DNA from: Haloactinopolyspora alba
GTDB taxonomy: Bacteria; Actinomycetota; Actinomycetes; Jiangellales; Jiangellaceae
Direction: 5' to 3'
Assembly: GCF_003014555.1 (NCBI RefSeq)
Contig: NZ_PYGE01000002.1
Coordinates: forward strand, 186,001-250,000
Length of the DNA: 64,000 bases
Below are positions 1 to 64,000 of the stretch, piece by piece. The notes beneath the pieces are model-generated. The model was not told the DNA's origin. It worked only from the letters and a program-made list of their open reading frames with translations, and made no database searches. The stretch's first letter is position 1. The number at the start of each line of letters is the position of its first letter. A program made the position numbers and the translations under genes.

Positions 1-143
1 TTCATCCCCCACGAGACAACAGTCGAAATGCCGTCACACTCTACCGGACGAGTGGAAACGTCGGCCCCTCGAGTCGGTTGATACTGGACAAATCCCTCGT
101 GAAGCGTTGCCGACACGAGGTGTGACCACAGGATGCGCCGTCG

Positions 144-1316
144 TCACGCGGTCGGCGCGGCTGATTCGTCGGCCGGAGCCGGGCGGAGCTGCCTGGCCAC
201 GGCGGCTGTCTCGGGGTCGTCGCTGTTGCGCAGCGCCGCCCACTGTTCCTCGTGTCCCTCCGGTGGGGCGAGGTCGCCGGTACCGCGCGAGCCGGTGGCG
301 ACTGTGGAGGCCGTCAGCTGCACCAGTTCGTCAGTGTCGGCGGTGCCGTCGGATGTCGCACGCCGGACGGTCTCGACCAGGGTCTTCGGATCGGCGTTGT
401 GCACGAACTCCTTGGCGTAGTACGGGTCGTGCTGGCCGGACCTGAGATCGGTGACCAGATCGCGAACCGCCGGCTTCTGTTCGGCCGGCACCGAGAACCG
501 CTGGGCTGTTTCGTTCCCGTTCTGGAACGACTTGTGCGGTGGAAGCGTCGGAATCTGCGTCTCGTCGGTGATGATCGGCTGCCGTGTCACCGGTAGGTGC
601 GGGTCGACGCGGCGAGGCGAGTCGCCTTCGAGGTCCTGCGCCAGCGCGAGACGGCGGCGGAGGTCCGGAAGCACTTCCTCGATCCAGGCCGTGACCTGGT
701 CGAAACCGTTCGTCTCGGACGTGTCGAGCTGTACACCCGACAGGATCGATCGCAGCTCGCCCTGCAGTTCGACGACCTGGTCGCCGGCGCGTTCCATGGC
801 TGCCACCAGGCGGGTCATGGCTTCGATGTCGATGGAGACTTTGTTCTCGGGCGGAATGACCGGCTCGCCGGGCTTGGTGTCGTCCGGTGGTTCGCCGATC
901 TCGATCGGCGCCGGCTCCTCGCCGGTGTCTTCGGGCTCGTCCCCGGTGCCCTCGGCGTAGAGGGCCTGGTCGTCGTCGCTTCCGGAGGTGTCGTCGTCGG
1001 GAGGCGAAGCCTCCGGGTTTTCGTCGCCGCCGGTCTCGCTCGTCGGGTCACTGCCCGTCGACTCGCTGTCGGTGGTGTCGTCGCTGGTGGACGAGCCGCC
1101 TCCGTACCCGCCGGAGCCGCCGCCGTCGTAGCCCTCCGAGCTGTCCGAGTCGTACCCGCTCGCGTAGTCCGAACCCGCGGAGGGCTCGTAGTCGTAGCCG
1201 GACGTCGCGTCGTCGCCGGCGAGGGAATCCTTGTCGAGCGACCCGGAATTCTTGGTGGCCAGCGAGTTGACCTCTTTGCCGGGATCGTCCTGGAGGTCAC
1301 CCTGCATCTTCGTCAT
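144..1316 (-). CDS. Acidic low-complexity protein, possible WXG100-associated partner
   Basis: A 390-residue protein that I cannot assign to a named family. Residues 1-160 are Ser/Gly/Asp/Glu-rich and look disordered, with GYD-type repeats and no signal peptide. Residues about 160-240 look helical and hydrophobic-patterned (starting at KVSIDIEAMTRLVAAMERAG), and the C-terminal 150 residues are again polar and contain a small helical module. Its ATG overlaps the stop of the upstream gene by four bases (ATGA), so the two are co-translated. The helical segment beside a WXG100-like partner suggests a type VII secretion-associated pair, but this is inference only. No secretion motif or ESX core gene is visible, and the next gene of the operon lies left of the window. 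Confidence 0.6.
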   Translation of the reverse strand: MTKMQGDLQDDPGKEVNSLATKNSGSLDKDSLAGDDATSGYDYEPSAGSDYASGYDSDSSEGYDGGGSGGYGGGSSTSDDTTDSESTGSDPTSETGGDENPEASPPDDDTSGSDDDQALYAEGTGDEPEDTGEEPAPIEIGEPPDDTKPGEPVIPPENKVSIDIEAMTRLVAAMERAGDQVVELQGELRSILSGVQLDTSETNGFDQVTAWIEEVLPDLRRRLALAQDLEGDSPRRVDPHLPVTRQPIITDETQIPTLPPHKSFQNGNETAQRFSVPAEQKPAVRDLVTDLRSGQHDPYYAKEFVHNADPKTLVETVRRATSDGTADTDELVQLTASTVATGSRGTGDLAPPEGHEEQWAALRNSDDPETAAVARQLRPAPADESAAPTA

Positions 1317-1870
1317 AGCGGTCTCGGCTCCACGACGTTGTCGTCACCATGGTTGTCGAGTGCTTCCTGGATGGTGTCGAGGCACCGCTCGGCGGTCGCC
1401 CCGGTCTGGCGCGCATGCTCGGTCAGTCCGCCGGAGAACTCGTCGGCCCGCCGGCTGACCCACGCACCGTCCTCCATGGCCTTCAACGCCGGGTCGAGCA
1501 GTGACGACAGTTCGTCGACGACCAGCTGGGCCCGGTGCAACGCCATCTCGAGCTCCTCACGTGTCGGCTGCGGGAAGCAACCGACAGGAGGTTCGAGGAT
1601 CGGCGGCCTGCCGATCGGTGTTTCCACTTCGTAGTCGGGCTGCAGGTCGACGTGGTCGGGTTGGTTGTGGATATCGGGGAACTCGACGTGGTCCGGCTGG
1701 TCCTCCGGAACCGGTGGAGTCTGCCCGTAGTCGGGCTGGGTGTGGATGTCCGGCAGAGGCTGCTCGTCCGGCTGGTTGTGCACGGGCGGGGTGTCCGACG
1801 GCGGGCGGGGAGTCGAAGCGGAGTCCGGTGCGGTCTCGACCCCGTGCGGGGGCGGAGCGTTGTCCGTCAT
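1313..1870 (-). CDS. Pro/Asp-rich protein with WXG100-like C-terminal domain
   Basis: A 185-residue protein. The first 95 residues are Pro/Gln/Asp-rich with a repeated HNQPD.../IHTQPDY pattern. Residues about 100-175 form two predicted helices joined by GAWVSRRADEFSGGL, which resembles the central W-x-x-x-A-D-x-F turn of WXG100/ESAT-6-like proteins. The stop codon overlaps the next gene's start (ATGA). WXG100-type proteins are small helical-hairpin substrates or chaperones of type VII secretion. The assignment rests on the pattern only, and the long disordered N-terminus is unusual for the family. The start at 1870 is the only ATG that precedes the repeat region. Confidence 0.55.
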   Translation of the reverse strand: MTDNAPPPHGVETAPDSASTPRPPSDTPPVHNQPDEQPLPDIHTQPDYGQTPPVPEDQPDHVEFPDIHNQPDHVDLQPDYEVETPIGRPPILEPPVGCFPQPTREELEMALHRAQLVVDELSSLLDPALKAMEDGAWVSRRADEFSGGLTEHARQTGATAERCLDTIQEALDNHGDDNVVEPRPL

Positions 1871-2111
1871 CTCGCGCCTTCCACCATGCTCAAGTCGCGG
1901 CCGTTGTCGCGGACAACAGGCGTCGATGTAGCCATACCCGACTGTCCGCGAGAGTTACGATACCGGTCACATGTCCGGTCGCAACGGCGTGATCGGTTGC
2001 CCTGCGACGTACGCCGGTTGCCCTGTCACGTACGCAGGCGCAACCTGCGTGTGGACCCGGCCGATAGGCTGGTCGGCAGAAGTTGCCCGGATCGTTTGGA
2101 GCCGAACGTTC

Positions 2112-4034
2112 ATGCCCGTCGAGTCGTTGTTCGCTCAGCTCGAGCCCCTGCTCGAGCAGGTGACCAAGCCGATCCAGTACGTCGGAGGCGAGCTGGGCTC
2201 GACCCCCAAGGACTGGGACGACGCGGACGTGCGCTGGGCGTTGATGTACCCCGACGCCTACGAGGTCGGCCTGCCCAACCAGGGCGTTCAGATTCTGTAC
2301 GAGGTGCTGAACGAGCAGCCACGTGTCCTGGCCGAGCGCACGTACGCGGTGTGGCCGGACCTCGAGCGGCTGATGCGCGAGCACGGCGTCAGCCAGTTCA
2401 CCGTCGATGCGCACCGCCCGGTGGGCGCGTTCGACCTCCTGGGCGTCTCGTTCGCGACCGAACTGGGGTACACGAACCTGCTCACGGCCCTCGACCTGGC
2501 CGGGCTTCCGCTGGAGGCCGTCGCACGCACGGACGAGCACCCCGTCGTCGTCGCCGGCGGGCACGCGGCGTTCAACCCGGAGCCCATCGCCGAGTTCGTC
2601 GACGCCGTCGTGCTCGGTGACGGTGAGGAGGTCGTGCTCGCGATCAACGAGGTCGTGCGTGAGTGGAAGGCCGAGGGGTGTCCAGGCGGGCGCGACGGCC
2701 TGCTGGAGCGCCTCGCCGCGGGTGGCGGCGTCTACGTCCCCAAGTTCTACGACGTCGACTACCTGCCGGACGGCCGCATCGCTCGGGTCGTGCCCAACCG
2801 CGCCGGCGTGCCCGAGCGCGTGCACAAGCACACCGTCATGGACCTGGACCAGTGGCCGTACCCGCGGAAGCCGCTGGTGCCGCTGGCGGAGACGGTGCAC
2901 GAGCGCTACAGCGTCGAGATCTTCCGCGGCTGCACCCGCGGGTGCCGGTTCTGCCAGGCCGGCATGATCACCCGGCCGGTGCGCGAACGCTCCATCGAGA
3001 CCATCGGCGACATGGTGCAGACAGGGGTCGAGAACTCCGGGTTCACCGAGGTCGGGCTGTTGTCGTTGTCCAGCGCCGATCACTCCGAGATCGGCGACAT
3101 CGCCAAGGGCCTGGCCGACCGGTACGAGGGCACCAACACCTCGCTGTCGCTGCCGTCCACCCGCGTCGACGCGTTCAACGTCACCCTCGCCGACGAGCTC
3201 TCCCGCAACGGGCGGCGCTCCGGGTTGACGTTCGCGCCCGAGGGTGGCTCGGAGCGGCTGCGCAAGGTCATCAACAAGATGGTCAGCGAGGACGACCTGA
3301 TCCGGACCGTTTCCACGGCGTTCGGGCACGGCTGGCGGCAGGTGAAGCTGTACTTCATGTGCGGGCTGCCCACCGAGACCGACGAGGACGTGCTGGCCAT
3401 CGCCGACCTCGCCAAGCGGGTCATCGCCGCCGGCCGCGAGGTCTCCGGCCGCCGCGACATCCGCTGCACCGTCTCCATCGGCGGTTTCGTGCCCAAGCCG
3501 CACACGCCGTTCCAGTGGGCCGGACAGACGGACCACGAGGTCGTCGACGACCGATTGCACAAGCTGCGTGACGCGGTGCGTTCCGACCGTTCGTACGGAA
3601 AGTCGATCGGCCTGCGATACCACGAGGGCAAGCCGAGCATGATCGAAGGGCTGCTGTCCCGCGGCGACCGGCGCGTCGGCCGGATCGTGCGCGAGGTGTG
3701 GGAGGACGGCGGCCGGTTCGACGGCTGGGGCGAGCACTTCTTGTACGACCGATGGCTGCGGTGCGCGGAGCAGGCGCTGGCCGGCGAACCCGTCGACCTG
3801 GCCTGGTTCACCACCCGTGAGCGCGACCGTGACGAGGTGCTGCCGTGGGACCACCTCGACTCCGGGCTGGACCGTGACTGGCTGTGGGAGGACTGGCAGG
3901 ACGCCCAGGACGAGATCGAGCTGGACGACTGCCGGTGGACGCCGTGCTTCGACTGCGGGGTGTGCCCGCAGATGGGCACGGAGATCCAGACCGGACCCAC
4001 CGGACAGAAGCTGCTGCCGCTGAGCGTCGTCTGA
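2112..4034 (+). CDS. B12-binding domain radical SAM protein (TIGR03960 family)
   Basis: A 640-residue cobalamin-dependent-type radical SAM protein. The N-terminal part (about residues 30-190) resembles a B12-binding fold. The radical SAM cluster motif CTRGCRFC gives the CX3CX2C cysteines at about residues 274, 278 and 281. The C-terminus has a Cys-rich patch (CFDCGVC). The substrate of TIGR03960 proteins is unknown. They are characteristically paired with a TIGR03936 protein upstream of RNase E/G, as here at 5700. The start at 2112 (MPVESLFAQLEPLL) is preferred over the in-frame ATG at 1971 because homologues begin at this sequence and the upstream codons look non-coding. The stop abuts that of the convergent next gene. 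Confidence 0.9.
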   Translation: MPVESLFAQLEPLLEQVTKPIQYVGGELGSTPKDWDDADVRWALMYPDAYEVGLPNQGVQILYEVLNEQPRVLAERTYAVWPDLERLMREHGVSQFTVDAHRPVGAFDLLGVSFATELGYTNLLTALDLAGLPLEAVARTDEHPVVVAGGHAAFNPEPIAEFVDAVVLGDGEEVVLAINEVVREWKAEGCPGGRDGLLERLAAGGGVYVPKFYDVDYLPDGRIARVVPNRAGVPERVHKHTVMDLDQWPYPRKPLVPLAETVHERYSVEIFRGCTRGCRFCQAGMITRPVRERSIETIGDMVQTGVENSGFTEVGLLSLSSADHSEIGDIAKGLADRYEGTNTSLSLPSTRVDAFNVTLADELSRNGRRSGLTFAPEGGSERLRKVINKMVSEDDLIRTVSTAFGHGWRQVKLYFMCGLPTETDEDVLAIADLAKRVIAAGREVSGRRDIRCTVSIGGFVPKPHTPFQWAGQTDHEVVDDRLHKLRDAVRSDRSYGKSIGLRYHEGKPSMIEGLLSRGDRRVGRIVREVWEDGGRFDGWGEHFLYDRWLRCAEQALAGEPVDLAWFTTRERDRDEVLPWDHLDSGLDRDWLWEDWQDAQDEIELDDCRWTPCFDCGVCPQMGTEIQTGPTGQKLLPLSVV

Positions 4035-4751
4035 TCATTCTCCGAGCAGGCGGAGGAGGTCGGCGCGGCGGCGCGGGACGTCGTGACTCTCGACGTACCA
4101 CTCGATGTCGTCGCTGATCAGGCTGGTGAGCAGGGCGACGTCGACGTCGTCGCCGGCCGAGCGCAGGTGGTAGGGCGGCGGATAGTAGCTGTCGCCGAGG
4201 AACAGCACGCCGTCGCCCGGCACCCGCACGACCGTCGAATCGGGCGTGTGCTGACCGCCGACGTGCTCCACGTGCACGGTCACGCCGCCCTCGGTGATGG
4301 TGACGCGGTCGGTGAACGTCCGGTCCGGCACCACGATCCGCAGCTCGCCGAAGTCGTCGACCGCGCGCGAACGAGCCGTGTAGCTCGGCTTCAGCAGCGG
4401 CTCCCGGTCCATCTCGGCGCGTAGGTACTCGTGGCTCCAGGGGAGGGCGGCGTCGGTGGCGAGCAGTTCGGCGCAGCGCTCGTGCGCCAGCACCGGGACA
4501 CCCCACTCGGCGACGCCCCACGTGTGGTCCCAGTGGTGGTGGGTGAGCACCAGCAACCGCGCCGGTGGAAGCCCGGTGGCGTCGACGGCCGCGCGGACCT
4601 CGCGCGCCATCGCGGGGCTCTGGCCGGCGTCCACCACGATGCTGCCCGACGTCCCGGCGACGACGCCCACACAGGCGCGGACCGTGGCCGGGTCGGGGTC
4701 GTGCGGCCACAGCCACACGTTGTCGGTCAGGCGCTGCAGTCCGGTCGACAC
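4035..4751 (-). CDS. MBL-fold metallo-hydrolase
   Basis: A 238-residue metallo-beta-lactamase-fold hydrolase. The metal-binding motif HHHWDH follows the sheet segment LLVLTHH, further ligands are HVGGQHTPDS and FLGDSYYPP, and the active site would hold two metal ions. The substrate is unknown. The GTG start at 4751 is chosen because an AGGAGG Shine-Dalgarno lies eight bases upstream and the reading frame further up looks non-coding. It is convergent with the radical SAM gene, with no intergenic bases (the joined stops form TGATCA), and divergent from the PhzF gene with about 40 bases between starts. It sits as an insertion in the otherwise conserved radical SAM pair. Confidence 0.85.
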   Translation of the reverse strand: MSTGLQRLTDNVWLWPHDPDPATVRACVGVVAGTSGSIVVDAGQSPAMAREVRAAVDATGLPPARLLVLTHHHWDHTWGVAEWGVPVLAHERCAELLATDAALPWSHEYLRAEMDREPLLKPSYTARSRAVDDFGELRIVVPDRTFTDRVTITEGGVTVHVEHVGGQHTPDSTVVRVPGDGVLFLGDSYYPPPYHLRSAGDDVDVALLTSLISDDIEWYVESHDVPRRRADLLRLLGE

Positions 4752-4793
4752 CTGGCAACCTCCTCGGATCCGGTCCGACCGTAGGCTGTCCGA

Positions 4794-5606
4794 GTGCGTA
4801 TCAGTGTCGTCGACGCCTTCACCGACCGTCCGTTCGCCGGCAACCCGGCCGGGGTCTGCCGGCTCGAGAGCGCCGCGGACCCCGCGTGGATGCAGGCCGT
4901 GGCGGCGGAGATGAAGCACTCCGAGACGGCGTTCGTCCGGCCGGCCGACGACGGTGACGCGGACTTCGAACTGCGCTGGTTCACTCCGGAGACCGAGGTC
5001 GACCTGTGCGGGCACGCCACGCTGGCGACGGCGCACGTGCTGTTCGACGAGGGAGTCGCGGCCCCGGTGCGTTTCGGTACGCGCAGTGGTGTGCTCACCG
5101 TCGATCGTGACGCCGACGGCGTCATCGGCATGGACTTCCCGGCGCATCCCGCGCAGGAGACACAGCCGGTGCCGGGTCTGGCCGAGGCGCTCGGGGCCGA
5201 GGTGCGGTGGACCGGCCGCAGCAGGTTCGACGTCCTGGCCGCCGTCCACGACGAGCAGACGGTGCGCCGGCTCGCTCCGGACGTCGACGCGCTCACCCGA
5301 GTCGACGCGCGCGGCATCATCGTGACGGCCGCAGCCGACGAGGCCGGCACCGACTTCGTCTCCCGGTTCTTCGCCCCGCGGGTGGGCGTGCCGGAGGATC
5401 CGGTCACCGGGTCGGCGCACTGCGTCCTGGCGCCGTACTGGGCCTGGGCGCTGGGGCGTGCCGACGGTCACGCGATGACCGGCCGTCAGCTGTCCAGCCG
5501 CGGCGGAACGGTGCGGACGACGATGCACGGCGACCGCGTCCGGCTCGCCGGACGGGCCGTCACCGTCGTCGACGGCCAGCTCGACGGCGGGGCGGCGCAC
5601 GGTTGA
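4794..5606 (+). CDS. PhzF family isomerase/epimerase-like protein
   Basis: A 270-residue member of the PhzF (phenazine biosynthesis-like) family, cytosolic, with the diaminopimelate-epimerase fold. Family signatures are visible: DAFTDRPFAGNPAGVC at the N-terminus, LCGHATLATAHVLF near residue 70 and EDPVTGSAHCVLAPYW near residue 205. Most PhzF homologues are uncharacterised isomerases, and none of the other phenazine genes is present, so a phenazine role is not supported. The GTG start lies about 40 bp from the divergent MBL gene. It stands upstream of the TIGR03936 gene but is probably not functionally tied to it. Confidence 0.85.
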   Translation: MRISVVDAFTDRPFAGNPAGVCRLESAADPAWMQAVAAEMKHSETAFVRPADDGDADFELRWFTPETEVDLCGHATLATAHVLFDEGVAAPVRFGTRSGVLTVDRDADGVIGMDFPAHPAQETQPVPGLAEALGAEVRWTGRSRFDVLAAVHDEQTVRRLAPDVDALTRVDARGIIVTAAADEAGTDFVSRFFAPRVGVPEDPVTGSAHCVLAPYWAWALGRADGHAMTGRQLSSRGGTVRTTMHGDRVRLAGRAVTVVDGQLDGGAAHG

Positions 5607-5699
5607 GCACGGCCCCGGTGATCTTCGTGGGGGCGCTGTCGCCGCGGTGCGCGTGATCCCGGCGCTGATCATCGGACGTGCTCCGGAGAGAATGTAAGG

Positions 5700-6452
5700 G
5701 TGAGTCGACCGACACCGGATCGCGATCAGCCGCCGGCCGTGCAGAAGCTGCGGGTGCGCTTCGCCAAACGCGGCCGGATGCGGTTCACCAGCCACCGCGA
5801 CTTCCAGCGGGCGTTCGAGCGTGCGCTGCGCCGCGCCCATGTGCCGATGGCGTTCTCACACGGGTTCACCCCGCACCCGAAGGTCTCCTACCTCGGCGCC
5901 TCGCCCACCGGAGCGGCGAGCGAGGCCGAGTACCTGGAGGTTTCGGTCACGCAGGAGTGTGATCCTGAACACATCCGCTCCGCACTGGACGAGGCGCTAC
6001 CGGACGGGTTCGACGTGGTCGATCTGGTGATCGCGGGGCCCGGGGCGCTGGCCGACCGGTTGCAGGTGTCGTCGTGGCTGCTGGAGATGGGTGGTGCCGA
6101 CGTCGCGACGGTGACCGACGCCGTCGACGGATTCCTGGCGGCCGAATCCGTCGAGGTGCGGCGCAGGACCAAGAACGGCACCCGGACCCTGGACGCGCGG
6201 GCCGTGCTGCTGCACGGCGACGTCACCGGCGACGATCCCGTCGCGGTGACCGCGGTGATCCGGCACGAGTCACCGACCGTCCGACCGGACGAGATCATGG
6301 CCGGCCTGCGTCTCGTGGCCGGGTTCGAGCCGCCCGCACCGCCGCGGGTCACCCGGTTGGCGCAGGGCTTGTGGAGCAACGGCGCCATCGACGATCCGTT
6401 GGCGCCGGACCGGGTCGGCGGCGCGTCGGCGCCGGGTCGACGGGGCGAGTGA
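5700..6452 (+). CDS. TIGR03936 / DUF2344 family protein
   Basis: A 250-residue protein with the conserved opening VRFAKRGRMRFTSHRDFQR and the segment FSHGFTPHPKVSYLGASP, typical of TIGR03936 (DUF2344). The family is the constant partner of TIGR03960 radical SAM proteins and precedes RNase E/G in Actinobacteria. A link to RNA or tRNA modification has been assumed, but I know of no proven reaction. The GTG start is preceded by GGAGAG at a suitable distance and fits the family length. The last 20 residues (Gly/Arg-rich) are variable. Downstream is a 416-bp gap before RNase E. Confidence 0.85.
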   Translation: MSRPTPDRDQPPAVQKLRVRFAKRGRMRFTSHRDFQRAFERALRRAHVPMAFSHGFTPHPKVSYLGASPTGAASEAEYLEVSVTQECDPEHIRSALDEALPDGFDVVDLVIAGPGALADRLQVSSWLLEMGGADVATVTDAVDGFLAAESVEVRRRTKNGTRTLDARAVLLHGDVTGDDPVAVTAVIRHESPTVRPDEIMAGLRLVAGFEPPAPPRVTRLAQGLWSNGAIDDPLAPDRVGGASAPGRRGE

Positions 6453-6868
6453 CGCGTGTCGCAACGTCCGCGCGACCGTTGTGGGCTCGACGTGTGCGAT
6501 ACTCGGGAATGATCGGGCGGAACGTACCGTTCGATCCGATGACGTCCTCGCCGACGTCCTGCGCGTGGTCGATACGGCGCCGCTGAGGTCTCAGGGCCGG
6601 GGCGTGCGACGGTTACCTGCGTCTGAGTCGTTCGGCACGGTCGACCGGCGAGAGGGCCCGGTGGAGTGGTGCATGCCGCGCCACCGCTGGGAGCCCGAAC
6701 GTGGCGACCGACGCACGAGTTCGGTGGACGTCGTCGAAACACAGGCTTTCCACCTGTCGTGGTCGTACGAGGCTGCGCCGGGTGGCCGATGGGAAGCTCT
6801 GGACGGGCTGCTGCGCGCCGGTGACGGCGCGGCGCCCCGCATCCGGAGCTGACGGGAGTGCAACCCGC
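6453..6868 (+). promoter_or_regulatory. Long non-coding leader of the RNase E gene
   Basis: A 416-bp gap with no convincing reading frame. A GATACT hexamer at 6498-6503 could serve as a -10 element, which would give a leader of about 360 nt before the RNase E start. A GGGAG ribosome site lies about ten bases before the ATG. In enterobacteria RNase E controls its own mRNA through a long leader, so a similar arrangement is possible here, but nothing in the sequence proves it. Confidence 0.35.
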
Positions 6869-9800
6869 ATGCAGGAAGAGAACAACGGCTCGGCAGGCGA
6901 TACCAGCTCGGCGGTGGAGGCCGCCGCCGACGAGCGTCAGGCGCCGGCCAAGCGGCGTCGAGCTGCCAGCCGCGCCGCAGGCCCCCCGGTCGAGGACGGT
7001 GTGCCCACGGCCGACACCGGTAGTGACGCCGCCGACGGAGGCGAGGCCACTGCCGCGCCGGTGAAGGCTACGGCCAAGAAGACCGCGGCGAAGAAGACCA
7101 CCGCCAAGAAGACGACGGCGGCGAAGGCCACGGCGAAGAAGTCCACCGCGGCGAAGACCGCCACGAAGGCGACGACGGCGGAGAGCGCTGCGGCCGAACC
7201 GGCGGAGCCGGGCGTGTCGGCCGCGGCCTCCGGTGACGACGACGGCGAGGCCGCCGCACCGTCGTCGAAGGCTCCGGCCAAGAAGACCGCCACCAGGAAG
7301 TCCGCCGGCAAATCCACCGCCAAGAAGGCCACCACCGGAAAATCCGGCGCCGAGCAGGCGACGGGGGAGCAGGCGACGGGCGAGCAGGCGGCCGCCGATC
7401 AGGCGACCGCCAAGAAGAGCACGGCCAACAAGAGCACCGCGAAGAAGACCACCGCCAAGAAGACGACCGCGACGAAGTCGACGGCCAAAAAGACCGCCGA
7501 CACACGCCGGACGAGCGCCGCGAAGACCGCCGAGCCGGAGACCCCGGCCGCGGAATCGGACACGGCAGCCCCGCCCGCGTCGGCGCCCGAGTCGATCGAC
7601 GTCACGGCCGAGTCGACGGAGGGGGCGCCGGCCCCGTCGGCCAGGTCCCGCAACCGCGGTGGTCGCAGCCGGTCCAAGACCGGCACGGCCACGACCGGCA
7701 CGGCCACGACCGGCACGGCCACGACCGGCACGGCCACGACCGGCACGGACGCGTCGACGGGCACGGACACGGCTGCGGACGCGTCCGCAGCCGTGCCGCA
7801 GAGCGAGTCGCCGACCGCCGACGTCACGGAGCCGGCTCCGAGTGGCGGCTTCCCGGACGAGCCCGCCGGCCCCGCCGCCGGGTCGCGACAGCCCGAGGCC
7901 GAGGCCGCCGGTTCGGTACTGTTCCAGCCGCCGCCGGCATTCGACACCACGCCGCTGTTCGCCCCGCCCGACCCGGCTGCCGCGACCCCCGCCGCGCCGA
8001 CCTCGTCCGCTCCGCCGGCGCCGGCCGACGACGCGGTCGACGATGCGGAGGACACCGAGGACTCCGAGGGTGAGGCGACGTCCGGCACGGCAACCGCGAG
8101 CGAGACCGACGAGAGCGACGACGGTGAGGGGACCCGCCGGAAGCGCCGCCGCAGAGGCGGTCGCGGCCGCCGGCGCCGCAGCGACGACTCGGCCGATGCC
8201 GACGGTGACGAGTCCGCCGGCGACGAGGACACGCCGCGAGCCGACGACTCCACCGGCCCGGACAAGGCCGACAGCGAGCGGCCCGACGGCCGAGGTGGTG
8301 ACGCCGACGGCGACACCGACAGCGACGACGACGGTGAGGGTGGTGGCAACCGCCGGCGTCGGCGTCGTCGCCGCCGCAAGAGCGAGTCCGACTCCGAGGA
8401 GACGCGCCCCGACGACCCGCCGAACACGGTCGTGCGGGTCCGTGACCAACGTGAAGCCGAGGACGAGGTCACCTCGGTCAAGGGTTCGACCCGGCTCGAG
8501 GCGAAGAAGCAACGCCGGCGTGAGGGCCGCGAGGCCGGACGTCGCCGGCCGCCGATCCTGTCCGAGTCCGAGTTCCTCGCCCGCAGGGAGGCCGTCGACC
8601 GGGTGATGGCGGTACGCCAGTCCGGCGACCTGACCCAGATCGGCGTGCTCGAGGACGACGTGCTGGTCGAGCACTACGTCAGCCGGGCGTCGCAGCAGTC
8701 GCTGATCGGCAACGTCTACCTCGGCCGGGTGCAGAACGTGCTGCCCGCGATGGAGGCGGCGTTCGTCGACATCGGCCGCGGCCGCAACGCCGTGCTGTAC
8801 GCCGGTGAGGTCGACTGGTCGTCGATGGGCAAGACGGACGGTTCGAAGCGCATCGAGGACGTGCTCAAGTCCGGGCAGTCGGTGCTCGTGCAGGTGACCA
8901 AGGACCCCATCGGGCACAAGGGCGCGCGGCTCACCGGACAGGTCAGCCTTCCGGGCCGGTACGTCGTCTACGTCCCCGGCGGTTCGATGAACGGCATCAG
9001 CCGCAAGCTGCCGGACACCGAACGCAGCCGGCTGAAGAAGATCCTCAAGCAGGTCGTTCCCGAGGACGCCGGCGTCATCGTGCGGACGGCGGCCGAAGGT
9101 GCCTCCGAAGAGGCGCTGACCAACGACGTCTCGCGGCTGCAGGCCGAGTGGGAGGCGATCAGCAAGAAGTCCAACGGCAACGCTCCGGCGTTGTTGCACG
9201 GCGAGCCGGACCTGGCCATCAAGGTGGTCCGGGACCTGTTCAACGAGGACTTCACCAAGCTCGTCGTCTCCGGCGACCGCGCGTGGGACACGATCGACGA
9301 GTACGTCACGCACGTCGCGTCGTCGCTGCGTGAGCGGGTGGAGCGCTGGACCGGACCCGGCGACGTCTTCGCCGCGTACCGGATCGACGAGCAGATCACC
9401 AAGGCGATGGATCGCAAGGTGTGGTTGCCCAGTGGCGGGTCGCTGATCATCGACCGGACCGAGGCGATGACCGTCGTCGACGTCAACACGGGCAAGTTCA
9501 CCGGCTCCGGTGGCAACCTCGAGGAGACGGTCACCCGTAACAACCTCGAAGCGGCCGAAGAGATCGTGCGCCAGCTTCGGCTGCGCGACATCGGCGGCAT
9601 CGTCGTCATCGACTTCATCGACATGGTGCTCGAGGCCAACCGTGACCTGGTGTTGCGGCGGCTGGTCGAGTGCCTCGGACGCGACCGCACGAAGCACCAG
9701 GTCGCCGAGGTGACGTCGCTCGGTCTGGTGCAGATGACCCGCAAGCGCATCGGCACCGGCCTGCTCGAGGCGTTCAGCGAGTCCTGTCCGCACTGCAAGG

Positions 9801-10348
9801 GACGCGGGCTCGTGGTGCACTCGCACCCGGTCGACTCCGGCGGCTCCGATTCGGGCGGCTCGTCCGGATCGGGTGGCTCGGGCGGGTCGTCGGGACGTTC
9901 GGGCAAGTCCGACAAGCGCAACCGCAAGCGTAAGAGCGAGCAGAACGACAAGCCGCCGGCCGAGCCCGCGGCGCCGAAGCTCGAGGCGTCGGCGGAGCCG
10001 GGGGAGGCCTCTCCGGCGGACCTGATGCCGATCGCCGGGCAGGAGAACGGCACCGGCAACGGCGAGAGCACCAGCAGCGCCGGCGGCGGTGACGGTACGA
10101 GCACAGACACGAGCGCTGGTACGGCTGCCGCGTCCGTCGACGGCACGCCGGCCACGAACGGCACGTCGCCGGCGGCGGAGCCGGCCACGGCGTCCGGTTC
10201 GAACGACGAGGCTGCGGCGGGTTCGGGGCAACCGCGTCGCCGCACCCGCCGTCGTGCGCAGCGCCCGGCGGGACGCCCGGAGAGTCAGCCCGATGCCGGC
10301 GACGACGGCGGCGGGAAGGCCGACGACTCCGTCGCGGCGCCGGTGTGA
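6869..10348 (+). CDS. rne: Ribonuclease E/G with long disordered N-terminal extension
   Basis: An 1159-residue RNase E/G family endoribonuclease for mRNA decay and rRNA processing. Residues 1 to about 550 are low complexity: Lys/Ala/Thr repeats of the AKKTTAKK type (histone H1-like), four TGTAT pentapeptides, then acidic stretches alternating with RRRRRRR clusters. The S1 RNA-binding domain begins near residue 590 (GVLEDDVLVEHYV, GNVYLGRVQNVLPAMEAAFVDIG). The DNase I-like catalytic region carries IDRTEAMTVVDVNTGKF and GGIVVIDFIDM (near residues 860-920). The zinc-link CPHC is at 973-976. The last 180 residues are again disordered and basic. The ATG at 6869 is chosen because the codons before it belong to the leader. 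It heads the RNase E-L21-L27 block. Confidence 0.93.
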   Translation: MQEENNGSAGDTSSAVEAAADERQAPAKRRRAASRAAGPPVEDGVPTADTGSDAADGGEATAAPVKATAKKTAAKKTTAKKTTAAKATAKKSTAAKTATKATTAESAAAEPAEPGVSAAASGDDDGEAAAPSSKAPAKKTATRKSAGKSTAKKATTGKSGAEQATGEQATGEQAAADQATAKKSTANKSTAKKTTAKKTTATKSTAKKTADTRRTSAAKTAEPETPAAESDTAAPPASAPESIDVTAESTEGAPAPSARSRNRGGRSRSKTGTATTGTATTGTATTGTATTGTDASTGTDTAADASAAVPQSESPTADVTEPAPSGGFPDEPAGPAAGSRQPEAEAAGSVLFQPPPAFDTTPLFAPPDPAAATPAAPTSSAPPAPADDAVDDAEDTEDSEGEATSGTATASETDESDDGEGTRRKRRRRGGRGRRRRSDDSADADGDESAGDEDTPRADDSTGPDKADSERPDGRGGDADGDTDSDDDGEGGGNRRRRRRRRRKSESDSEETRPDDPPNTVVRVRDQREAEDEVTSVKGSTRLEAKKQRRREGREAGRRRPPILSESEFLARREAVDRVMAVRQSGDLTQIGVLEDDVLVEHYVSRASQQSLIGNVYLGRVQNVLPAMEAAFVDIGRGRNAVLYAGEVDWSSMGKTDGSKRIEDVLKSGQSVLVQVTKDPIGHKGARLTGQVSLPGRYVVYVPGGSMNGISRKLPDTERSRLKKILKQVVPEDAGVIVRTAAEGASEEALTNDVSRLQAEWEAISKKSNGNAPALLHGEPDLAIKVVRDLFNEDFTKLVVSGDRAWDTIDEYVTHVASSLRERVERWTGPGDVFAAYRIDEQITKAMDRKVWLPSGGSLIIDRTEAMTVVDVNTGKFTGSGGNLEETVTRNNLEAAEEIVRQLRLRDIGGIVVIDFIDMVLEANRDLVLRRLVECLGRDRTKHQVAEVTSLGLVQMTRKRIGTGLLEAFSESCPHCKGRGLVVHSHPVDSGGSDSGGSSGSGGSGGSSGRSGKSDKRNRKRKSEQNDKPPAEPAAPKLEASAEPGEASPADLMPIAGQENGTGNGESTSSAGGGDGTSTDTSAGTAAASVDGTPATNGTSPAAEPATASGSNDEAAAGSGQPRRRTRRRAQRPAGRPESQPDAGDDGGGKADDSVAAPV
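7678..7748 (+). repeat. 15-bp in-frame tandem repeat inside rne
   Basis: Four perfect copies of the 15-bp unit GACCGGCACGGCCAC plus a partial fifth copy. They lie in frame and encode the pentapeptide TGTAT four times in the disordered N-terminal extension of RNase E. Perfect copies imply recent slippage, so copy number may vary between strains. Confidence 0.9.
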
Positions 10349-10364
10349 ACCACTTCCGTGCGCA

Positions 10365-10414
10365 TGATCATCAACGGTTCGCCCCGTCCTGGCGCGGCGG
10401 ATCGTTGATGATCA
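10365..10414. repeat. Intergenic hairpin, TGATCATC family copy A
   Basis: A perfect 12-bp inverted repeat, TGATCATCAACG at 10365-10376 and its complement at 10403-10414, with an inner CGCC...GGCG stem. It lies directly after the RNase E stop and before the rplU promoter. Related elements occur at 12638-12688 and 63559-63612, so this is a dispersed REP-like element. It could also act as a terminator, although there is no T-run. Confidence 0.75.
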
Positions 10415-10433
10415 ACGGGAAAGTGATGCTGGT

Positions 10434-10554
10434 TTGACCAGGCGATGCCGCATTCCGTACCCTAGACCGTCGGCGCGACCTGCGCCCCAACCGCGTGCCC
10501 GCATCTCGTGGGGCATGCGCGCCCGCAAAGCCCGAGTGAGAGAGTGAGTCCGCG
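10434..10554 (+). promoter_or_regulatory. Promoter and leader of rplU-rpmA
   Basis: TTGACC at 10434-10439 and TACCCT at 10458-10463 are separated by 18 bp and make a good housekeeping sigma promoter, followed by a leader of about 85 nt. The leader holds a short hairpin (TGCCC...GGGCA near 10498-10517). A ribosomal-protein leader control element is possible but not recognised. The ribosome site is the purine run GAGTGAGAGAGTGAG before the GTG. Confidence 0.6.
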
Positions 10555-10866
10555 GTGTACGCGATCGTCCGCAGCGGCGGTAACCAGAAGAAGGTCTCCG
10601 TCGGAGACATCATCGACGTCGACCGGCTCGACGGCGAGGTCGGCGCCACGGTCACGCTTCCGGCGGTACTGCTCGTCGACGGCGAGACGGTGACCTCCGA
10701 CGCGCAGAAGCTCGCGGGCGTGTCCGTCAACGCGGAGATCGTCGGCGACACGAAGGGCCCGAAGGTCACCATCCTCCGGTACAAGAACAAGACCGGGTAC
10801 CGGCGGCGCCAGGGGCACCGCCAGCGGTACACCCAGGTCAAGGTCACCGGTATCGAGACGAAGTAG
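10555..10866 (+). CDS. rplU: 50S ribosomal protein L21
   Basis: 103 residues, the usual length. It starts [19 protein letters not shown] after a GTG start and ends with the basic [13 protein letters not shown] segment typical of bL21, which binds 23S rRNA domain IV-V beside L20. It is followed after 14 bp by rpmA, the standard rplU-rpmA operon. It is driven by the promoter at 10434. Confidence 0.98.
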
Positions 10867-10880
10867 GCAGGAACCACCAC

Positions 10881-11138
10881 ATGGCTCACAAGAAGGGCGC
10901 CTCGTCCAGTAAGAACGGGCGCGACTCCAACGCACAGCGGCTCGGCGTGAAGCGCTTCGGTGGCCAGGTCGTCGGCGCCGGCGAGATCATCGTCCGCCAG
11001 CGCGGCACACACTTCCACCCCGGCGACAACGTCGGCCGGGGCAAGGACGACACGCTGTTCGCGCGCTCGCCCGGCGAGGTCGCCTTCGGCGTGAAGCGCG
11101 GGCGCAAGGTCGTGAACATCGTCCCCGCGGGGGAATGA
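10881..11138 (+). CDS. rpmA: 50S ribosomal protein L27
   Basis: 85 residues. The N-terminus [16 protein letters not shown] is the mature-type bL27 start, whose tail reaches the peptidyl-transferase centre. There is no N-terminal cleavage extension of the Firmicutes kind. [12 protein letters not shown] and [14 protein letters not shown] are family motifs. An AGGAAC ribosome site precedes the ATG. A strong terminator follows 27 bp after the stop. Confidence 0.98.
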
Positions 11139-11165
11139 CCCCGCGCGACACGCGAATCAGCGCAG

Positions 11166-11198
11166 GGCGGGCCGGTCGTGCTGACCGGCCCGCCTTTT
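11166..11198 (+). terminator. Rho-independent terminator after rpmA
   Basis: A perfect 12-bp stem (GGCGGGCCGGTC and its complement at 11183-11194) with a five-base loop, followed by TTTT. It closes the rplU-rpmA transcript and separates it from obgE. Confidence 0.95.
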
Positions 11199-11253
11199 GC
11201 GTGTGACCCGTGCCGGGCACCAGCGGCACATGATGAAGGAATGAGGTGCGACG

Positions 11254-12603
11254 ATGGCGATTCCGACGTTCGTCGATCGTGTCGTGCTGCATCTGGCGGC
11301 CGGCTCCGGTGGGCACGGCTGCGTGTCCGTACACCGCGAGAAGTTCAAGCCGCTGGGCGGCCCCGACGGCGGTAACGGGGGACGTGGCGGCGACATCGTG
11401 CTCGTCGTCGATCCCGGCGTGACGACACTGCTCGACTACCATCGCCGGCCGCACCGCCGGGCGGGTAACGGCGCGCCCGGCGAGGGCAGCATGCGCAACG
11501 GCGCGGACGGCGACGACATCGTGCTCGCCGTCCCGGACGGCACCGTCGTCACCGGCCGGGACGGCCGGCCCATCGCCGACCTGGTCGGTTCCGGGACGCG
11601 GCTGGTGATCGCCCAGGGCGGCCGCGGCGGGCTCGGCAACGCCGCGCTGGCGACCAAGCGCCGCCGCGCGCCGGGGTTCGCGCTGCTCGGCGAGCCCGGG
11701 CAGGCGAGCGACATCGTCCTGGAGCTGAAGAGCGTCGCCGACGTGGGTCTTGTCGGGTTCCCCAGCGCCGGCAAGTCGAGCCTGATCGCCGCGATGTCGG
11801 CCGCGCGGCCGAAGATCGCCGACTACCCGTTCACCACGCTGACGCCGAACCTCGGCGTCGTCGAGGCCGGTGACGTCCGCTTCACCGTCGCCGACGTTCC
11901 CGGCCTGATCGAGGGGGCGAGCGAGGGGCGCGGCCTGGGCCACGAGTTCCTGCGCCACGTCGAACGCTGCAAGGCGCTGGTGCACGTCGTCGACGGCGCC
12001 ACCCCGGAGTCCGGGCGGGATCCGGTGCACGACATCCAGGTCATCGAGGCCGAGCTGGAGCGCCACGGCGGCCTGGACGACCGGCCGCGGCTGGTGGCGC
12101 TGAACAAGGTGGACGTGCCGGACGCGCGGGAGCTGGCCGAGATGGTGCGCGCGGACATCGAGGCCATGGGCTGGCGGGTGTTCCCCATCTCCGCGGTCAC
12201 CGGCGACGGTCTGCGTGAGCTGTCGTTCGCGATGGCGTCGCTGGTCAGCGATGCCCGGGCGGCCGCGCCGGCAGCCGAGCCGACGAGGCTGGTGCTGCGT
12301 CCGGAGGCGGTCGACGACGACGGGTTCACCGTCACCCGCGAGGGCGAGCGGTTCCGGGTACGCGGCGTCAAGCCGGAGCGCTGGATCCAGCAGACGGACT
12401 TCAGCAACGACGAGGCCGTCGGCTATCTGGCCGACCGGCTCGCCCGGCTCGGTGTGGAGGACGAGCTGGTCAAGGCCGGCGCCGAACCCGGAGACGAGGT
12501 CGTCATCGGCGGCGAGGACGCGGTCGTGTTCGACTGGGAGCCGAGCATGCACGCGGGCTCGGAGCTGCTGGGCCGGCGAGGCAGCGACCCACGGCTGGAG
12601 TGA
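11254..12603 (+). CDS. obgE: GTPase Obg (CgtA)
   Basis: A 449-residue essential ribosome-assembly GTPase. The Gly-rich Obg fold occupies residues 1-160 ([31 protein letters not shown]). The G domain has G1 GFPSAGKS (168-175), [10 protein letters not shown] (G3) and NKVD (G4). The C-terminal OCT domain is present from about residue 345 ([17 protein letters not shown]). The start is supported by a GGAATGAGG purine run 6-10 bases upstream. It lies downstream of rplU-rpmA as usual, but behind a terminator, so it probably has its own promoter. Confidence 0.97.
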
Positions 12604-12637
12604 GCCGCGGCGCTCCCCGTCCCCGTCCCCCGTCCCG

Positions 12638-12688
12638 ATGATCATCGGCACTTAGTCGCCATATGGGCGGGAAAGTGCCGATGATCAT
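12638..12688. repeat. Intergenic hairpin, TGATCATC family copy B
   Basis: A perfect 16-bp inverted repeat, ATGATCATCGGCACTT at 12638-12653 and its complement at 12673-12688, with an inner CGCC/GGCG stem. It lies between obgE and proB and shares the TGATCATC...GATGATCA arms with the elements at 10365 and 63559. The string GGGAAAGT next to or inside the arm is also shared with copy A. Confidence 0.8.
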
Positions 12689-12757
12689 GGGCGGAGGGGG
12701 AGGCGTGGGCGGAGTATCGTTCTGGGGACACGAGGCACGAAAGGCGAGGACACGGGC

Positions 12758-13891
12758 ATGGGCGCGGACCGGACGGCGATCACCGAAGCGGAGCGGGTCG
12801 TCGTCAAGATCGGCTCGTCGTCGCTGACGACGACCCGCGGCGGCATCGACGACTCCCGGGTCGCGGCACTGGTCGACTCGCTCGCCAAGGTGCGTGCCGC
12901 CGGGCGTGACGTCGTCCTCGTGTCGTCTGGTGCCATCGCCGCGGGCCTCGCGCCGCTGGGCATGCCCGCCCGCCCGCGCGACCTTGCCCGCCAGCAGGCG
13001 GCCGCCAGCGTCGGGCAGGGCCTGCTGATGGCGAACTACACCACCGAGTTCGCCGCGCACGGACGTCAGGTCGGGCAGGTGCTGCTGACCGTCGACGACG
13101 TCACGCGGCGCGCGCACTACCGCAACGCCTACCGCACGCTGCACAAGCTGCTCGCGCTCGGGGTGGTGCCGATCGTGAACGAGAACGACACGGTCGCCAC
13201 TCACGAGATCCGCTTCGGCGACAACGACCGGCTCGCCGCGCTGGTGGCGCAGCTCGTCCACGCCGATCTGCTGGTCCTGCTGTCCGACGTCGACGCGCTC
13301 TACGACGGCGACCCGCACCGCGGCGAGGCGTCCGCGATCACCGACGTGCACAGCGTCGACGAGCTGGACGGGCTGGATGTCGGCGCGACCGGCCGCTCCG
13401 GGCTGGGCAGTGGCGGCATGCAGACGAAGGTCGAGGCGGCGGCGATCGCGACCGGGTCGGGCATCGACGTGGTGCTCACGTCCGCGCCGCAGGCGCCGGC
13501 GGTGCTGGCCGGCGACAAGGTCGGGACCTGGTTCCACCGGCGCGCGGCGCGGCGCTCGACCCGCCTGCTGTGGCTGGAGTACGCCACCGACGGCCGCGGC
13601 ACGCTCGTCCTGGACGACGGCGCCGTCCGCGCGGTCGTCGAACGTGGCGCCTCGCTGCTGCCGGCGGGCATCACCGACGTGGCCGGCGACTTCACGGCCG
13701 GCGATCCGGTCGACCTGCTCGACGGCGACGGCGCGGTCCTCGCCCGCGGCGTCGTGAACTTCGACGCCTCCGAGCTGCCGGCGTTACTGGGCCGCTCGAC
13801 CAAGGATCTCGCCCGTGAGCTCGGCGCCGCCTACGAACGCGAGGTCGTGCACCGTGACGACATGGTGCTGCTCAGACGCGGCCGCCGCTGA
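12758..13891 (+). CDS. proB: Glutamate 5-kinase
   Basis: A 377-residue enzyme that phosphorylates glutamate, the first step of proline synthesis. The amino acid kinase domain (1-260) shows VVVKIGSSSLTTTRGG, the leucine-rich VLVSSGAIAAGLAPLG, NENDTVA and SDVDALYDGDP. A C-terminal PUA domain (about 275-350) is present, so this is the long form. A TATCGT element about 45 bp upstream may be its -10. It is followed by proA after 60 bp, and the two act as a pair (ProB hands labile glutamyl phosphate to ProA). Confidence 0.97.
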   Translation: MGADRTAITEAERVVVKIGSSSLTTTRGGIDDSRVAALVDSLAKVRAAGRDVVLVSSGAIAAGLAPLGMPARPRDLARQQAAASVGQGLLMANYTTEFAAHGRQVGQVLLTVDDVTRRAHYRNAYRTLHKLLALGVVPIVNENDTVATHEIRFGDNDRLAALVAQLVHADLLVLLSDVDALYDGDPHRGEASAITDVHSVDELDGLDVGATGRSGLGSGGMQTKVEAAAIATGSGIDVVLTSAPQAPAVLAGDKVGTWFHRRAARRSTRLLWLEYATDGRGTLVLDDGAVRAVVERGASLLPAGITDVAGDFTAGDPVDLLDGDGAVLARGVVNFDASELPALLGRSTKDLARELGAAYEREVVHRDDMVLLRRGRR

Positions 13892-13951
13892 CGGCGACGG
13901 CGGACCCAGGGGCCACCTCGTCGCCGTGGACGCGGCCGTAGACTGAACGGC

Positions 13952-15211
13952 ATGGACGACGTGACGATCCCGGTGCCCGAGCTGGGCCGGCGTGCGCGGG
14001 TCGCGGCCGCCGACCTCGCGGTGCGAACTCGCGCCGAGAAGGACGCCGCGCTGCTGGCCATGGCCGACGCGCTGGAGGTGCACACCAGCGCCATCACCGC
14101 CGCGAACGACGCCGACGTCGCACGCGCGCGAGAGAACGGCACCAGTGAGGCGATCATCGACCGGCTGCGCCTGGACGAGGCACGGATCACCGGGATGGCC
14201 GGCGGCCTGCGTCAGGTCGCCGGGCTGCCGGACCCGGTCGGCGAGGTCGTGCGCGGGTACGCGCTGCCGAACGGGCTGCAGGTCAGCCAGCGCCGGGTGC
14301 CCATGGGCGTGGTCGGCATCATCTACGAGGCGCGGCCCAACGTCACGGCCGACGCCGCAGGGCTGGCCCTGAAGAGCGGCAACGCGGTGCTGCTACGCGG
14401 GTCGTCCAGCGCGGCGTCGTCGAACGCCGCCGTCGTCGAGGTCCTGGCCGCCGCGGCGCAGACGGCCGGGCTGCCGGCCGAGGCCGTCCAGCTGGTGCGC
14501 GGCGAGGGGCACGAGCCGGCCAAGCAGCTGATGCGGGCGCGCGGACTGGTGGACGTGCTCGTCCCGCGCGGCGGCGCCGGGCTGATCCGCAGCGTCGTCG
14601 AGGAGTCCACGGTGCCGGTCATCGAGACCGGCGTGGGCAACTGCCACGTCTACGTCGACGCCGACGCCGACCTGGCGCAGGCTCTGCAGATCGTGCTCAA
14701 CGCGAAGACGCAACGGCCCAGCGTGTGCAACGCCGCCGAGACGCTGCTGGTGCACGCCGACGTCGCCGCGCGGTTCCTGCCGGACGCGCTGAGCGCGCTG
14801 CGCACCGCCGGCGTCACGGTGCACGGCGACGACCGGGTACGCGCGTACGACGCCGACGTCGTCGCGGCGACCGACGACGACTGGGCGGCGGAGTACCTGT
14901 CCCTGGACATCGCGGTCGCGGTCGTCGACTCGCTCGACGACGCGGTGGCGCACATCCGCACCTGGGGCAGCGGTCACACCGAGGCGATCGTCACCCGCTC
15001 GCTCGCGGCGTCGCGTCGGTTCACGGCGACGACGGACTCCGCGGCCGTCATGGTCAACGCCTCCACCCGGTTCACCGACGGCGAGCAGCTCGGCTTCGGT
15101 GCCGAGATCGGCATCTCGACGCAGAAGCTGCACGCGCGCGGGCCGATGGGGCTGCCGGAACTCACCACAACCACCTACGTCGTGACCGGGGAAGGGCACG
15201 TCCGAGGCTGA
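13952..15211 (+). CDS. proA: Gamma-glutamyl phosphate reductase
   Basis: A 419-residue NADPH-dependent reductase that turns glutamyl phosphate into glutamate semialdehyde. The aldehyde-dehydrogenase fold is clear: [34 protein letters not shown], and the catalytic cysteine at about residue 259 in [20 protein letters not shown] at 13939-13944 lies about seven bases before the ATG, and there is no Shine-Dalgarno, so a leaderless transcript is likely. The gene would then have its own promoter besides read-through from proB. Confidence 0.97.
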
Positions 15212-15238
15212 CGGCGCCTTGAGATAGGCTGCGGAGCC

Positions 15239-15385
15239 ATGGACACGGTTGTGCGGCTGGCTGAGCAGACCCATGGCGAGGAAGGTGGTTTCCCGGCCTG
15301 GGGGTGGGGCATCAGCGCGTTCGTCATCTTGATGACGCTGTTGTTCGTCACGCTGTCGTTCGGCAAGGGCCGCCCGCACGCCTGA
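15239..15385 (+). CDS. Small single-pass membrane protein between proA and nadD
   Basis: A 48-residue reading frame (MDTVVRLAEQTHGEEG... to ...GKGRPHA). A soluble N-terminal segment with FPAWGWG is followed by one hydrophobic helix (ISAFVILMTLLFVTLSF) and a basic tail, so it would sit in the membrane with the N-terminus outside or inside undetermined. A TAGGCT hexamer eight bases before the ATG suggests a leaderless mRNA. Its codon use matches its neighbours, and its place between proA and nadD is shared by other actinobacteria as far as I recall. The function is unknown. Confidence 0.65.
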   Translation: MDTVVRLAEQTHGEEGGFPAWGWGISAFVILMTLLFVTLSFGKGRPHA

Positions 15386-15403
15386 GCGTGTCGTCGGACT
15401 ACG

Positions 15404-16009
15404 GTGTCGCCGGTGAGCAATCGCAGACGGCTGGGTGTCATGGGCGGCACGTTCGATCCGATCCACCACGGTCACCTGGTCGCCGCCAGCGAGGTCCGAC
15501 ACTGGTTCGGCCTGGACGAGGTCGTGTTCGTGCCCACCGGGCAGCCGTGGCAGAAGGGCGAGCGCAAGGTCACCGCCGCGGAAGACCGCTACCTCATGAC
15601 GGTCATCGCGACGGCGTCCAACCCGTCGTTCTCGGTCAGCCGGGTCGACATCGACCGGCCGGGCGTGACCTACACCGTCGACACCCTGCGCGACCTGCGT
15701 GCCCAGCGCGGTGACGACACCGACCTGTACTTCATCACCGGGGCGGACGCGCTCGAGCAGATCCTCTCCTGGCGCGACCACGACGAGATGTTCCAGCTCG
15801 CGCACTTCGTGGGCTGCACCAGGCCGGGGCACGAGCTGTCCGACGCCGGGCTGCCCGAGGGCAAGATCACCCTGGTGGAGGTGCCGGCACTGGCCATCTC
15901 GTCCAGCGAGTGCCGCGACCGCGTCATGGGCGGAGAGCCGATCTGGTACCTCGTGCCCGACGGCATCGTGCAGTACATCAACAAGCGAGGCCTCTACTCC
16001 GGCTCGTGA
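15404..16009 (+). CDS. nadD: Nicotinate-nucleotide adenylyltransferase
   Basis: A 201-residue NadD that adenylates nicotinate mononucleotide in NAD synthesis. The nucleotidyltransferase motif [15 protein letters not shown] (GxFxPxHxGH type) is near the N-terminus, [13 protein letters not shown] follows, and [10 protein letters not shown] is the ISSxxxR adenylate-binding signature. Either GTG 15404 or GTG 15413 may be the start. The first has GGA at better spacing. It sits upstream of rsfS, the usual actinobacterial order. Confidence 0.93.
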
Positions 16010-16058
16010 GACGCTAGGGTCACACGACACGCGCTGTACGAAGAGAGGGACGTCACCC

Positions 16059-16463
16059 TTGACCGCAACCGATCGCGCTGTAGAGCTCACGGTGTCGGCC
16101 GCCCGGGCCGCCGCCGACAAGCTGGCGGACGACATCGTCGCGTTCGACGTGTCCGACCAGCTGGCCATCACCGACACGTTCCTCGTGTGCTCGGCCGCCA
16201 ACGACCGGCAGGTGCGCTCCATCGTCGACGCCATCGAGGAGCGGTTGCGTGGCCTCGACGCCAAGCCGGTCCGGCGTGAGGGCGAGCGCGAGGGCCGGTG
16301 GGTCCTGCTCGACTACGTCGACGTCGTCGTCCACGTTCAGCACGCCGAAGACCGCGTCTTCTACGCCCTCGAGCGGCTGTGGAAGGACTGCCCGACCATC
16401 ACGCTGCCCGACGACGTCAACGTCGGCCGGGACGGGGACGGTGCCGCCGGAGACGAGGAGTGA
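16059..16463 (+). CDS. rsfS: Ribosome silencing factor RsfS
   Basis: 134 residues. RsfS binds L14 of the 50S subunit and blocks subunit joining in starvation. Family motifs are visible: AADKLADDIVAFDVSDQLAI, DTFLVCSAANDRQVRSIVDAI and REGEREGRWVLLDYVDVVVH. The TTG start is chosen because it begins the conserved domain and is preceded by AGAGAGGGA at eight bases. TAGGGT at 16014-16019 is a possible -10. The stop overlaps the next start (GTGA). Confidence 0.95.
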   Translation: MTATDRAVELTVSAARAAADKLADDIVAFDVSDQLAITDTFLVCSAANDRQVRSIVDAIEERLRGLDAKPVRREGEREGRWVLLDYVDVVVHVQHAEDRVFYALERLWKDCPTITLPDDVNVGRDGDGAAGDEE

Positions 16464-17095
16464 GCCGCCGCGTCGTGCTCTGGAGGCACGGCCGGACGGA
16501 GTGGAACGCCGCGGGCCGGTTCCAGGGCCAGACCGACGTCGCTCTGGACGAGCTCGGCCGCGAGCAGGCGCAGGAGGCGGCCGCCCGGCTCGCCGCGCTG
16601 GAGCCGGACACGCTGGTCTCGTCGGACCTGCAGCGTGCGCAGGACACCACGTCGGCGCTCGCCCGGCTGGTCGGGCTGGACGTCGAGCTCGACCCGCGGC
16701 TGCGCGAGACGTACGCCGGCGAGTGGCAGGGCTGCACGACCGCGCAGATCGCCGAGCGCTGGCCGGACGACTACAAGGCTTTTCGCGCCGGTGACCCGCT
16801 GCTGCGTGTCGGCGGCGGCGAGACCCGCCAAGAGGTCGCCGAGCGGATGTTCGCGGCGGTCGTGGACGCGGCGGCGCGGCTGCCGGAGGACGGCCTGGCG
16901 GTGGTGACGTCGCACGGCGGCGCGGCCCGGCTGGGCATCGCGGCGCTGATCGGGATGCCGCTGCACCGGTTCACCAACATCGGCGGGCTGTCGAACTGCT
17001 CGTGGTCGATGCTCCGGGAGGGCGACGACGGGTGGATCCTGGTGGAGCACAACGCCGGCACGCTGCCTCCGCCGGTGGTCATCGAAGAGGGCTGA
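16460..17095 (+). CDS. Histidine phosphatase family protein
   Basis: A 211-residue phosphoglycerate-mutase-like phosphatase. The catalytic motif WRHGRTEWNAAGRFQG has the RHG triad, and the second histidine is in VVTSHGGAARLG. Glu in RETYAGEWQG is the usual proton donor region. The GTG start overlaps the rsfS stop (GTGA), so the genes are translationally coupled. Members of this position act on phospho-metabolites, and some actinobacterial homologues dephosphorylate 3-phosphoglycerate derivatives. The substrate here is unknown. Confidence 0.9.
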   Translation: MSRRVVLWRHGRTEWNAAGRFQGQTDVALDELGREQAQEAAARLAALEPDTLVSSDLQRAQDTTSALARLVGLDVELDPRLRETYAGEWQGCTTAQIAERWPDDYKAFRAGDPLLRVGGGETRQEVAERMFAAVVDAAARLPEDGLAVVTSHGGAARLGIAALIGMPLHRFTNIGGLSNCSWSMLREGDDGWILVEHNAGTLPPPVVIEEG

Positions 17096-17469
17096 TCCGC
17101 GACGGCGAGCGGCGTCGGAGCGGGCCGAGGGCCGCGCACGGACCCTGCCGGGCTGCGCGACAGCCTGGACGTCGGGCCGCGGCCCGTCAGGTCACCGGCA
17201 GGATCGGTGCCGCGTTGCAAGGTGGTGACACAGGAGGCGATCGTTGCCAGCTGTGTCATCGCACGAGAACGAAGACCGTCTGCCTGTCGGACCATCCAGC
17301 GTCGCCCGGCGGCGGGCTGACAAACTCGACCGCCTCGTCGCCATACGGCGCACCGGCTCCCGCCGCTTGCGCGGTCGCGACTCGCCCCACACGGGCATCG
17401 TGGATGAGGCAACTCGCCCGATTATGAACTCGGGGCAGGTGTCGGCTAAGCTAGCGGAGCCGTTCGCAC
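17096..17469 (+). promoter_or_regulatory. Gap before tRNA-Ala, with probable tRNA promoter
   Basis: No gene is supported in this 374-bp gap. A GGAGG/TTG pair at 17237-17246 opens a frame, but it runs into the tRNA and has no recognisable protein. TAAGCT at 17447-17452, with a weak TATGAA-type -35 about 17 bp upstream, lies 18 bp before the tRNA and probably is its promoter. Confidence 0.5.
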
Positions 17470-17542
17470 GGGGCTGTGGCGCAGCTGGTAGCGCACCTCC
17501 ATGGCATGGAGGGGGTCAGGGGTTCGAGTCCCCTCAGCTCCA
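17470..17542 (+). tRNA. tRNA-Ala (GGC anticodon)
   Basis: A 73-nt cloverleaf. The acceptor stem is GGGGCTG with CAGCTCC (one G-U), and the D-arm is GCGCAGCTGGTAGCGC. The anticodon stem CCTCC/GGAGG encloses loop ATGGCAT with anticodon GGC. The T-arm is AGGGG-TTCGAGT-CCCCT and the discriminator is A. CCA is not encoded. It reads GCC codons. Confidence 0.97.
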
Positions 17543-17548
17543 CAATGT

Positions 17549-17591
17549 GATGAGTCGGGACATCGTTCAGGGATGTGTCGGGTCATCGTTC
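17549..17591 (+). repeat. Two 20-bp direct repeats just 3' of the tRNA, possible IS tip
   Basis: GATGAGTCGGGACATCGTTC (17549-17568) and GATGTGTCGGGTCATCGTTC (17572-17591) match at 18 of 20 positions with a 23-bp period. Similar GTCGGGACATCGTTC strings are found at the ends of some actinobacterial IS481-type elements, as far as I recall. No transposase is present, so this may be a tip left behind next to the tRNA. Confidence 0.4.
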
Positions 17592-17600
17592 GTATCGGAG

Positions 17601-17638
17601 CGGGAGTTCGGCCAGCGGCCGGGCTCCCGTTGTTTTGT
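17601..17638 (+). terminator. Terminator of the tRNA-Ala transcript
   Basis: CGGGAG (17601-17606) pairs with CTCCCG (17624-17629). An inner CGGCC/GGCCG stem lengthens the hairpin, and TTGTTTTGTT follows. Confidence 0.75.
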
Positions 17639-17862
17639 TCGTTGTGAAGCCCTCCGGGTCTCCATCACGACGCGCTGTTGACGCTCAGAGCCGCGTACGT
17701 CTACTGTGACGCAACGACACGTCACCCGCTCGGCCGTCATGGTCACCCGCTCGGCTGTCTGGTTCGTCGACGCACGGCGACGTGTGCCGCAGGTCGCCGA
17801 TCGGTCGTGCCGTACGCCCGCCGACCAGTGTCGCGGGGTGGGAATGGGAGGGATTCTGGTTC

Positions 17863-19656
17863 ATGAAGACCATCGTGGTGATGTTCGACAGTCTCAACCG
17901 GCGTTACCTTCCCCCTTACGGCGGCGAGGATTGGGTCCGTGCGCCGAACTTCAGCCGCCTGGCTGAGCGGTCGGCAGCCTTCGACAACTGTTACGCCGGC
18001 TCGATGCCCTGCGCTCCAGCCAGGCGCGAGCTTCACACCGGGCGGTACAACTTCCTCCACCGAAGTTGGGGACCGCTCGAACCGTACGACGATTCGATGC
18101 CGGAACTGCTGAAACAGGCGGGTGTGCACACGCACCTCGCCACGGACCATCAGCATTACTGGGAGGACGGGGGTGCGACGTACCATCCCCGATACAGCAC
18201 GTTCGAGCTGGTCCGCGGGCAGGAGGGCGATCCCTGGAAGGGCTGCGTGGCGGGCCCGGACATCCCGGAGACCCTCAGGGTCGATCGGCACCGCCAATGG
18301 CGCCAGGATCTGATCAACCGCCGGTACATGGACGACCTCGTCTCGCACCCGCAGACGCGTACCTTCGACGCCGGTTGCGAGTTCATCCGAACCAATGCCG
18401 GTGAGGACGGCTGGATGGTGCAGATCGAGACGTTCGACCCGCACGAGCCCTTTTTCAGCCATCCCGACTTCCACAAGCTGTACCCGGAGGACTATTCCGG
18501 CCCGGACCATGATTGGCCTGACTACCAGCAGGTTCTTGAGGACGACGCCACGGTGGCGCACGTGACCAACCGGTACGCGGCACTGCTGAGCATGTGCGAC
18601 GACTCGCTGGGTCGCGTGCTCGATCTGATGGACGAGCTCTCGCTGTGGGACGACACGATGCTCATCGTCTGCACCGACCACGGTTTCCTGTTGGGTGAGC
18701 ACGAATGGTGGGGCAAGGCCGCGCCTCCCTGGTACGACGAAACGATCCACACGCCCCTGTTCATGTGGGATCCGCGTTCGCGGGTGGCCGGCGAGCACCG
18801 GACGAGTCTGGTGCAGACCATCGACCTGGCGCCCACCGTGCTGGACTTCTTCGGCGTCACCATCCCGGATGACGTTCAGGGGGTTCCACTCGCCGACACG
18901 GTTGCCGACGACACTCCCGTACGCGATTTCGGCCTGTTCGGGGCCTTCGGCGGCCACGTCAGTGTGACCGACGGTCGTTACGTGTACATGCGGTCGCCGG
19001 TGTCCGAGTCCAACACGCCTCTGTTCGAGCACACGCTCATGCCTACGCACATGCGTGGACACTTCGCGCCCGAGGAGCTCCGTCCGGCCGAGCTCGTCGC
19101 GCCGTTCGATTTCACCAAGGGCGTGCGGCCGCTCAGGGTGCCCGGACACAGCGCCACCAACCCGTATGCCTTCGGCACGCTGCTGTTCGATCTGCGCCAT
19201 GACCCGCAGCAGAAGGCGCCGCTCGTCGACGACGAACTCGAATTGCGGATGGCTGTCGCACTCGTCGAGCTGATGCGGGCCAACGACGCGCCGGTGAGCC
19301 AGTACGAACGGCTCGGACTGCCGACCGACGGGCCGATCACGGGCGCCCATCTCCTCGCCGCGGCCCACTACGAGCGCGCCGTGAGCGCCGCTGCACCCCC
19401 ACCCGCTGCGGCGGATTTCCCGGACGGCGGGTACAGCGTCCACTCACCATTGGCCGACCTGCTCGCGCATCCGCCGGCGGCGGAGGTCCTGGCCCGGCAC
19501 GCACCACAGGTCTCCACGGGTCCGGTGGCGAGGATCGCTGCGGATCTGTCCCTGTACCGTGCCGCCGCTCTGGCCATTGGCGTGCTGCCGTGGCCGACGG
19601 TGCACGCCATCGCCGAGGAGCTTACGGCGCTCGATCCGACCAGCACCGACTCTTAG
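17863..19656 (+). CDS. Sulfatase (formylglycine type)
   Basis: A 597-residue type I sulfatase of the alkaline-phosphatase superfamily that hydrolyses a sulfate ester. The C-x-P-x-R motif is CAPAR with the future formylglycine at Cys50, followed by RELHTGR. The first metal site is the N-terminal VMFDSLN, the second is CTDHGF, and FDPHEPF is conserved. It is longer than the common 450-500 residues because of a C-terminal extension of about 100 residues. No signal peptide is seen, so the substrate is probably taken up first. The start at 17863 follows GGGAGGG. It is convergent with a second sulfatase. No formylglycine-generating enzyme lies in the window. Confidence 0.93.
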   Translation: MKTIVVMFDSLNRRYLPPYGGEDWVRAPNFSRLAERSAAFDNCYAGSMPCAPARRELHTGRYNFLHRSWGPLEPYDDSMPELLKQAGVHTHLATDHQHYWEDGGATYHPRYSTFELVRGQEGDPWKGCVAGPDIPETLRVDRHRQWRQDLINRRYMDDLVSHPQTRTFDAGCEFIRTNAGEDGWMVQIETFDPHEPFFSHPDFHKLYPEDYSGPDHDWPDYQQVLEDDATVAHVTNRYAALLSMCDDSLGRVLDLMDELSLWDDTMLIVCTDHGFLLGEHEWWGKAAPPWYDETIHTPLFMWDPRSRVAGEHRTSLVQTIDLAPTVLDFFGVTIPDDVQGVPLADTVADDTPVRDFGLFGAFGGHVSVTDGRYVYMRSPVSESNTPLFEHTLMPTHMRGHFAPEELRPAELVAPFDFTKGVRPLRVPGHSATNPYAFGTLLFDLRHDPQQKAPLVDDELELRMAVALVELMRANDAPVSQYERLGLPTDGPITGAHLLAAAHYERAVSAAAPPPAAADFPDGGYSVHSPLADLLAHPPAAEVLARHAPQVSTGPVARIAADLSLYRAAALAIGVLPWPTVHAIAEELTALDPTSTDS

Positions 19657-19826
19657 AGACTGTCCGGCGGCGTCGCGCTCGACGCTGTACACCTGACGAT
19701 CTTCGTGCTCGGCCGCGAACGGTTCGAGCATCTCGTCGACGTCCGGTAGCAGATCATCGGAAGGAACCTCCGAGTCCACCTACTCTCCCGTTGCAACACT
19801 CGAGCCCATCGGGGCCCTGACGTTCG

Positions 19827-21290
19827 TCATGTTTTGCTGAGCAGCGTGACCGGGCGCTGGCCGGCGACGAGCCGGCCGTTCTGGACGTAGCCTTCCTCGC
19901 GGCCTGCCAGTCCTTGCACCAGTAGGTCACGACACTGGCGGAGGGCATCCGCATATGTGGGATCGGCCGCGAGGTCGTGCAGTTCGGTCGGGTCGTGGTG
20001 CAGGTCGAAGAGCTGTTCGATGCCTTGACGGGACATCCAGACGTACTTGTACTGATCGGTGGTGATCCATTGCGCTGACCCCACGTCGGCAGCGATTGGA
20101 ATGTCTTCGCCATGGAGGTGAGAGCGCCAGCCAGGGTTCTCGCCGCGTGCGAGCGGAAGCACGCTGTGTCCTTCGACCGTGTCCGGGATCGGGAGATCGG
20201 CGCAGTCGAGAAGTGTGGGCATGACGTCTCGCAATTCGACGATCTGGTGCGGCGTCGCGCCGGCGTGCAACTGTGCGTCGGCGGGGCCGGACAGGATGAA
20301 CGGGATCCGGCTGGAGCCTTCGTACGGCAGGCTCTTCCGATACAGGTTGTGGTCGCCCATGAGTTCGCCGTGGTCGGAGACGAACATCAGGTACGTGTCG
20401 TCTCGCAGCTCGAACTCGGCCAATGCGGTCAGAAACCTGTTGATCTGTTGGTCGATGTGGCTCATGTGCCCGTAGTAGCCGGCACGCGCCCGCTTGGCGC
20501 TGAGCCCGTCGTAGACCGCGCATTGTGCCGCCGGGTCATGGTCACGCCGCCAGTCGGTGAACGTCTCCCACCAGTCTCCCACCGGCGGCTCGTAGTCGTG
20601 GTCGGCGTACTGGTCGAACGCCCAGGCCGGAGGGTCGTAGGGCGGATGCGGGCGGTGAAAGGACAGGTAGAGGAAGAACGGGGCTGTCGGGTCACGTCGA
20701 TAAAGCCAGTCGATGGCCTGCTCGGCGACCCAGTTCGTCGGATGCAGCCGTTCCTCCCGGCTCCATGGCCGGGCGACGATCGAGTTGGGGTTGAGCCCGT
20801 GTTCTGCGTAGTCGGCCCGCCTGGCCTGACCCGGCTGATCGCGAAGCCACGGCAGGTAGTCGTCGTACAGTTCGGCCGTCGTTTCGCGTTCGCGTGTGAA
20901 GTGAAGGTACCCGTCATGCAGGATGACGTCGTCGAATCCGACCCGAGTGCGGGGCGGATGCACGTGCATCTTGCCGATCGCCTGGGTGTGGTAGCCGTGT
21001 CGCCGGAACTCGCCTGGAAGGGTGGTTGCAACGTCGAAGGCGTGCCCGTCGCTGTAGCCGACCCGGCGGTGGGACCGTTGAGTCAGCCCGGTCATCAGGG
21101 CCATGCGCGCTGGCACGCACGATGGTGTGGCCGAGTAGGCCCGCGTGAAGTTTGCACCCTCCGATGCCAGCGCGTCGAGATAGGGAGTGCGCACGACCGG
21201 GTGCCCGGCGGCAGACAGGCAGTCGCCTCGCCATTGGTCGACGCAGATCAACACGACATTCGGCCGATTTCCGGTGCTGAAGGGTCGCAT
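19827..21290 (-). CDS. Sulfatase (formylglycine type)
   Basis: A 487-residue type I sulfatase. The motif CVPAR gives the formylglycine Cys58, and MALMTG follows. VLICVDQWRGD is the first metal-binding strand, FVSDHGELMGDHNL is the second, and FHRPHPPYDPP is conserved. No signal peptide is visible. The start at 21290 (MRPFSTGNRPNVVLI) is preferred because GGAG lies four to seven bases upstream and the residues before it are Arg-rich and unconserved. It faces the sulfatase at 17863 end to end. The two differ clearly in sequence, so they likely remove sulfate from different positions. The substrate is unknown. Confidence 0.93.
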   Translation of the reverse strand: MRPFSTGNRPNVVLICVDQWRGDCLSAAGHPVVRTPYLDALASEGANFTRAYSATPSCVPARMALMTGLTQRSHRRVGYSDGHAFDVATTLPGEFRRHGYHTQAIGKMHVHPPRTRVGFDDVILHDGYLHFTRERETTAELYDDYLPWLRDQPGQARRADYAEHGLNPNSIVARPWSREERLHPTNWVAEQAIDWLYRRDPTAPFFLYLSFHRPHPPYDPPAWAFDQYADHDYEPPVGDWWETFTDWRRDHDPAAQCAVYDGLSAKRARAGYYGHMSHIDQQINRFLTALAEFELRDDTYLMFVSDHGELMGDHNLYRKSLPYEGSSRIPFILSGPADAQLHAGATPHQIVELRDVMPTLLDCADLPIPDTVEGHSVLPLARGENPGWRSHLHGEDIPIAADVGSAQWITTDQYKYVWMSRQGIEQLFDLHHDPTELHDLAADPTYADALRQCRDLLVQGLAGREEGYVQNGRLVAGQRPVTLLSKT

Positions 21291-21604
21291 GTCACTCCGG
21301 CGTCTTTGGCGCACCCAGGACGCGCGGCCAGGGTGCGCGGCTCGATGATTGCGGATGATCATACGGAGGCAAGGGTAATGAGGTCAATGAACATAATGTG
21401 ATTCAGGTATAGCCGTAATTATGGTTCCCTTTCCGTGTGCGTCCACGGTGCTCGTGAGGTGGCCAATTCGCCTGCGCTGAACCATTCCTCATCCAGCAGG
21501 CCGTCGAATCGAAGTAGCAGGCAGGGTCACCCCGCGTCGCCCCGCGCGCCGGCCCGGCCGATGCTCTCGCACCGATGGTGAGGGTGGTCCGTCCGCTGCC
21601 GTGT

Positions 21605-21680
21605 GCGATCCTTACGCGCCTGGGCGATCCTTACGCGCCTGGGCGATCCTTACGCGCCTGGGCGATCCTGACGCGTGTGG
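21605..21680 (+). repeat. 19-bp tandem repeat, four units
   Basis: Three perfect copies of GCGATCCTTACGCGCCTGG (21605, 21624, 21643) and a diverged fourth (21662-21680). It is non-coding and recently expanded by the look of the identical units. It lies between the sulfatase promoter and the LysR gene. Confidence 0.92.
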
Positions 21681-21692
21681 GCTTTTCGAGAG

Positions 21693-21786
21693 TCGCGGTG
21701 CGCGCCTCGCCGGGCTATTTGACGCTACGTCCGCAGAAGAATGAATGGCAAAGGTGAAATGTCAGCAGCCGACATAGGGAATCCCT
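21693..21786 (+). repeat. 94-bp dispersed repeat, copy 1
   Basis: It aligns without gaps to 27021-27114, with 85 of 94 positions identical. Its right end forms a palindrome at 21769-21793: CCGACA and TGTCGG arms around AGGGA-A-TCCCT. It lies about 215 bp before the LysR start. It may be a LysR operator region or a duplicated promoter fragment. Confidence 0.85.
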
Positions 21787-22001
21787 GTGTCGGTCACCGT
21801 CGAGAGGCTCCGGTCGGGCACACGAGACCAAACCGCCGGCGGCGGTGACATCGAAGTAGCGGGCCCGAAGACGGCGCCGGCCCCGGGTGTGGCGGTGACG
21901 TGTGTGGACTAAGCACGCCGTCTCGCGTGTTGTCGCGCGTGTTACGTCAGGGACGACAACACATGGGGACCGCGGTCCACCCAGTGAGGGGACGAGAGCC
22001 G

Positions 22002-22898
22002 ATGAGCCTTCGGCAGTACGAGTATGCCCTGGCCGTCGCCGAAGCGGGCTCGGTGACCGCGGCGGCGGAGCTTCTGCACGTCGCTCAACCGTCGATGTCG
22101 CAGCAGATCCGCGGCCTGGAGCGGGAGCTCGGCGTGAGCCTGTTCGATCGCACGCCCACCGGGCTGGTGCCCACCGCGGTCGGCCGCGCGTTCCTGCGGG
22201 AGGCCGAGGCCGCGGTGAGTGCGTCGCGGCGGGCGCGGGCGGCGGCGCGGGCCGGCGCCGACGAGCTGGTCGGTGAGGTGGTGGTCGCGGCGCAGATGGG
22301 CTTCGGCACGGGGCAGTTGCCGGGCGCGCTGGGTACGCTGCGTCGCCGCTTCCCGCGGCTGGAGGTCACCGTCTTCGAGGAGCCGAGCTCGGCTGAGCTG
22401 GATCGGCTGTGCCGGCGGGGCGTGCTGGACCTCGCCCTGATGGCGGCGTGCGAGCAGAGCCCTGCCGACGCGCACCGCCTCGGCGACGAGGAGTTCGTCG
22501 TCGCGCTGGGCCCCGGGCACCGGCTGCTCGCCGCGGACCGGGTCGAGCTGCGCGATCTGGCGGGGGAGCCGTGGGTGAGGTTCGACCGCGACAGCGCGCT
22601 CGACGGCGTCCTGCAGGGTGTGCTGCGGGACAACGAGCTGACACCGACGACAGCAGCCCGCGTTTCCCAGACGGCGACGGCCGTGCGCTGGGCCGCCCAC
22701 GGCCTCGGGGTGACGCTCGTTCCGGCCTCCGCGGTGCCCGACGGTTACGAGCACCTCGTCCGCCCGGTGTCCCCGATAGTGTCGCAGCCCGTCATCGCCG
22801 TGCTCCGGCACGATGCGGGCCCGGCGGGAGCGGCCCTGCTCGACGTCCTGCGCCAGGAGACCTGGTCCGAGCCCGGTTCGTTGGCGCTGGTGTCCTGA
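22002..22898 (+). CDS. LysR family transcriptional regulator
   Basis: 298 residues. The N-terminal winged HTH is LRQYEYALAVAEAGSVTAAAELLHVAQPSMSQQIRGLERELGV (given here by its ends: LRQYEYAL to RELGV, residues 3-47), followed by LFDRTPTGLVPT. The effector-binding domain runs from about residue 90 to 295. LysR proteins bind dyad sites and sense small molecules. Start 22002 is chosen because it begins the HTH directly, while the upstream codons (back to 21900) look non-coding. The palindromic repeat copies at 21769 and 27102 are candidate binding sites, which would tie it to the three minus-strand reductase genes at 24.2-26.9 kb. Confidence 0.9.
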   Translation: MSLRQYEYALAVAEAGSVTAAAELLHVAQPSMSQQIRGLERELGVSLFDRTPTGLVPTAVGRAFLREAEAAVSASRRARAAARAGADELVGEVVVAAQMGFGTGQLPGALGTLRRRFPRLEVTVFEEPSSAELDRLCRRGVLDLALMAACEQSPADAHRLGDEEFVVALGPGHRLLAADRVELRDLAGEPWVRFDRDSALDGVLQGVLRDNELTPTTAARVSQTATAVRWAAHGLGVTLVPASAVPDGYEHLVRPVSPIVSQPVIAVLRHDAGPAGAALLDVLRQETWSEPGSLALVS

Positions 22899-22905
22899 CG
22901 GCCGG

Positions 22906-23577
22906 TCATGCGCCGGCTCCGCCGTCGACGGGGACCATCGCACCGGTCACCATCGAGGCGCGCTCGCTGAGCAGCCACGCGGCGGCCTCGGCGACCTCGC
23001 GGGGCTCGGCCATCCGGCCCATCGGGGTGGCGGCGTTGTTCGCTTCGATGATGCCGGGGCTGGCCTTGTCCCAAGCCAGGATCATCTCCGTCGCGGTTCC
23101 GCCGGGGGTGATGCCGTTGACGCGGATGCCTTCCGGCGCCCAGGTCACCGCGGCCGTCTCGGTGAGGCTGTTGAGCGCGCGTTTCATGGCGCCGTACGCG
23201 GGCAGGCCGGGGTTCGCCCGGCGGCTGCCGATGCTGGAGGTGTTGACGATCGCCCCTCCGCCGTTGGCTCGCATGAGCTCGGCCTCAGCGGTCATGGCGG
23301 TCCAATGCGCTCGGAAGTTCACCGCGAACTGCTCGTCGATGTCCTCGTCGCTCGTGGTGTCGATCGGGCCGGGCTGCCGCTGGATGGCCGCGCCGTTGTT
23401 GAACGCGCCGTCGAGCCGTCCGTGTCGCTCCTGGAGATGGTCCAGGGCGGCGTGAATGCTGTTGCCGTCGGCGAGGTCGACGGTCACGGCGTCGGCGGTA
23501 CCACCTGCGACACGGATGCCGGTCACGATGTGGCCGAGGGCATCGGTGCTGCGGGCGGCGAGCACGACGGCGGCGCA
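22906..23577 (-). pseudogene. Short-chain dehydrogenase lacking its N-terminus
   Basis: The remaining frame encodes 219 or slightly more residues of an SDR: NNGAAIQRQPG (NNAG-like), NTSSIGSRRANPGLPAYGAMKRAL (the catalytic Ser and Y-x-x-x-K) and a PVDGGAGA end. The first strand and the GxxxGxG cofactor loop, about 30-35 residues, are absent. The homology begins abruptly at AAVVLAARSTDAL near 23577, exactly where the homology of the divergent regulator gene also begins. A deletion has removed both 5' ends. Without the NAD(P) loop it is unlikely to work. The ATG-equivalent at 23565 would be only a fortuitous start. Confidence 0.8.
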
Positions 23578-24167
23578 CTCCGGGGATGCGGCGGGAAGAG
23601 GTCGCGGTCCTCGCGCACATCTCCACCGAGTACTACGTGCGCCTCGAGCAGGCCCGGGCGCCGCGTCCGTCGGCCGAAGTGCTCGCCGGACTCGCGGCGG
23701 CGTTGCGGCTCACCGACCCCGAATCCCACTACCTGCACCTTCTCGCCGGCACCGCACCGAACCGCACCGACCTGCATCGCAGGGACGTGCGCCCCAGCAT
23801 CCTCGCGCTCCTGGAACGGCTCCCACGGACCGCCGGATTCGTGATGTCGGCCGCGTTCGACGTGCTCGCCTGGAACGACCTGGCCGTGGCGCTCATGGAG
23901 AACTTCGCCGAGCGCGACCCCGCGGACCGCAACCTCGCCCGCCGCGCCTTCCTGCGCTCGTCGCCCGCCGACGAGCCGCTGTACGGGATCACCGACGCCA
24001 CCGAGTTCCGCCAGGAAGTCGTCATGGAACTGCGCGCCGCTCTCGCCCGTTACCCCGCCGACCGTGACCAGCATCTCGTGCTCTACAGCGCTCCCGTGGC
24101 CTCCTCGGACGCCGAGGCGTTGGCCTTCCTCGACGCGTTGGGAGCGGACAGCCTCGAAACGACCTGA
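23568..24167 (+). pseudogene. MmyB-like XRE regulator, 5'-truncated and internally deleted
   Basis: The frame opens inside the HTH at RTPGMRREEVAVLAHIS, where homologues have about 35 more residues (LRSRRARL...). It continues with YVRLEQARAPRPSAEVLAGL and the MmyB-type ligand domain (FVMSAAFDVLAWNDLA). After ALARYPAD it jumps to DRDQHLVLYSAP, and the usual intervening 50-60 residues (EFARLW..., FHHPEVG...) are missing without a frameshift. It is therefore doubly damaged. It stands head to head with the truncated SDR at 22906, and such regulators typically control the divergent SDR gene. The ATG at 23586 would give a 193-residue product. Confidence 0.8.
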
Positions 24168-24221
24168 TCGCGGCGATGCTGTTCACCCGGCCGCACGGCG
24201 ACGCCGGTGGCAGGGACTCGT

Positions 24222-25238
24222 CTACTCGGCGAGCCGCACGACGACGTTGCCGCGGTGCACGCCGGCGAGGAGCTCGTCCTGGGCGGTGACGGCGCGCTGG
24301 AGCGTGCCTTCGAGGAGCGTGTGCGCGAACCTGATCCGGCCTTCGGCGTACCACTGGGCGTAGTGGGTGTTCCAGGCCTGGATCTGGTCCGGGGTGTGCC
24401 TGGTGCTGAACGGGAGGATCCGCACCTCGTGGGCGAGCGCGGTCATGATGTCGAGTCGTGGGTGCCCGCCGTCGCCGCCGCCCACCTGTCCGGCGAGGGC
24501 GCCGGCCAGCGCGAAGCGGGCGCCGGACGCCGCGTGCCGCAGCGCCGCCTCGAACTGCGGACCGCCGATGGTGTCGAAGAAGGCGGTGATGCCGTCGGGC
24601 GCGAGCTCGGCGAGACGGTCGTCGAGGTCGTCGTCGTGGTGGTCGATGGCGGCGTCGAGGCCGAGCTCGTCGACGAGGTAACGGGCCTTCTCCGGCCCGC
24701 CGGCGATGCCGATGACCGAAGCACCACGTGCCTTGGCGATCTGCGCGGCCATCGACCCGACGCCGCCAGCGGCTCCGCTGACGAGGACGACGTCCCCCGC
24801 GCCGACGGCGGCGACGTCGACGATGCCGTGGTAGGCGGGAACGCCCTGGTTGAGCAGGTACTCGGGGCCGGGGAAGACGCCGTCGGGCACGGGGAACGCC
24901 TCACCCGGCCCGAGGATGCTCTCCTCGCGCCAGCCCGACATGTGCAGCACGACGGTGCCCACCGGCAGGTCGTCGGCGCGTGACTCGACGACCCTGCCGA
25001 TCGCGGTGCCGTAGAGCGGTTCGCCGACCCGGAAGACGGGAACCGGGATCTGGCTGGTCTCGAACATCAGGTCGCCGTTGGCCGCGATCACCTGCTGGAA
25101 CAGGTTCCGCACCCGCACCTGGCCGGCAGCCGGCTCCTGTGGAGGCTGCTCGACCACCTCCAGCAGCGAGCTGGGCGGCTGGGCGAGATCCGTGCGGTGC
25201 GCGCGTAGGACGACGGCGGATGATCCCTGAACGGGCAT
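24222..25238 (-). CDS. Zinc-independent MDR family NADP-dependent oxidoreductase
   Basis: A 338-residue medium-chain reductase of the 2-alkenal/prostaglandin reductase (leukotriene B4 dehydrogenase-like) type. The N-terminal GroES-like part lacks zinc ligands, and the cofactor motif VLVSGAAGGVGSMAAQIAK lies near residue 165. FDTIGGPQFEAALRH is typical of these reductases. It would reduce an activated C=C bond with NADPH. It is the last gene of a minus-strand set of three (SDR, SDR, MDR; gaps 102 and 64 bp), probably an operon starting at 26937. Confidence 0.88.
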   Translation of the reverse strand: MPVQGSSAVVLRAHRTDLAQPPSSLLEVVEQPPQEPAAGQVRVRNLFQQVIAANGDLMFETSQIPVPVFRVGEPLYGTAIGRVVESRADDLPVGTVVLHMSGWREESILGPGEAFPVPDGVFPGPEYLLNQGVPAYHGIVDVAAVGAGDVVLVSGAAGGVGSMAAQIAKARGASVIGIAGGPEKARYLVDELGLDAAIDHHDDDLDDRLAELAPDGITAFFDTIGGPQFEAALRHAASGARFALAGALAGQVGGGDGGHPRLDIMTALAHEVRILPFSTRHTPDQIQAWNTHYAQWYAEGRIRFAHTLLEGTLQRAVTAQDELLAGVHRGNVVVRLAE

Positions 25239-25302
25239 GATGAATCCTCGTGGTCGGTCGTTGCCGGGCTGAGGAGCCCATGGCGGAACGGGTGGGACGA
25301 GC

Positions 25303-26046
25303 TCAGAGCTGGGTGACGCCGCCGTCCAGAGCGAGTTCGGCGCCGGTGGTGTACGTGGCGCCGAAGGCGAGGAAGACGGCCGCCCGGGCGAACTCGCCGA
25401 GGGTGCCGAAACGCTGCATCGGATTGTCCGCGACCACCTGCGCCTTGAACTGCGCGGCGGCCTCCGCGGTCATCGTGTTCTCCAGAATCCCGGTGTCGAT
25501 CGGCCCGGGGCTGACCGCGTTCACCCGGACCTCGCGGGCAAGCAGCTCGCGGGAGAGGCTGCGCGCCATCGAGCGCAGTGCGGCTTTGCCGGCCGCGTAG
25601 ACGCTGGTGTCCAGCATGCCGACGGCGTTGGCGCTCGAGGTGGTGAGGACGACGCCGGCGCCCGTGCTCAGCAGCGGGGCGAGCTTCTGCACGGTGAAGT
25701 AGGCGCCCTTGACGTTGATCGCGAACAGCTCGTCGTACACCTGCTCGGTCGTCGACTCGAAGGGCGTGGTGCGTGCGATGCCGGCGTTGACGAACAGCGC
25801 CTCGATGGTGCCGAGCTCACCTTTCACCCGGTCGGCCAGATCGTCCAGGTCGGACAGTGAGGCCACGTCGCCCCGGACCGCGATCGCGTTCTCGCCGAGC
25901 CGCTCCCGCGCGGCGTCGAGCGTGTGCTGTGAACGACCGGTGATCACCACGCGGGCTCCGCCGTCCACCAGTAGCTGCGCCAGCGCGAACCCCATGCCGC
26001 TGCCGCCGCCGGTGATCACCACGTTCTTGTCGCTGTACTCACCCAT
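25303..26046 (-). CDS. SDR family oxidoreductase
   Basis: 247 residues, full length for a classical SDR. The cofactor motif TGGGSGMG (residues 12-19), NAGIA, the catalytic Ser-x-Tyr-x-x-x-Lys (TTSSANAVG... YAAGKAAL) and the C-terminal LALDGGVTQL are present. It would oxidise an alcohol or reduce a ketone; the substrate is unknown. It is the middle gene of the putative three-gene reductase operon. Confidence 0.9.
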   Translation of the reverse strand: MGEYSDKNVVITGGGSGMGFALAQLLVDGGARVVITGRSQHTLDAARERLGENAIAVRGDVASLSDLDDLADRVKGELGTIEALFVNAGIARTTPFESTTEQVYDELFAINVKGAYFTVQKLAPLLSTGAGVVLTTSSANAVGMLDTSVYAAGKAALRSMARSLSRELLAREVRVNAVSPGPIDTGILENTMTAEAAAQFKAQVVADNPMQRFGTLGEFARAAVFLAFGATYTTGAELALDGGVTQL

Positions 26047-26148
26047 GCCGGATTCCCTCGGTCTTTCTCGAAAACTCGGTGATGTGTCCCGGCGCGAAGT
26101 CGATGAATGCTTGTCGCCGGTGTGTGGCGTTTCGGAAAACCGTCGGCG

Positions 26149-26937
26149 TCAATCCATCGGGAATTCGCCGCCGTCCACGATGAGATTGCGCCCGGTCAGC
26201 CAGCCGGCCCTCTCGGACACGAAGAACAGCACCGCGTGGGCGATGTCGTCGGGCTGACCATCGCGCCCCAGCGGCGGCGTGTCGCTGGCGTTGGTCTCCG
26301 CCGGCGCCGCACCCATGCGTGCGGTCACCTCCGCCCACTGTTCCCGCGTCGTTTCGCCGCCGGGGGTGGCGACCCTGCCGGGAGTGACGGTGTTGACACG
26401 GATACCGGCCGTGGCCAGCTCCATGGCCATTCCCCGGCTGTAGTTGTCCAGTGCCGCCTTCGCCGTGGTGTAGTGCAGGAACTGTCCTACCGGGGTGAGC
26501 ACGGCGGCCGACGAGACATGCACGATCGCCCCGTCACCGCGTTCCCGCATCCCCGGCACCAGCTGCACGTCCAGCCGCACCGACGCCAGGAAGTTCAGGT
26601 CCAGCGCGTCCTGCCACTCCTCGTCCGGGATGGCCGCGACGCCTTCGTGCGGGCGCGCCCCGCCCGCGTTGTGGACCAGGATGTCCACCCCGCCGAGCAT
26701 GTCCTGTGCGGCCGTGGCGAGAGCCTGCGCTCCGGCCTTGGTCCGGACGTCGGCCTCCACGAAGGTGGCCCCTTCCGGCACGGTGCTCGTCGCTGACCTG
26801 GCGGTCGTGAGCACGTCGGCGCCGGCGTCCAGGAGCTGGCGTACGACGGCTGCTCCGATTCCGCGTGAACCGCCCGTGACCAGGGCCCGCTTTCCCTTGA
26901 GTTCTTGCGTTCCCGAGCCGTTCTCGAACGTGGTCAT
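26149..26937 (-). CDS. SDR family oxidoreductase
   Basis: 262 residues. TGGSRGIG gives the cofactor loop near residue 22, HNAGG follows, VHVSSAAVL...YTTAKAAL provides the Ser, Tyr and Lys, and the end is LIVDGGEFPMD. Start 26937 follows GAGAGGACC, and the reading frame farther upstream (to 27234) runs through the dispersed repeat and is not coding. It is the first gene of the reductase set. The palindrome ATAGGGAATCCCTAT lies about 165 bp upstream. Confidence 0.9.
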   Translation of the reverse strand: MTTFENGSGTQELKGKRALVTGGSRGIGAAVVRQLLDAGADVLTTARSATSTVPEGATFVEADVRTKAGAQALATAAQDMLGGVDILVHNAGGARPHEGVAAIPDEEWQDALDLNFLASVRLDVQLVPGMRERGDGAIVHVSSAAVLTPVGQFLHYTTAKAALDNYSRGMAMELATAGIRVNTVTPGRVATPGGETTREQWAEVTARMGAAPAETNASDTPPLGRDGQPDDIAHAVLFFVSERAGWLTGRNLIVDGGEFPMD

Positions 26938-27020
26938 GCCATGGTCCTCTCGTTTGCGAGTTCGTCCGCTCGACGGAGGAAAGAATTCACGTGCGCACCA
27001 GCGCGAATATTCTGGAGAAA

Positions 27021-27114
27021 TCGCGGTGAGCACCTCGCCGAGCAATTTGACGCTACGTCCGCAGCAGAACGAATGGCAAAGACGAAATGTCAGCAGCCGC
27101 CATAGGGAATCCCT
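27021..27114 (+). repeat. 94-bp dispersed repeat, copy 2
   Basis: 90% identical to 21693-21786 in the same orientation. Its core at 27102-27116 is ATAGGGAATCCCTAT, with seven-base arms around a central A. It stands between the divergent starts of the SDR at 26937 and the lipoprotein at 27214. Together with copy 1 it brackets the LysR-reductase block. Confidence 0.85.
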
Positions 27115-27213
27115 ATATCGCTCCAAGGCGAGGCGGAACCGGACGGGTGCGGTGGACGTCGGATCCATGCGACACCGAGCCGCATCGACGACTCCATCGC
27201 AGAGGAGAGGTCC

Positions 27214-27699
27214 GTGCTCATGTGGCGAAAGCACCGAGCTGTACCCGCCGTCGCGATCGTGGTGCTCGGTGGCCTCACGGCCTGTGGATCAGAGGATCAG
27301 CCGAGCGATCGTGGCGAACAGCGTGTTCAGGCGCAGAACAACGGCGACGAGACCACTGACATCAGCGCTTCGTGCGCCAAGCCCATGACCGACGTGTCCG
27401 ACGCCACCGTTGTCGCGGGCGAGTCGATCGGCGTGTCCGCCAAGGGGATGTGGGAACAGTGTCTCCCTCCTGGCTGGAACACTCCGGGCGTGACACCCGG
27501 CGAGCGGGTCCCGGACACGGATCTGCGTGTCGTGTGGCGACAGGGCTCCGCGGAGTCTGTCCTGGACACTGTGGACGCCGACGCTGACGGCGTCGTCGAA
27601 CTGTCGGTGACGATTCCCGACGATGCGCAACCGGGGGCGGCCGACATCACGATCGCCACCGCAGTGTCAGCAACGGTCACCGTCGAATCAGCGAACTGA
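27214..27699 (+). CDS. Small secreted lipoprotein of unknown function
   Basis: A 161-residue precursor. A basic start, a hydrophobic segment AVAIVVLGGL and the lipobox LTAC with Cys24 make it a lipoprotein. The mature part has two further cysteines (CAKPM, EQCLPPG) that could form a disulfide. It ends in a beta-rich domain (VVELSVTIPDDAQPGAADITI) that looks like an immunoglobulin-type fold. I do not recognise a family. GGAGAGG precedes both GTG 27214 and ATG 27220, and either may be the start. It is divergent from the SDR gene. Confidence 0.75.
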   Translation: MLMWRKHRAVPAVAIVVLGGLTACGSEDQPSDRGEQRVQAQNNGDETTDISASCAKPMTDVSDATVVAGESIGVSAKGMWEQCLPPGWNTPGVTPGERVPDTDLRVVWRQGSAESVLDTVDADADGVVELSVTIPDDAQPGAADITIATAVSATVTVESAN

Positions 27700-27767
27700 C
27701 GATCCGGCGCTCATCGCCGCGACCGCGCCGAGCCACGGCGGCGGGACGTCGCCCGCGCCCTGACGGT

Positions 27768-28484
27768 TCATGCCGCCGAGATCACCCGCGACGCCACCGT
27801 CACGTTGCTGCCGAGCCGCTCGAGTTCTTTCGCCAGACCGTCGGCGGCTGCTCGCAGCGCGTCGTCGCTCATCGGGTCGAGAGCGTCGAGGATGAACACC
27901 GCCGAGGTCGTCGTGTCGGTGAGTGCGGTGCGCCGGCCCTGCCGCCAGTTCCAGCGGCGGCACGTCACGCCGGCGTCGTCGCACCACACCACCTCGCCGG
28001 GATCCGGATTCTCGACGACCGGCGCACCGTCGGCGATGGTGTCGAACGGCTCCGCACCGGTCGCGCGGATCAGCTGCGGTGCTCCCTGGTAGCAGGCCAG
28101 GTCCTCACCGCCCAACGGCACCTGATGCAGCACCGAGATCGCGTTGTAGGCATCGGTGAGCCGGTTCACCCGCGGCAGTCCCGTCGCCGCACGCCGCATG
28201 AGCGCCTCGAGGCTGTTGCGGGTCCGCTGCGGCTTCGCGCCGAACGCGCGGTACGCCTCGCGCCACGCGGCAACGTGCGGAACCTCGGTGAACGGACGGT
28301 CAGCGAGGGTCTGCGCTGCCGCATCCTCGGCGGCGACCATGAGCTTCTCGTCGTCGGGAGCGCTGGGGCCGGGTTCGATGCCGTCGGCGGCCATCAGCAG
28401 TACCCGGTAGTCGGGGCGCAGCGCGAACACCTCCGGGGCGACGCGCGCGGAAGCCAGAAATCGGGTCTGCGACGGGTCAGGCAT
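27768..28484 (-). CDS. B3/B4 tRNA-binding domain protein
   Basis: A 238-residue protein made of a B3/B4 domain like that of the phenylalanyl-tRNA synthetase beta chain (VAAWREAYRAFGAKPQRTRNS, LPRVNRLTDAYNAISV, GGEDLACYQG). Free-standing B3/B4 proteins may act in aminoacyl-tRNA editing, but most are uncharacterised. The ATG at 28484 overlaps the end of the XRE-cupin gene by eight bases, so the two are co-expressed. That start also removes nine non-conserved residues. Confidence 0.8.
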   Translation of the reverse strand: MPDPSQTRFLASARVAPEVFALRPDYRVLLMAADGIEPGPSAPDDEKLMVAAEDAAAQTLADRPFTEVPHVAAWREAYRAFGAKPQRTRNSLEALMRRAATGLPRVNRLTDAYNAISVLHQVPLGGEDLACYQGAPQLIRATGAEPFDTIADGAPVVENPDPGEVVWCDDAGVTCRRWNWRQGRRTALTDTTTSAVFILDALDPMSDDALRAAADGLAKELERLGSNVTVASRVISAA

Positions 28485-29082
28485 GCGTGTTCCCTGTTCG
28501 GTGCCCGGCACCGACCCCGGGCTCGTGGACGGTCAGCGAAAACCGGGCCGGCTCCTCGCCGGGGTTCGCATAGGAATGGGGCTCGTCTCCGGCGAAGGTC
28601 AGGGCGTCGTCGGGACCGAGCGTGAACGTGTCGTCAGCCACCGTGACGGTGAGGGTGCCTTCGATGACGTGCAGGAGTTCTTTCGTGCCGGCGGAGTGAG
28701 CTTCGCTCGCGTGGTGCTCCCCGGGCGCAAGGGTCCATGTCCAGAGCTCGACCACGTCCGGCGGTTCGGTGCCGGCGACGAGCACTCCGCGGCCGCCGGA
28801 TGCGCCGCGCCACAGCACCGCGCCTTCGCCGGTACGGGTGACACTTGCGCGATCGTGCGCAGGAGGTTCGACCAGGGCGGGCAGGCCGACCCCCAGGGCG
28901 TCGCCGAGACGCAGCAGGGTGCCGATGCTCGGATTCGTCGCTCCCTGTTCGACGTTCACGACCATCCGGCGGCTCACGCCCGCGTGCTCGGCGAGTTGGT
29001 CCAGCGTCCAGCCCACAGAAGTCCGCTCGTGCCGGACGCGTGCGCCGATCAGCGCAGCCAGCGTGTCCGTGTCCGCCTCCAT
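28477..29082 (-). CDS. XRE family regulator with C-terminal cupin domain
   Basis: 201 residues. The HTH_3 domain spans residues 8-62 (VRHERTSVGWTLDQLAEHAG, SRRMVVNVEQGATNPSIGTLLRLGDAL). The cupin domain spans about 105-190 (ELWTWTLAPGEHHASEAHSAGTKELL, then a DDALTFAGDEPHSYANP turn). These regulators sense a small ligand and usually control the neighbouring gene, here the B3/B4 protein, with which it overlaps. TATGAT just before the ATG and the GTGCAT half-sites upstream suggest a leaderless, self-repressed promoter. Confidence 0.88.
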   Translation of the reverse strand: MEADTDTLAALIGARVRHERTSVGWTLDQLAEHAGVSRRMVVNVEQGATNPSIGTLLRLGDALGVGLPALVEPPAHDRASVTRTGEGAVLWRGASGGRGVLVAGTEPPDVVELWTWTLAPGEHHASEAHSAGTKELLHVIEGTLTVTVADDTFTLGPDDALTFAGDEPHSYANPGEEPARFSLTVHEPGVGAGHRTGNTHA

Positions 29083-29084
29083 GA

Positions 29085-29112
29085 GTGCATCATAATGCAC
29101 TACACAGTGCAT
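29085..29112. promoter_or_regulatory. Triple GTGCAT half-site operator and -10 of the XRE-cupin gene
   Basis: GTGCAT (29085-29090), ATGCAC (29095-29100) and GTGCAT (29107-29112) form two overlapping inverted repeats with four- and six-base spacers. On the minus strand TATGAT (29088-29093) lies inside them, six to seven bases before the ATG. Binding here would block the promoter, which fits autoregulation. Confidence 0.65.
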
Positions 29113-29138
29113 CGAAACTCGCGTTCATGCTCGCGTGA

Positions 29139-29606
29139 TCAGGGTTGTGGCTGCGGCCGCAGATCCGCGACGCCGTGGTAGTCGTCGGTGCGGGCCGCGC
29201 CCGTGGCGTGATATTCGAGCAGCAGCAGGCCCGGCGCCGTGGCCTCGTGCCGAACGAGCCGCAAGCCCGTCGCCGCGTTCGGGTGGGTGAGCAACTGCCG
29301 CCCCGCCCCGATCAGGACCGGCGCCACGACGACGTACTTCGGCAGCGAGTTCATCCGCCCGGTGAAGGGATCGCGGGGGTCGGTGATGCGGGGCCAGTCG
29401 CGTGCGAACGCCTCGTACGTCCGGCGCCCGAGCAGCAGGCCGTCGGCGAGGTCGAGCCACTCCGACGTGCGCTGGACGAACAGCTCGTCGATGTAGGGCA
29501 CCAGCCAGCCGCCACGGCTGAAGCCGTCGCTGGTGTCCTCCGTTCGCGAGCCCGGTCCCTGACTCACCCCGTCGAGGGTCAGGAACTGCGTCATGGTGAT
29601 CTTCAT
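29139..29606 (-). CDS. Dihydrofolate reductase family protein with internal deletion
   Basis: 155 residues against about 200-215 for the RibD/DHFR-like family. The N-terminal half is normal (MKITMTQFLTLDGVSQGPG, GGWLVPYIDE, LLLGRRTYEAFARDWP, MNSLPKYV). After KYV it continues at once with VVAPVLIGAGRQL, so the usual 60 or so residues between the two (SRTL...WGSG...LVDEL) are missing in frame. Part of the NADPH site would be lost, so activity is doubtful. It is the third gene of an ArsR-SRPBCC-DHFR operon with ATGA overlaps, and such trios are common and uncharacterised. Confidence 0.75.
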   Translation of the reverse strand: MKITMTQFLTLDGVSQGPGSRTEDTSDGFSRGGWLVPYIDELFVQRTSEWLDLADGLLLGRRTYEAFARDWPRITDPRDPFTGRMNSLPKYVVVAPVLIGAGRQLLTHPNAATGLRLVRHEATAPGLLLLEYHATGAARTDDYHGVADLRPQPQP

Positions 29607-30073
29607 GCCGCGTTCTCCACGAACCGGCTGAGCTGGTCCGCGACGGTGCCCCAGCCCTGCGTGAAGCCCAGTTCGGCATGGCGTTTCCTCGCGGCCGGAT
29701 CTCCGTGCCGCACGACGATCCGGTAGTCGGTGCTGTCGGCGTGCTCGCGCAGCGTGATCTCCGCGGTCATCGCGACGGGGTCGGGGTTCGCCGGACGCCA
29801 CTGGCTGTCCACGGTGTTGGTGAACACGAGGCGCTCGAGCTCGTCCACCAGCAGGAAGCACGCATCGAGGTGCGGGCCGAACGTGACGCCGTCGTCGCTC
29901 ATCCTGGTGACGAACGCGCCACCGGGGCGGACCTCCAACCGGTCGACGCGGCACAGCGTCGGGGCGGGGACCCACCACTGGGACAGACTGGCCGGCTCGG
30001 TCCACGCGTCCCAGACGGCCCTGCGGGGCGCCCGGATGACGCGTTCGATGCTGAGGTCCAGATCGGGGTTCAT
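29603..30073 (-). CDS. SRPBCC / AHSA1-like protein
   Basis: A 156-residue START-like fold protein (activator of Hsp90 ATPase homologue 1-like). Typical features are LSIERVIRAPRRAVWDAWTEPASLSQWW at the start (shown here by its ends, residues 7-34), VRPGGAFVTRM and QGWGTVADQLSRFVE at the end. The family binds hydrophobic ligands; the function is unknown. It overlaps ArsR upstream and the DHFR-like gene downstream by four bases each, so it is translated as part of that operon. Confidence 0.88.
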   Translation of the reverse strand: MNPDLDLSIERVIRAPRRAVWDAWTEPASLSQWWVPAPTLCRVDRLEVRPGGAFVTRMSDDGVTFGPHLDACFLLVDELERLVFTNTVDSQWRPANPDPVAMTAEITLREHADSTDYRIVVRHGDPAARKRHAELGFTQGWGTVADQLSRFVENAA

Positions 30074-30408
30074 CTCGTGTTCCTCTCCGTTTCGGTGACG
30101 AACCGCTCGAGCCGGTCGGTGCGGCCTTCCCAGAGGCGGCGCTGCTCGGTGAGCCAGTCCTCGACGACCGCGAGCCGTTCGCGGTTGAGTTCGCAGGTAC
30201 GCACGCGGCCGGACTTCGTCGTGCGGATCAGCTCGTTCTCCTCGAGCATCCGCACGTGCTTCATGAACGAGGGAAGGGTCATCGTGGCGTCGCGCGCCAG
30301 GTCGCCGACGCTCGCCGGCCCGTGCCCGAGGCGGTGGATCACGGCGCGCCTCGTGGGGTCCGCGAGAGCGAGGAACACTCCGTCGAGCCCTGCCAAATGC
30401 TGTGCCAC
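30070..30408 (-). CDS. ArsR family transcriptional regulator
   Basis: A 112-residue winged-helix repressor: VFLALADPTRRAVIHRLGHGPASVGDLA, LPSFMKHVRMLEENELI and KSGRVRTCEL (residues 10-70). No metal-binding Cys pair is visible, as in ArsR proteins paired with SRPBCC proteins. The GTG start is about seven bases after a GATACT -10, so the mRNA is nearly leaderless. The inverted repeat at 30413-30439 covers this promoter and is the likely autoregulatory site. Confidence 0.9.
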   Translation of the reverse strand: MAQHLAGLDGVFLALADPTRRAVIHRLGHGPASVGDLARDATMTLPSFMKHVRMLEENELIRTTKSGRVRTCELNRERLAVVEDWLTEQRRLWEGRTDRLERFVTETERNTR

Positions 30409-30412
30409 GAGG

Positions 30413-30439
30413 CTAAGTATCTCCGGCTGCGATACTTAG
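30413..30439. promoter_or_regulatory. ArsR operator over its own promoter
   Basis: CTAAGTATC (30413-30421) and its exact complement GATACTTAG (30431-30439). On the minus strand TTGCGC, a 17-bp spacer and GATACT form the promoter, and the repeat lies over the spacer and -10. The arms are AT-rich against the background. Confidence 0.75.
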
Positions 30440-30473
30440 CGCAAGGGCACAGTGTGACGGGTCTGCGCGGCGG

Positions 30474-30905
30474 TCAGATCGCGTAGCGACTGACGGTCTC
30501 CGGGTGGATGACGAGACGGACCAGGTCAGTGGCCATGATCTCGGCGAGGTCGTCGGCGCGGGCATGGTCGTCGAGGTCCCAGTAGCGCGGGGCGAGGCGT
30601 GTGCACAGGTCGTATGCGCCGTCGGGCTCCACGGTGGTGTGCCCGGCGACCGCCACCCAGCGCTCGCGTTCCCCCACCGGCGCGGCGACGACGATCGAGG
30701 CGCGGGGGTCGCGCGTCAGGCGCCGCACCTTGAGCGTGTCCGAAGCGGTGAACAGTTGGATCGTGCCCTCGGTGGTGGCCTCGAACCACACCGGCCGCGG
30801 CTGAGGCGGCAGCGGCCCGGCGGCCACGGACAGGAACCCGTGCAAGGGGCGTCCGAGGAACTCGAGGTCCTCGGCGGTCAGTCTGCTGCTGGTGACGTTG
30901 TTCAT
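30474..30905 (-). CDS. PPOX class flavin/F420-binding protein
   Basis: A 143-residue split-barrel protein of the pyridoxamine 5'-phosphate oxidase-like superfamily. FLGRPLHGFLSVAAGPLPPQPRPVWF, IQLFTASDTLKVRRLTRDPRASIVV and RYWDLDDHARAD (segments at 14-39, 50-75 and 108-119) fit. The cofactor may be FMN or F420 and the substrate is unknown. Start 30905 is the ATG that begins the domain. It is divergent from the AraC gene, with 58 bp between the two starts, so AraC may control it. Confidence 0.8.
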   Translation of the reverse strand: MNNVTSSRLTAEDLEFLGRPLHGFLSVAAGPLPPQPRPVWFEATTEGTIQLFTASDTLKVRRLTRDPRASIVVAAPVGERERWVAVAGHTTVEPDGAYDLCTRLAPRYWDLDDHARADDLAEIMATDLVRLVIHPETVSRYAI

Positions 30906-30963
30906 GACATCGATTGAACACGGCCGACTTGGACGGAGCCATAGGTAAGAAGCCGGATCACCT

Positions 30964-31968
30964 GTGTCATCGTCTATCCTCGCGGAGGTGGACGTCTTCA
31001 GTGACCTGATCCGAGGGGTGCGAGCCCACGGATCGTTGTTCGGCAGCTCGACCCTGTCCCCGCCCTGGGCGCTGCACTTCGTGGACGGGGCTCCGCTGAC
31101 CCTGTGCACCGTCCTCACCGGAGCGGGCTGGATCGTGCCGGAGCACCGTCCACCCGAGCCGCTCCGGGCCGGCGAGACGATCGTCGTCCGCGGTCCCGCG
31201 ACGTTCACCTTCGTCGACGAACTCGAGACCCCGGCCGAGCCGGTCGCGTGCGGAGAGCACTGCGCGGCACCGGAAGAGGGTGGGACGAGGTACCGGCGCG
31301 GCTGGAACGACCTCTCCGGGGGCACTGGTGCCGGCGAGGCCGTTTCCGGGGCGACGACCCTGGTCACCGGCGCCTACCCGGTGCGCGGCGAGATCAGCCG
31401 CCGGCTGCTGGACGCGCTGCCCGTCGTGCTGCGCGTGGACGCCGGCAGCACGGCCGACGCCGTGCTGGAGCACCTCGCCGCCGAGGTCGCCGTCGACACC
31501 CCGGGCCAGCAGGTGGTCCTCGACCGGCTGCTGGACTGGATGCTGGTCTGCACGCTGCGTGAATGGTTCGACCGGCCCGACGGCGCACCTCCTGCCTGGT
31601 GGGCTGCCCAGCGGGATCCGGTGGTCGGCGACGCGCTGCGCCTGTTGCACGCCGACCCGGCGGCACCGTGGACGGTCGCCGCGCTGGCCGAGCTCACCCA
31701 GGTGTCGCGTTCGACGTTGGCCAAGCGGTTCACCGAGCTGGTCGGGGAGCCGCCGCTGACCTACCTCACCCGCTGGCGCATGACGCTCGCGGCGGACCGG
31801 CTCGTCGAGCACGAGGCCACGACCGTCGCGGACGTCGCCCATACGGTGGGCTACTCCGACCCGTTCGGGTTCAGTGCGGCGTTCAAGCGGGTCCGGGGTG
31901 TCAACCCGAGCGAGTTCCGCCGCACCACGACGCGCACGTCCCGAGCGGCCGAACCGGCACTGTCCTGA
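30964..31968 (+). CDS. AraC family transcriptional regulator (cupin_6 type)
   Basis: 334 residues. The N-terminal cupin-like sensor begins VDVFSDLIRGVRAHGSLF. The C-terminal double HTH spans residues about 215-315 (PWTVAALAELTQVSRSTLAKRF, LTRWRMTLAADRL, VADVAHTVGYSDPFGFSAAFKR). Such regulators usually control an adjacent oxidoreductase, here perhaps the divergent PPOX gene. The start may be GTG 30964 or GTG 30988; homologues tend to start at the latter (MDVFSD). Confidence 0.88.
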   Translation: MSSSILAEVDVFSDLIRGVRAHGSLFGSSTLSPPWALHFVDGAPLTLCTVLTGAGWIVPEHRPPEPLRAGETIVVRGPATFTFVDELETPAEPVACGEHCAAPEEGGTRYRRGWNDLSGGTGAGEAVSGATTLVTGAYPVRGEISRRLLDALPVVLRVDAGSTADAVLEHLAAEVAVDTPGQQVVLDRLLDWMLVCTLREWFDRPDGAPPAWWAAQRDPVVGDALRLLHADPAAPWTVAALAELTQVSRSTLAKRFTELVGEPPLTYLTRWRMTLAADRLVEHEATTVADVAHTVGYSDPFGFSAAFKRVRGVNPSEFRRTTTRTSRAAEPALS

Positions 31969-31982
31969 GGTCAGGCGCGCGT

Positions 31983-32072
31983 GCGCTCGACATACAAATC
32001 AGCGACGAATGTCGGCTCGAAGTCGCGAATATCCGTCGGATTTTTGCATGTCGAGCGCTCACATGTATGTCG
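31983..32072. promoter_or_regulatory. AT-rich region with a cluster of CGACAT/ATGTCG half-sites
   Basis: An 11-bp perfect inverted repeat (GCGCTCGACAT at 31983-31993, complement at 32048-32058) and in all four CGACAT or ATGTCG hexamers occur within 90 bp. The segment is clearly AT-richer than the genome. It looks like a regulated promoter, but only the decayed transposase follows, so its gene may have been lost. Confidence 0.45.
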
Positions 32073-32117
32073 TACCGTGACTGGCCGGGCGCTGCGCATC
32101 AAAGACGCCTTCGCGCG

Positions 32118-32430
32118 CCGCCGCCACGCGATCATTTCCGGACCGTGTTCGCCGACCTCATCGACGGGCCCCTGGCCACCTTCCGTCCGGCCGGTTCGCC
32201 GCGAACAGCGCCTGGGCCACCTGCGCGGCGATCACGCACAACCTGCTGCGCGCCGCCGGAATCCCTGACCAGCCCCGACAGCCGGCGCGCGCGGCGTCAC
32301 CCTGCGCCGACGCCTCGTCACCGTCCCCGCCCCGCCTGGCCCGACCACAACGCCGCGTCGTGCTGCATCTACCCCGCGCACTGGCCATGGGGCGAGCAGT
32401 GGAGCGCGCTCATTCGCCACGTGTTCGCCC
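32118..32430 (+). pseudogene. Remnant of an IS1380 family transposase (3' part)
   Basis: Translation in shifting frames gives pieces of an IS1380-type DDE transposase C-terminus: VFADLIDGPLATFRPA, then RFAANSAWATCAAITHNLLRAAG, then RGVTLRRRLVTVPA, RLARPQRRVVLHLP and HWPWGEQWSALIRHVF. At least three frameshifts separate them, and the N-terminal two thirds, including the first catalytic residues, are missing. It is dead. It marks an old insertion in the decayed stretch between AraC and the small gene at 33069. Confidence 0.85.
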
Positions 32431-32620
32431 CTCCGCCACTGGGCCACTCACCGCCGCCTGAGGATCGACCACCAGCCGCACGCGGCACCGACCGGAGGCC
32501 ACAGTGGAAATGCTGGGCAGACCAGCCACGCCCGACCACAGCCAATACCCGTCAAGATCAACAATCCCGCGCGAAGATCACCGTGCAGCTGGTCCACGGA
32601 TCGAGGCTCAGTGTCAGCTC

Positions 32621-32660
32621 GCTGGTGCGGTGACAGCGAGAACGCTGTCACCGCACCAGC
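32621..32660. repeat. 18-bp perfect inverted repeat with 4-base loop
   Basis: GCTGGTGCGGTGACAGCG (32621-32638) and its exact complement (32643-32660) around AGAA. There is no T-run after it. It lies about 190 bp downstream of the transposase remnant and may be part of the old element or a terminator. Confidence 0.85.
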
Positions 32661-33068
32661 AGCCGGACAAGGCACCCCCGCGTTGCTTGTAGCTGCAGCG
32701 TACGGGCACAACGGCCTGTGAAATCTTGAGACGATCCGGTCGATCGGACGTCGAACCCAGCCGGCACCGAGGTACGACCCGAGCCTCGAGCTTCCTGCCT
32801 CAGCGACCGAGCGCCGCGGCATCCCGGCACCGAGCTCGGCGAGACGGCTCTGCGCGAGCCATCGGACGTCGACACGGTCCGCACGCCCGACCGGACCGGA
32901 TGGAGCAGACACGACACCCTCGCACCGGAGCCTTCGTCGTCGCGGCGGCGAGAACTCCGGACTCGTCTTGGGTGGTCCCGCGGTACTGCAACCGTGCCGC
33001 CGCCAGGAGAAGTCCAGCAGGCTCTGTGCGGGTGCTGCATGGCGCGGCGTCATGATGACGTTGACCTG
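32661..33068. other. Decayed non-coding stretch
   Basis: No gene is supported. A 25-bp string at 32922-32946 (beginning GCACCGGAGCCTTCGTCG) is identical to 34776-34800 inside the GlxA-type regulator gene, where it encodes CTGAFVVAA. It may be a remnant of a second such gene. The strand TGTGAAATCTTGAG near 32717 could be an old IS end, but this is weak. Confidence 0.4.
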
Positions 33069-33296
33069 ATGACTCTGCCTGCGAACATCGCTCACGGCAC
33101 GGCCGTCCGGTGGATCGGCGTCCCGTACACAGAGCTGTCCGAGGACGTGCTCCCGGGGACAATCGGCGTGTTCCTTGATTTCGACGGGCCGGGATCGTCG
33201 GAAGCGGTGGTGTCCTTTCCTGGGATAGGGACATTCGTCTGCTCAACCGAGGACGTCGAGGTTGCTGCCATCAACGACGAACCGACTCGACCATGA
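33069..33296 (+). CDS. Small hypothetical protein
   Basis: A 75-residue frame starting MTLPANIAHGTAVRWIG, with GVPYTELSEDVLPGTIGVFLDF and SEAVVSFPGIGTFVCS, a beta-rich acidic composition and typical third-position GC. I do not recognise a family. No good Shine-Dalgarno is visible, and an in-frame ATG at 33039 (MARRHDD) is an alternative. It stands at the edge of the decayed stretch, so it may be a fragment. Confidence 0.45.
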   Translation: MTLPANIAHGTAVRWIGVPYTELSEDVLPGTIGVFLDFDGPGSSEAVVSFPGIGTFVCSTEDVEVAAINDEPTRP

Positions 33297-33354
33297 AGTT
33301 CACCATCGACAGCTGGGGTGTGAGTTGCGCACTCGAGAGTGACCACACCTCTGG

Positions 33355-34395
33355 CTATCCGGTCCGTGCGCATTCGACGTCGACATCTCGTGTCGACAGG
33401 GTGAGGTGATCCGGGGTGAGCGCCTCCAGGAAGTCGCGTGCGTCGAAGGTCTCGCCCGGTGCGGCAGCGCCCCGGATCACCGCCCGTCCGTCCAGCAGCC
33501 GCTGCACGGCCTCGACGACGAGGGGCGCGGTGACGGCGTAGATGTCTCGTCCTCCTGCCGAGATGCGGCGCTGGGCACGTCCCCGGCATACGGTCACGTC
33601 GACGACGAACCGCTGGGCGGAGCGACCGGTCTCGTCGATGGCCTGAGGTGCGGGTGTGCCGGAATCGTGGATGTCGTCCAGCGCGTCACTGGCCAGGTAG
33701 GTGCGGACGGACGATACGTTCAGGTGCCGAGCCACGCTGATGACCTCGGTGAACGGTGCGCCGATCACGGTTCGCCGCCCCAACGGCTCGGGGAACTCCC
33801 AGTCGCGGACCGGCGCGGTCGTGGGTGCCGGGACGAGTTGCCCGCCCTCGACGACGAGGCGGGTCGCGGTGTTGCGTCGACCGGTGTTCCGCGTGCCGAT
33901 CGTCGGCCACCACCTGTCGATACCGATCGCGACGACGATCTCGTCCATGGCGTCCCAATCGGCGGCCGCCGCGGTTGCCAGGAGGTCGGCGAGGCCACCG
34001 TAGAAGGCCATGGCCGGCACCGCCGCGACGCCTGCGTGCTGCGCGCGCCTGTCATGGGAGTCGTAGATCTGCTGGGCTGCTGCCTGCTCCGCGCTGATGT
34101 CGAGATAGTGCGCCCCGGCCTCTATCGCGGTCTTCGCGACCGGGACGGCGGTGTCGAGGAACGGGCCGGCGCAGTTGACGACCGCCGCGACACCCCGCAT
34201 CGCGGCGTCCAACGCCCGGTCGTCGTCGACGGCCGCCGGCCGTACATCGAGGCCGGGGTGCTGCGACCCCAGGTCCTTCAGAGCCGCCGGGTCTCGGCCG
34301 GACAACACCGGCGAGAAGCCACGTCGCAGCAGCTCGGCCACCACGAACCGCCCGGTGTGTCCGTAGGCGCCGTACACGAGTACGTCTTCATTCAC
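33355..34395 (-). CDS. Saccharopine dehydrogenase-like NAD(P)-binding protein
   Basis: A 346-residue protein. The Rossmann start VLVYGAYGHTGRFVVAELL (GxxGxTG type), VAAVVNCAGPF and YLDISAEQA are typical of saccharopine dehydrogenase/trans-enoyl reductase-like proteins. The family acts on varied substrates, and lysine metabolism cannot be inferred. It is divergent from the GlxA-type regulator, about 70 bp apart, and that regulator likely controls it. Confidence 0.85.
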   Translation of the reverse strand: MNEDVLVYGAYGHTGRFVVAELLRRGFSPVLSGRDPAALKDLGSQHPGLDVRPAAVDDDRALDAAMRGVAAVVNCAGPFLDTAVPVAKTAIEAGAHYLDISAEQAAAQQIYDSHDRRAQHAGVAAVPAMAFYGGLADLLATAAAADWDAMDEIVVAIGIDRWWPTIGTRNTGRRNTATRLVVEGGQLVPAPTTAPVRDWEFPEPLGRRTVIGAPFTEVISVARHLNVSSVRTYLASDALDDIHDSGTPAPQAIDETGRSAQRFVVDVTVCRGRAQRRISAGGRDIYAVTAPLVVEAVQRLLDGRAVIRGAAAPGETFDARDFLEALTPDHLTLSTRDVDVECARTG

Positions 34396-34465
34396 GCCGC
34401 CATCCCATCAACTCGAGGGGGCGTGGACGAGTGTCTGATCCGACAGGGTGCGTACAGTTTCGGAC

Positions 34466-35407
34466 ATGCACTCGGTCGCTCTGGCAGTCCACGAGAGTTC
34501 GATGCTGTACGAGACCGCCATCGCGGCGGAGATCTTCGGTGTCGACCGATCGGACCTGTCACGTACCGGCGACTGGTACCGCTTCGCGGTGTGCACGGCG
34601 GACGGAGCGCCGGCCAGATGGCTGCCCGACGTGCCGACCCGGAGCTTCGCCGCGCTGGCCGACGCGGACCTCGTCGTCGTGCCGTCGGCGAGCGACCTCG
34701 ACCAGGAGCCGAGGGCCGATCTGCTGGCTGCACTGCGGCGGGCGCACCACGCGGGCGCCCGCATCGCCGCGCTGTGCACCGGAGCCTTCGTCGTCGCGGC
34801 CGCGGGACTGTTGGACGGACGCGCCGCGACGACGCACTGGATGCACGCGGACGTGCTCGCGACGCGATACCCGCGCGTCGACGTCCGCCCCGACGTCCTC
34901 TACGTCGACGACGGGCCGGTGCTCACCTCGGCGGGCAAGACGGCCGCTCTCGACCTCTGCCTCCATCTGGTCCACCGCGACCACGGTGCCTCCGCGGCGA
35001 ACGGGCTCGCCCGTCGCCTGGTCGTCCCGGCGCACCGCCCGGGCGGTCAGGCGCAGTTCATCGATCCTCCGCACGATCCGCAGGTGACCGACGGCCTCGG
35101 CGCGGCCCTGGAGTGGGCTCGGGGGCACCTGGACCGGCCGATCACGATCCGGGAACTGGCCGACCGGGCGGCGCTCAGCACGCGGCAACTCGCACGCCGG
35201 ATGCGCGCGGAGGTCGGTGCCGCGCCGCTCGCGTGGCTGCAGCAACAGCGGATCGTCCGAGCGCAAGAGCTACTCGAACGCACCGACGCGTCCATCGAGC
35301 AGATCGCGTCCCGCTGCGGGATGGGGACCGCCGGCACGCTGCGCCGTCACTTCTCCCGTGTCACAGGGGTGAGCCCGACGACATACCGGACCGCGTTCCG
35401 CAACTGA
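34466..35407 (+). CDS. GlxA family regulator (DJ-1/PfpI domain plus AraC HTH)
   Basis: 313 residues. The N-terminal class I amidotransferase-like domain (1-170) has IAALCTGAFVVAAAGLLDGR, with the nucleophile-elbow cysteine kept. The AraC double HTH is at about 215-310 (PITIRELADRAALSTRQLARRM, IEQIASRCGMGTAGTLRRHF). TACAGT lies seven bases before ATG 34466, which favours this leaderless start over GTG 34448. It probably activates or represses the divergent dehydrogenase-like gene at 33355-34395. Confidence 0.9.
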   Translation: MHSVALAVHESSMLYETAIAAEIFGVDRSDLSRTGDWYRFAVCTADGAPARWLPDVPTRSFAALADADLVVVPSASDLDQEPRADLLAALRRAHHAGARIAALCTGAFVVAAAGLLDGRAATTHWMHADVLATRYPRVDVRPDVLYVDDGPVLTSAGKTAALDLCLHLVHRDHGASAANGLARRLVVPAHRPGGQAQFIDPPHDPQVTDGLGAALEWARGHLDRPITIRELADRAALSTRQLARRMRAEVGAAPLAWLQQQRIVRAQELLERTDASIEQIASRCGMGTAGTLRRHFSRVTGVSPTTYRTAFRN

Positions 35408-35419
35408 CCGCACCACGAG

Positions 35420-35453
35420 CCGGCCGAACCGTTCGATGCGGACCGTCGGCCGG
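35420..35453. terminator. Bidirectional hairpin between convergent genes
   Basis: CCGGCCGA (35420-35427) and TCGGCCGG (35446-35453) in the 50-bp space between the convergent regulator and helicase-like genes. It is GC-rich without a T-run, as often in actinomycetes. Confidence 0.5.
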
Positions 35454-35458
35454 AGGGC

Positions 35459-37519
35459 TCAGTGCCGCGACGCCACCGCCGGCGCGACGGCGTTCGCGTC
35501 GTCGAGTTCGGCCGGCAGCGGCCGGGCGTGCACGATGGTCAGCCGCGAGACCGCTCGGGTCAGCGCGACGTACAGGTGCCGCAGTCCCACGTCGGGGCGG
35601 GCCAGGCCCTCGTCGGTCGCCAGCACGACGTCGGCGGGTTCGACCAGCACGACGTGGTCGTACTCCAGACCCTTGGCCAGGCCGGACGCGACGAGTTCCA
35701 CGCGATCGCCCGCGGGAAGCACGGCCCGGACGGAGTCCACGAGGTCGTCGGGGGCGATGACTCCGACGAGCCCTTCGTCGAGCAGCGCACGTTCGACGGC
35801 GTCGGCCGTCGCGGTGACGACGTCGTCGGATCCGATCACGTCGACCGTGCCGCCGGGCCGGATGGAGCGTGCGGGAGACACGGACACGCCGAGGTGGGGT
35901 AGTACCCGGTTGCCGAGCTCGATGATCGCAGCGGGGACGCGGTATCCCGTGGTCAGCTCCGTGTGCTCGGCGTCATCGTGACCGAGATGGGCCATCTGGG
36001 TGCGCCAATCCGCGGCGGCCCACGGCGTGGTGCCCTGGGCGAGGTCCCCGAGCACGGTCATCGACCGTGCGCCGTTGCGTCGTGCGACGGCGCGGCACTG
36101 CATCGGTGACAGGTCCTGCGCCTCGTCGACGACGATGTGCGCGTACGTCTGCTCCGGCTCGATCGGCCGCAGCTGCGCCTGGACCTCGTCGAGCAGCAGG
36201 ATGTCCGCGGCGGACGGTTTGGCGGACCGCTTGCCTGCCTGCAGAAGTTCGGTCTCCTCTGCCGTGAGCAGCCCTGCGCAGATCTCGGCCCGGAACGCCT
36301 CGTCCGTGCCGAGCTTGCGCAGCACCTGTTTGGCGGTCAGCCGTGGCCAGACCGTGTCGAAGAACTCCTTGACGGACGGGTGGCGTTTGATCGCGGCTCT
36401 CGTCCGGCCGTCCGCTGATCGCCGGGTGCGTTCCTCGAACTGGCGCTCGAAGCCGTGCATGACGGCCTGCTCGAGAGCCTTGCGCCCGGCCTCCCAGGTG
36501 TGCCGCGTGGTCACGACCCTGTCGATCGCATTGGTGAGATAGTCGACGCTGAGCGCCATGCGGATGCCGTCGTGCAGCGCGACCAGGCGGTCCTCGACGT
36601 GTCCCCGGTGGTTCCAGACGGCCCGCCGGCACGCCTCGGCCATCCGTGCGTCGTGCTTGACCAGGGAGACCTCGGGGCGGTCGCGGCCGGGCGCGTCGGC
36701 GGCGCCGGTGAGCTGGTCAACGGTGACCTGCCAGACGGAACGCTCGCCGAGCGCGGGCAGGACCTCGGAGATGTAGGTGAGGAAGTTCTCGTTGGGGCCG
36801 ACGACGAGCATGCCGCTGCGGGTGAGCCGGTCGGGGAAGGAGTAGAGCAGCCAGGCCGCGCGGTGCAGCCCGACGGCCGTCTTCCCGGTGCCCGGCGCTC
36901 CCTGGACACACAGGGTCGTGTCCAGTCCGCGCCGGATGAGTTCGTCCTGTTCGGGCTGGATCGTGGCGACGATGTCGCGCATCGGTCCGGTGCGCGGCCG
37001 CTCGATCTCGGCAGCCAGCGCGTCGGAACCGCCGTCCTGTCCCAGCCGAAGATCCTCGTCCTCGAAGCCGGTGAGTGTGCTGCCGTTGAAGCCGAACCGA
37101 CGGCGCCGGATGACGTCCTGCGGTGCATGGACCGACGCCCGGTAGAAGCGCTCGGCCACCGGAGCGCGCCAGTCCACCACCAGTGGTTGTGAGCGGTCGC
37201 TCTCGTGAGCCACGTGCAGCCGGCCCACGTGGTAGTCCGCGCCCGAGTCGAACCACAGCCGCCCGAAGAACATCGGAACGTCCCGGTCGGCGAGCTTGCG
37301 AAGGCGTTCCTCACCGCGCTTCGCCATCGCCTGGCCCATGTTGTGGTCCGGCCCGCCGTCGTGGGCGAACCGGTTCTGCTTGCTCTCGACGAAGTCGGCC
37401 TCGAACTTCTCGAGCCGCGCCACGGTCGATTCGCGCATCGTCGCGACGACGTCCCGGACGCGGTCGTGGTGGTCGATCTCGGCGCGTAGTTCGGCCTCGG
37501 ACACGGTGTGGTTCTCCAC
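35459..37519 (-). CDS. HelD/HelR-like UvrD-family ATPase that acts on RNA polymerase
   Basis: 686 residues. An N-terminal coiled coil (1-75) precedes the RecA-like core with Walker A GAPGTGKT (207-214), Walker B VVDEAQDLSP, GYRVPAAI and the C-terminal LYVALTRAVSRLTIVH. The arrangement (antiparallel coiled coil, split superfamily-1 motor) is that of HelD. Actinobacterial HelR proteins pull stalled or rifamycin-bound RNA polymerase off DNA and can give rifamycin tolerance. Whether this is the rifamycin-induced type or the housekeeping type cannot be told: I saw no clear rifamycin-associated inverted repeat upstream. The GTG start lacks a visible ribosome site. Confidence 0.88.
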   Translation of the reverse strand: MENHTVSEAELRAEIDHHDRVRDVVATMRESTVARLEKFEADFVESKQNRFAHDGGPDHNMGQAMAKRGEERLRKLADRDVPMFFGRLWFDSGADYHVGRLHVAHESDRSQPLVVDWRAPVAERFYRASVHAPQDVIRRRRFGFNGSTLTGFEDEDLRLGQDGGSDALAAEIERPRTGPMRDIVATIQPEQDELIRRGLDTTLCVQGAPGTGKTAVGLHRAAWLLYSFPDRLTRSGMLVVGPNENFLTYISEVLPALGERSVWQVTVDQLTGAADAPGRDRPEVSLVKHDARMAEACRRAVWNHRGHVEDRLVALHDGIRMALSVDYLTNAIDRVVTTRHTWEAGRKALEQAVMHGFERQFEERTRRSADGRTRAAIKRHPSVKEFFDTVWPRLTAKQVLRKLGTDEAFRAEICAGLLTAEETELLQAGKRSAKPSAADILLLDEVQAQLRPIEPEQTYAHIVVDEAQDLSPMQCRAVARRNGARSMTVLGDLAQGTTPWAAADWRTQMAHLGHDDAEHTELTTGYRVPAAIIELGNRVLPHLGVSVSPARSIRPGGTVDVIGSDDVVTATADAVERALLDEGLVGVIAPDDLVDSVRAVLPAGDRVELVASGLAKGLEYDHVVLVEPADVVLATDEGLARPDVGLRHLYVALTRAVSRLTIVHARPLPAELDDANAVAPAVASRH

Positions 37520-37903
37520 GGGGCGGCGGGGCGTTGCTCGGTGGCGTCGGGGAGCCGAGTGCGCGTCTCCGCGCCGACGTCAACCCGCGGCAACCTTACC
37601 GGCGCGTGAGTGTTCGATGACGTGATGGTGACCGCACGCACAACGGTGCGCTCGCGGCCTCCGCGACGGCGGGGACGGTCACGTTCCGGGCGTACGGATG
37701 GGGAGTTGTTCGAGCTCGCGGCGTCTGCCGGTGAGCAGCAACGTCGACACACCCACCGGATGGGAAAAGTCAACGAAATTCGCGGATGTGCTTGACGGTC
37801 AGGTGAGTCAGGAGCAGTCTGAGCGCGATCCGGCGCGTTGATCTCAACCGCACAAATGGGGGAACCGTGCGTCGATCGACGGGATCAGCAATGGGGGTCA
37901 TGT
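37520..37903. promoter_or_regulatory. Divergent promoter region, no gene
   Basis: 384 bp between the ATPase and the surface protein. No reading frame with believable content was seen. TTGACG at 37792-37797 could be a -35 for the surface protein, with a weak -10 17 bp on. GGGGG six bases before ATG 37904 is its ribosome site. Confidence 0.4.
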
Positions 37904-39934
37904 ATGTCCAACTCGAACGCGTACCGGTGGCACGCAGGTATTGCAGCGGCGACCGTACTGGTGTTCGCCGGTACCGGAGTGGGGGTCCCGGCGCAGGCCA
38001 ACACCGATGGGAACTCGGTCATCGGCGGGTTCGAGATCGACGGAAACTTCTACGAAGGTTTCGACAATTCATCCACCGCGACCGGGCCGGACGGTGACCC
38101 GGTCGACTGGGGATCCGCGGAGATTTCCACGGACGTGTCGCATCTGGTGGATCCCACCGGGAATGCCGACGACACCGTCTACGGCCAGGGTTCGAAAGAA
38201 GACGACCTGTCCTCCTGGCAGAACGAGGGTTCGCAGTCGGCGCCGGGACAGGCCGACATCGGCAACATCTACGTCTACGACCGGGTGGTCGGCGGTGACC
38301 TGTACGCCTTCGTCGCCTTCGACAGGGCGCAGACCACCGGCACCACGACGTGGTATCTGGAACTCAATCAACACCCCAACACCACGAATCAGCACGGCGT
38401 ATCGGTGCCCGACCGAACGGTGAACGATCTACGGCTCACCATGACGGTGCAGGGCAATGGGGACTTCGCGGTGGAGACGGCGCACGTCTGGGACGGGTCG
38501 GACTGGGTGGTGGCACCGGGGGGCAGCGGTGACGCATGGGCCGGGCTGGCCAACGACTCCGAGATCACCACGACCGAGGGCGCGCGCGAGGAAGCTCGGT
38601 TCATGGAGCTCGGCTTCAACCTCACGGAGTTGCTCGGCGCGGACGACGCCTGCGTGTTCACCGGCTACCAGGCGCTCAACCTGCGTTCGCAGTCCGGCCA
38701 GGGGACCAATGCCGAACTGAAGGACCACGCCGTCGGCACGGTCGACGTTCCCAGCCGTTGCGGCGACCTGGTGATCGAGAAGAGAGACGTCGACGGCAAC
38801 CTCGTCGGCGGTGCGACGTTCGGTGTCACGCCGAATCCGATCCCGGAAGCCGACGACCCGGGTGAGCTCACCATCGTCGACAACGACGAGAACGACGTCG
38901 ACCCGGCCGACGGTGTCGTCCGCATCGATCCGGCCGAGCCCGGCGAGTACACCGTCACCGAGGCGTCGCCACCACCGGGCTACATCGGGACCGACGAGGC
39001 GCAGGAGGTCACGCTCGACGAATTCGGTTCGGCCACGGTCGTCTTCGAGAATCGTCTCGGCACGCTGGCATGGCAGAAGCTGGACGAGAGCAGCGGTGAG
39101 CCGGTCTGCTGCGCGACCTTCACCGTCGAGGCCACCGAGGGAGACGGGGCCGATGCGGGCGTGTCGGTGACGGTGGTCGACAACGGGGAGAACGACGCGG
39201 ACACGGCCGCCGGTGTGGTCCTCGTCGAGGAGCTGATGACCGGGACGTACACGATCACCGAGACCGTCGCTCCGGAAGGCTACGAGCTTCCGGTCGATCC
39301 GGTTCGCACCGACGTGGTCATCAGTGCGGAGACACCCGACGTGGTGGTGAGCGAACCGTTCGAGGATCCACGTCAGCTCGCCGAGTTGACCGTGCGCAAG
39401 ATCGCCGAAGACTCCGAAGAGCCGCTGGCCGGTGCCGTGTTCGAGCTTTACCTCGACGACGGCAACGGTGCTCCGGATGCTCCAGAGGGCGACACGTTGG
39501 TGGGCGAGTGCACGACCGGCGCCGACGGCACCTGCACCAGGGACGGCCTGGATTTCGGTGATTACTACTGGTTCGAGGTGCAGGCGCCCGACGGCTACCT
39601 CCTGCCGGAGACACGGTTCAGCGAGATGATCTCGGTGACGGCGACGAACACCGGAACCTCGCCGGCGACGGTGACGTTCGTCGACCCGCCTGCCGAACCG
39701 GAGCCGACGCCTACACCGACGGAGCCCGAGCCGACTCCGACAGAACCGGAGCCGACACCTACGGAACCGACCCCGTCGCCGACGGAGCCGGAGCCGACGG
39801 AGCCGGAGCCGTCGCCGACGGACCCCGGTCTTCCCGACACGGGCGGCTCGTCCGTCGCCGGGTGGCTGGCGATCTCCCTCGCACTGCTGATGACCGGCGC
39901 GGTCGTGCTGGCGCGACGACCCAACCAGTGCTGA
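37904..39934 (+). CDS. LPDTG-anchored surface protein with SpaA/Cna-B-like repeats
   Basis: A 676-residue precursor. The signal peptide is residues 1-33 (HAGIAAATVLVFAGTGVGVPAQA). A globular N-terminal domain of about 250 residues is followed by three prealbumin-like repeats (starting GDLVIEKRDVDGN, GTLAWQKLDESSG and AELTVRKIAEDSE) with E-x-x-x-P-G-Y ends (EASPPPGY, ETVAPEGY, EVQAPDGY). A Pro/Glu/Thr wall-spanning repeat and the sorting signal LPDTG at residue 643 with hydrophobic helix and RR tail complete it. Sortase would anchor it to peptidoglycan. The repeats may hold intramolecular isopeptide bonds. No sortase gene is nearby, so anchoring depends on one elsewhere. Confidence 0.92.
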   Translation: MSNSNAYRWHAGIAAATVLVFAGTGVGVPAQANTDGNSVIGGFEIDGNFYEGFDNSSTATGPDGDPVDWGSAEISTDVSHLVDPTGNADDTVYGQGSKEDDLSSWQNEGSQSAPGQADIGNIYVYDRVVGGDLYAFVAFDRAQTTGTTTWYLELNQHPNTTNQHGVSVPDRTVNDLRLTMTVQGNGDFAVETAHVWDGSDWVVAPGGSGDAWAGLANDSEITTTEGAREEARFMELGFNLTELLGADDACVFTGYQALNLRSQSGQGTNAELKDHAVGTVDVPSRCGDLVIEKRDVDGNLVGGATFGVTPNPIPEADDPGELTIVDNDENDVDPADGVVRIDPAEPGEYTVTEASPPPGYIGTDEAQEVTLDEFGSATVVFENRLGTLAWQKLDESSGEPVCCATFTVEATEGDGADAGVSVTVVDNGENDADTAAGVVLVEELMTGTYTITETVAPEGYELPVDPVRTDVVISAETPDVVVSEPFEDPRQLAELTVRKIAEDSEEPLAGAVFELYLDDGNGAPDAPEGDTLVGECTTGADGTCTRDGLDFGDYYWFEVQAPDGYLLPETRFSEMISVTATNTGTSPATVTFVDPPAEPEPTPTPTEPEPTPTEPEPTPTEPTPSPTEPEPTEPEPSPTDPGLPDTGGSSVAGWLAISLALLMTGAVVLARRPNQC

Positions 39935-39939
39935 GCCGG

Positions 39940-39990
39940 ACCGGGGAAGGCGCCCGGCGCCGCGGCTTCGGCGCGGGCGCCTTCCCCGGT
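39940..39990. terminator. Strong bidirectional terminator
   Basis: A 17-bp perfect inverted repeat, ACCGGGGAAGGCGCCCG (39940-39956) and its complement (39974-39990), in the gap between the convergent surface-protein and PPOX genes. Confidence 0.8.
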
Positions 39991-40012
39991 TGCGTACTCC
40001 GTCAGGGCGTGG

Positions 40013-40444
40013 TCAGCGGATCTTGGCGCCGTAGACGTGATCCACTGTCATCGTCATCAGCACCCTGCGGTCGGAGACCATCACCGACCGGTACTCGTCC
40101 CAGTCCGGGTGTTCTCCGGCGGCCCGGCGGTAGTAGTCGACCAGCGCCTCGACCTCCGGGCCGTGCGGGTCGGTGCTCGGTCCGGTGAGCGTCGCCGTGC
40201 CCTCGGCGGTGGCCCAGGCCCAGCCGTCAGGGCTGGTGACCTCGAGCGTGGCGCGCGGGTCCCGGCGCAGGTTCGCGGTCTTCGCCCGCCCTTCCGTGAT
40301 CGACACGAGGATGACGCCGGCCTCCTGGTCGTAGAACGGCGTCACCGGTGACAGCTGCGGGCGCCCGTCCGACTTGATGGTCGCCAGGACGCCGAGGCGG
40401 CTCTCGGCGAGCAGTGCGTACGGGCTGAACTGTGTGGTGGTCAT
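40013..40444 (-). CDS. PPOX class F420-dependent oxidoreductase
   Basis: 143 residues with the TIGR03618-type pattern: LLAESRLGVLATIKSDGRPQLSPV, KTANLRRDPRATLEV, a WAWATAEGTATLTGP strand and the closing RRAAGEHPDWDEYRSVMVSDRR. It is a split-barrel reductase that uses deazaflavin F420. The substrate is unknown. Start 40444 (MTTTQFSPYALL) is preferred over the ATG four codons earlier. Confidence 0.88.
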   Translation of the reverse strand: MTTTQFSPYALLAESRLGVLATIKSDGRPQLSPVTPFYDQEAGVILVSITEGRAKTANLRRDPRATLEVTSPDGWAWATAEGTATLTGPSTDPHGPEVEALVDYYRRAAGEHPDWDEYRSVMVSDRRVLMTMTVDHVYGAKIR

Positions 40445-40505
40445 GTGTGGAGCCAAGATCCGAACGGGTGCCGAATATTCCTGCCGCAGTGGGGGAGACC
40501 GCCGG

Positions 40506-40871
40506 TCATGGCCGGTCTCCCGCGGGCTTGCGGAACTGCTCGATCAGCGCCGGGTAGCCGTTGCCGCCGTGCCCGTCTGCTATGGCCCGGTCCGCCAGGG
40601 CCTTGACGAATCGCGGAAACTCGGTGCTGACGCCGAGCGATTCGCTCTCGTGGACGAGGTGGTCGATCGCTGCCAGGTGGGTGTCCATGGTGGAGTCCGC
40701 AGCCGCGTATGCGCCCTCGTCGATCTGCCGGGCATACCCGGGCAGCCAGCTCGCGACGGTCGCGAGTCCGCCGCTCGCGACCGGCGTGAATGCGGCGGCG
40801 TCGACACCCGCGGCGGTGAGCAGCGCGGTGCCCTGGAGGAAGCCGTCCAGGATGCCGTACATCAGGGCCAG
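40506..40871 (-). pseudogene. C-terminal fragment of an imine reductase-like enzyme
   Basis: About 121 residues of the helical C-terminal domain of NADPH-dependent imine reductase/reductive aminase-like proteins are left: LALMYGILDGFLQGTALLTAAG, WLPGYARQIDEGAY, DSTMDTHLAAIDHLVHES, FVKALADRAIADGHGGNGYPALIEQFRKP (segments in order). The whole N-terminal Rossmann domain, about 170 residues, is gone. The homology stops near 40871, where the 3' end of a plus-strand gene begins. A deletion joined the two. Confidence 0.8.
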
Positions 40872-40963
40872 CCCTGCACGACTACATCGACTCCGCCGAA
40901 CGGCGCTTGCCGCGTCCCGTCCCGGACGGGGATGGCGCCGTGCCGGAGTCGGCGCCGGCGTGA
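40872..40963 (+). pseudogene. 3' end of a lost plus-strand gene
   Basis: A short frame (ALHDYIDSAERRLPRP... to ...ESAPA, stop at 40961-40963) with about 90% GC at third positions, so it looks truly coding, but it has no start. It probably is the tail of the regulator that was divergent from the imine reductase. The family cannot be named from 30 residues. Confidence 0.55.
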
Positions 40964-41057
40964 TCACCGGGACGCCACGTCCGGTTCGCGGAGGGTTCCA
41001 GCGCCTGTCGACGCGCGGTCGCGCAGCGGCATCCGTGGCCCGGCTAGCATCCGGCCC

Positions 41058-42035
41058 ATGAAGATACGCCTCGCCGCTCTCGCTGGCACGACGGCCCTGG
41101 TCGTCGGCGTGGCCGCCGTCGCCACGTCCACGGCATCGACCGACGACGTCCGGGCGAAGGGCCGTGACGAACCGCTGGTCGCAGCGTTCGACCGGGTCGA
41201 TCGCGGCACCGAATGGGTCCACGCCGACACCGTCGACCTGGACTTCGAGACGTATCACCCGCAGGCGATGGAGGTGGTGGGCGACCGGATCTACCTGTCC
41301 TCGGTCGAGATCATCGAGCCGACGCAGCGCTATCCGGAGCCGATCGATGGTTACGACCGTAGCCCGGGCCGGGGCGTCGGGCACCTGTTCGTGCTCGATC
41401 GCGAGGGCAACCTGCTGCGCGACATCGAGATCTCGGACGGGCACCGGTACCACCCGGGCGGTCTCGACGTCCACGGCGACGCGCTCTACCTTCCGGTCGC
41501 GGAGTACCGCCCGGACAGTTCCGCGGACATCTACCGCGTCGACCTGGACACCTACGAGGTGACCCGGATGTTCGGTGTGGACGACCACGTCGGTGGCGTG
41601 GTCATGGACCAGGCGACCGGGCGGCTGGTGGGCCAGTCCTGGGGATCGCGACGGTTCTACGAATGGAACGTCAAGGGCAAGCAGAAGGACACCTGGCTCA
41701 ACGAGAACCACTTCCTGGACTATCAGGACTGCGAGTACGTCGCCGCCCGCAAGACGCTCTGCTCGGGCGTGACCGGCCTTCCGGCCCAGCCCGGCGCGGA
41801 CGCCGGTTACGAGCTCGGCGGGTTCGCCATGATCGACCTGCGGGACGGGCACCGGATCCGGCACGAGGTGCCGCTGCAGCTGTGGTCGGCGGCCGGCCAC
41901 GTGATCACCCGCAACCCGACGGACATCGACGTCGAGACCCGCGGCGACAGTACGGAGCTCACCCTCTACGCCGCTCCGGACGACTCAGACGAGGGCGCCG
42001 GCACCCAGGTGCTGATCTACACCGCCGAGCCGTGA
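41058..42035 (+). CDS. Secreted DUF6454-like beta-propeller protein
   Basis: A 325-residue protein. A signal peptide (LAALAGTTALVVGVAAVATSTAS) precedes a repeat-rich beta domain: FETYHPQAMEVVGDRIYLSSVE, GHLFVLDREGNLLRDIEISDG, YHPGGLDVHGDALYLPVAEY. It looks like a beta-propeller of the DUF6454 type, function unknown, acting outside the cell. Two cysteines (DCEYV, TLCSG) may pair. TAGCAT lies seven bases before the ATG, so the mRNA is probably leaderless. Confidence 0.8.
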   Translation: MKIRLAALAGTTALVVGVAAVATSTASTDDVRAKGRDEPLVAAFDRVDRGTEWVHADTVDLDFETYHPQAMEVVGDRIYLSSVEIIEPTQRYPEPIDGYDRSPGRGVGHLFVLDREGNLLRDIEISDGHRYHPGGLDVHGDALYLPVAEYRPDSSADIYRVDLDTYEVTRMFGVDDHVGGVVMDQATGRLVGQSWGSRRFYEWNVKGKQKDTWLNENHFLDYQDCEYVAARKTLCSGVTGLPAQPGADAGYELGGFAMIDLRDGHRIRHEVPLQLWSAAGHVITRNPTDIDVETRGDSTELTLYAAPDDSDEGAGTQVLIYTAEP

Positions 42036-42048
42036 TCCCACCGCCGGG

Positions 42049-42666
42049 TCAGTCCCGCGTAGCGGGCCGGTACATCGGCTGCAGCGTCGGACCGTCGTAC
42101 GGGAGGTGGATCGCCGGCCCGTGGTCGCGGAACCCGAACCGCGCGTAGAGGTCCCGGCTGCGCGGCGTCGACGCTTCCAGGTAGACGGGCCTGGCCTGCC
42201 GGTCGGCGCGGTGCAGCGCAACGGTGAGCATCGCGGTCCCCACACCGTGTCCGCGGTAGGCGGGCAGCGCGGCCATGGACGACAGGAAGAGGTGTGACGT
42301 GCGCGGATGTGCGGCGGCCGTCGCCTCCGCGACCAGAACGAGGCGGTTGGCCACCGGGTCGTCCTCGGCAGGAGGCTGTGTCTGAGACGGCTCGGCGTCC
42401 CCGCCGTTGCTGTCGAGCCACACCGACGCACCGGCGACGTGGCCGTCGTCGGTGACGGCGACGAGGACGTTTCCGGCGTCGATGGCGGCGCGCAGCGGGA
42501 CGTCGAAGAACTCGTCCGCACGGAGACGGCGCTGCTCCGGGTCGGGGAGCACCCATGTGAACACGGCTTCGTCGGCGAACGCCTCGAGGCACGCGGCGAC
42601 GACGGTGTCGGCCTCGGCGGTGGTGGCCTGCCTGGCCTCGATGCGCGGGCGTGTCGTGGACGTCAT
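42049..42666 (-). CDS. GNAT family N-acetyltransferase
   Basis: 205 residues. The acetyl-CoA loop is PAYRGHGVGTAML (R-x-x-G-x-G), with VYLEASTPRSRDLYARFGF after it as in many GNAT enzymes. The substrate is unknown. Start 42666 follows AGAGAGGACC. It is divergent from the zinc-finger TetR gene. The operator at 42731-42759 lies between them, so that regulator probably represses it. Confidence 0.88.
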   Translation of the reverse strand: MTSTTRPRIEARQATTAEADTVVAACLEAFADEAVFTWVLPDPEQRRLRADEFFDVPLRAAIDAGNVLVAVTDDGHVAGASVWLDSNGGDAEPSQTQPPAEDDPVANRLVLVAEATAAAHPRTSHLFLSSMAALPAYRGHGVGTAMLTVALHRADRQARPVYLEASTPRSRDLYARFGFRDHGPAIHLPYDGPTLQPMYRPATRD

Positions 42667-42730
42667 GGTGTCGGTCCTCTCTGCTCGATCATGGTTCCAC
42701 GCTGATGGCGAATGCTCCGACGACCCAGTA

Positions 42731-42759
42731 GTTTCGTCACATCGGGTCGATGTGACGAA
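42731..42759. promoter_or_regulatory. 29-bp palindromic operator between GNAT and TetR genes
   Basis: TTTCGTCACATCG (42731-42743) and its perfect complement (42747-42759) with a three-base centre. It lies 11 bp before the TetR start and 65 bp before the GNAT start, a classic place for a TetR dimer site controlling both. Confidence 0.85.
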
Positions 42760-42770
42760 AGGCTGCCGGG

Positions 42771-43616
42771 ATGGATTGCGCCGAATGTCAGGACGAGTTG
42801 CCGTCCCCGGCCGGCACAGGCCGTCCCCGCCGGTACTGCTCGCGAGCGTGCCAGGCGCGCGCGTACCGGCGTCGCCGTGATCGTGGCCGGTCCGCGCCGC
42901 GGCACGGCGACGTGACCGGTGCGTGGGCATCGGAGGCCGCGAGCACGTCGACCCCGGTGACCGTCGACGATCTGGTCGAGGCGGCGGTGGCACTGGCGGA
43001 TCGTCAGGGCATCGAATCCGTCACGCTGCGATCCGTGGCGCGACACACGGGCGCGTCGCCGGTCAGGGTCGAGCGGCTGATCGGCAGCCGGGACCGGCTG
43101 GTCGCCGCGATGACGCAACACGTCCTGTCCCGGCCCCGCCGCGATCCATCGGCGATGGCGCCGGGGAGCGCGGCGAGGATCGTGGCGCTCGCGCAGTCGG
43201 AGTGGCGCAGGTACGAGCGGCATCCGTGGCTGGTCTCCGTGCTGGCCAGCAGCCGGCCACCGGTCGAGCCGGCCGTCCTCGAGCACGCCGGCGACGTGAT
43301 CGACGCTTTCGTGCGGCACGGACTCGACCCCGCGGACGCCTTCGACCGCTACATCGCGCTGAGCGCCTACGTCCAGGGCATGGCGCGGCTGCTCACCTCC
43401 GAGCAGCACGAGACCCGTGCGCACGGCGTGACGTACGCCGCGTGGTGGGCGGCGCAGCACCGTCGCGCCGAACGCACCGGCCGCGACCGCCGCCACCCGT
43501 GGATCGCCCAGAACACCACCGCCAGCGGCGCGGACGGCCACGACGACGTCGCCCGGTGGTTCGCGGCCGGCCTGCCGCGCGTCGTCGACGGACTGCTTGC
43601 CCGCAGCACGCCCTAG
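42771..43616 (+). CDS. TetR family regulator with N-terminal zinc-ribbon
   Basis: 281 residues. The first 33 contain CAECQDELP...RRYCSRACQARAYRRR, a C-x2-C...C-x3-C zinc-binding motif fused before the DNA-binding domain. The TetR HTH follows at about 63-108 (VDDLVEAAVALADRQGIESVTLRSVARHTG, ASPVRVERLIGSRD; the first string spans residues 64-93). A long C-terminal ligand domain follows. The stop codon overlaps that of the convergent deaminase by two bases (CTAG). Confidence 0.88.
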   Translation: MDCAECQDELPSPAGTGRPRRYCSRACQARAYRRRRDRGRSAPRHGDVTGAWASEAASTSTPVTVDDLVEAAVALADRQGIESVTLRSVARHTGASPVRVERLIGSRDRLVAAMTQHVLSRPRRDPSAMAPGSAARIVALAQSEWRRYERHPWLVSVLASSRPPVEPAVLEHAGDVIDAFVRHGLDPADAFDRYIALSAYVQGMARLLTSEQHETRAHGVTYAAWWAAQHRRAERTGRDRRHPWIAQNTTASGADGHDDVARWFAAGLPRVVDGLLARSTP

Positions 43617-44128
43617 TCCGTGGTGTCGATGCCGAGCATCCGGGCGTGCAGCGAGCGGATTTCCGCGGTGAGTGCCGGCTCGGGACCGGCGACCGGGGTG
43701 CCCGGCGCGACGACGGTGATCGGCAGCGGTGCGACCGGACCGGTCGGCTCGAACCCCCAGTCCTTGCGCCACCCGGTCAGCTGTTCGGTGCTCGCGGCGT
43801 AAACGATGCGGCCGAGCCCCACCCAGGCGTGCGCGGCGCTGCACATCGGGCAGTGTTCGCCGGAGGTGTAGACGGTGCTTGCGCGTCGCTGTTCGGGGGT
43901 CAGGTGAGCGGCAGCCCACCTGGCGATGGCGAACTCCGGATGCCGGGTGGCGTCACCGCCGGCGACCCGGTTGCGGTCGGCGAAGCGGACGGTGTCGTGG
44001 TCGTCGACGAGCAGCGAGCCGAACGGTTCGTCGCCGGCGTCGAGAGCCTCGCGGGCGAGGTTCACACAACGCCGCAGGAGCTCACGGTCCTTCGCGGTCA
44101 CGGTGCTCGGGTCGTACGCGGACGTCAT
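43613..44128 (-). CDS. Nucleoside deaminase (cytidine/guanine deaminase-like)
   Basis: 171 residues. The zinc motif is HPEFAIAR (H-x-E) and EHCPMCSAA (P-C-x2-C), as in guanine deaminase, TadA and cytosine deaminases. GDEPFGSLLVDD is the substrate-loop strand. The presence of YTSGEHCPMC and the C-terminal extension fit a small-molecule deaminase rather than TadA. The exact base is unknown. Confidence 0.87.
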   Translation of the reverse strand: MTSAYDPSTVTAKDRELLRRCVNLAREALDAGDEPFGSLLVDDHDTVRFADRNRVAGGDATRHPEFAIARWAAAHLTPEQRRASTVYTSGEHCPMCSAAHAWVGLGRIVYAASTEQLTGWRKDWGFEPTGPVAPLPITVVAPGTPVAGPEPALTAEIRSLHARMLGIDTTD

Positions 44129-44147
44129 GGCAGCGACGTTACGTCCC

Positions 44148-44783
44148 TCAGGAGCGCCAGTCGCGGAAGCCGATGACGATCAGCCGCATCTGGCGACGTG
44201 CGCCGTCCTTGATCTCGTCCTCCAGATCGGTGCGGCCGTCGGGGATCTCGACGATCTCCTCGGCGTTGGCGACCATGTTGCGGACGAACAGCCGCGCCAC
44301 CATCCGGACGTCGTCGCTGCTCCACGTCTCGATGTTCGGCAGCCGCGCCAGAACCACGGCCAGCTCGCTGACGAACAGGTCCAGTTCGTGCCGGATGGCG
44401 CGCCGCACGGTGGGTGAACCGCCGACGCGCTCTCGGGCGACGAAGGCGAAGTCGGCCTTGTTCTGCTTGACGGTCTCGACCAGGATCTCGGCCGACGCGT
44501 CGATGATGTTGTCGAAGACGTGGGGGTCGCGCTGGGCGTCGCGGATCATGCGGCGCAGCGTCGCGAACGACTGCTCGACCAGTGCCAGCCCGAGTTGGTC
44601 CATCGAGTCGAAGTGCCGGTAGAAGGCGGTGGGGACCACGCCCGCGTGCCGGGCGACCTGGCGCAGGCTGAGCTGGGCGAAGCCGTGCCGGCCACTCAGC
44701 TCGAGGGCCGAGCGCAGGATCGCATCGTGGGTGCGTTCCTTCCGCTCCTGTCGTGATTCGGGCGCGACACCGACTCCGGCCAT
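44148..44783 (-). CDS. TetR family regulator, likely controls the desaturase genes
   Basis: 211 residues. The HTH at about 20-65 reads ILRSALELSGRHGFAQLSLRQVARHAGVVPTAFYRHF (residues 21-57, ends ILRSAL and FYRHF). The C-terminal domain has the WSSDDVRMVARLFVRNMV helix. Gene order (TetR divergent from a ferredoxin reductase plus acyl desaturase) is that of fatty-acid regulators such as Rv3249c/DesT-like proteins. Start 44783 (MAGVGVAPESRQ) is selected; the earlier ATG would run through the divergent promoter. Its presumed operator is at 44886-44907. Confidence 0.88.
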   Translation of the reverse strand: MAGVGVAPESRQERKERTHDAILRSALELSGRHGFAQLSLRQVARHAGVVPTAFYRHFDSMDQLGLALVEQSFATLRRMIRDAQRDPHVFDNIIDASAEILVETVKQNKADFAFVARERVGGSPTVRRAIRHELDLFVSELAVVLARLPNIETWSSDDVRMVARLFVRNMVANAEEIVEIPDGRTDLEDEIKDGARRQMRLIVIGFRDWRS

Positions 44784-44884
44784 GCCCAACAGCGTAGATG
44801 CCGTCGTCAACAGTGCACATCTGTCCACCGTGGGCGACGTCACGCACGGTGGCACTTGCGCCGTTTGTCACGTCCGATCACTAT

Positions 44885-46024
44885 GTGAGTGTACAGGCGT
44901 ACACTCAAGCCCCGCGGGAGGTCGCGATCGGCATCATCCGCCGTGCACTCGGCTCGCGTGCCGTCGCGAGCCTCACGTCGCCGCACACCGTCGACCACTA
45001 CCTCGAGCAGGTGCACCCGATGCTCACGGTGGCGCTGGTGCGCGCGCGAGTCGTCGACGTCCGGCGCGAGACCGGCCAGGCGAGCACGGTGGTGCTGCGC
45101 GCGAACGGCGCATGGTCGGGGTTCCGTCCCGGCCAGCACGTCCAGTTCGGTGTCGAGGTGAACGGCACCCGCAAGATCCGCTGCTTCTCCGTCTCCAGCT
45201 CGGGCGCGCGGCCGGGCAACCGGTTCAGCGTGTCCGTCAAGGCGCATCCGGACGGCTACGTCTCGCAGTTCCTGCACCACCGGCTCCGGCCGGGCACTCT
45301 CGTCCACCTGTCACAGGCCGAGGGCGAGTTCGTGCTGCCCAGTCCGGTGCCGGACGACCTGCTGCTGCTCAGCGGCGGCAGCGGCATCACGCCGGTGATG
45401 TCGATGCTGCGGACGCTGCGCGACACCGGCCACCGCGGCCGGGTGACGTTCCTGCACTACGCCCGGTCCCGCGCGGACGAGATGTTCGCCGACGAGCTCG
45501 AAGAGATCGCCGCGGCGATGCCGTCGGCGCGAATCCACCGCGTCTACACCCGTCGGCCCGAGGACGCGGCGCGCGGCGGCCCGTCCGGGCGGTTCACCGC
45601 CGAGCACCTCGAGCAGGTGGGCGTGGACCCGGCTCGGACGCCGAGCTACGTCTGCGGACCGGCCGGGCTGATCGCCGCCGTGCGGGCCGCGTACGACGAG
45701 CTCGGCGCCGGCGCCATGCTGCACACCGAGTACTTCAAGGTGCCGAGCGTCGACCCGGACGCCGCCGACGCCACCGGCACGCTGACTTTCGAAGACAGCG
45801 TCGCCAGCGCGGAGAACTCCGGCGCCACCATCCTCGAGCAGGCCGAGGCCGCCGGGCTGACGCCCGCGTTCGGCTGCCGCATGGGCGTGTGCAACACCTG
45901 CGCGACGCGCAAGAACCACGGCGCGGTCCGCCACGTCATCAGCGGCGCGGTCGGCGCCAACACCGACGAGACCATCAAGATCTGCGTGAACGTGCCGGTC
46001 GGCGACGTGAACGTGGCCCTCTGA
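44885..46024 (+). CDS. Ferredoxin reductase (FAD, plant-type 2Fe-2S), desaturase electron donor
   Basis: 379 residues from GTG 44885. FAD domain RKIRCFSVSSSG (R-x-x-S/T type), NADPH domain LLLLSGGSGITPVMSMLR and YVCGPAGLIAAVR, and a C-terminal 2Fe-2S domain FGCRMGVCNTC (C-x4-C-x2-C) with the last ligand in IKICVN. The order matches mycobacterial Rv3230c, which feeds electrons to DesA3. The start is uncertain: ATG 44798 is 14 bp from the divergent TetR start and would place the promoter inside the gene, while GTG 44885 touches the operator. It is followed by the desaturase after 69 bp. Confidence 0.9.
   Translation: MSVQAYTQAPREVAIGIIRRALGSRAVASLTSPHTVDHYLEQVHPMLTVALVRARVVDVRRETGQASTVVLRANGAWSGFRPGQHVQFGVEVNGTRKIRCFSVSSSGARPGNRFSVSVKAHPDGYVSQFLHHRLRPGTLVHLSQAEGEFVLPSPVPDDLLLLSGGSGITPVMSMLRTLRDTGHRGRVTFLHYARSRADEMFADELEEIAAAMPSARIHRVYTRRPEDAARGGPSGRFTAEHLEQVGVDPARTPSYVCGPAGLIAAVRAAYDELGAGAMLHTEYFKVPSVDPDAADATGTLTFEDSVASAENSGATILEQAEAAGLTPAFGCRMGVCNTCATRKNHGAVRHVISGAVGANTDETIKICVNVPVGDVNVAL
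44886..44907. promoter_or_regulatory. TetR operator in front of the desaturase operon
   Basis: TGAGTGTAC (44886-44894) and its complement GTACACTCA (44899-44907) with a four-base spacer. TTGTCA at 44865-44870 is a possible -35 about 17 bp upstream. The repeat lies at the proposed transcription/translation start, where repressor binding would silence the operon. Confidence 0.8.
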
Positions 46025-46093
46025 GCTGACCTGTGAGAGCCGACTTAGTGAGCCGACCTGCGAGCCCGATCTGCGAACCGACGAGAGGCAGCG
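46025..46093 (+). repeat. Imperfect short repeats between reductase and desaturase genes
   Basis: The spacer carries imperfect repeats of the type GAGC(T/C)GACCTG(T/C)GAG, about three to four times, before the GAGAGGCAG ribosome site. They are non-coding and have no clear hairpin. Confidence 0.5.
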
Positions 46094-47350
46094 ATGTTCA
46101 CCAGGAGACGTAAACCCGCACCGGTCGAGCGGCTGAGCGCGACCGACCACAACAAGGCGCCGGAGCCGCTGGTGGGGGAGGACGCCGGTAAGCGCTCCAC
46201 CGTCGGCCTGGACTACATGACCTACGAGCAGCTCGAGGATTTCGGTTCCGAGCTGGACGACGTGCGCCAGCGCATCCTGAACGATCTCGGCCAGCGCGAC
46301 GCCGACTACATCCGGCGGGTCATCCGGGTGCAGCGGGCGTTCGAGGTGCTCGGCCGGATCGGGCTGTTCTTCCCGTTCTACTGGCCGGTCTTCGTCGTCG
46401 GCATCGCCCTGCTCGGCCTCGCCAAGATCCTCGAGAACATGGAGATCGGGCACAACGTCATGCACGGTCAGTACGACTGGATGAACGACCCGATGGTCGA
46501 CGGCAAGCGCTACGAGTGGGACATCGTGGCGCCGGCGCAGGACTGGAAGCACGGCCACAACTACATCCACCACACGTACACGAACGTGCACGGCATGGAC
46601 CGCGACATCGGGTACAACCTGTTCCGCATCGATGCCGACCAGCCGTGGTACCCGAGCCACCGCTTCAATCTCCCGCTGGCGTTCATGCTCATGCTCGTCT
46701 TCGAGTGGGGCGTGATGTACCACGGTGTCGAGCTGGACGAGTACCTCGCCGGGCGGATGCCGAAGGAGGAGTTCCAGGCCCGCAAGAAGCGGGCGCTGCG
46801 CAAGATCCGCCGCCAGGTGTTCAAGGACTACCTGCTCTACCCGGCGCTGAGCCTGCCGCTCGTCCCGTTCACCGCCTGGTGGGTGCCGCTGGCCGTGCTC
46901 GGCGGCAACATCGTCGCCAACGTGATCCGCAACATCTGGTCGTTCAACGTCATCTTCTGCGGCCATTTCCCCGCCGACGTGCAGACCTTCAGCAAGGAGC
47001 AGGCGGAGAACGAGAACCGCGGGCAGTGGTACCTGCGCCAGCTGCTCGGCTCGGCGAACATCACCGGGACGCCGCTGTTCCACCTGCTGACCGGCAACCT
47101 CAGCTACCAGATCGAGCACCATCTGTTCCCGGACATCCCGGCGCGGCGCTACCCGGAGGCCGCGCGCGAGGTGCGCCGGCTGGTGGAGAAGTACGGGCTC
47201 GAGTACAACACCGGCCGGCTGTCGAAACAGCTGGCGAGTGTCGCGCGGCAGCTCGCGACACTGGCCGTCCGGCCGGACGACCCGTACAAGCGCGGCAACA
47301 GCCCGGAGTCCAAGGCGTTGCGCCGCGCCCAACGCGCTGCCCGGGAATGA
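46094..47350 (+). CDS. Acyl-CoA/fatty acid desaturase (DesA3-like)
   Basis: 418 residues. It is a membrane di-iron desaturase with histidine boxes H120-NVMH124, H155-NYIHH160 and QIEHH (339-343). Hydrophobic segments lie around 88-112, 190-215 and 265-300, so it is an integral membrane enzyme that puts a cis double bond into long-chain acyl-CoA. It is co-transcribed with its reductase partner and likely repressed by the TetR at 44148. Cytoplasmic basic termini flank the core. Confidence 0.93.
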   Translation: MFTRRRKPAPVERLSATDHNKAPEPLVGEDAGKRSTVGLDYMTYEQLEDFGSELDDVRQRILNDLGQRDADYIRRVIRVQRAFEVLGRIGLFFPFYWPVFVVGIALLGLAKILENMEIGHNVMHGQYDWMNDPMVDGKRYEWDIVAPAQDWKHGHNYIHHTYTNVHGMDRDIGYNLFRIDADQPWYPSHRFNLPLAFMLMLVFEWGVMYHGVELDEYLAGRMPKEEFQARKKRALRKIRRQVFKDYLLYPALSLPLVPFTAWWVPLAVLGGNIVANVIRNIWSFNVIFCGHFPADVQTFSKEQAENENRGQWYLRQLLGSANITGTPLFHLLTGNLSYQIEHHLFPDIPARRYPEAAREVRRLVEKYGLEYNTGRLSKQLASVARQLATLAVRPDDPYKRGNSPESKALRRAQRAARE

Positions 47351-47447
47351 CCACGTTCACCATGGAATTCCATGCGTCACCACCCCTGCGGGCCTCGTGA
47401 CGCGTGCACAAGCCTGGTGACGGCCGCAACGGAAGCGGCTCCGGGCC

Positions 47448-48716
47448 TCAGCCCGCCACCGGGTAGACGTTGACGTCGGTGCCGTCCTGGGCGATGCCCA
47501 CGTGGTCGTTCACCACGGCCGGGGCGACGCCGCCGTCCTCGCTGACGACGTCACCGGTGCGGGCGTCGACGACCACGGCCGCGTCGTCGCGCGCGACGTA
47601 CACCGCCCCGTGCCAGAGGCCCTTGAGTCGCCCGTCCCACGAGTCGTCGTGCCACAACACCTCGCCGCTCTCGGTGTCCATGGCGACGGCTTCGGTGTCG
47701 TCCTCCACACAGACCACCACGGACGCGTCCACGTCGGACAGGCAGAACATCGCGCCGTTGACGCCGTCGTCCGCGGTGAAGGCGACCTCCTGGTCTTCGA
47801 TGCTGACGAAGCGGGTCGCCTCCATGGCAGACGACACCTTCAGCCACGGACCTGCCGGCCCCACCGAGTACCCGGCCAGCTCGGCGGAGTGCGCGGCCGG
47901 CTCGTCGCCCTTCCAGAGCTGCTCACCGGTGACGATGTCGACCGCGGTCAAGGTGCCGTTCGCCCCGAGCCCCGCCGCGGTGCCCTGGTGCACGCCGGAC
48001 ACGCCGAACTCGTCGTCGGTCCACACGACCTCGGGGTCGTCGAGGGCCAGGCCGAACGTCGTGGACGCGGCGGCGTCACGGGTGGTCTCGACGACGGCGA
48101 CACCGTCGTGGGCGCCGCGGACGACGACGGACGCCACGTTCTGCGGCACGCGTGGCCGCGGCGTGGGGTTGGGCGCGGTGAAGCGCCAGCGTTCCTCGCC
48201 GGTGGCCGCGTCGACGGCGATGATCTCCACGTCGAACTGCACGGCGCCGGTACTCGGTTCCACCGCGAACCCGGCCAGGACCACCGGCTCCCCATCGACG
48301 TCGACCAGAGCCGGCGGGAACAGGAACGCGTCCGACGGGCCGATCCCGGCCGGGTCGAACAGCAACGGCCGCTCGGGTTCGAACTGGGCGACGGTCTCGC
48401 CGCTGGTGACGTCGTGGACGGTCAGCGCGCCCCAGTCCGCCAGGAATGCCAGCTCGCCGTGCAGGACCGCCGCCGGCCACCCGCCCTGTGGGGCGTCCTC
48501 GGTCAGCGTGAACGCAGGTTCCGGATCGAAGCTCAGCGGAGCGTCGCCGTCGTCGCCGTTACCCGCGCCGCCGGAGCCCTCCCCGGAGCTCTCTCCGCCG
48601 GAGCTCTCCGAACCACCCGCGTCGCCCGAGTCGTTCGAACAAGCCGACACCGCGAGCACGGCGGCGATTCCTACCGCCAACAGCTGCCGCGTCCGGCGTC
48701 CGTTGGTCATGCGCAT
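47448..48716 (-). CDS. Lipoprotein with PQQ-like beta-propeller
   Basis: A 422-residue precursor. The lipobox LAVSAC has Cys26 after a hydrophobic segment. Then comes a Ser/Gly/Glu-rich linker (30-60) and a repeated propeller domain with D-x-x-T-G-E-x-x-W blades (VDAATGEERWRF, VDIVTGEQLWKG, MDTESGEVLWHD). It resembles BamB/PQQ-binding propellers, but no cofactor residues can be claimed. It sits on the outer face of the membrane. Its role is unknown. Confidence 0.87.
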   Translation of the reverse strand: MRMTNGRRTRQLLAVGIAAVLAVSACSNDSGDAGGSESSGGESSGEGSGGAGNGDDGDAPLSFDPEPAFTLTEDAPQGGWPAAVLHGELAFLADWGALTVHDVTSGETVAQFEPERPLLFDPAGIGPSDAFLFPPALVDVDGEPVVLAGFAVEPSTGAVQFDVEIIAVDAATGEERWRFTAPNPTPRPRVPQNVASVVVRGAHDGVAVVETTRDAAASTTFGLALDDPEVVWTDDEFGVSGVHQGTAAGLGANGTLTAVDIVTGEQLWKGDEPAAHSAELAGYSVGPAGPWLKVSSAMEATRFVSIEDQEVAFTADDGVNGAMFCLSDVDASVVVCVEDDTEAVAMDTESGEVLWHDDSWDGRLKGLWHGAVYVARDDAAVVVDARTGDVVSEDGGVAPAVVNDHVGIAQDGTDVNVYPVAG

Positions 48717-48905
48717 TGAGACATCCCCCTCGATCGACCCCAGTCAGTCCACCCCGCGCCGACCGAGCCGGACATTTCGGGCACATGATCGGCGGTGACA
48801 TGACCGTAGCAGGGCGGCGACGAACGCTCTCGCCGAGCCGTCCGGGCTGTGGACGTCGCGCGCGGGACGTGCGCAGGATGTCGTGCACGACCCGAGGAGG
48901 CTGAG

Positions 48906-49280
48906 ATGGCACGGACCAAAGACGATCCCGCAGCTGTCGACGAGTACCTGGCCGGGCTGCCCGACGACCGCCGCACCGCGCTGGAGGAGCTGCGACAGCT
49001 CGTCAAATCGACCGTCCCCGAGGTGCGGGAACGGATCTCGTACGGCACCACGGTGATCTTCGCGCTCGACCGCGACCTGGTGGGGCTCGTGGCGCAGCCG
49101 AAGCACCTGTCCTTCTTCACCATGAGCCCGGAGCTCGCGGCCTCGATGAAGAGCGAGATCACACGGACGCACAAGGTGTCCGGAGCGACCATCCACTTCA
49201 CACCGGAGAACCCGCTGCCGGCGCCGCTGGTTGAGCGGATCCTCGCGGCGCGGGTGGCGAAGCAGCGCCCGGCCTCGTGA
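48906..49280 (+). CDS. DUF1801 family protein
   Basis: 124 residues. YLAGLPDDRRTALEELRQLVKSTVPEVRERISYG is typical of DUF1801 (residues 14-47), and FFTMSPELAASMKSEI follows. The family has a YdhG-like fold and is sometimes annotated as an iron-binding frataxin-like chaperone, with no firm function. GAGGAGG lies six bases before ATG 48906, which decides this start. Confidence 0.88.
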   Translation: MARTKDDPAAVDEYLAGLPDDRRTALEELRQLVKSTVPEVRERISYGTTVIFALDRDLVGLVAQPKHLSFFTMSPELAASMKSEITRTHKVSGATIHFTPENPLPAPLVERILAARVAKQRPAS

Positions 49281-49316
49281 ACGTCGCGCCGGTCGCGGCC
49301 GGTTAGGGTGCTGCTC

Positions 49317-51122
49317 ATGGCCCGCCCTGACGAGTCGGTGATCACCGATCTGCTCGAGCTGCACACCTGGACCGTGTTCGACGTCGACGACGACGGTCGC
49401 GTGCTGGCCGGCTCCGACGCCACCGGTGCGACACAGGTCGTCGAGATCGGCCCGGACGGGCACCGCACGCCGCTCACGGCGTTGCCGGGCGCGTGCTCGG
49501 GCCGGTACGTGCCCGGGCGCCGGACCGTCGTCGTGGAGCACGACACCGACGGCGACGAGCGCTCGCAGCTGTCGCTGCTGCACCTGGACCCGCTGCCGTC
49601 GTCGCCGGTCGGCCTCGACGCGCTCGAGCCGGTGGCGCGCGAGCCGGAGTTCATCCACGCCCTCGTCGACGTGGACGCCGACCGGGTGGTGTACCGGACG
49701 AACCGCCGGAACAAGGTCGACTTCGACGTCGTCGTGCACGATCTCGCCACCGGCGCCGAACGGGTGGTCTACGACGACGGCGGGCACGTCGGCGAGGTCG
49801 ACGTCGACGGCGACACGGTCGTGGTGACGCTGACGTCGCTGCAACCGGGGTCCACCCACGTGCGGCTGGTGCGCGACGGCGGAACCGTCGAGGTGACGGA
49901 TGCGGACGAGCACGCGATGCACGTCTCGGCGCAGCTGCTTCCCGGGACGTCGACGGTGCTGATGTCGTCCAACCGCGGGCGGGACTTCCGCTCGGTCGTG
50001 ACGGTCGACCCGGCGGGGCGGTGGACGACGCTGCTCGCCGCCGACGATCATGACGTCACCGCGCTGCCGTCGCCGGACGGTTCACGGCTGCTGGTCGCGC
50101 GCCACGTCGACGGAGCGGACGAGCTCACCATCCACGGTCCCGACGGCGAGCCGCTGGTCCCGGTGGTGCTGCCGGGGCGGGGCGTCGTGTCGACGGCGTG
50201 GTCGCCGAACGCGGCGTGGCTCGCGGTCGCGCTGAACAGCCCGACCACACCGGGCACCGTCGTGATCGTCGACGCCGCCGGCGGAACGGTGCGCACGCTG
50301 GTGGACGGCACCGCCCAGATGTCACCGGAGCTGCGCCGCACCCTGGTGGAGCCGGCGAGCATGCGGGTGCCGACCCGTGACGGCGAGAGCATTCCCTGCT
50401 TCGTCTACACGCCGCCGGAGCCGGTACCCGAGCTGGCCGGGTCGGTCGTCGTGAACATCCACGGCGGCCCGGAGTCACAGGCGCGGCGCCAGTTCAGCGC
50501 GGTCAACCAGGCGCTCGCGGCCGCGGGCCACGTCGTCGTCGTGCCCAACGTCCGTGGCTCCACCGGATACGGCAAGCGCTGGTACTCGATGGACGACGTC
50601 CGGCTGCGGCTGGAGTCGGTGCTCGACCTGGTGGACATCCGTTCCTGGGTGCCCGCGGTGCGCGGTGAGCCGGACCGGGTCGCGCTCTACGGCGGCAGCT
50701 ACGGCGGGTACATGGTGTTGGCGGCGTTGTCGATGCATCCCGGGCTGTGGGCGGCGGGCGTCGACATCGTCGGCATGTCGTCGCTGGTCAGCTTCCTGGA
50801 GAACACGTCGGACTACCGGCGTGCGGTCCGCGAGCGCGAGTACGGCAGCCTGGAGCGCGACCGCGACTTCCTGCGTGCGGCGTCGCCGCTGACCCATGTG
50901 CGCGCGATGGACACTCCGTTGTTCGTGATCCACGGTGCGAACGACCCGCGGGTGCCGCTGTCCGAGTCGCAGCAGATCAAGGTCGCGCTCGACGAGAAGG
51001 GCGTCACCTGCACGCTGCAGGTCTATCCGGACGAGGGGCACGGACTGGCCAAGCGGGCGAACCGGCTCAGCGCCTATCCGGCCGCGCTGGCGTTCCTGGG
51101 TGAGCAGCTGCGCCGCCGTTGA
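49317..51122 (+). CDS. S9 family serine peptidase (prolyl oligopeptidase-like)
   Basis: 601 residues. An N-terminal beta-propeller (about 1-340) is followed by an alpha/beta-hydrolase domain with GGSYGGYM (Ser461), D543 in GANDPRVPL and H575 in DEGHGLAK. NIHGGPESQ forms the oxyanion-hole strand. It cleaves short peptides and acts in the cytoplasm, as there is no signal peptide. TAGGGT lies about eight bases before ATG 49317, so the mRNA may be leaderless; this favours 49317 over the in-frame start at 49308. Confidence 0.92.
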   Translation: MARPDESVITDLLELHTWTVFDVDDDGRVLAGSDATGATQVVEIGPDGHRTPLTALPGACSGRYVPGRRTVVVEHDTDGDERSQLSLLHLDPLPSSPVGLDALEPVAREPEFIHALVDVDADRVVYRTNRRNKVDFDVVVHDLATGAERVVYDDGGHVGEVDVDGDTVVVTLTSLQPGSTHVRLVRDGGTVEVTDADEHAMHVSAQLLPGTSTVLMSSNRGRDFRSVVTVDPAGRWTTLLAADDHDVTALPSPDGSRLLVARHVDGADELTIHGPDGEPLVPVVLPGRGVVSTAWSPNAAWLAVALNSPTTPGTVVIVDAAGGTVRTLVDGTAQMSPELRRTLVEPASMRVPTRDGESIPCFVYTPPEPVPELAGSVVVNIHGGPESQARRQFSAVNQALAAAGHVVVVPNVRGSTGYGKRWYSMDDVRLRLESVLDLVDIRSWVPAVRGEPDRVALYGGSYGGYMVLAALSMHPGLWAAGVDIVGMSSLVSFLENTSDYRRAVREREYGSLERDRDFLRAASPLTHVRAMDTPLFVIHGANDPRVPLSESQQIKVALDEKGVTCTLQVYPDEGHGLAKRANRLSAYPAALAFLGEQLRRR

Positions 51123-51125
51123 TGA

Positions 51126-51578
51126 TCATGAGAACGCGGGATCGAGGACGCGGTCGATCCGCCGGGCGACGCCGAGCCATCCGCCACCCATGGCGCGGCG
51201 CGAGAGCGCCTGCAACGGGTCGTCGGGGTCGAACCCGTCGTGCACCACGAACAGCCGCGTCCCGGTGCCTTCCGGCTCCAGAGTGAAAGTCACGGTCGAA
51301 TCGAGGGAGCTCTGATCCTCCGGCGCGGCGCGCCAGGCGATGCGCAGCATCCTCTCGATCTCGAAGTCGAGCACCTCGGAGTGGCACACCCCGCCGAAAC
51401 CGACGGCCGGCATCGGGTCGGTGCGGAAGGTGAACCGATGGCCCACCCGCAGCACGAAGTCGTTGGGCATCAGCCACCGCGCCATCAGCTCGGAGTCGGT
51501 CAGCGCCCGCCACACCTTCTGCGGCGGGTGCGGCAGGAACTCGTCGACCCGGATGGTCCGCGGATCGTCGTCGGTCAC
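51126..51578 (-). CDS. SRPBCC / AHSA1-like protein
   Basis: 150 residues of the START-like fold. IRVDEFLPHPPQKVWRALTDSELMARW and VLRVGHRFTFRTDP (segments at 9-35 and 42-55), GTGTRLFVVHDGFD and the closing GWLGVARRIDRVL fit. It is the third gene of a VOC-ArsR-SRPBCC operon with four-base overlaps. It is a different lineage from the one at 29603, so the ArsR-SRPBCC module occurs twice in this window. Confidence 0.88.
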   Translation of the reverse strand: MTDDDPRTIRVDEFLPHPPQKVWRALTDSELMARWLMPNDFVLRVGHRFTFRTDPMPAVGFGGVCHSEVLDFEIERMLRIAWRAAPEDQSSLDSTVTFTLEPEGTGTRLFVVHDGFDPDDPLQALSRRAMGGGWLGVARRIDRVLDPAFS

Positions 51579-51892
51579 ATGTCCTCCAGGACGTCACGGA
51601 GGCCGGCCATGCGTTCGCGCCAGAACCGCTCGTACGGGTGCAGCCATTCCTGCAGCTCCATCAGCGGCCCCGCCTCGAGGCTGTAGTGGCGTTCGCGGCC
51701 GACCCTGCGCTCGCTGACGAGTTCGGCGTCGCGGAGCACCTTGAGATGCTCGGAGACGCTCGGCCGGCGCATGTCGAAGTGCGCCGCGAGCTCGTTGACC
51801 GTCCGCGGGCCGTCGAGCAGCAGGGTCAGCAGCGCCCGCCGCACCGGACTGGCCAGCGCGGCGAACACGTCGTCGTTCAGGTCGGGGTTCAC
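51575..51892 (-). CDS. ArsR family transcriptional regulator
   Basis: 105 residues. DDVFAALASPVRRALLTLLLDGPRTVNELA, MRRPSVSEHLKVLRDAELV and VGRERHYSLEAGPL form the winged helix (residues 6-70). It has no metal cysteines. The GTG start overlaps the VOC stop (GTGA), and its own end overlaps SRPBCC. The likely sites are the two 16-bp repeats upstream of the VOC gene. Confidence 0.9.
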   Translation of the reverse strand: MNPDLNDDVFAALASPVRRALLTLLLDGPRTVNELAAHFDMRRPSVSEHLKVLRDAELVSERRVGRERHYSLEAGPLMELQEWLHPYERFWRERMAGLRDVLEDM

Positions 51893-52251
51893 CCGGTCGA
51901 CAGTACGAGAACGAAACCGTTGCCGTCGGGGTCGTGGAAGGTGGCCTGGCGACCCCATGGCATGTCGTCGGGGCCTTCGAGCTCGACCCCGGCCGCGCGC
52001 AGCCGGGCACAGTCGCCGTCGACGTCGCTGGTCGTCAGCACGACACCTTTCTGGCTGCCAGGGGGCATGGTGGCGTGCGAGCCGAGCACCAGGGACGTTT
52101 CCGCTCCGGGTGGGGCGACCTCCAGCCAGCGCGTCGGGCCCATGTCGTTGTCCGCGAGCACGTCGAAACCGAGGGTGTCGACGTAGAAGGTCTTGGCCTT
52201 GTCCTGGTCGGATACGGGTACGTTGAGCGTGCGTACTCGGGTGATCGTCAT
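51889..52251 (-). CDS. VOC family (glyoxalase-like) protein
   Basis: 120 residues. VRTLNVPVSDQDKAKTFYVDTLGFDVLAD is the first beta-alpha-beta-beta-beta motif (residues 6-34), and WGRQATFHDPDGNGFVLVLST is the second (metal ligands E/H positions as in glyoxalase I and fosfomycin-resistance relatives). The substrate is unknown. It is the first gene of the operon, with the twin operators just upstream. Confidence 0.88.
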   Translation of the reverse strand: MTITRVRTLNVPVSDQDKAKTFYVDTLGFDVLADNDMGPTRWLEVAPPGAETSLVLGSHATMPPGSQKGVVLTTSDVDGDCARLRAAGVELEGPDDMPWGRQATFHDPDGNGFVLVLSTG

Positions 52252-52265
52252 GGCGGCGATATTAG

Positions 52266-52306
52266 GTAGGGAGTTTCCTACCTGTCAACCGTAGGAACGT
52301 TCCTAC
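52266..52306. promoter_or_regulatory. Twin ArsR-type operators of the VOC-ArsR-SRPBCC operon
   Basis: Two copies of a 16-bp site: GTAGGGAGTTTCCTAC (52266-52281) and the perfect palindrome GTAGGAACGTTCCTAC (52291-52306), 25 bp centre to centre. They lie 15-55 bp before the VOC start, where a promoter would be. The arms GTAGG...CCTAC are shared. Confidence 0.8.
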
Positions 52307-52376
52307 GTGTGCTGCCGGTGGCGCCGCGATCGATATGGTGCGTTCATCCTTGAAACGCGATGGCGAGGAGAGCCGC

Positions 52377-52712
52377 ATGCGTGTCGCCCTGCACTCGGTG
52401 TTGCATCCGGGCTCGGAGTCCGGCTATGTCGAGAACCACCAGCGCATACCCGACGACCTGGCGGCGTCGTTCGCCCGCGTCGGCATCCACGAGTGGACCA
52501 TCTGGCGTAGCGGGCGCGACCTGTTCCACCTGGTCGAATGCGACGACTTCGACGCGGCGATGAGTGCGCTGGCCGACGATCCGGCGAACGCGCGGTGGCA
52601 GGCGCACATCGGCCGGTTCGTCGACGGGTTCGTCTCCGCGGCAGGCGACGGCGAGCCGCGCCCCATCGAGCGCGTCTGGGATCTGGGGGAGCAGCGCGGC
52701 AGCGGAGCCTGA
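52377..52712 (+). CDS. L-rhamnose mutarotase family protein
   Basis: 111 residues. The family interconverts the alpha and beta anomers of L-rhamnose (RhaM). MRVALHSVLHPGSESGYVENHQRIP, FARVGIHEWTIWRSGRDLFHLVECDDF and the closing PIERVWDLG fit (segments at 1-25, 37-63 and 100-108). GAGGAG precedes ATG 52377. It lies at the left edge of the carbohydrate locus, convergent with the sulfatase gene, and suggests that a 6-deoxysugar is among the products. Confidence 0.88.
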   Translation: MRVALHSVLHPGSESGYVENHQRIPDDLAASFARVGIHEWTIWRSGRDLFHLVECDDFDAAMSALADDPANARWQAHIGRFVDGFVSAAGDGEPRPIERVWDLGEQRGSGA

Positions 52713-52761
52713 TCGTCAGGGATCTACGATCACCAGAGCGGTAGTAAACGCCCGACGATCA
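52710..52761. repeat. Intergenic hairpin, variant of the TGATCATC family
   Basis: TGATCGTC (52710-52717) and GACGATCA (52754-52761), with a further GGG/CCC pairing beside the arms. It starts in the stop codon of the mutarotase gene. It is a weaker, diverged member of the hairpin family at 10365, 12638 and 63559. Confidence 0.5.
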
Positions 52762-52789
52762 CGCCTCGGCGGGCGGTAGCGGGATGAGG

Positions 52790-54229
52790 TCACCACGGCG
52801 CCAGCCGTGGGTTGCTGCGGTCTTCGGTGGCCACCGTGACGTCGATCAGCATCTCCTGCAGGTCCGTCCGGACGCTGCGGTGCGAGTCGTCGTGCCACAG
52901 GTTCGTCAGTTCGGCCGGGTCGGCGGCGAGATCGTACAACTCGCCGGTGCGCTCGCGTGCGGTGCTCGGTGGGCCGTGGTGCACGACGAGTTTCCAGTGG
53001 TCGTGGCGCAGCATCGTGACGTGCACGGGCGGGTCGTAGGGGTTGCCGCTGTCGCGGTAGTGGCACAGGGCCCAGTCGCGCCAGTCGTCGTCCGTGCCCG
53101 CGATCAGCCCGGCCAGGCTCGTGCCCTGTACCCGGGTCGGCACGTCGACACCGGCGGCCTGCAGGAACGTCGGAGCGAGGTCGATCCACTGCACCAGTTC
53201 CGAGCGACGGGTGCCCGGCTCCGCGGTTCCCGGCCAGCGCACGATCAGCGGGACGCGCACGGCGCACTCGTACATGAACGGGCCTTTGAGCATCAGCTGG
53301 TGATCGCCCAGCATCTCGCCGTGGTCACTGGTGAAGACCACGATCGTGTCGTCGGCGAGGCCGGCTTCGTCGAGTGCGGCGAGAATGCGCCCGACCTCGT
53401 CGTCGACCAGCGACACCATGGCGTAGTAGGCGGCACGGGTGCGCATCAGCTCGTCGTCGGAGTAGTCGGTGTACCCACGTGCCCGGCCGGCGTAGGACTC
53501 CTTGGACGCATCGGCGAAGATCGGCGGCTTGCCGTCGAGTTCGCCGTCGCGGGTCACCGGAGACGACAACGCATCCGGGTCGTAACGGTCGACGTACTCC
53601 CGCGGCGCGCCGAAACCGTGATGCGGATCGAAGAAGTTCGCGACGAAGAAGAACGGCTTGCTCTCGTCGCGGGACGAGCGGAGGAAGTCGATCGTCTCGG
53701 TGCCGATCCAGTGGCTGTAGTGCGCCTCCGTGGGCACCGTGTCCCAGGTGTACTCGCCGGCACCGCCGCGCATCACGGACGCGTACAGGTCCGGGAACCG
53801 TGCCTCGAGCCACTGGTGGTAGGCGTTCTCCGGCGAGCCCGGGTAAGGGTCGTGCGCCCATCGGAAGATCCGGAAGCCGTCGTCGAGGCGGGGTTCGCTG
53901 CGGCCGGCGTGGCAGGCACCGAGGTGGAACTTTCCTGCCAGCCCGCAGTCGTAACCGGCGTCGGCCAGTCCTCGGCTGAACAGCTCCTCGTGCGGTTCGA
54001 GGTCGACGCCGTTGGCGTGCAGCCCGTGCGACGGGACGTAGCGGCCGGTCATGAGGCTCGCGCGGGACGGGCCGCACACCGGACTCTGCACGTAGCAGTT
54101 GTCGAACACCACACCCTGTTCGGCGAGGCGGTCGAGGTTGGGCGTGGCGACGTCCGGATTCCCGTAGGCACCGACGGCGTCGAATCGCTGCTGATCGGTG
54201 CAGATCAGCAGGATGTTGGGCTGGCTCAT
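52790..54229 (-). CDS. Sulfatase (formylglycine type)
   Basis: 479 residues. CGPSR (Cys52) is the formylglycine motif, with ASLMTGRY after it. ILLICTDQQRFD and FTSDHGEMLGDHQL are metal sites, and FFDPHHGF is conserved. No signal peptide is seen. The ATG overlaps the stop of the GH51 gene (ATGA), so sulfate removal and arabinose release are directly linked. It is the last gene of the importer-GH51-sulfatase operon. Confidence 0.94.
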   Translation of the reverse strand: MSQPNILLICTDQQRFDAVGAYGNPDVATPNLDRLAEQGVVFDNCYVQSPVCGPSRASLMTGRYVPSHGLHANGVDLEPHEELFSRGLADAGYDCGLAGKFHLGACHAGRSEPRLDDGFRIFRWAHDPYPGSPENAYHQWLEARFPDLYASVMRGGAGEYTWDTVPTEAHYSHWIGTETIDFLRSSRDESKPFFFVANFFDPHHGFGAPREYVDRYDPDALSSPVTRDGELDGKPPIFADASKESYAGRARGYTDYSDDELMRTRAAYYAMVSLVDDEVGRILAALDEAGLADDTIVVFTSDHGEMLGDHQLMLKGPFMYECAVRVPLIVRWPGTAEPGTRRSELVQWIDLAPTFLQAAGVDVPTRVQGTSLAGLIAGTDDDWRDWALCHYRDSGNPYDPPVHVTMLRHDHWKLVVHHGPPSTARERTGELYDLAADPAELTNLWHDDSHRSVRTDLQEMLIDVTVATEDRSNPRLAPW

Positions 54230-55866
54230 CGTGCACCGTCCTCCAGCGTCAGGACGGTCACCGAATGCGGCGGGACCACCCAGGTTCCCGCGTCCGACTC
54301 GATCTCGCCGAGGTCGCGCACCCCGACCGTGTCGGGAGCGGTCAGGTCGTTGAACCCGTGGACGTCGGACACGTCGGCACCGAGGGTGCGCACGCGGGCG
54401 CGGCGTGGCGTCTGCTCGGCGGAGTCGTCCAGCACGAGCCGGGTACGCACCGACTCGTCCCGGTGCCGGTTGACGACGGCGACGCGGACCGAGCCGTCGT
54501 CGGACCGGGTGGCCGACACGTCGAGGTGCGGAACCGTCATCGGTGATGTCAGCAGGCGGCCGTCCGGTCCGCGGTTGTCGCCCAGGCGGACCGCCGTGTT
54601 CCGCGCGGGTCCGTCCACCGACGACGCCAGCGCGGTGCGGCCGGTGTGGTGCCGGTACAGCGACCACACATGGTAGATCGCCGAACGCAACGCGCCGCCG
54701 GGCCGGGCCACCACCAGACCGTTGGCATTCACCAGGTTCACCGGATTGGCCATCGCCACCGGCGCGGGCAGCCCTGCGGTGCGGTGGATGGCGTGCAGGA
54801 CTCCGGCGCAGAAGACGGAGTCGGCTACCGTCCGCGGGCTCCATCGATTCACCCTGGTGCGTCCCGGCCATCCGTCGACGCCGGGTACGTCGCGGGGCGC
54901 CGTGCCGCCGTTGGCACCCGGTTGCGGGTCCGGCCAGACGGCGGGTTCGAGGTGGCGCATCGTCCACTCGTCGAGGGTGAGCGCCGGCGGGCTTTCCAGC
55001 CCGACCTCCGCGGAGATCGCCGTGACCAGCTGTGAGTACGCGACGAGCTGCTGCTCGAAGAACAGCGACTGGGCAGCCACGTCGTCGTAGTCGTCCCCGG
55101 TCCACAACTGCGTGCTCGCGCCGTAGAGATGAAGCGACAGGTGATCGAGGTACCGGCCCGCGCGGGCGAGCACCGGGCGGGTCCACTGCTCCTGATCCCA
55201 TGGGATGCCGACCCCGACCAGCCGGATCGACGGGTCGACCGCGCGCATGAACCGGGCGTGTTCACCGGCCGCTGTGGCGTACTCCTCGGCACTGCGGTGG
55301 CCCATCTGCCACCGGCCGTACACCTCGTTGCCGATGCCCCAGTAACGGACCCCCCAAGGCTCGCTCCGTCCGTTCGCCGACCGCCGTCCGGTCAGTGCGG
55401 TGTCACGCTCGGCATTGGTGTACTCGACCCAGCGCACCGCCTCGTCGACGTCACGGCACGAGTGCACCAGGTAGGGCTCCGCGCCCACCGCCTCGCACCA
55501 GGCCAGGAACTCGTCGGTGCCGAAGCGGTTGGACTCGCGGTCCCCCCAGGCGAGCTCCAACCGGCTCGGGCGTGCGTCGCGCGGGCCGACGCCGTCCTCC
55601 CAGTGGTAGGCCGACGCGAAATTGCCTCCGGGCCAGCGGATCGGTCCCGGGCCCAGCTCACGGCACAGTTCCAGGACGTCGGCGCGCAGCCCCTGCAGGA
55701 GCCCGGGCTCGCTGATCGACAGTGGCGAGCCCTCGTCGGACACACCGCCGTCGATGTTGCCGAAGAACGCGGACTCCAGGAAGTGGCCGTAGACGTCGTC
55801 GTCGATGTGGCCCACGGGCCGGTGCGTGTCGATGGTGACGACGGCCTCACGAGTGGGAACAGTCAT
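54226..55866 (-). CDS. Alpha-L-arabinofuranosidase (GH51)
   Basis: 546 residues, full family length. It is a retaining glycosidase. The acid/base Glu181 is in YWGIGNEVYGRWQ and the nucleophile Glu300 in ALTLDEWTMRH, and IRWPGGNFASAYHWEDGVGP is the signature at about 76-95. The C-terminal beta-sandwich is complete. There is no signal peptide, so it acts on imported oligosaccharides and removes terminal arabinofuranose (or a related furanoside). Start 55866 (MTVPTREAVV) is preferred; GTG 55905 is the alternative. It overlaps the sulfatase by four bases. Confidence 0.92.
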   Translation of the reverse strand: MTVPTREAVVTIDTHRPVGHIDDDVYGHFLESAFFGNIDGGVSDEGSPLSISEPGLLQGLRADVLELCRELGPGPIRWPGGNFASAYHWEDGVGPRDARPSRLELAWGDRESNRFGTDEFLAWCEAVGAEPYLVHSCRDVDEAVRWVEYTNAERDTALTGRRSANGRSEPWGVRYWGIGNEVYGRWQMGHRSAEEYATAAGEHARFMRAVDPSIRLVGVGIPWDQEQWTRPVLARAGRYLDHLSLHLYGASTQLWTGDDYDDVAAQSLFFEQQLVAYSQLVTAISAEVGLESPPALTLDEWTMRHLEPAVWPDPQPGANGGTAPRDVPGVDGWPGRTRVNRWSPRTVADSVFCAGVLHAIHRTAGLPAPVAMANPVNLVNANGLVVARPGGALRSAIYHVWSLYRHHTGRTALASSVDGPARNTAVRLGDNRGPDGRLLTSPMTVPHLDVSATRSDDGSVRVAVVNRHRDESVRTRLVLDDSAEQTPRRARVRTLGADVSDVHGFNDLTAPDTVGVRDLGEIESDAGTWVVPPHSVTVLTLEDGAR

Positions 55867-55929
55867 GTGTGATGTGGCTCCGATCGGCTTGCTGTTGACG
55901 GTCACCGCTGTTGACGGAAATGGCTGCCG

Positions 55930-56841
55930 TCATTGCTTGACAGCTCCGGCGATGCTGTCGACGAACTTGCGTTGCAGGACGACGAAGACGGCGATCACCG
56001 GCAGCAGCGAGATCACGGCCGCCGCGGCCATCCCGGACCAGTCGGTGCTCTGCTCGCCCACGAAGACGGTCATGCCGACCGCGAGGGTCCGCAGCTCCGG
56101 CTCACTGAGCGTGAACACCAGGGGCAGCAGATAGACGTTCCAGGCGAACAGGAACGTGAGGATGACGACGGTGGCGGTGATGGGCCAGGCGAGTGGGAGC
56201 ATCACCCGGAAGAAGATCGTGAACTGACCCGCGCCGTCGATGCGCGCGGATTCTTCCAGCTCCTTCGGTAGCCGCCGGAAATACCCGGCGTACAGCAGGG
56301 TCGCGGCGATCTGCCCGCCGGCCCCGAGGCCGAGGATCACCCCGATGTGGCTGTTGAGCAGCCCCAGCTGATCGGTCAGCTGGGTGATCGGGATGATCGT
56401 GTACCCCTCCGGGAGGAAGAACGTCACGAGGAAGATCCCGATGAGGAGCTTCTTGCCGACGAAGTCGTACCGGCCGAGCACATACCCGGCGAGTGCGCTG
56501 CGCACGACGATCAGCAGCACGGTCCCTACCGTGATGAGCACCGAGTTGGCGAAGTACGTCGCGAACCCGACTTCTGTCCAGGCGCGGGAGTAGTTCTCCC
56601 AGACCGGTGCTTCCGGTATCAGGTCCAGGCCGCCGCCGAAGATCTCGCTGGACGTTTTCAGCGACGCCGAGATCAGCCAGACGAACGGGTAGATCCACAG
56701 TCCGGCCAAAACGGCCAGGACGAGGGCGGTCCCGACTTGGCCGGGCCGGGGGCGCCCGATTCGGCGCGACCGTAACGGCGGCTTCGCGGCGACGCTTTCC
56801 GGCGCGGTGAGCGGCTCCACGTCGGTGCCAGCGGCCATCAT
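55930..56841 (-). CDS. Sugar ABC transporter permease (MalG-like)
   Basis: 303 residues with six membrane helices. The EAA loop that meets the ATPase is LEESARIDGAGQFTIFFRVMLP. It is the second permease of a carbohydrate-uptake (CUT1) importer. ATG 56841 overlaps the stop of the first permease (ATGA). No ATPase gene is in the window, so a shared MsiK-type ATPase encoded elsewhere is expected. Confidence 0.92.
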   Translation of the reverse strand: MMAAGTDVEPLTAPESVAAKPPLRSRRIGRPRPGQVGTALVLAVLAGLWIYPFVWLISASLKTSSEIFGGGLDLIPEAPVWENYSRAWTEVGFATYFANSVLITVGTVLLIVVRSALAGYVLGRYDFVGKKLLIGIFLVTFFLPEGYTIIPITQLTDQLGLLNSHIGVILGLGAGGQIAATLLYAGYFRRLPKELEESARIDGAGQFTIFFRVMLPLAWPITATVVILTFLFAWNVYLLPLVFTLSEPELRTLAVGMTVFVGEQSTDWSGMAAAAVISLLPVIAVFVVLQRKFVDSIAGAVKQ

Positions 56842-57800
56842 GCCGACCCCGTCCGGCGTCGCGCCCAGCGGATACCGACCGCTTGGACGACGGCGATGAG
56901 CATCGTCAGCAGTCCGAACAACACCGCTGCTGCCGAGGCGTAGCCCAGTTGCGGCACGGTGGCGCCGAAGGCTGTGCGGAAGATGAAGATCTCGATCACC
57001 TCGGATGAGAAGGACGGGCCGCCGGCCGTGAGGGTCTGCATCAGGTCGAACACGTTGAGCGCGGCCACCGTGTCGATCAGCGTGATGATGACGAGGAACG
57101 GCACCAGCATCGGCAGCGTCACGTGCCGGAACTCCCGCCAGGCGCCCGCACCGTCGATCATGGCGGCCTCGTGCACGTCCGCCGGGATGGTCTGTAGTGC
57201 CGCCAGCCAGTAGATCAGCGTGATGCCGAGCCACTTCCACACCCAGACGGCGATGCCGCTGTACAACGAGGTCTCCGCCTCGGCCGCGAAGTTCACCGGT
57301 GTGTCCGTCAGACCGGACCAGACCAGTGCCCCGCTCACCGGGCCGCTGGCGTCGAGCAACAGGGTGAACACGATGCCGACGATGGCTCCCGTGGTCACCA
57401 CGGGCAGGAAGAACAGGGTGCGGAAGAACCCCTTGAACGGGGTCTTCTTACGGTTGAGCACGAGTGCCAGCGCCAGCGCGAGCCCTACTCTCAGGGGCAC
57501 TGAGATGACGAGGAAAACGATCGAGTTCCAGAAGGCGTTCCAGAACAGCTCGTCGTCCATCAGCCGGTCGAAGTTCTCGATCCCGACGAACGTGCCCGTT
57601 GCCGCGAAGCCCGGCCAGTCGAGGAAGGCGTACCACCACGACGCCACGAGCGGGTAGATCGTGTATGCCCCATATCCGACCAGGGTCGGGAGCAGGAAGA
57701 GGTAGATCCACCAGTCGTCCCGCATCCGCCGCAACCGGCTGCGCCGGCGGGGGCGGGGTCCCGTCACGGGAGCACCGTCGCGCTGCTGGATCGTCGTCAT
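56838..57800 (-). CDS. Sugar ABC transporter permease (MalF-like)
   Basis: 320 residues with six membrane helices after a basic start (RRRSRLRRMRDDW). The EAA-type loop is VHEAAMIDGAGAWREFRHVTLP. It is partner of the MalG-like permease and of the lipoprotein at 57800. Start and stop of the neighbours overlap by one base (TGATG), so the three are translated together. Confidence 0.92.
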   Translation of the reverse strand: MTTIQQRDGAPVTGPRPRRRSRLRRMRDDWWIYLFLLPTLVGYGAYTIYPLVASWWYAFLDWPGFAATGTFVGIENFDRLMDDELFWNAFWNSIVFLVISVPLRVGLALALALVLNRKKTPFKGFFRTLFFLPVVTTGAIVGIVFTLLLDASGPVSGALVWSGLTDTPVNFAAEAETSLYSGIAVWVWKWLGITLIYWLAALQTIPADVHEAAMIDGAGAWREFRHVTLPMLVPFLVIITLIDTVAALNVFDLMQTLTAGGPSFSSEVIEIFIFRTAFGATVPQLGYASAAAVLFGLLTMLIAVVQAVGIRWARRRTGSA

Positions 57801-59308
57801 CAGCGCTGGCCGTAGGCCGTCTGGTCGTAGTCGGTGTTCGGATCCCAGTTCGCGAAAACCCAGGCGTTCAGGTCGACTTCGGCGCCGTCCTCCTGGACGG
57901 CCTTCAACGCGCGCTCGCGTTCGGCGCTCAGCTTGTCGTTGTAGCGAGCGAGTTCGCCCTTGATGTCGGAGGCCGAGCCGGTGAGCACCGACTGAGCGAT
58001 CTCTCCGACGTTGGGGTGCACGTCACGCATCTCGGAGTTCACCCGTGCGACGCCGGGATTGCCGACCTCGGGCGACGGGCCGAACCGGATGTCTTCCTGG
58101 AAGTAGGTGGCGCACCGAGCATAGGCGGGGTGTACGTCCGCGTCGGCCACGACGTCGATCAGCGCGGGAAAGACGTCCATCGCCGCGGCCAGCTCGGCCT
58201 GGAACTCTCTGGTCGTCATCTGGAGGAGTATTTCGGCGGCGAGTTCGGGCTGCTCCGACTCGGCCGAAACCCAGAACGTCCCGGGCTGCGGCGCTTCGTA
58301 GATGAAGTTGCGAGCCGTCTGGGGGGTGGGAATGTGCCAGACGCCGACGCCACGTTCGACGGCCTCCGGTTCATCGACGAGTAACCCGCCGATGAACCAC
58401 GGCCCCCACGGGTAGATGGCTGCCTGTCCAGCTGCCCAACGTGCTCGGGCGTCCCTGGGGCCCATCGAGGCGGACGCGGGGTGGATGACCCCGTCCTCTT
58501 GCAACGACACGAGGTACTCGACTGCATCGACGTACTCCTGGGAGTCGAGCACGTACTCGCCGGTTGCCCAGTCCACGCCGCCCGGGCCGGGTGCCCCGGC
58601 GGTCATCGCGAACTTGTTCACCAGGGTGTCCAGGAACGGTGGTTCCTTCATCGGAATCACCATTCCGAACACGCCGTCATCGGTGCCTTGCGTGATTCGG
58701 CGGGCGACGGCACGGAAATCGTCCCAGGTCGCGGGCTCCTCCTCGGGATCGACGCCGGCCTGTTGGAGCAACGCGGTGTTGAACCACGGGGCGTGCTCGT
58801 GCCAGCGACCGGAGAACGCCGGGAAACCGTAGATCTCGCCGTCGAACCGATGGATGCCGTCGTAGAGGAGGTCACCGACCGGGCTCCCGGCGACGTCGAC
58901 GAAGCCACCGATCGGCTGGAACCATCCTTCGCGTACGAGCGCGGCCGTCGAACTGCCGAGTCCGGCGGTGGAGTGGACGTCCGGTAGTTGGTTGCTGCGC
59001 CGCGCGATCTGCAGTGCCTGACCGAGGTCGGCCGCCGGCATCTGCCGACGCTCGACCTCGACGTCGGGGTGCTTCTTCGTGTAGGCGCCGAAGAGATCCT
59101 TCTCGAACAGGTCGGTCAGCGGCCGGAACTGGTCCCACCACTGCAGTGGACCGTTCTTTCCGCCGCCGCCACCACCACCGTTGCCGGCGCTCGACTGCCC
59201 ACCACCGGTGCATCCGGCGAGTACGGCCGCGAGCGCGGCGGCACTCGAGGTGCCGATGAGCTGGCGCCGGCTGATGTGACGCCCGAGGTCGCGGCGATGC
59301 TGCCCCAT
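57800..59308 (-). CDS. Sugar-binding lipoprotein of the ABC importer
   Basis: A 502-residue precursor. It has a twin-arginine motif (ISRRQLIGT) and the lipobox LAGC with Cys33, so it is probably exported by Tat and lipid-anchored. A Gly-rich linker (35-55) is followed by a periplasmic-binding fold (WWDQFRPLTDLFEKDLFGAYTKKHPDVEVE at about 63-92). It delivers oligosaccharide to the permeases. GAGGAG lies eight bases before ATG 59308. It is the first gene of the operon, with a LacI-type site at 59390. Confidence 0.92.
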   Translation of the reverse strand: MGQHRRDLGRHISRRQLIGTSSAAALAAVLAGCTGGGQSSAGNGGGGGGGKNGPLQWWDQFRPLTDLFEKDLFGAYTKKHPDVEVERRQMPAADLGQALQIARRSNQLPDVHSTAGLGSSTAALVREGWFQPIGGFVDVAGSPVGDLLYDGIHRFDGEIYGFPAFSGRWHEHAPWFNTALLQQAGVDPEEEPATWDDFRAVARRITQGTDDGVFGMVIPMKEPPFLDTLVNKFAMTAGAPGPGGVDWATGEYVLDSQEYVDAVEYLVSLQEDGVIHPASASMGPRDARARWAAGQAAIYPWGPWFIGGLLVDEPEAVERGVGVWHIPTPQTARNFIYEAPQPGTFWVSAESEQPELAAEILLQMTTREFQAELAAAMDVFPALIDVVADADVHPAYARCATYFQEDIRFGPSPEVGNPGVARVNSEMRDVHPNVGEIAQSVLTGSASDIKGELARYNDKLSAERERALKAVQEDGAEVDLNAWVFANWDPNTDYDQTAYGQR

Positions 59309-59389
59309 TGGGTGACTCCTCTGATCGACGTGGTCAACCGACCTGTCCGCGTCCGCCCCCCGGGGTGCCCGGCCGTCGGCGCCCGGACC

Positions 59390-59403
59390 ATGTTTGCGAT
59401 AAC
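59390..59403. promoter_or_regulatory. LacI-type operator in front of the importer operon
   Basis: ATGTTTGCGATAAC, about 82 bp before the binding-protein start. The GTTTGC/GATAAC halves with a central CG step are typical of LacI family sites. An identical copy is at 59512 and a near-identical reverse copy at 62277. Confidence 0.75.
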
Positions 59404-59511
59404 CTACGGCCGTTGTCATAAGGCGTCAAGAGGACGGACATATGGCGTTCGAACAGGCAGGAAGCTGTCCAGCGACGTTGCCAATGCCATCATGCGTACA
59501 TATGTTTGCGA

Positions 59512-59525
59512 TAACGTTCCGGAGG
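59512..59525. promoter_or_regulatory. LacI-type operator in front of the sulfatase gene
   Basis: ATGTTTGCGATAAC, five bases before the GGAGG ribosome site region of the gene at 59531. A repressor here would block both transcription start and early elongation. It is identical to the site at 59390. Confidence 0.75.
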
Positions 59526-59530
59526 TGGGG

Positions 59531-61036
59531 ATGAACAGATCGCCCAACATGCTGTTCCTGATGACGGACCAGCATCGAGTCGACACCCTCGGGTGCTACG
59601 GCAATCCACACGTCGCCAGCCCGAACCTCGACGCCCTGGCCGCCGGCGGAACGCGGTTCGACGCCTGCTTCACCCCGTCGGCCATCTGCACGCCGGCTCG
59701 GGCGAGTCTGCTCACCGGCGTGCTGCCGTTCCGGCACCGGCTGCTCGCCAACTACGAGCGCAACGTCGGGTACTCCGAGGAGCTGTCGGACGAGTTCGTC
59801 CCGTTCTCGCGGCGGCTACGCGACGCTGGATACAACGTCGGAATCGAGGGCAAGTGGCACGTGGGCAAGCGTCGTGGCCCCGGCGAGTTCGGCTTCGACG
59901 GACTGCATCTCCCGGGCTGGCACAACCCGGTGAGCCACCCCGACTACCTGACCTGGCTGAAGGACAACGACCTGCCCCAGCCCGTCGTCGACGACGGGGT
60001 GCGCGGAACCTTCCCGAACGGTGAACCGGGAAACCTGCTCGCCGGGGTACTGCACCAGCCGCCGGAGGCCACCTTCGAGCACTACCTCACCGACCGGACG
60101 ATCGAACGGCTCGAGCAGTACGCACTCGACCGCCACCGCGACGAGCGCCCCTTCTTCATGGCCACGCACTTCTACGGTCCGCACCTGCCGTATCTGCTGC
60201 CGCGCGAGTACCTCGAGATGTATTCGCCGGACGTGGTCGAGCTGCCGGCCTCGCTGGCGGAGACGTTCGAGAACAAGCCGCCGGTCCAACGGCGATACAG
60301 CGAGCACTGGACACACGACACCCTGAGCGAGGACACCTGGCGGTGGCTCGTCGCCGCCTACTGGGGTTACGTGAGCCTCATCGACGACCAGGTCGGCCGC
60401 CTCATCGAGGCGTTGCAACGCCTCGACCTGTGGGACACCACGGCGGTCGCGTTCACCGCGGATCACGGCGAGTTCACCGGGGCGCACCGCCTGCACGACA
60501 AGGGTCCGGCGATGTACGACGACATCTACCGGATCCCCGGGCTGCTTCGGGTCCCCGGTGCCCCCGGCGGCACGTCGACGACGTCGTTCGTGAACCTGGT
60601 GGACTTCACCGCGACGATTCTCGATCTCGCCGGCATCGAGCCGGATCCCGAGGCGGACGGTCGCAGCCTGGTGCCGTTCGCGATGGGGGAGGAGCCGGCC
60701 GACTGGCGTACCGAAATGACGGCGGAGTTCCACGGTCACCATTTCCCGTACCCACAGCGCATGCTGCGCACGGAGCGTTTCAAACTGGTGGTCAACCCCG
60801 AGAGCGTGAACGAGCTCTACGACCTCGGTGCCGACCCGGACGAGCTGTGCAACCGATACGAGGATCCGGGGCTGCGTGACGTGCGAGCCGACCTGTTGCA
60901 GCGTCTGTACGAGCGTCTCCGTGCCTCTGGCGACAACTTCCACCACTGGATGACCTCGATGTATCCTGTCGGCGGCAAGGACTACGACACGTCCCTGAGT
61001 GACTTCGAGGGAATTCGCCACCAGGAAATGACCTGA
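59531..61036 (+). CDS. Sulfatase (formylglycine type)
   Basis: 501 residues. CTPAR (Cys53) with ASLLTG is the formylglycine motif. LFLMTDQHRVDT and FTADHGEFTGAHRL are the metal sites, and HFYGPHLPY is conserved. There is no signal peptide. GGAGGTGGGG directly precedes the ATG, and this plus homology sets the start (the frame runs on upstream to 58988 through the operator region). It is divergent from the importer operon and shares its LacI-type operator. Confidence 0.94.
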   Translation: MNRSPNMLFLMTDQHRVDTLGCYGNPHVASPNLDALAAGGTRFDACFTPSAICTPARASLLTGVLPFRHRLLANYERNVGYSEELSDEFVPFSRRLRDAGYNVGIEGKWHVGKRRGPGEFGFDGLHLPGWHNPVSHPDYLTWLKDNDLPQPVVDDGVRGTFPNGEPGNLLAGVLHQPPEATFEHYLTDRTIERLEQYALDRHRDERPFFMATHFYGPHLPYLLPREYLEMYSPDVVELPASLAETFENKPPVQRRYSEHWTHDTLSEDTWRWLVAAYWGYVSLIDDQVGRLIEALQRLDLWDTTAVAFTADHGEFTGAHRLHDKGPAMYDDIYRIPGLLRVPGAPGGTSTTSFVNLVDFTATILDLAGIEPDPEADGRSLVPFAMGEEPADWRTEMTAEFHGHHFPYPQRMLRTERFKLVVNPESVNELYDLGADPDELCNRYEDPGLRDVRADLLQRLYERLRASGDNFHHWMTSMYPVGGKDYDTSLSDFEGIRHQEMT

Positions 61037-61147
61037 CCGCAGCTTGATGGGCACGGTCGGAGGTCACCGGCGACCGGGGTGGCGCGCAGCGGTCCGAGCG
61101 CCCGTGCTTTCACGTACGGACGTCATGACGAGAGGAGACGGCGCGCC

Positions 61148-62185
61148 GTGGTGCGACCACGAGGGACGCGAGCCTCGGGTGGAGCGTCCATGGCCGACGT
61201 CGCCAAGCTTGCCGGCGTCTCGGGTCAGACGGTCTCCCGAGTGGTCAACGGGCACGACCGGGTGACGGCCGAGACCCGCGACAGGGTCGAGACGGCGATG
61301 GAGCGGCTCGGCTACCGTGCCAACATCGCGGCCAGGGCGCTGGCCACCGGCCGGTTCGGCACCATCGGCGTCGTCATGTTCAAGCTCAGCGCTGTCGGAA
61401 ACATCCGCATCGTCGAGTCCGTCGTGGCCGGCGCCCAGGCCCGCGGCTACTCGGTGAGTCTTGCGGTGGTCGAGGACCCGACCGAGCAGAACGTCCGTGC
61501 TGCAGTCCGGGGTCTCACCGACCGCGCGGTGGACGGTGTGATCGTGATCGAGGCGCGGATCCTGGACACCCCGCACCTGAAGCTTCCGGAAGAGGTGCCG
61601 GTGGTCATCGTCGACAGCCGATCCGCACACGAGCATCCCACGTTCGGCATGGACGAGGCGGCCGGAGCGCGTGCCGCGGTCGGCCACTTGATCGATCTCG
61701 GGCACGCGACCGTGCACCATGTCGCCGGGCTGCCGGACTCCAATCCGGCCGAACGGCGTCGCGCCGCGTGGCAGCGTGCGCTCAAGCGCTCGAAGCGGGT
61801 CGTCCCCGAGTCCGCTGTCGGCGACTGGTCGCCGGAGTCCGGGTATGCCGCCGGCCGCCAGTTGCTGACCGACGCCTCCGTGACCGCCGTCTTCGTCGCC
61901 AACGACCAGATGGCGGTCGGAGTCCTGCGGGCGGCGGACGAACTGGGACGGCGGGTTCCGGACGATCTGAGCGTCGTCGGGTTCGACGACCTCGACTTCA
62001 CGCCGTACCTCACCCCGCCGCTGACCACCGTCCGCCAGGATCTCGGCGCGGTGGGACGGCGATCACTCGAGCATCTGATCGCACAGATCGAATCGTCGCA
62101 GGCCGCGCCCGTCACCCGTGACACGGTCCGGTTCGTCCGCCCTGAGCTGGTAGTTCGCGCTTCCACGGCGGCCCCCGAGCGCTGA
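61148..62185 (+). CDS. LacI family transcriptional regulator
   Basis: 345 residues. The HTH at about 17-35 is DVAKLAGVSGQTVSRVVNG, the hinge region reads YRANIAARALATGRFGTIG, and the periplasmic-binding-type effector domain ends DLSVVGFDDLDFTPYLTPPLTTVRQD (at about 275-300). It senses a sugar and most probably binds the three ATGTTTGCG(A/C)TAAC sites in this locus. GTG 61148 (or 61151) follows AGAGGAG at ten bases; ATG 61190 starts right at the HTH and is an alternative. Confidence 0.92.
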   Translation: MVRPRGTRASGGASMADVAKLAGVSGQTVSRVVNGHDRVTAETRDRVETAMERLGYRANIAARALATGRFGTIGVVMFKLSAVGNIRIVESVVAGAQARGYSVSLAVVEDPTEQNVRAAVRGLTDRAVDGVIVIEARILDTPHLKLPEEVPVVIVDSRSAHEHPTFGMDEAAGARAAVGHLIDLGHATVHHVAGLPDSNPAERRRAAWQRALKRSKRVVPESAVGDWSPESGYAAGRQLLTDASVTAVFVANDQMAVGVLRAADELGRRVPDDLSVVGFDDLDFTPYLTPPLTTVRQDLGAVGRRSLEHLIAQIESSQAAPVTRDTVRFVRPELVVRASTAAPER

Positions 62186-62187
62186 CC

Positions 62188-62218
62188 GCAGCGCCCTTGC
62201 GGTGCCGCCGGGCGCTGC
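62188..62218 (+). terminator. Hairpin after the LacI gene
   Basis: GCAGCGCCC (62188-62196) and GGGCGCTGC (62210-62218) right after the stop. It has no T-run but is well placed as a terminator. Confidence 0.6.
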
Positions 62219-62276
62219 CCGCGCGCTGACGGATGCGGCGAAGGATTCTCGACAGGGGTCTTGACGGAGGGGTCAA

Positions 62277-62290
62277 GTTAGCGCAAACAT
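62277..62290. promoter_or_regulatory. LacI-type operator in front of the secreted glycosidase
   Basis: GTTAGCGCAAACAT, the reverse complement of ATGTTTGCGCTAAC, one base different from the other two sites and more symmetrical (GTT-x-GCGC-x-AAC). It lies about 55 bp before the likely start at 62343. TTGACG at 62261 is a possible -35. Confidence 0.75.
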
Positions 62291-62342
62291 GAGGCGCTCA
62301 ACGCATCGACCCGATGCGACCGACTTCGTCGAGGACCGAGGG

Positions 62343-63545
62343 ATGATGCTCATGTTGCGCCAGCTGTCGATCACCGCACTGACGGCGGCCCTCGCCGTCA
62401 CCACCGCCGCTCACGCCGGGGGCGCCGCGAACGACCCCGACCGCGAGGCCCGGCCGGACGGCGCCGCCGGGCCGTCCCGCGTCGCCAACGGCGCGCTGGG
62501 TGCGAACTTCAACCAGAACCTCGACTCGGTGAACTACCGCGAGCTGCGTGAGGCCGGTGCCCAGTGGGTTCGAGGTTTCTACCCGATGCCGGCCACCGAC
62601 GACGGCGACCCGGCCGAGCACTTCGCCATCCGCAGCATCCGCGAGACGGCGGATCGGGGATTCAACACCATTCTGGCCCTGAAGTTCCCGTACAACCGGA
62701 AGTCGTTCCCCGAACCCGGCAGCGACGAGATGGCCGCGGAGCTGGCCCGACTGGACCAGGTCCTGCCGACCGTCATGGGCGAGGTCGACATCATGACGAT
62801 CGGCAACGAGCCGTTCATCGAAAGCCTGAAGGACGAACGCGACGAGCGGCTGAACGTCTTTTACGAGGCCGTCGCACGGCACGTCATCGAGTACCGCCGT
62901 GAGCACTGCGGACCGGAATGCGGCACCGACCTCTACATGGGTGCGCTGAACCGGCTCGACCTCCCCGGGCGCAGGACGGAAGCGGTCGAACGCTGGATGA
63001 CCTTCGTCCGGGAGACTCCGGAGATCGCAGGGGTGGACATCCACCCGCACGTACCCGACCCGGCACGCGTGCAGGCCTTTCTCGACTACATCCTGCCGCG
63101 GATGCGTCCGGATCAGACGTTCCTGGTCACCGAGTTCTCCATCGTGTGGTACTGGCGGCAGCACATGCGGGATCCGCTGTCGGCCGAGTTCGCCGGCAAG
63201 TACGGCTACGACCCCGGAACCTTGGTCTGGGAGTTCATCCGGGCGGCGATCGAGAACCCGGTCGGTCAGCGCGAGTGGCAGGACTTCCTGACGAGCAGCG
63301 ATTGGTTCATGAAGCAGTCGGACTTCCTGCGCGATCAGGTGGAGTTGTACCGCAGCACTGGCCGGTTGGCGGTGACCACCTACGGCTTCAGGCAGGACGT
63401 TCCGATGACGACGGACTTCGGACCGAACAAGCCGCCGTGGCTGCTCAACAGTGTGTACGCGGCGTACACGGTGAAGCCTCGGGGCAACGGGATGTCCGCT
63501 CGTGGCTACTGGGTGGACGATTTCAGGGCCCTGCAGCGGCGGTGA
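62343..63545 (+). CDS. Secreted clan GH-A-like glycoside hydrolase
   Basis: A 400-residue precursor. The signal peptide is 1-25 (LRQLSITALTAALAVTTAAHA). A TIM-barrel with DIMTIGNEPFIES (acid/base Glu156, N-E-P) and FLVTEFSIVWYW (nucleophile Glu264) places it in clan GH-A, near GH39/GH5-type enzymes; the exact family is not recognised. GVDIHPHVPDP is on a loop strand. It would cut the polysaccharide outside the cell. Start 62343 has GAGGG close by; ATG 62289 overlaps the operator and is less likely. Confidence 0.8.
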   Translation: MMLMLRQLSITALTAALAVTTAAHAGGAANDPDREARPDGAAGPSRVANGALGANFNQNLDSVNYRELREAGAQWVRGFYPMPATDDGDPAEHFAIRSIRETADRGFNTILALKFPYNRKSFPEPGSDEMAAELARLDQVLPTVMGEVDIMTIGNEPFIESLKDERDERLNVFYEAVARHVIEYRREHCGPECGTDLYMGALNRLDLPGRRTEAVERWMTFVRETPEIAGVDIHPHVPDPARVQAFLDYILPRMRPDQTFLVTEFSIVWYWRQHMRDPLSAEFAGKYGYDPGTLVWEFIRAAIENPVGQREWQDFLTSSDWFMKQSDFLRDQVELYRSTGRLAVTTYGFRQDVPMTTDFGPNKPPWLLNSVYAAYTVKPRGNGMSARGYWVDDFRALQRR

Positions 63546-63558
63546 CGCTGCTGTGCGG

Positions 63559-63612
63559 GTGATCATCAGGGGAGAACCAGCGCTGTGGCGGTAGCGATCC
63601 CCTGATGATCAC
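63559..63612. repeat. Intergenic hairpin, TGATCATC family copy C
   Basis: GTGATCATCAGGGGA (63559-63573) and its perfect complement (63598-63612). It lies between the glycosidase and the GH2 gene. It has the same TGATCATC...GATGATCA arms as the elements at 10365 and 12638. Confidence 0.8.
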
Positions 63613-63646
63613 GCGGTATACAACGGTGAAAAGGAGCGAGGAGCAC

Positions 63647-64000
63647 GTGCCGGAACACAGCTTGCATCCCCGTCCGCGGCTGGTGCGTGACGAGTGGAGG
63701 GACCTCTGCGGAACCTGGCGGTTCGCGTTCGACGATGACGACGAGGGCGAGCGGGGACGCTGGTTCGAGTCGCCGCCGGGTGTCTTCGACGCGACGATCG
63801 AGGTGCCGTATCCGCCCGAGTCGAAGCTCTCGGGCGTGCACGACCGGACCCGTCACCCGGTCCTGTGGTACCAGCGTGAGTTCACCGCGCCCGTCCCTGC
63901 CGGCGGTGATCGGCTGCTGCTGCACTTCGGCGCGGTGGACTACCGGGCCCGCGTGTGGCTCAACGGTGCACATCTGGTCGACCACGAGGGCGGGCACACG
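63647..64000 (+). CDS. Glycoside hydrolase family 2 protein, N-terminal part (cut by window end)
   Basis: The first 118 residues only. HPRPRLVRDEWRDLCGTWRF is the usual start of GH2 enzymes. The sugar-binding jelly roll follows with VPYPPESKLSGV, LWYQREF and HFGAVDYRARVWLNG (the last typical of beta-galactosidase/beta-glucuronidase-like proteins). No signal peptide is visible, so it would act inside the cell on imported oligosaccharides. GAGGAG lies before GTG 63647. The catalytic part is outside the window, so the specificity is unknown. Confidence 0.88.
   Translation, partial: MPEHSLHPRPRLVRDEWRDLCGTWRFAFDDDDEGERGRWFESPPGVFDATIEVPYPPESKLSGVHDRTRHPVLWYQREFTAPVPAGGDRLLLHFGAVDYRARVWLNGAHLVDHEGGHT

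Follow-up and report, generated by a model that had tools for sequence, protein, structure and literature searches.

Two truncated genes meeting head to head

Within the window (the entire 64,000-nucleotide stretch of Haloactinopolyspora alba DNA that we analyzed), two divergently oriented genes meet without an intervening promoter region: an SDR remnant on the minus strand (22906-23577) and an MmyB-like regulator remnant on the plus strand (23568-24167). We annotate the SDR as a 5'-truncated pseudogene, based on its Pfam adh_short_C2 match and on alignment with the same-family locus L094 and 78 relatives. Its stop codon lies at 22906-22908, and the first start codon in frame is GTG 23565. The adh_short_C2 match opens at profile position 42. 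The NNG, TSS, and YGAMK (YxxxK) motifs are all kept, including the catalytic serine. Missing are the first ~38 residues, with the N-terminal TGxxxGxG cofactor motif; this motif reads TGASRGIG, and each of its positions is conserved in more than 90% of relatives.

The regulator remnant was assigned from its Pfam HTH_31 and MLTR_LBD domains and from its relatives. Homology on the plus strand begins at 23568 (RRRTPGM), the earliest start codon is ATG 23586, and the resulting frame spans 23586-24167. The remnant lacks its first 28 residues, which hold HTH helix 1, and 55 internal residues. HTH_31 scores above the Pfam cut-off, but its alignment opens at position 16 of the 64-position profile, with everything before RRRTPG gone, and the best MLTR_LBD stretch covers only positions 1-90 of 168, short of a complete domain. 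Four arginines, each conserved in more than 95% of relatives, are among the lost first 28 residues, and the lost 55-residue segment contains many invariant positions (for example W222, K235, H239, D248, and C249). R11, R13, R14, and W222, which lie in the deleted stretches, are conserved in more than 90% of relatives. The divergent SDR neighbor is present as a remnant, and the common intergenic region is deleted. Judged on its domains, the regulator remnant is a family member by descent that would fail as a working MmyB-like regulator. A sequence search of solved structures with the regulator returned only a distant HTH domain, so the deleted residues could not be mapped by sequence onto MltR (3pxp). 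AlphaFold2 modeled neither the intact regulator of Phytoactinopolyspora endophytica (G017) nor the remnant well (mean pLDDT 49 and 47, respectively), and no conclusion rests on these models.

The intact pair in relatives and the two deletions

Using the regulator as query, we scanned genomes of bacteria and archaea and kept the best 80 loci. Nearly all encode a full-length regulator and a divergent SDR, with a start-to-start distance of mostly 86-88 bp; the exceptions are one locus with its SDR match 639 bp off (L054) and one cut by a contig end (L023). At a further locus, in Pseudonocardia sp. CNS-004 (L084, 4307-5744), the regulator matches from residue 33 on and the SDR over residues 1-164 only, and this may perhaps be another damaged or frameshifted copy. 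Paired 5' truncation is absent from all of the best 80 relatives. The short forms were seen in the window alone and in none of the relatives examined. Within the window's own family, Jiangellaceae, the pair is patchily distributed: 2 of 22 genomes carry it, that of the window and that of P. endophytica, whose intact copy (L094) is the closest, with the SDR starting at 8943 (minus strand), the regulator at 9029 (plus strand), and 85 bp between them. A genome of the same genus (G001) has no orthologous pair, which makes that comparison uninformative. In a class-wide search, all genomes matching both halves of the query (eight, including P. endophytica) split it at ~663-681. Streptomyces plasmids split the query likewise, and their intact pair occupies ~1,704 bp, versus 1,230 bp in the window. 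Other MmyB-like paralogs in the window's genome have open frames and reach at most about 41% identity.

By blastn, window positions 22906-23576 correspond to 8158-8828 of L094 (83% DNA identity) and positions 23568-24066 to 9113-9611 (78%). From the first of these blocks to the second, the offset shifts by 293 bp, and this missing stretch comprises ~38 codons of the SDR, 85 bp of intergenic DNA, and 28 codons of the regulator; ~10 bp are assignable either way. Counted up to ATG 23586, the regulator has lost 34 codons. The original prediction, made without database searches, was that both homologies begin at one point, that a single deletion explains both 5' losses, and that the shared promoter is gone. 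Alignment with relatives carrying the intact pair came out accordingly: blastn and Pfam place the SDR end at ~23577 and the regulator start at 23568, one contiguous 293-bp gap spans both 5' ends, and the intergenic region of ~85 bp is missing relative to L094. The predicted loss was about 35 residues from each gene, against the values given above. On nearly all points, the prediction was correct.

The SDR and regulator homologies meet at 23568-23577, and blastn overlap of the flanks, a base-by-base view, and the parental sequences in 78 relatives place the deletion junction at CGGCGGCGC (23568-23576). This sequence reads equally well as SDR Ala-Ala codons with their neighbors (antisense) or as regulator Arg-Arg-Arg. 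The short homology sought near 23570 is plausible in the sense that CGGCGGCGC fits both sides. Within individual relatives, the in-register overlap amounts to no more than 2-8 nt, as third-base variation affects the three arginine codons; the exact sequence is found on the SDR side in 24 of 78 relatives and on the regulator side in 1 of 78. The 9 nt of junction microhomology are therefore an upper bound and not a measurement. An overlap of at least 7 nt at a random breakpoint has a probability of about 0.002. Together, these data make a microhomology deletion at this junction plausible.

Comparison with L094 and other relatives places a second junction in the regulator at 24055-24064 (plus strand). 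Here, an in-frame gap of 165 bp near 24057 removes exactly 55 codons from the ligand-binding domain, bearing out the expectation of 50-60 internal residues lost without a frameshift. In several intact relatives, the motif CCGACC flanks this junction on both sides. None of the 80 relatives shares the internal deletion, in that none lacks 20 or more residues of the 55-residue segment.

In relatives, the region lost at the first junction holds a conserved block, CGGATrCAGGcACAGGcnGTACCAGGATCCG, whose conservation leads us to infer a promoter/operator function. CAGGcACAGGcnGTACCAGG is strongly conserved between the SDR and regulator starts across Actinobacteria (L014-L093) and is a candidate operator of this regulator subfamily. 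CACACT-like hexamers lie six bases ahead of the regulator start in relatives, and the SDR start is preceded by a similar arrangement; this placement would fit leaderless promoters on both sides. The core of the operator-like block has no match in the whole window at up to 3 mismatches.

Genomic neighborhood of the remnants

The damaged pair is flanked on the left by a LysR regulator gene (22002-22898, plus strand; Pfam) and on the right by an intact MDR-type oxidoreductase gene (24222-25238, minus strand; Pfam ADH_N_2/ADH_zinc_N) and an intact SDR gene (25303-26046, minus strand; domain match). Comparison with another genome of the family (G020) identifies the LysR and intact SDR genes as the left and right borders of a shared cassette: a LysR-SDR-SDR cassette at 21893-27124 is common to both genomes at 84% identity. 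The LysR gene is itself 84% identical to its counterpart, and homology stops at about its stop codon. In G020, the LysR gene and the SDR genes (25303-27234 in the window) are adjacent, with only 18 bp between the aligned blocks, indicating that a ~2.3-kb block (22899-25238) was inserted in the window relative to G020 or lost there. The MDR gene belongs to the same ~2.3-kb block as the damaged pair and is absent from the G020 cassette. Oxidoreductase-regulator modules thus appear to be swapped between genomes at this site. In the same-genus genome G001, none of the cassette or the pair was matched at 1e-20.

Two repeats lie around this cassette. A 112-nt direct repeat, 86% identical between its copies, occurs upstream of the LysR gene (21693-21804) and upstream of the SDR operon (27021-27132). 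Each copy holds a TAGGGAATCCCTA-like palindrome, and the repeat is possibly a duplicated promoter/operator. Also upstream of the LysR gene, positions 21602-21677 contain about four tandem copies of the 19-bp unit TGGGCGATCCTTACGCGCC.

A probable inactivated copy and its alternatives

We conclude that the locus is very probably an inactivated copy, made by deletions, of a widespread actinobacterial SDR/MmyB-like regulator pair, in which the divergent genes share one short putative promoter/operator region and the regulator presumably controls the SDR. Comparison with relatives shows one deletion of ~293 bp, bounded by short G+C-rich sequences within the coding 5' ends of both genes, that took the starts and the putative promoters and operator, and a separate 165-bp in-frame deletion that cut out part of the regulator's ligand-binding domain. 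The junctions suggest illegitimate recombination or replication slippage as the mechanism. Neither truncated gene is likely to be functional: the SDR because its Rossmann dinucleotide motif and promoter are gone, and the regulator because it has lost HTH helix 1 and its promoter and its ligand-binding domain is gutted.

Several features count against a pseudogene pair. Both frames are open, each happens to open near a usable start codon, and the 165-bp deletion is in frame, an outcome with a chance of 1/3. GC3 is high and near normal (0.90 and 0.89), as is dN/dS against relatives (0.27 vs 0.23 for the SDR, 0.20 vs 0.19 for the regulator; median rank 63/79 and 55/81, respectively). Changes at conserved positions number 6/120 in the regulator (rank 79 of 81) and 2/116 in the SDR (rank 67 of 79), and overall the substitution patterns point to mild relaxation at most. 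Open frames, high GC3, and near-normal dN/dS are expected if the deletions are recent, and the loss of the pair probably is. The pair lies in the ~2.3-kb block absent from the collinear G020 cassette and is thus accessory DNA, whose loss is presumably tolerated.

Other readings of the locus fit less well. We consider it highly unlikely that the pair is really intact and that G+C-rich repeats produced two false deletions through an assembly or sequencing error: while the junctions do sit in G+C-rich sequence with short repeats, and the genome is a draft in 49 contigs, this reading requires one pair to have picked up two clean deletions independently, deep within a 521,700-bp contig, at overlaps (<10 nt) too short for the collapse of normal reads, and a search of the genome found no second copy with the missing parts. 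Just as improbable is that the short regulator is a functional variant re-started by a leaderless-type start at ATG 23586. Position 35 is leucine in 80 of 80 relatives and methionine only in the window (without this ATG, the first start codon of the frame is GTG 23637), ACT lies six bases ahead of the ATG as in the parental promoter, the -16 to -1 context beats 99.5% of window ATGs on a profile of parental promoters, and the internal deletion preserves the frame. On that same profile, however, the site scores -0.99, whereas the parental promoters have a median of 18.7, its CACACT-like hexamer has G in place of A, the protein lacks HTH helix 1 and 55 residues of the ligand-binding domain, and the resemblance was noticed after the fact; the Leu to Met change is probably chance. 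Still more doubtful is the idea that the regulator remnant, newly started at an ATG whose context mimics the lost leaderless promoter and expressed in truncated form, could disturb other MmyB-like regulators, its paralogs in the same cell. Least credible of all, the truncated SDR could still be expressed in a non-catalytic role as the last gene of a minus-strand SDR-SDR-MDR cluster. It is on the same strand as the gene at 24222-25238, lies downstream of it, and keeps its catalytic residues, but the antisense regulator remnant lies in between and the cofactor-binding motif is missing.

MmyB-like regulators, often with an SDR or MDR gene as divergent neighbor, have already been described as a family (Xu et al, 2012; PMC3406030), and our literature search found nothing more specific to this case. 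The window's pair resembles MmyB-like regulators of the MltR family paired with an SDR in its domains and divergent layout, and its remaining part shares about 72-79% protein identity with these relatives. It differs in that both genes and their common promoter are truncated, whereas the relatives examined are essentially whole. As in ordinary pseudogenes formed by short-homology deletion, the deletions are clean, the joints carry short G+C-rich sequence, no residual promoter is evident, and the frames were probably inactivated recently; unlike in those cases, one event here disables two divergent genes via their common promoter. The locus is an ordinary pseudogene scar, for which known biology suffices and no new mechanism is required.

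As a clear case, the locus illustrates that a divergent, promoter-sharing layout leaves two genes exposed to one small deletion. It also serves as a warning, as both ORFs are remnants, although a gene caller may list them as short but intact genes. Finally, our survey shows that the SDR/MmyB-like pair and its common region are uniform across Actinobacteria, and offers a candidate operator for this subfamily.
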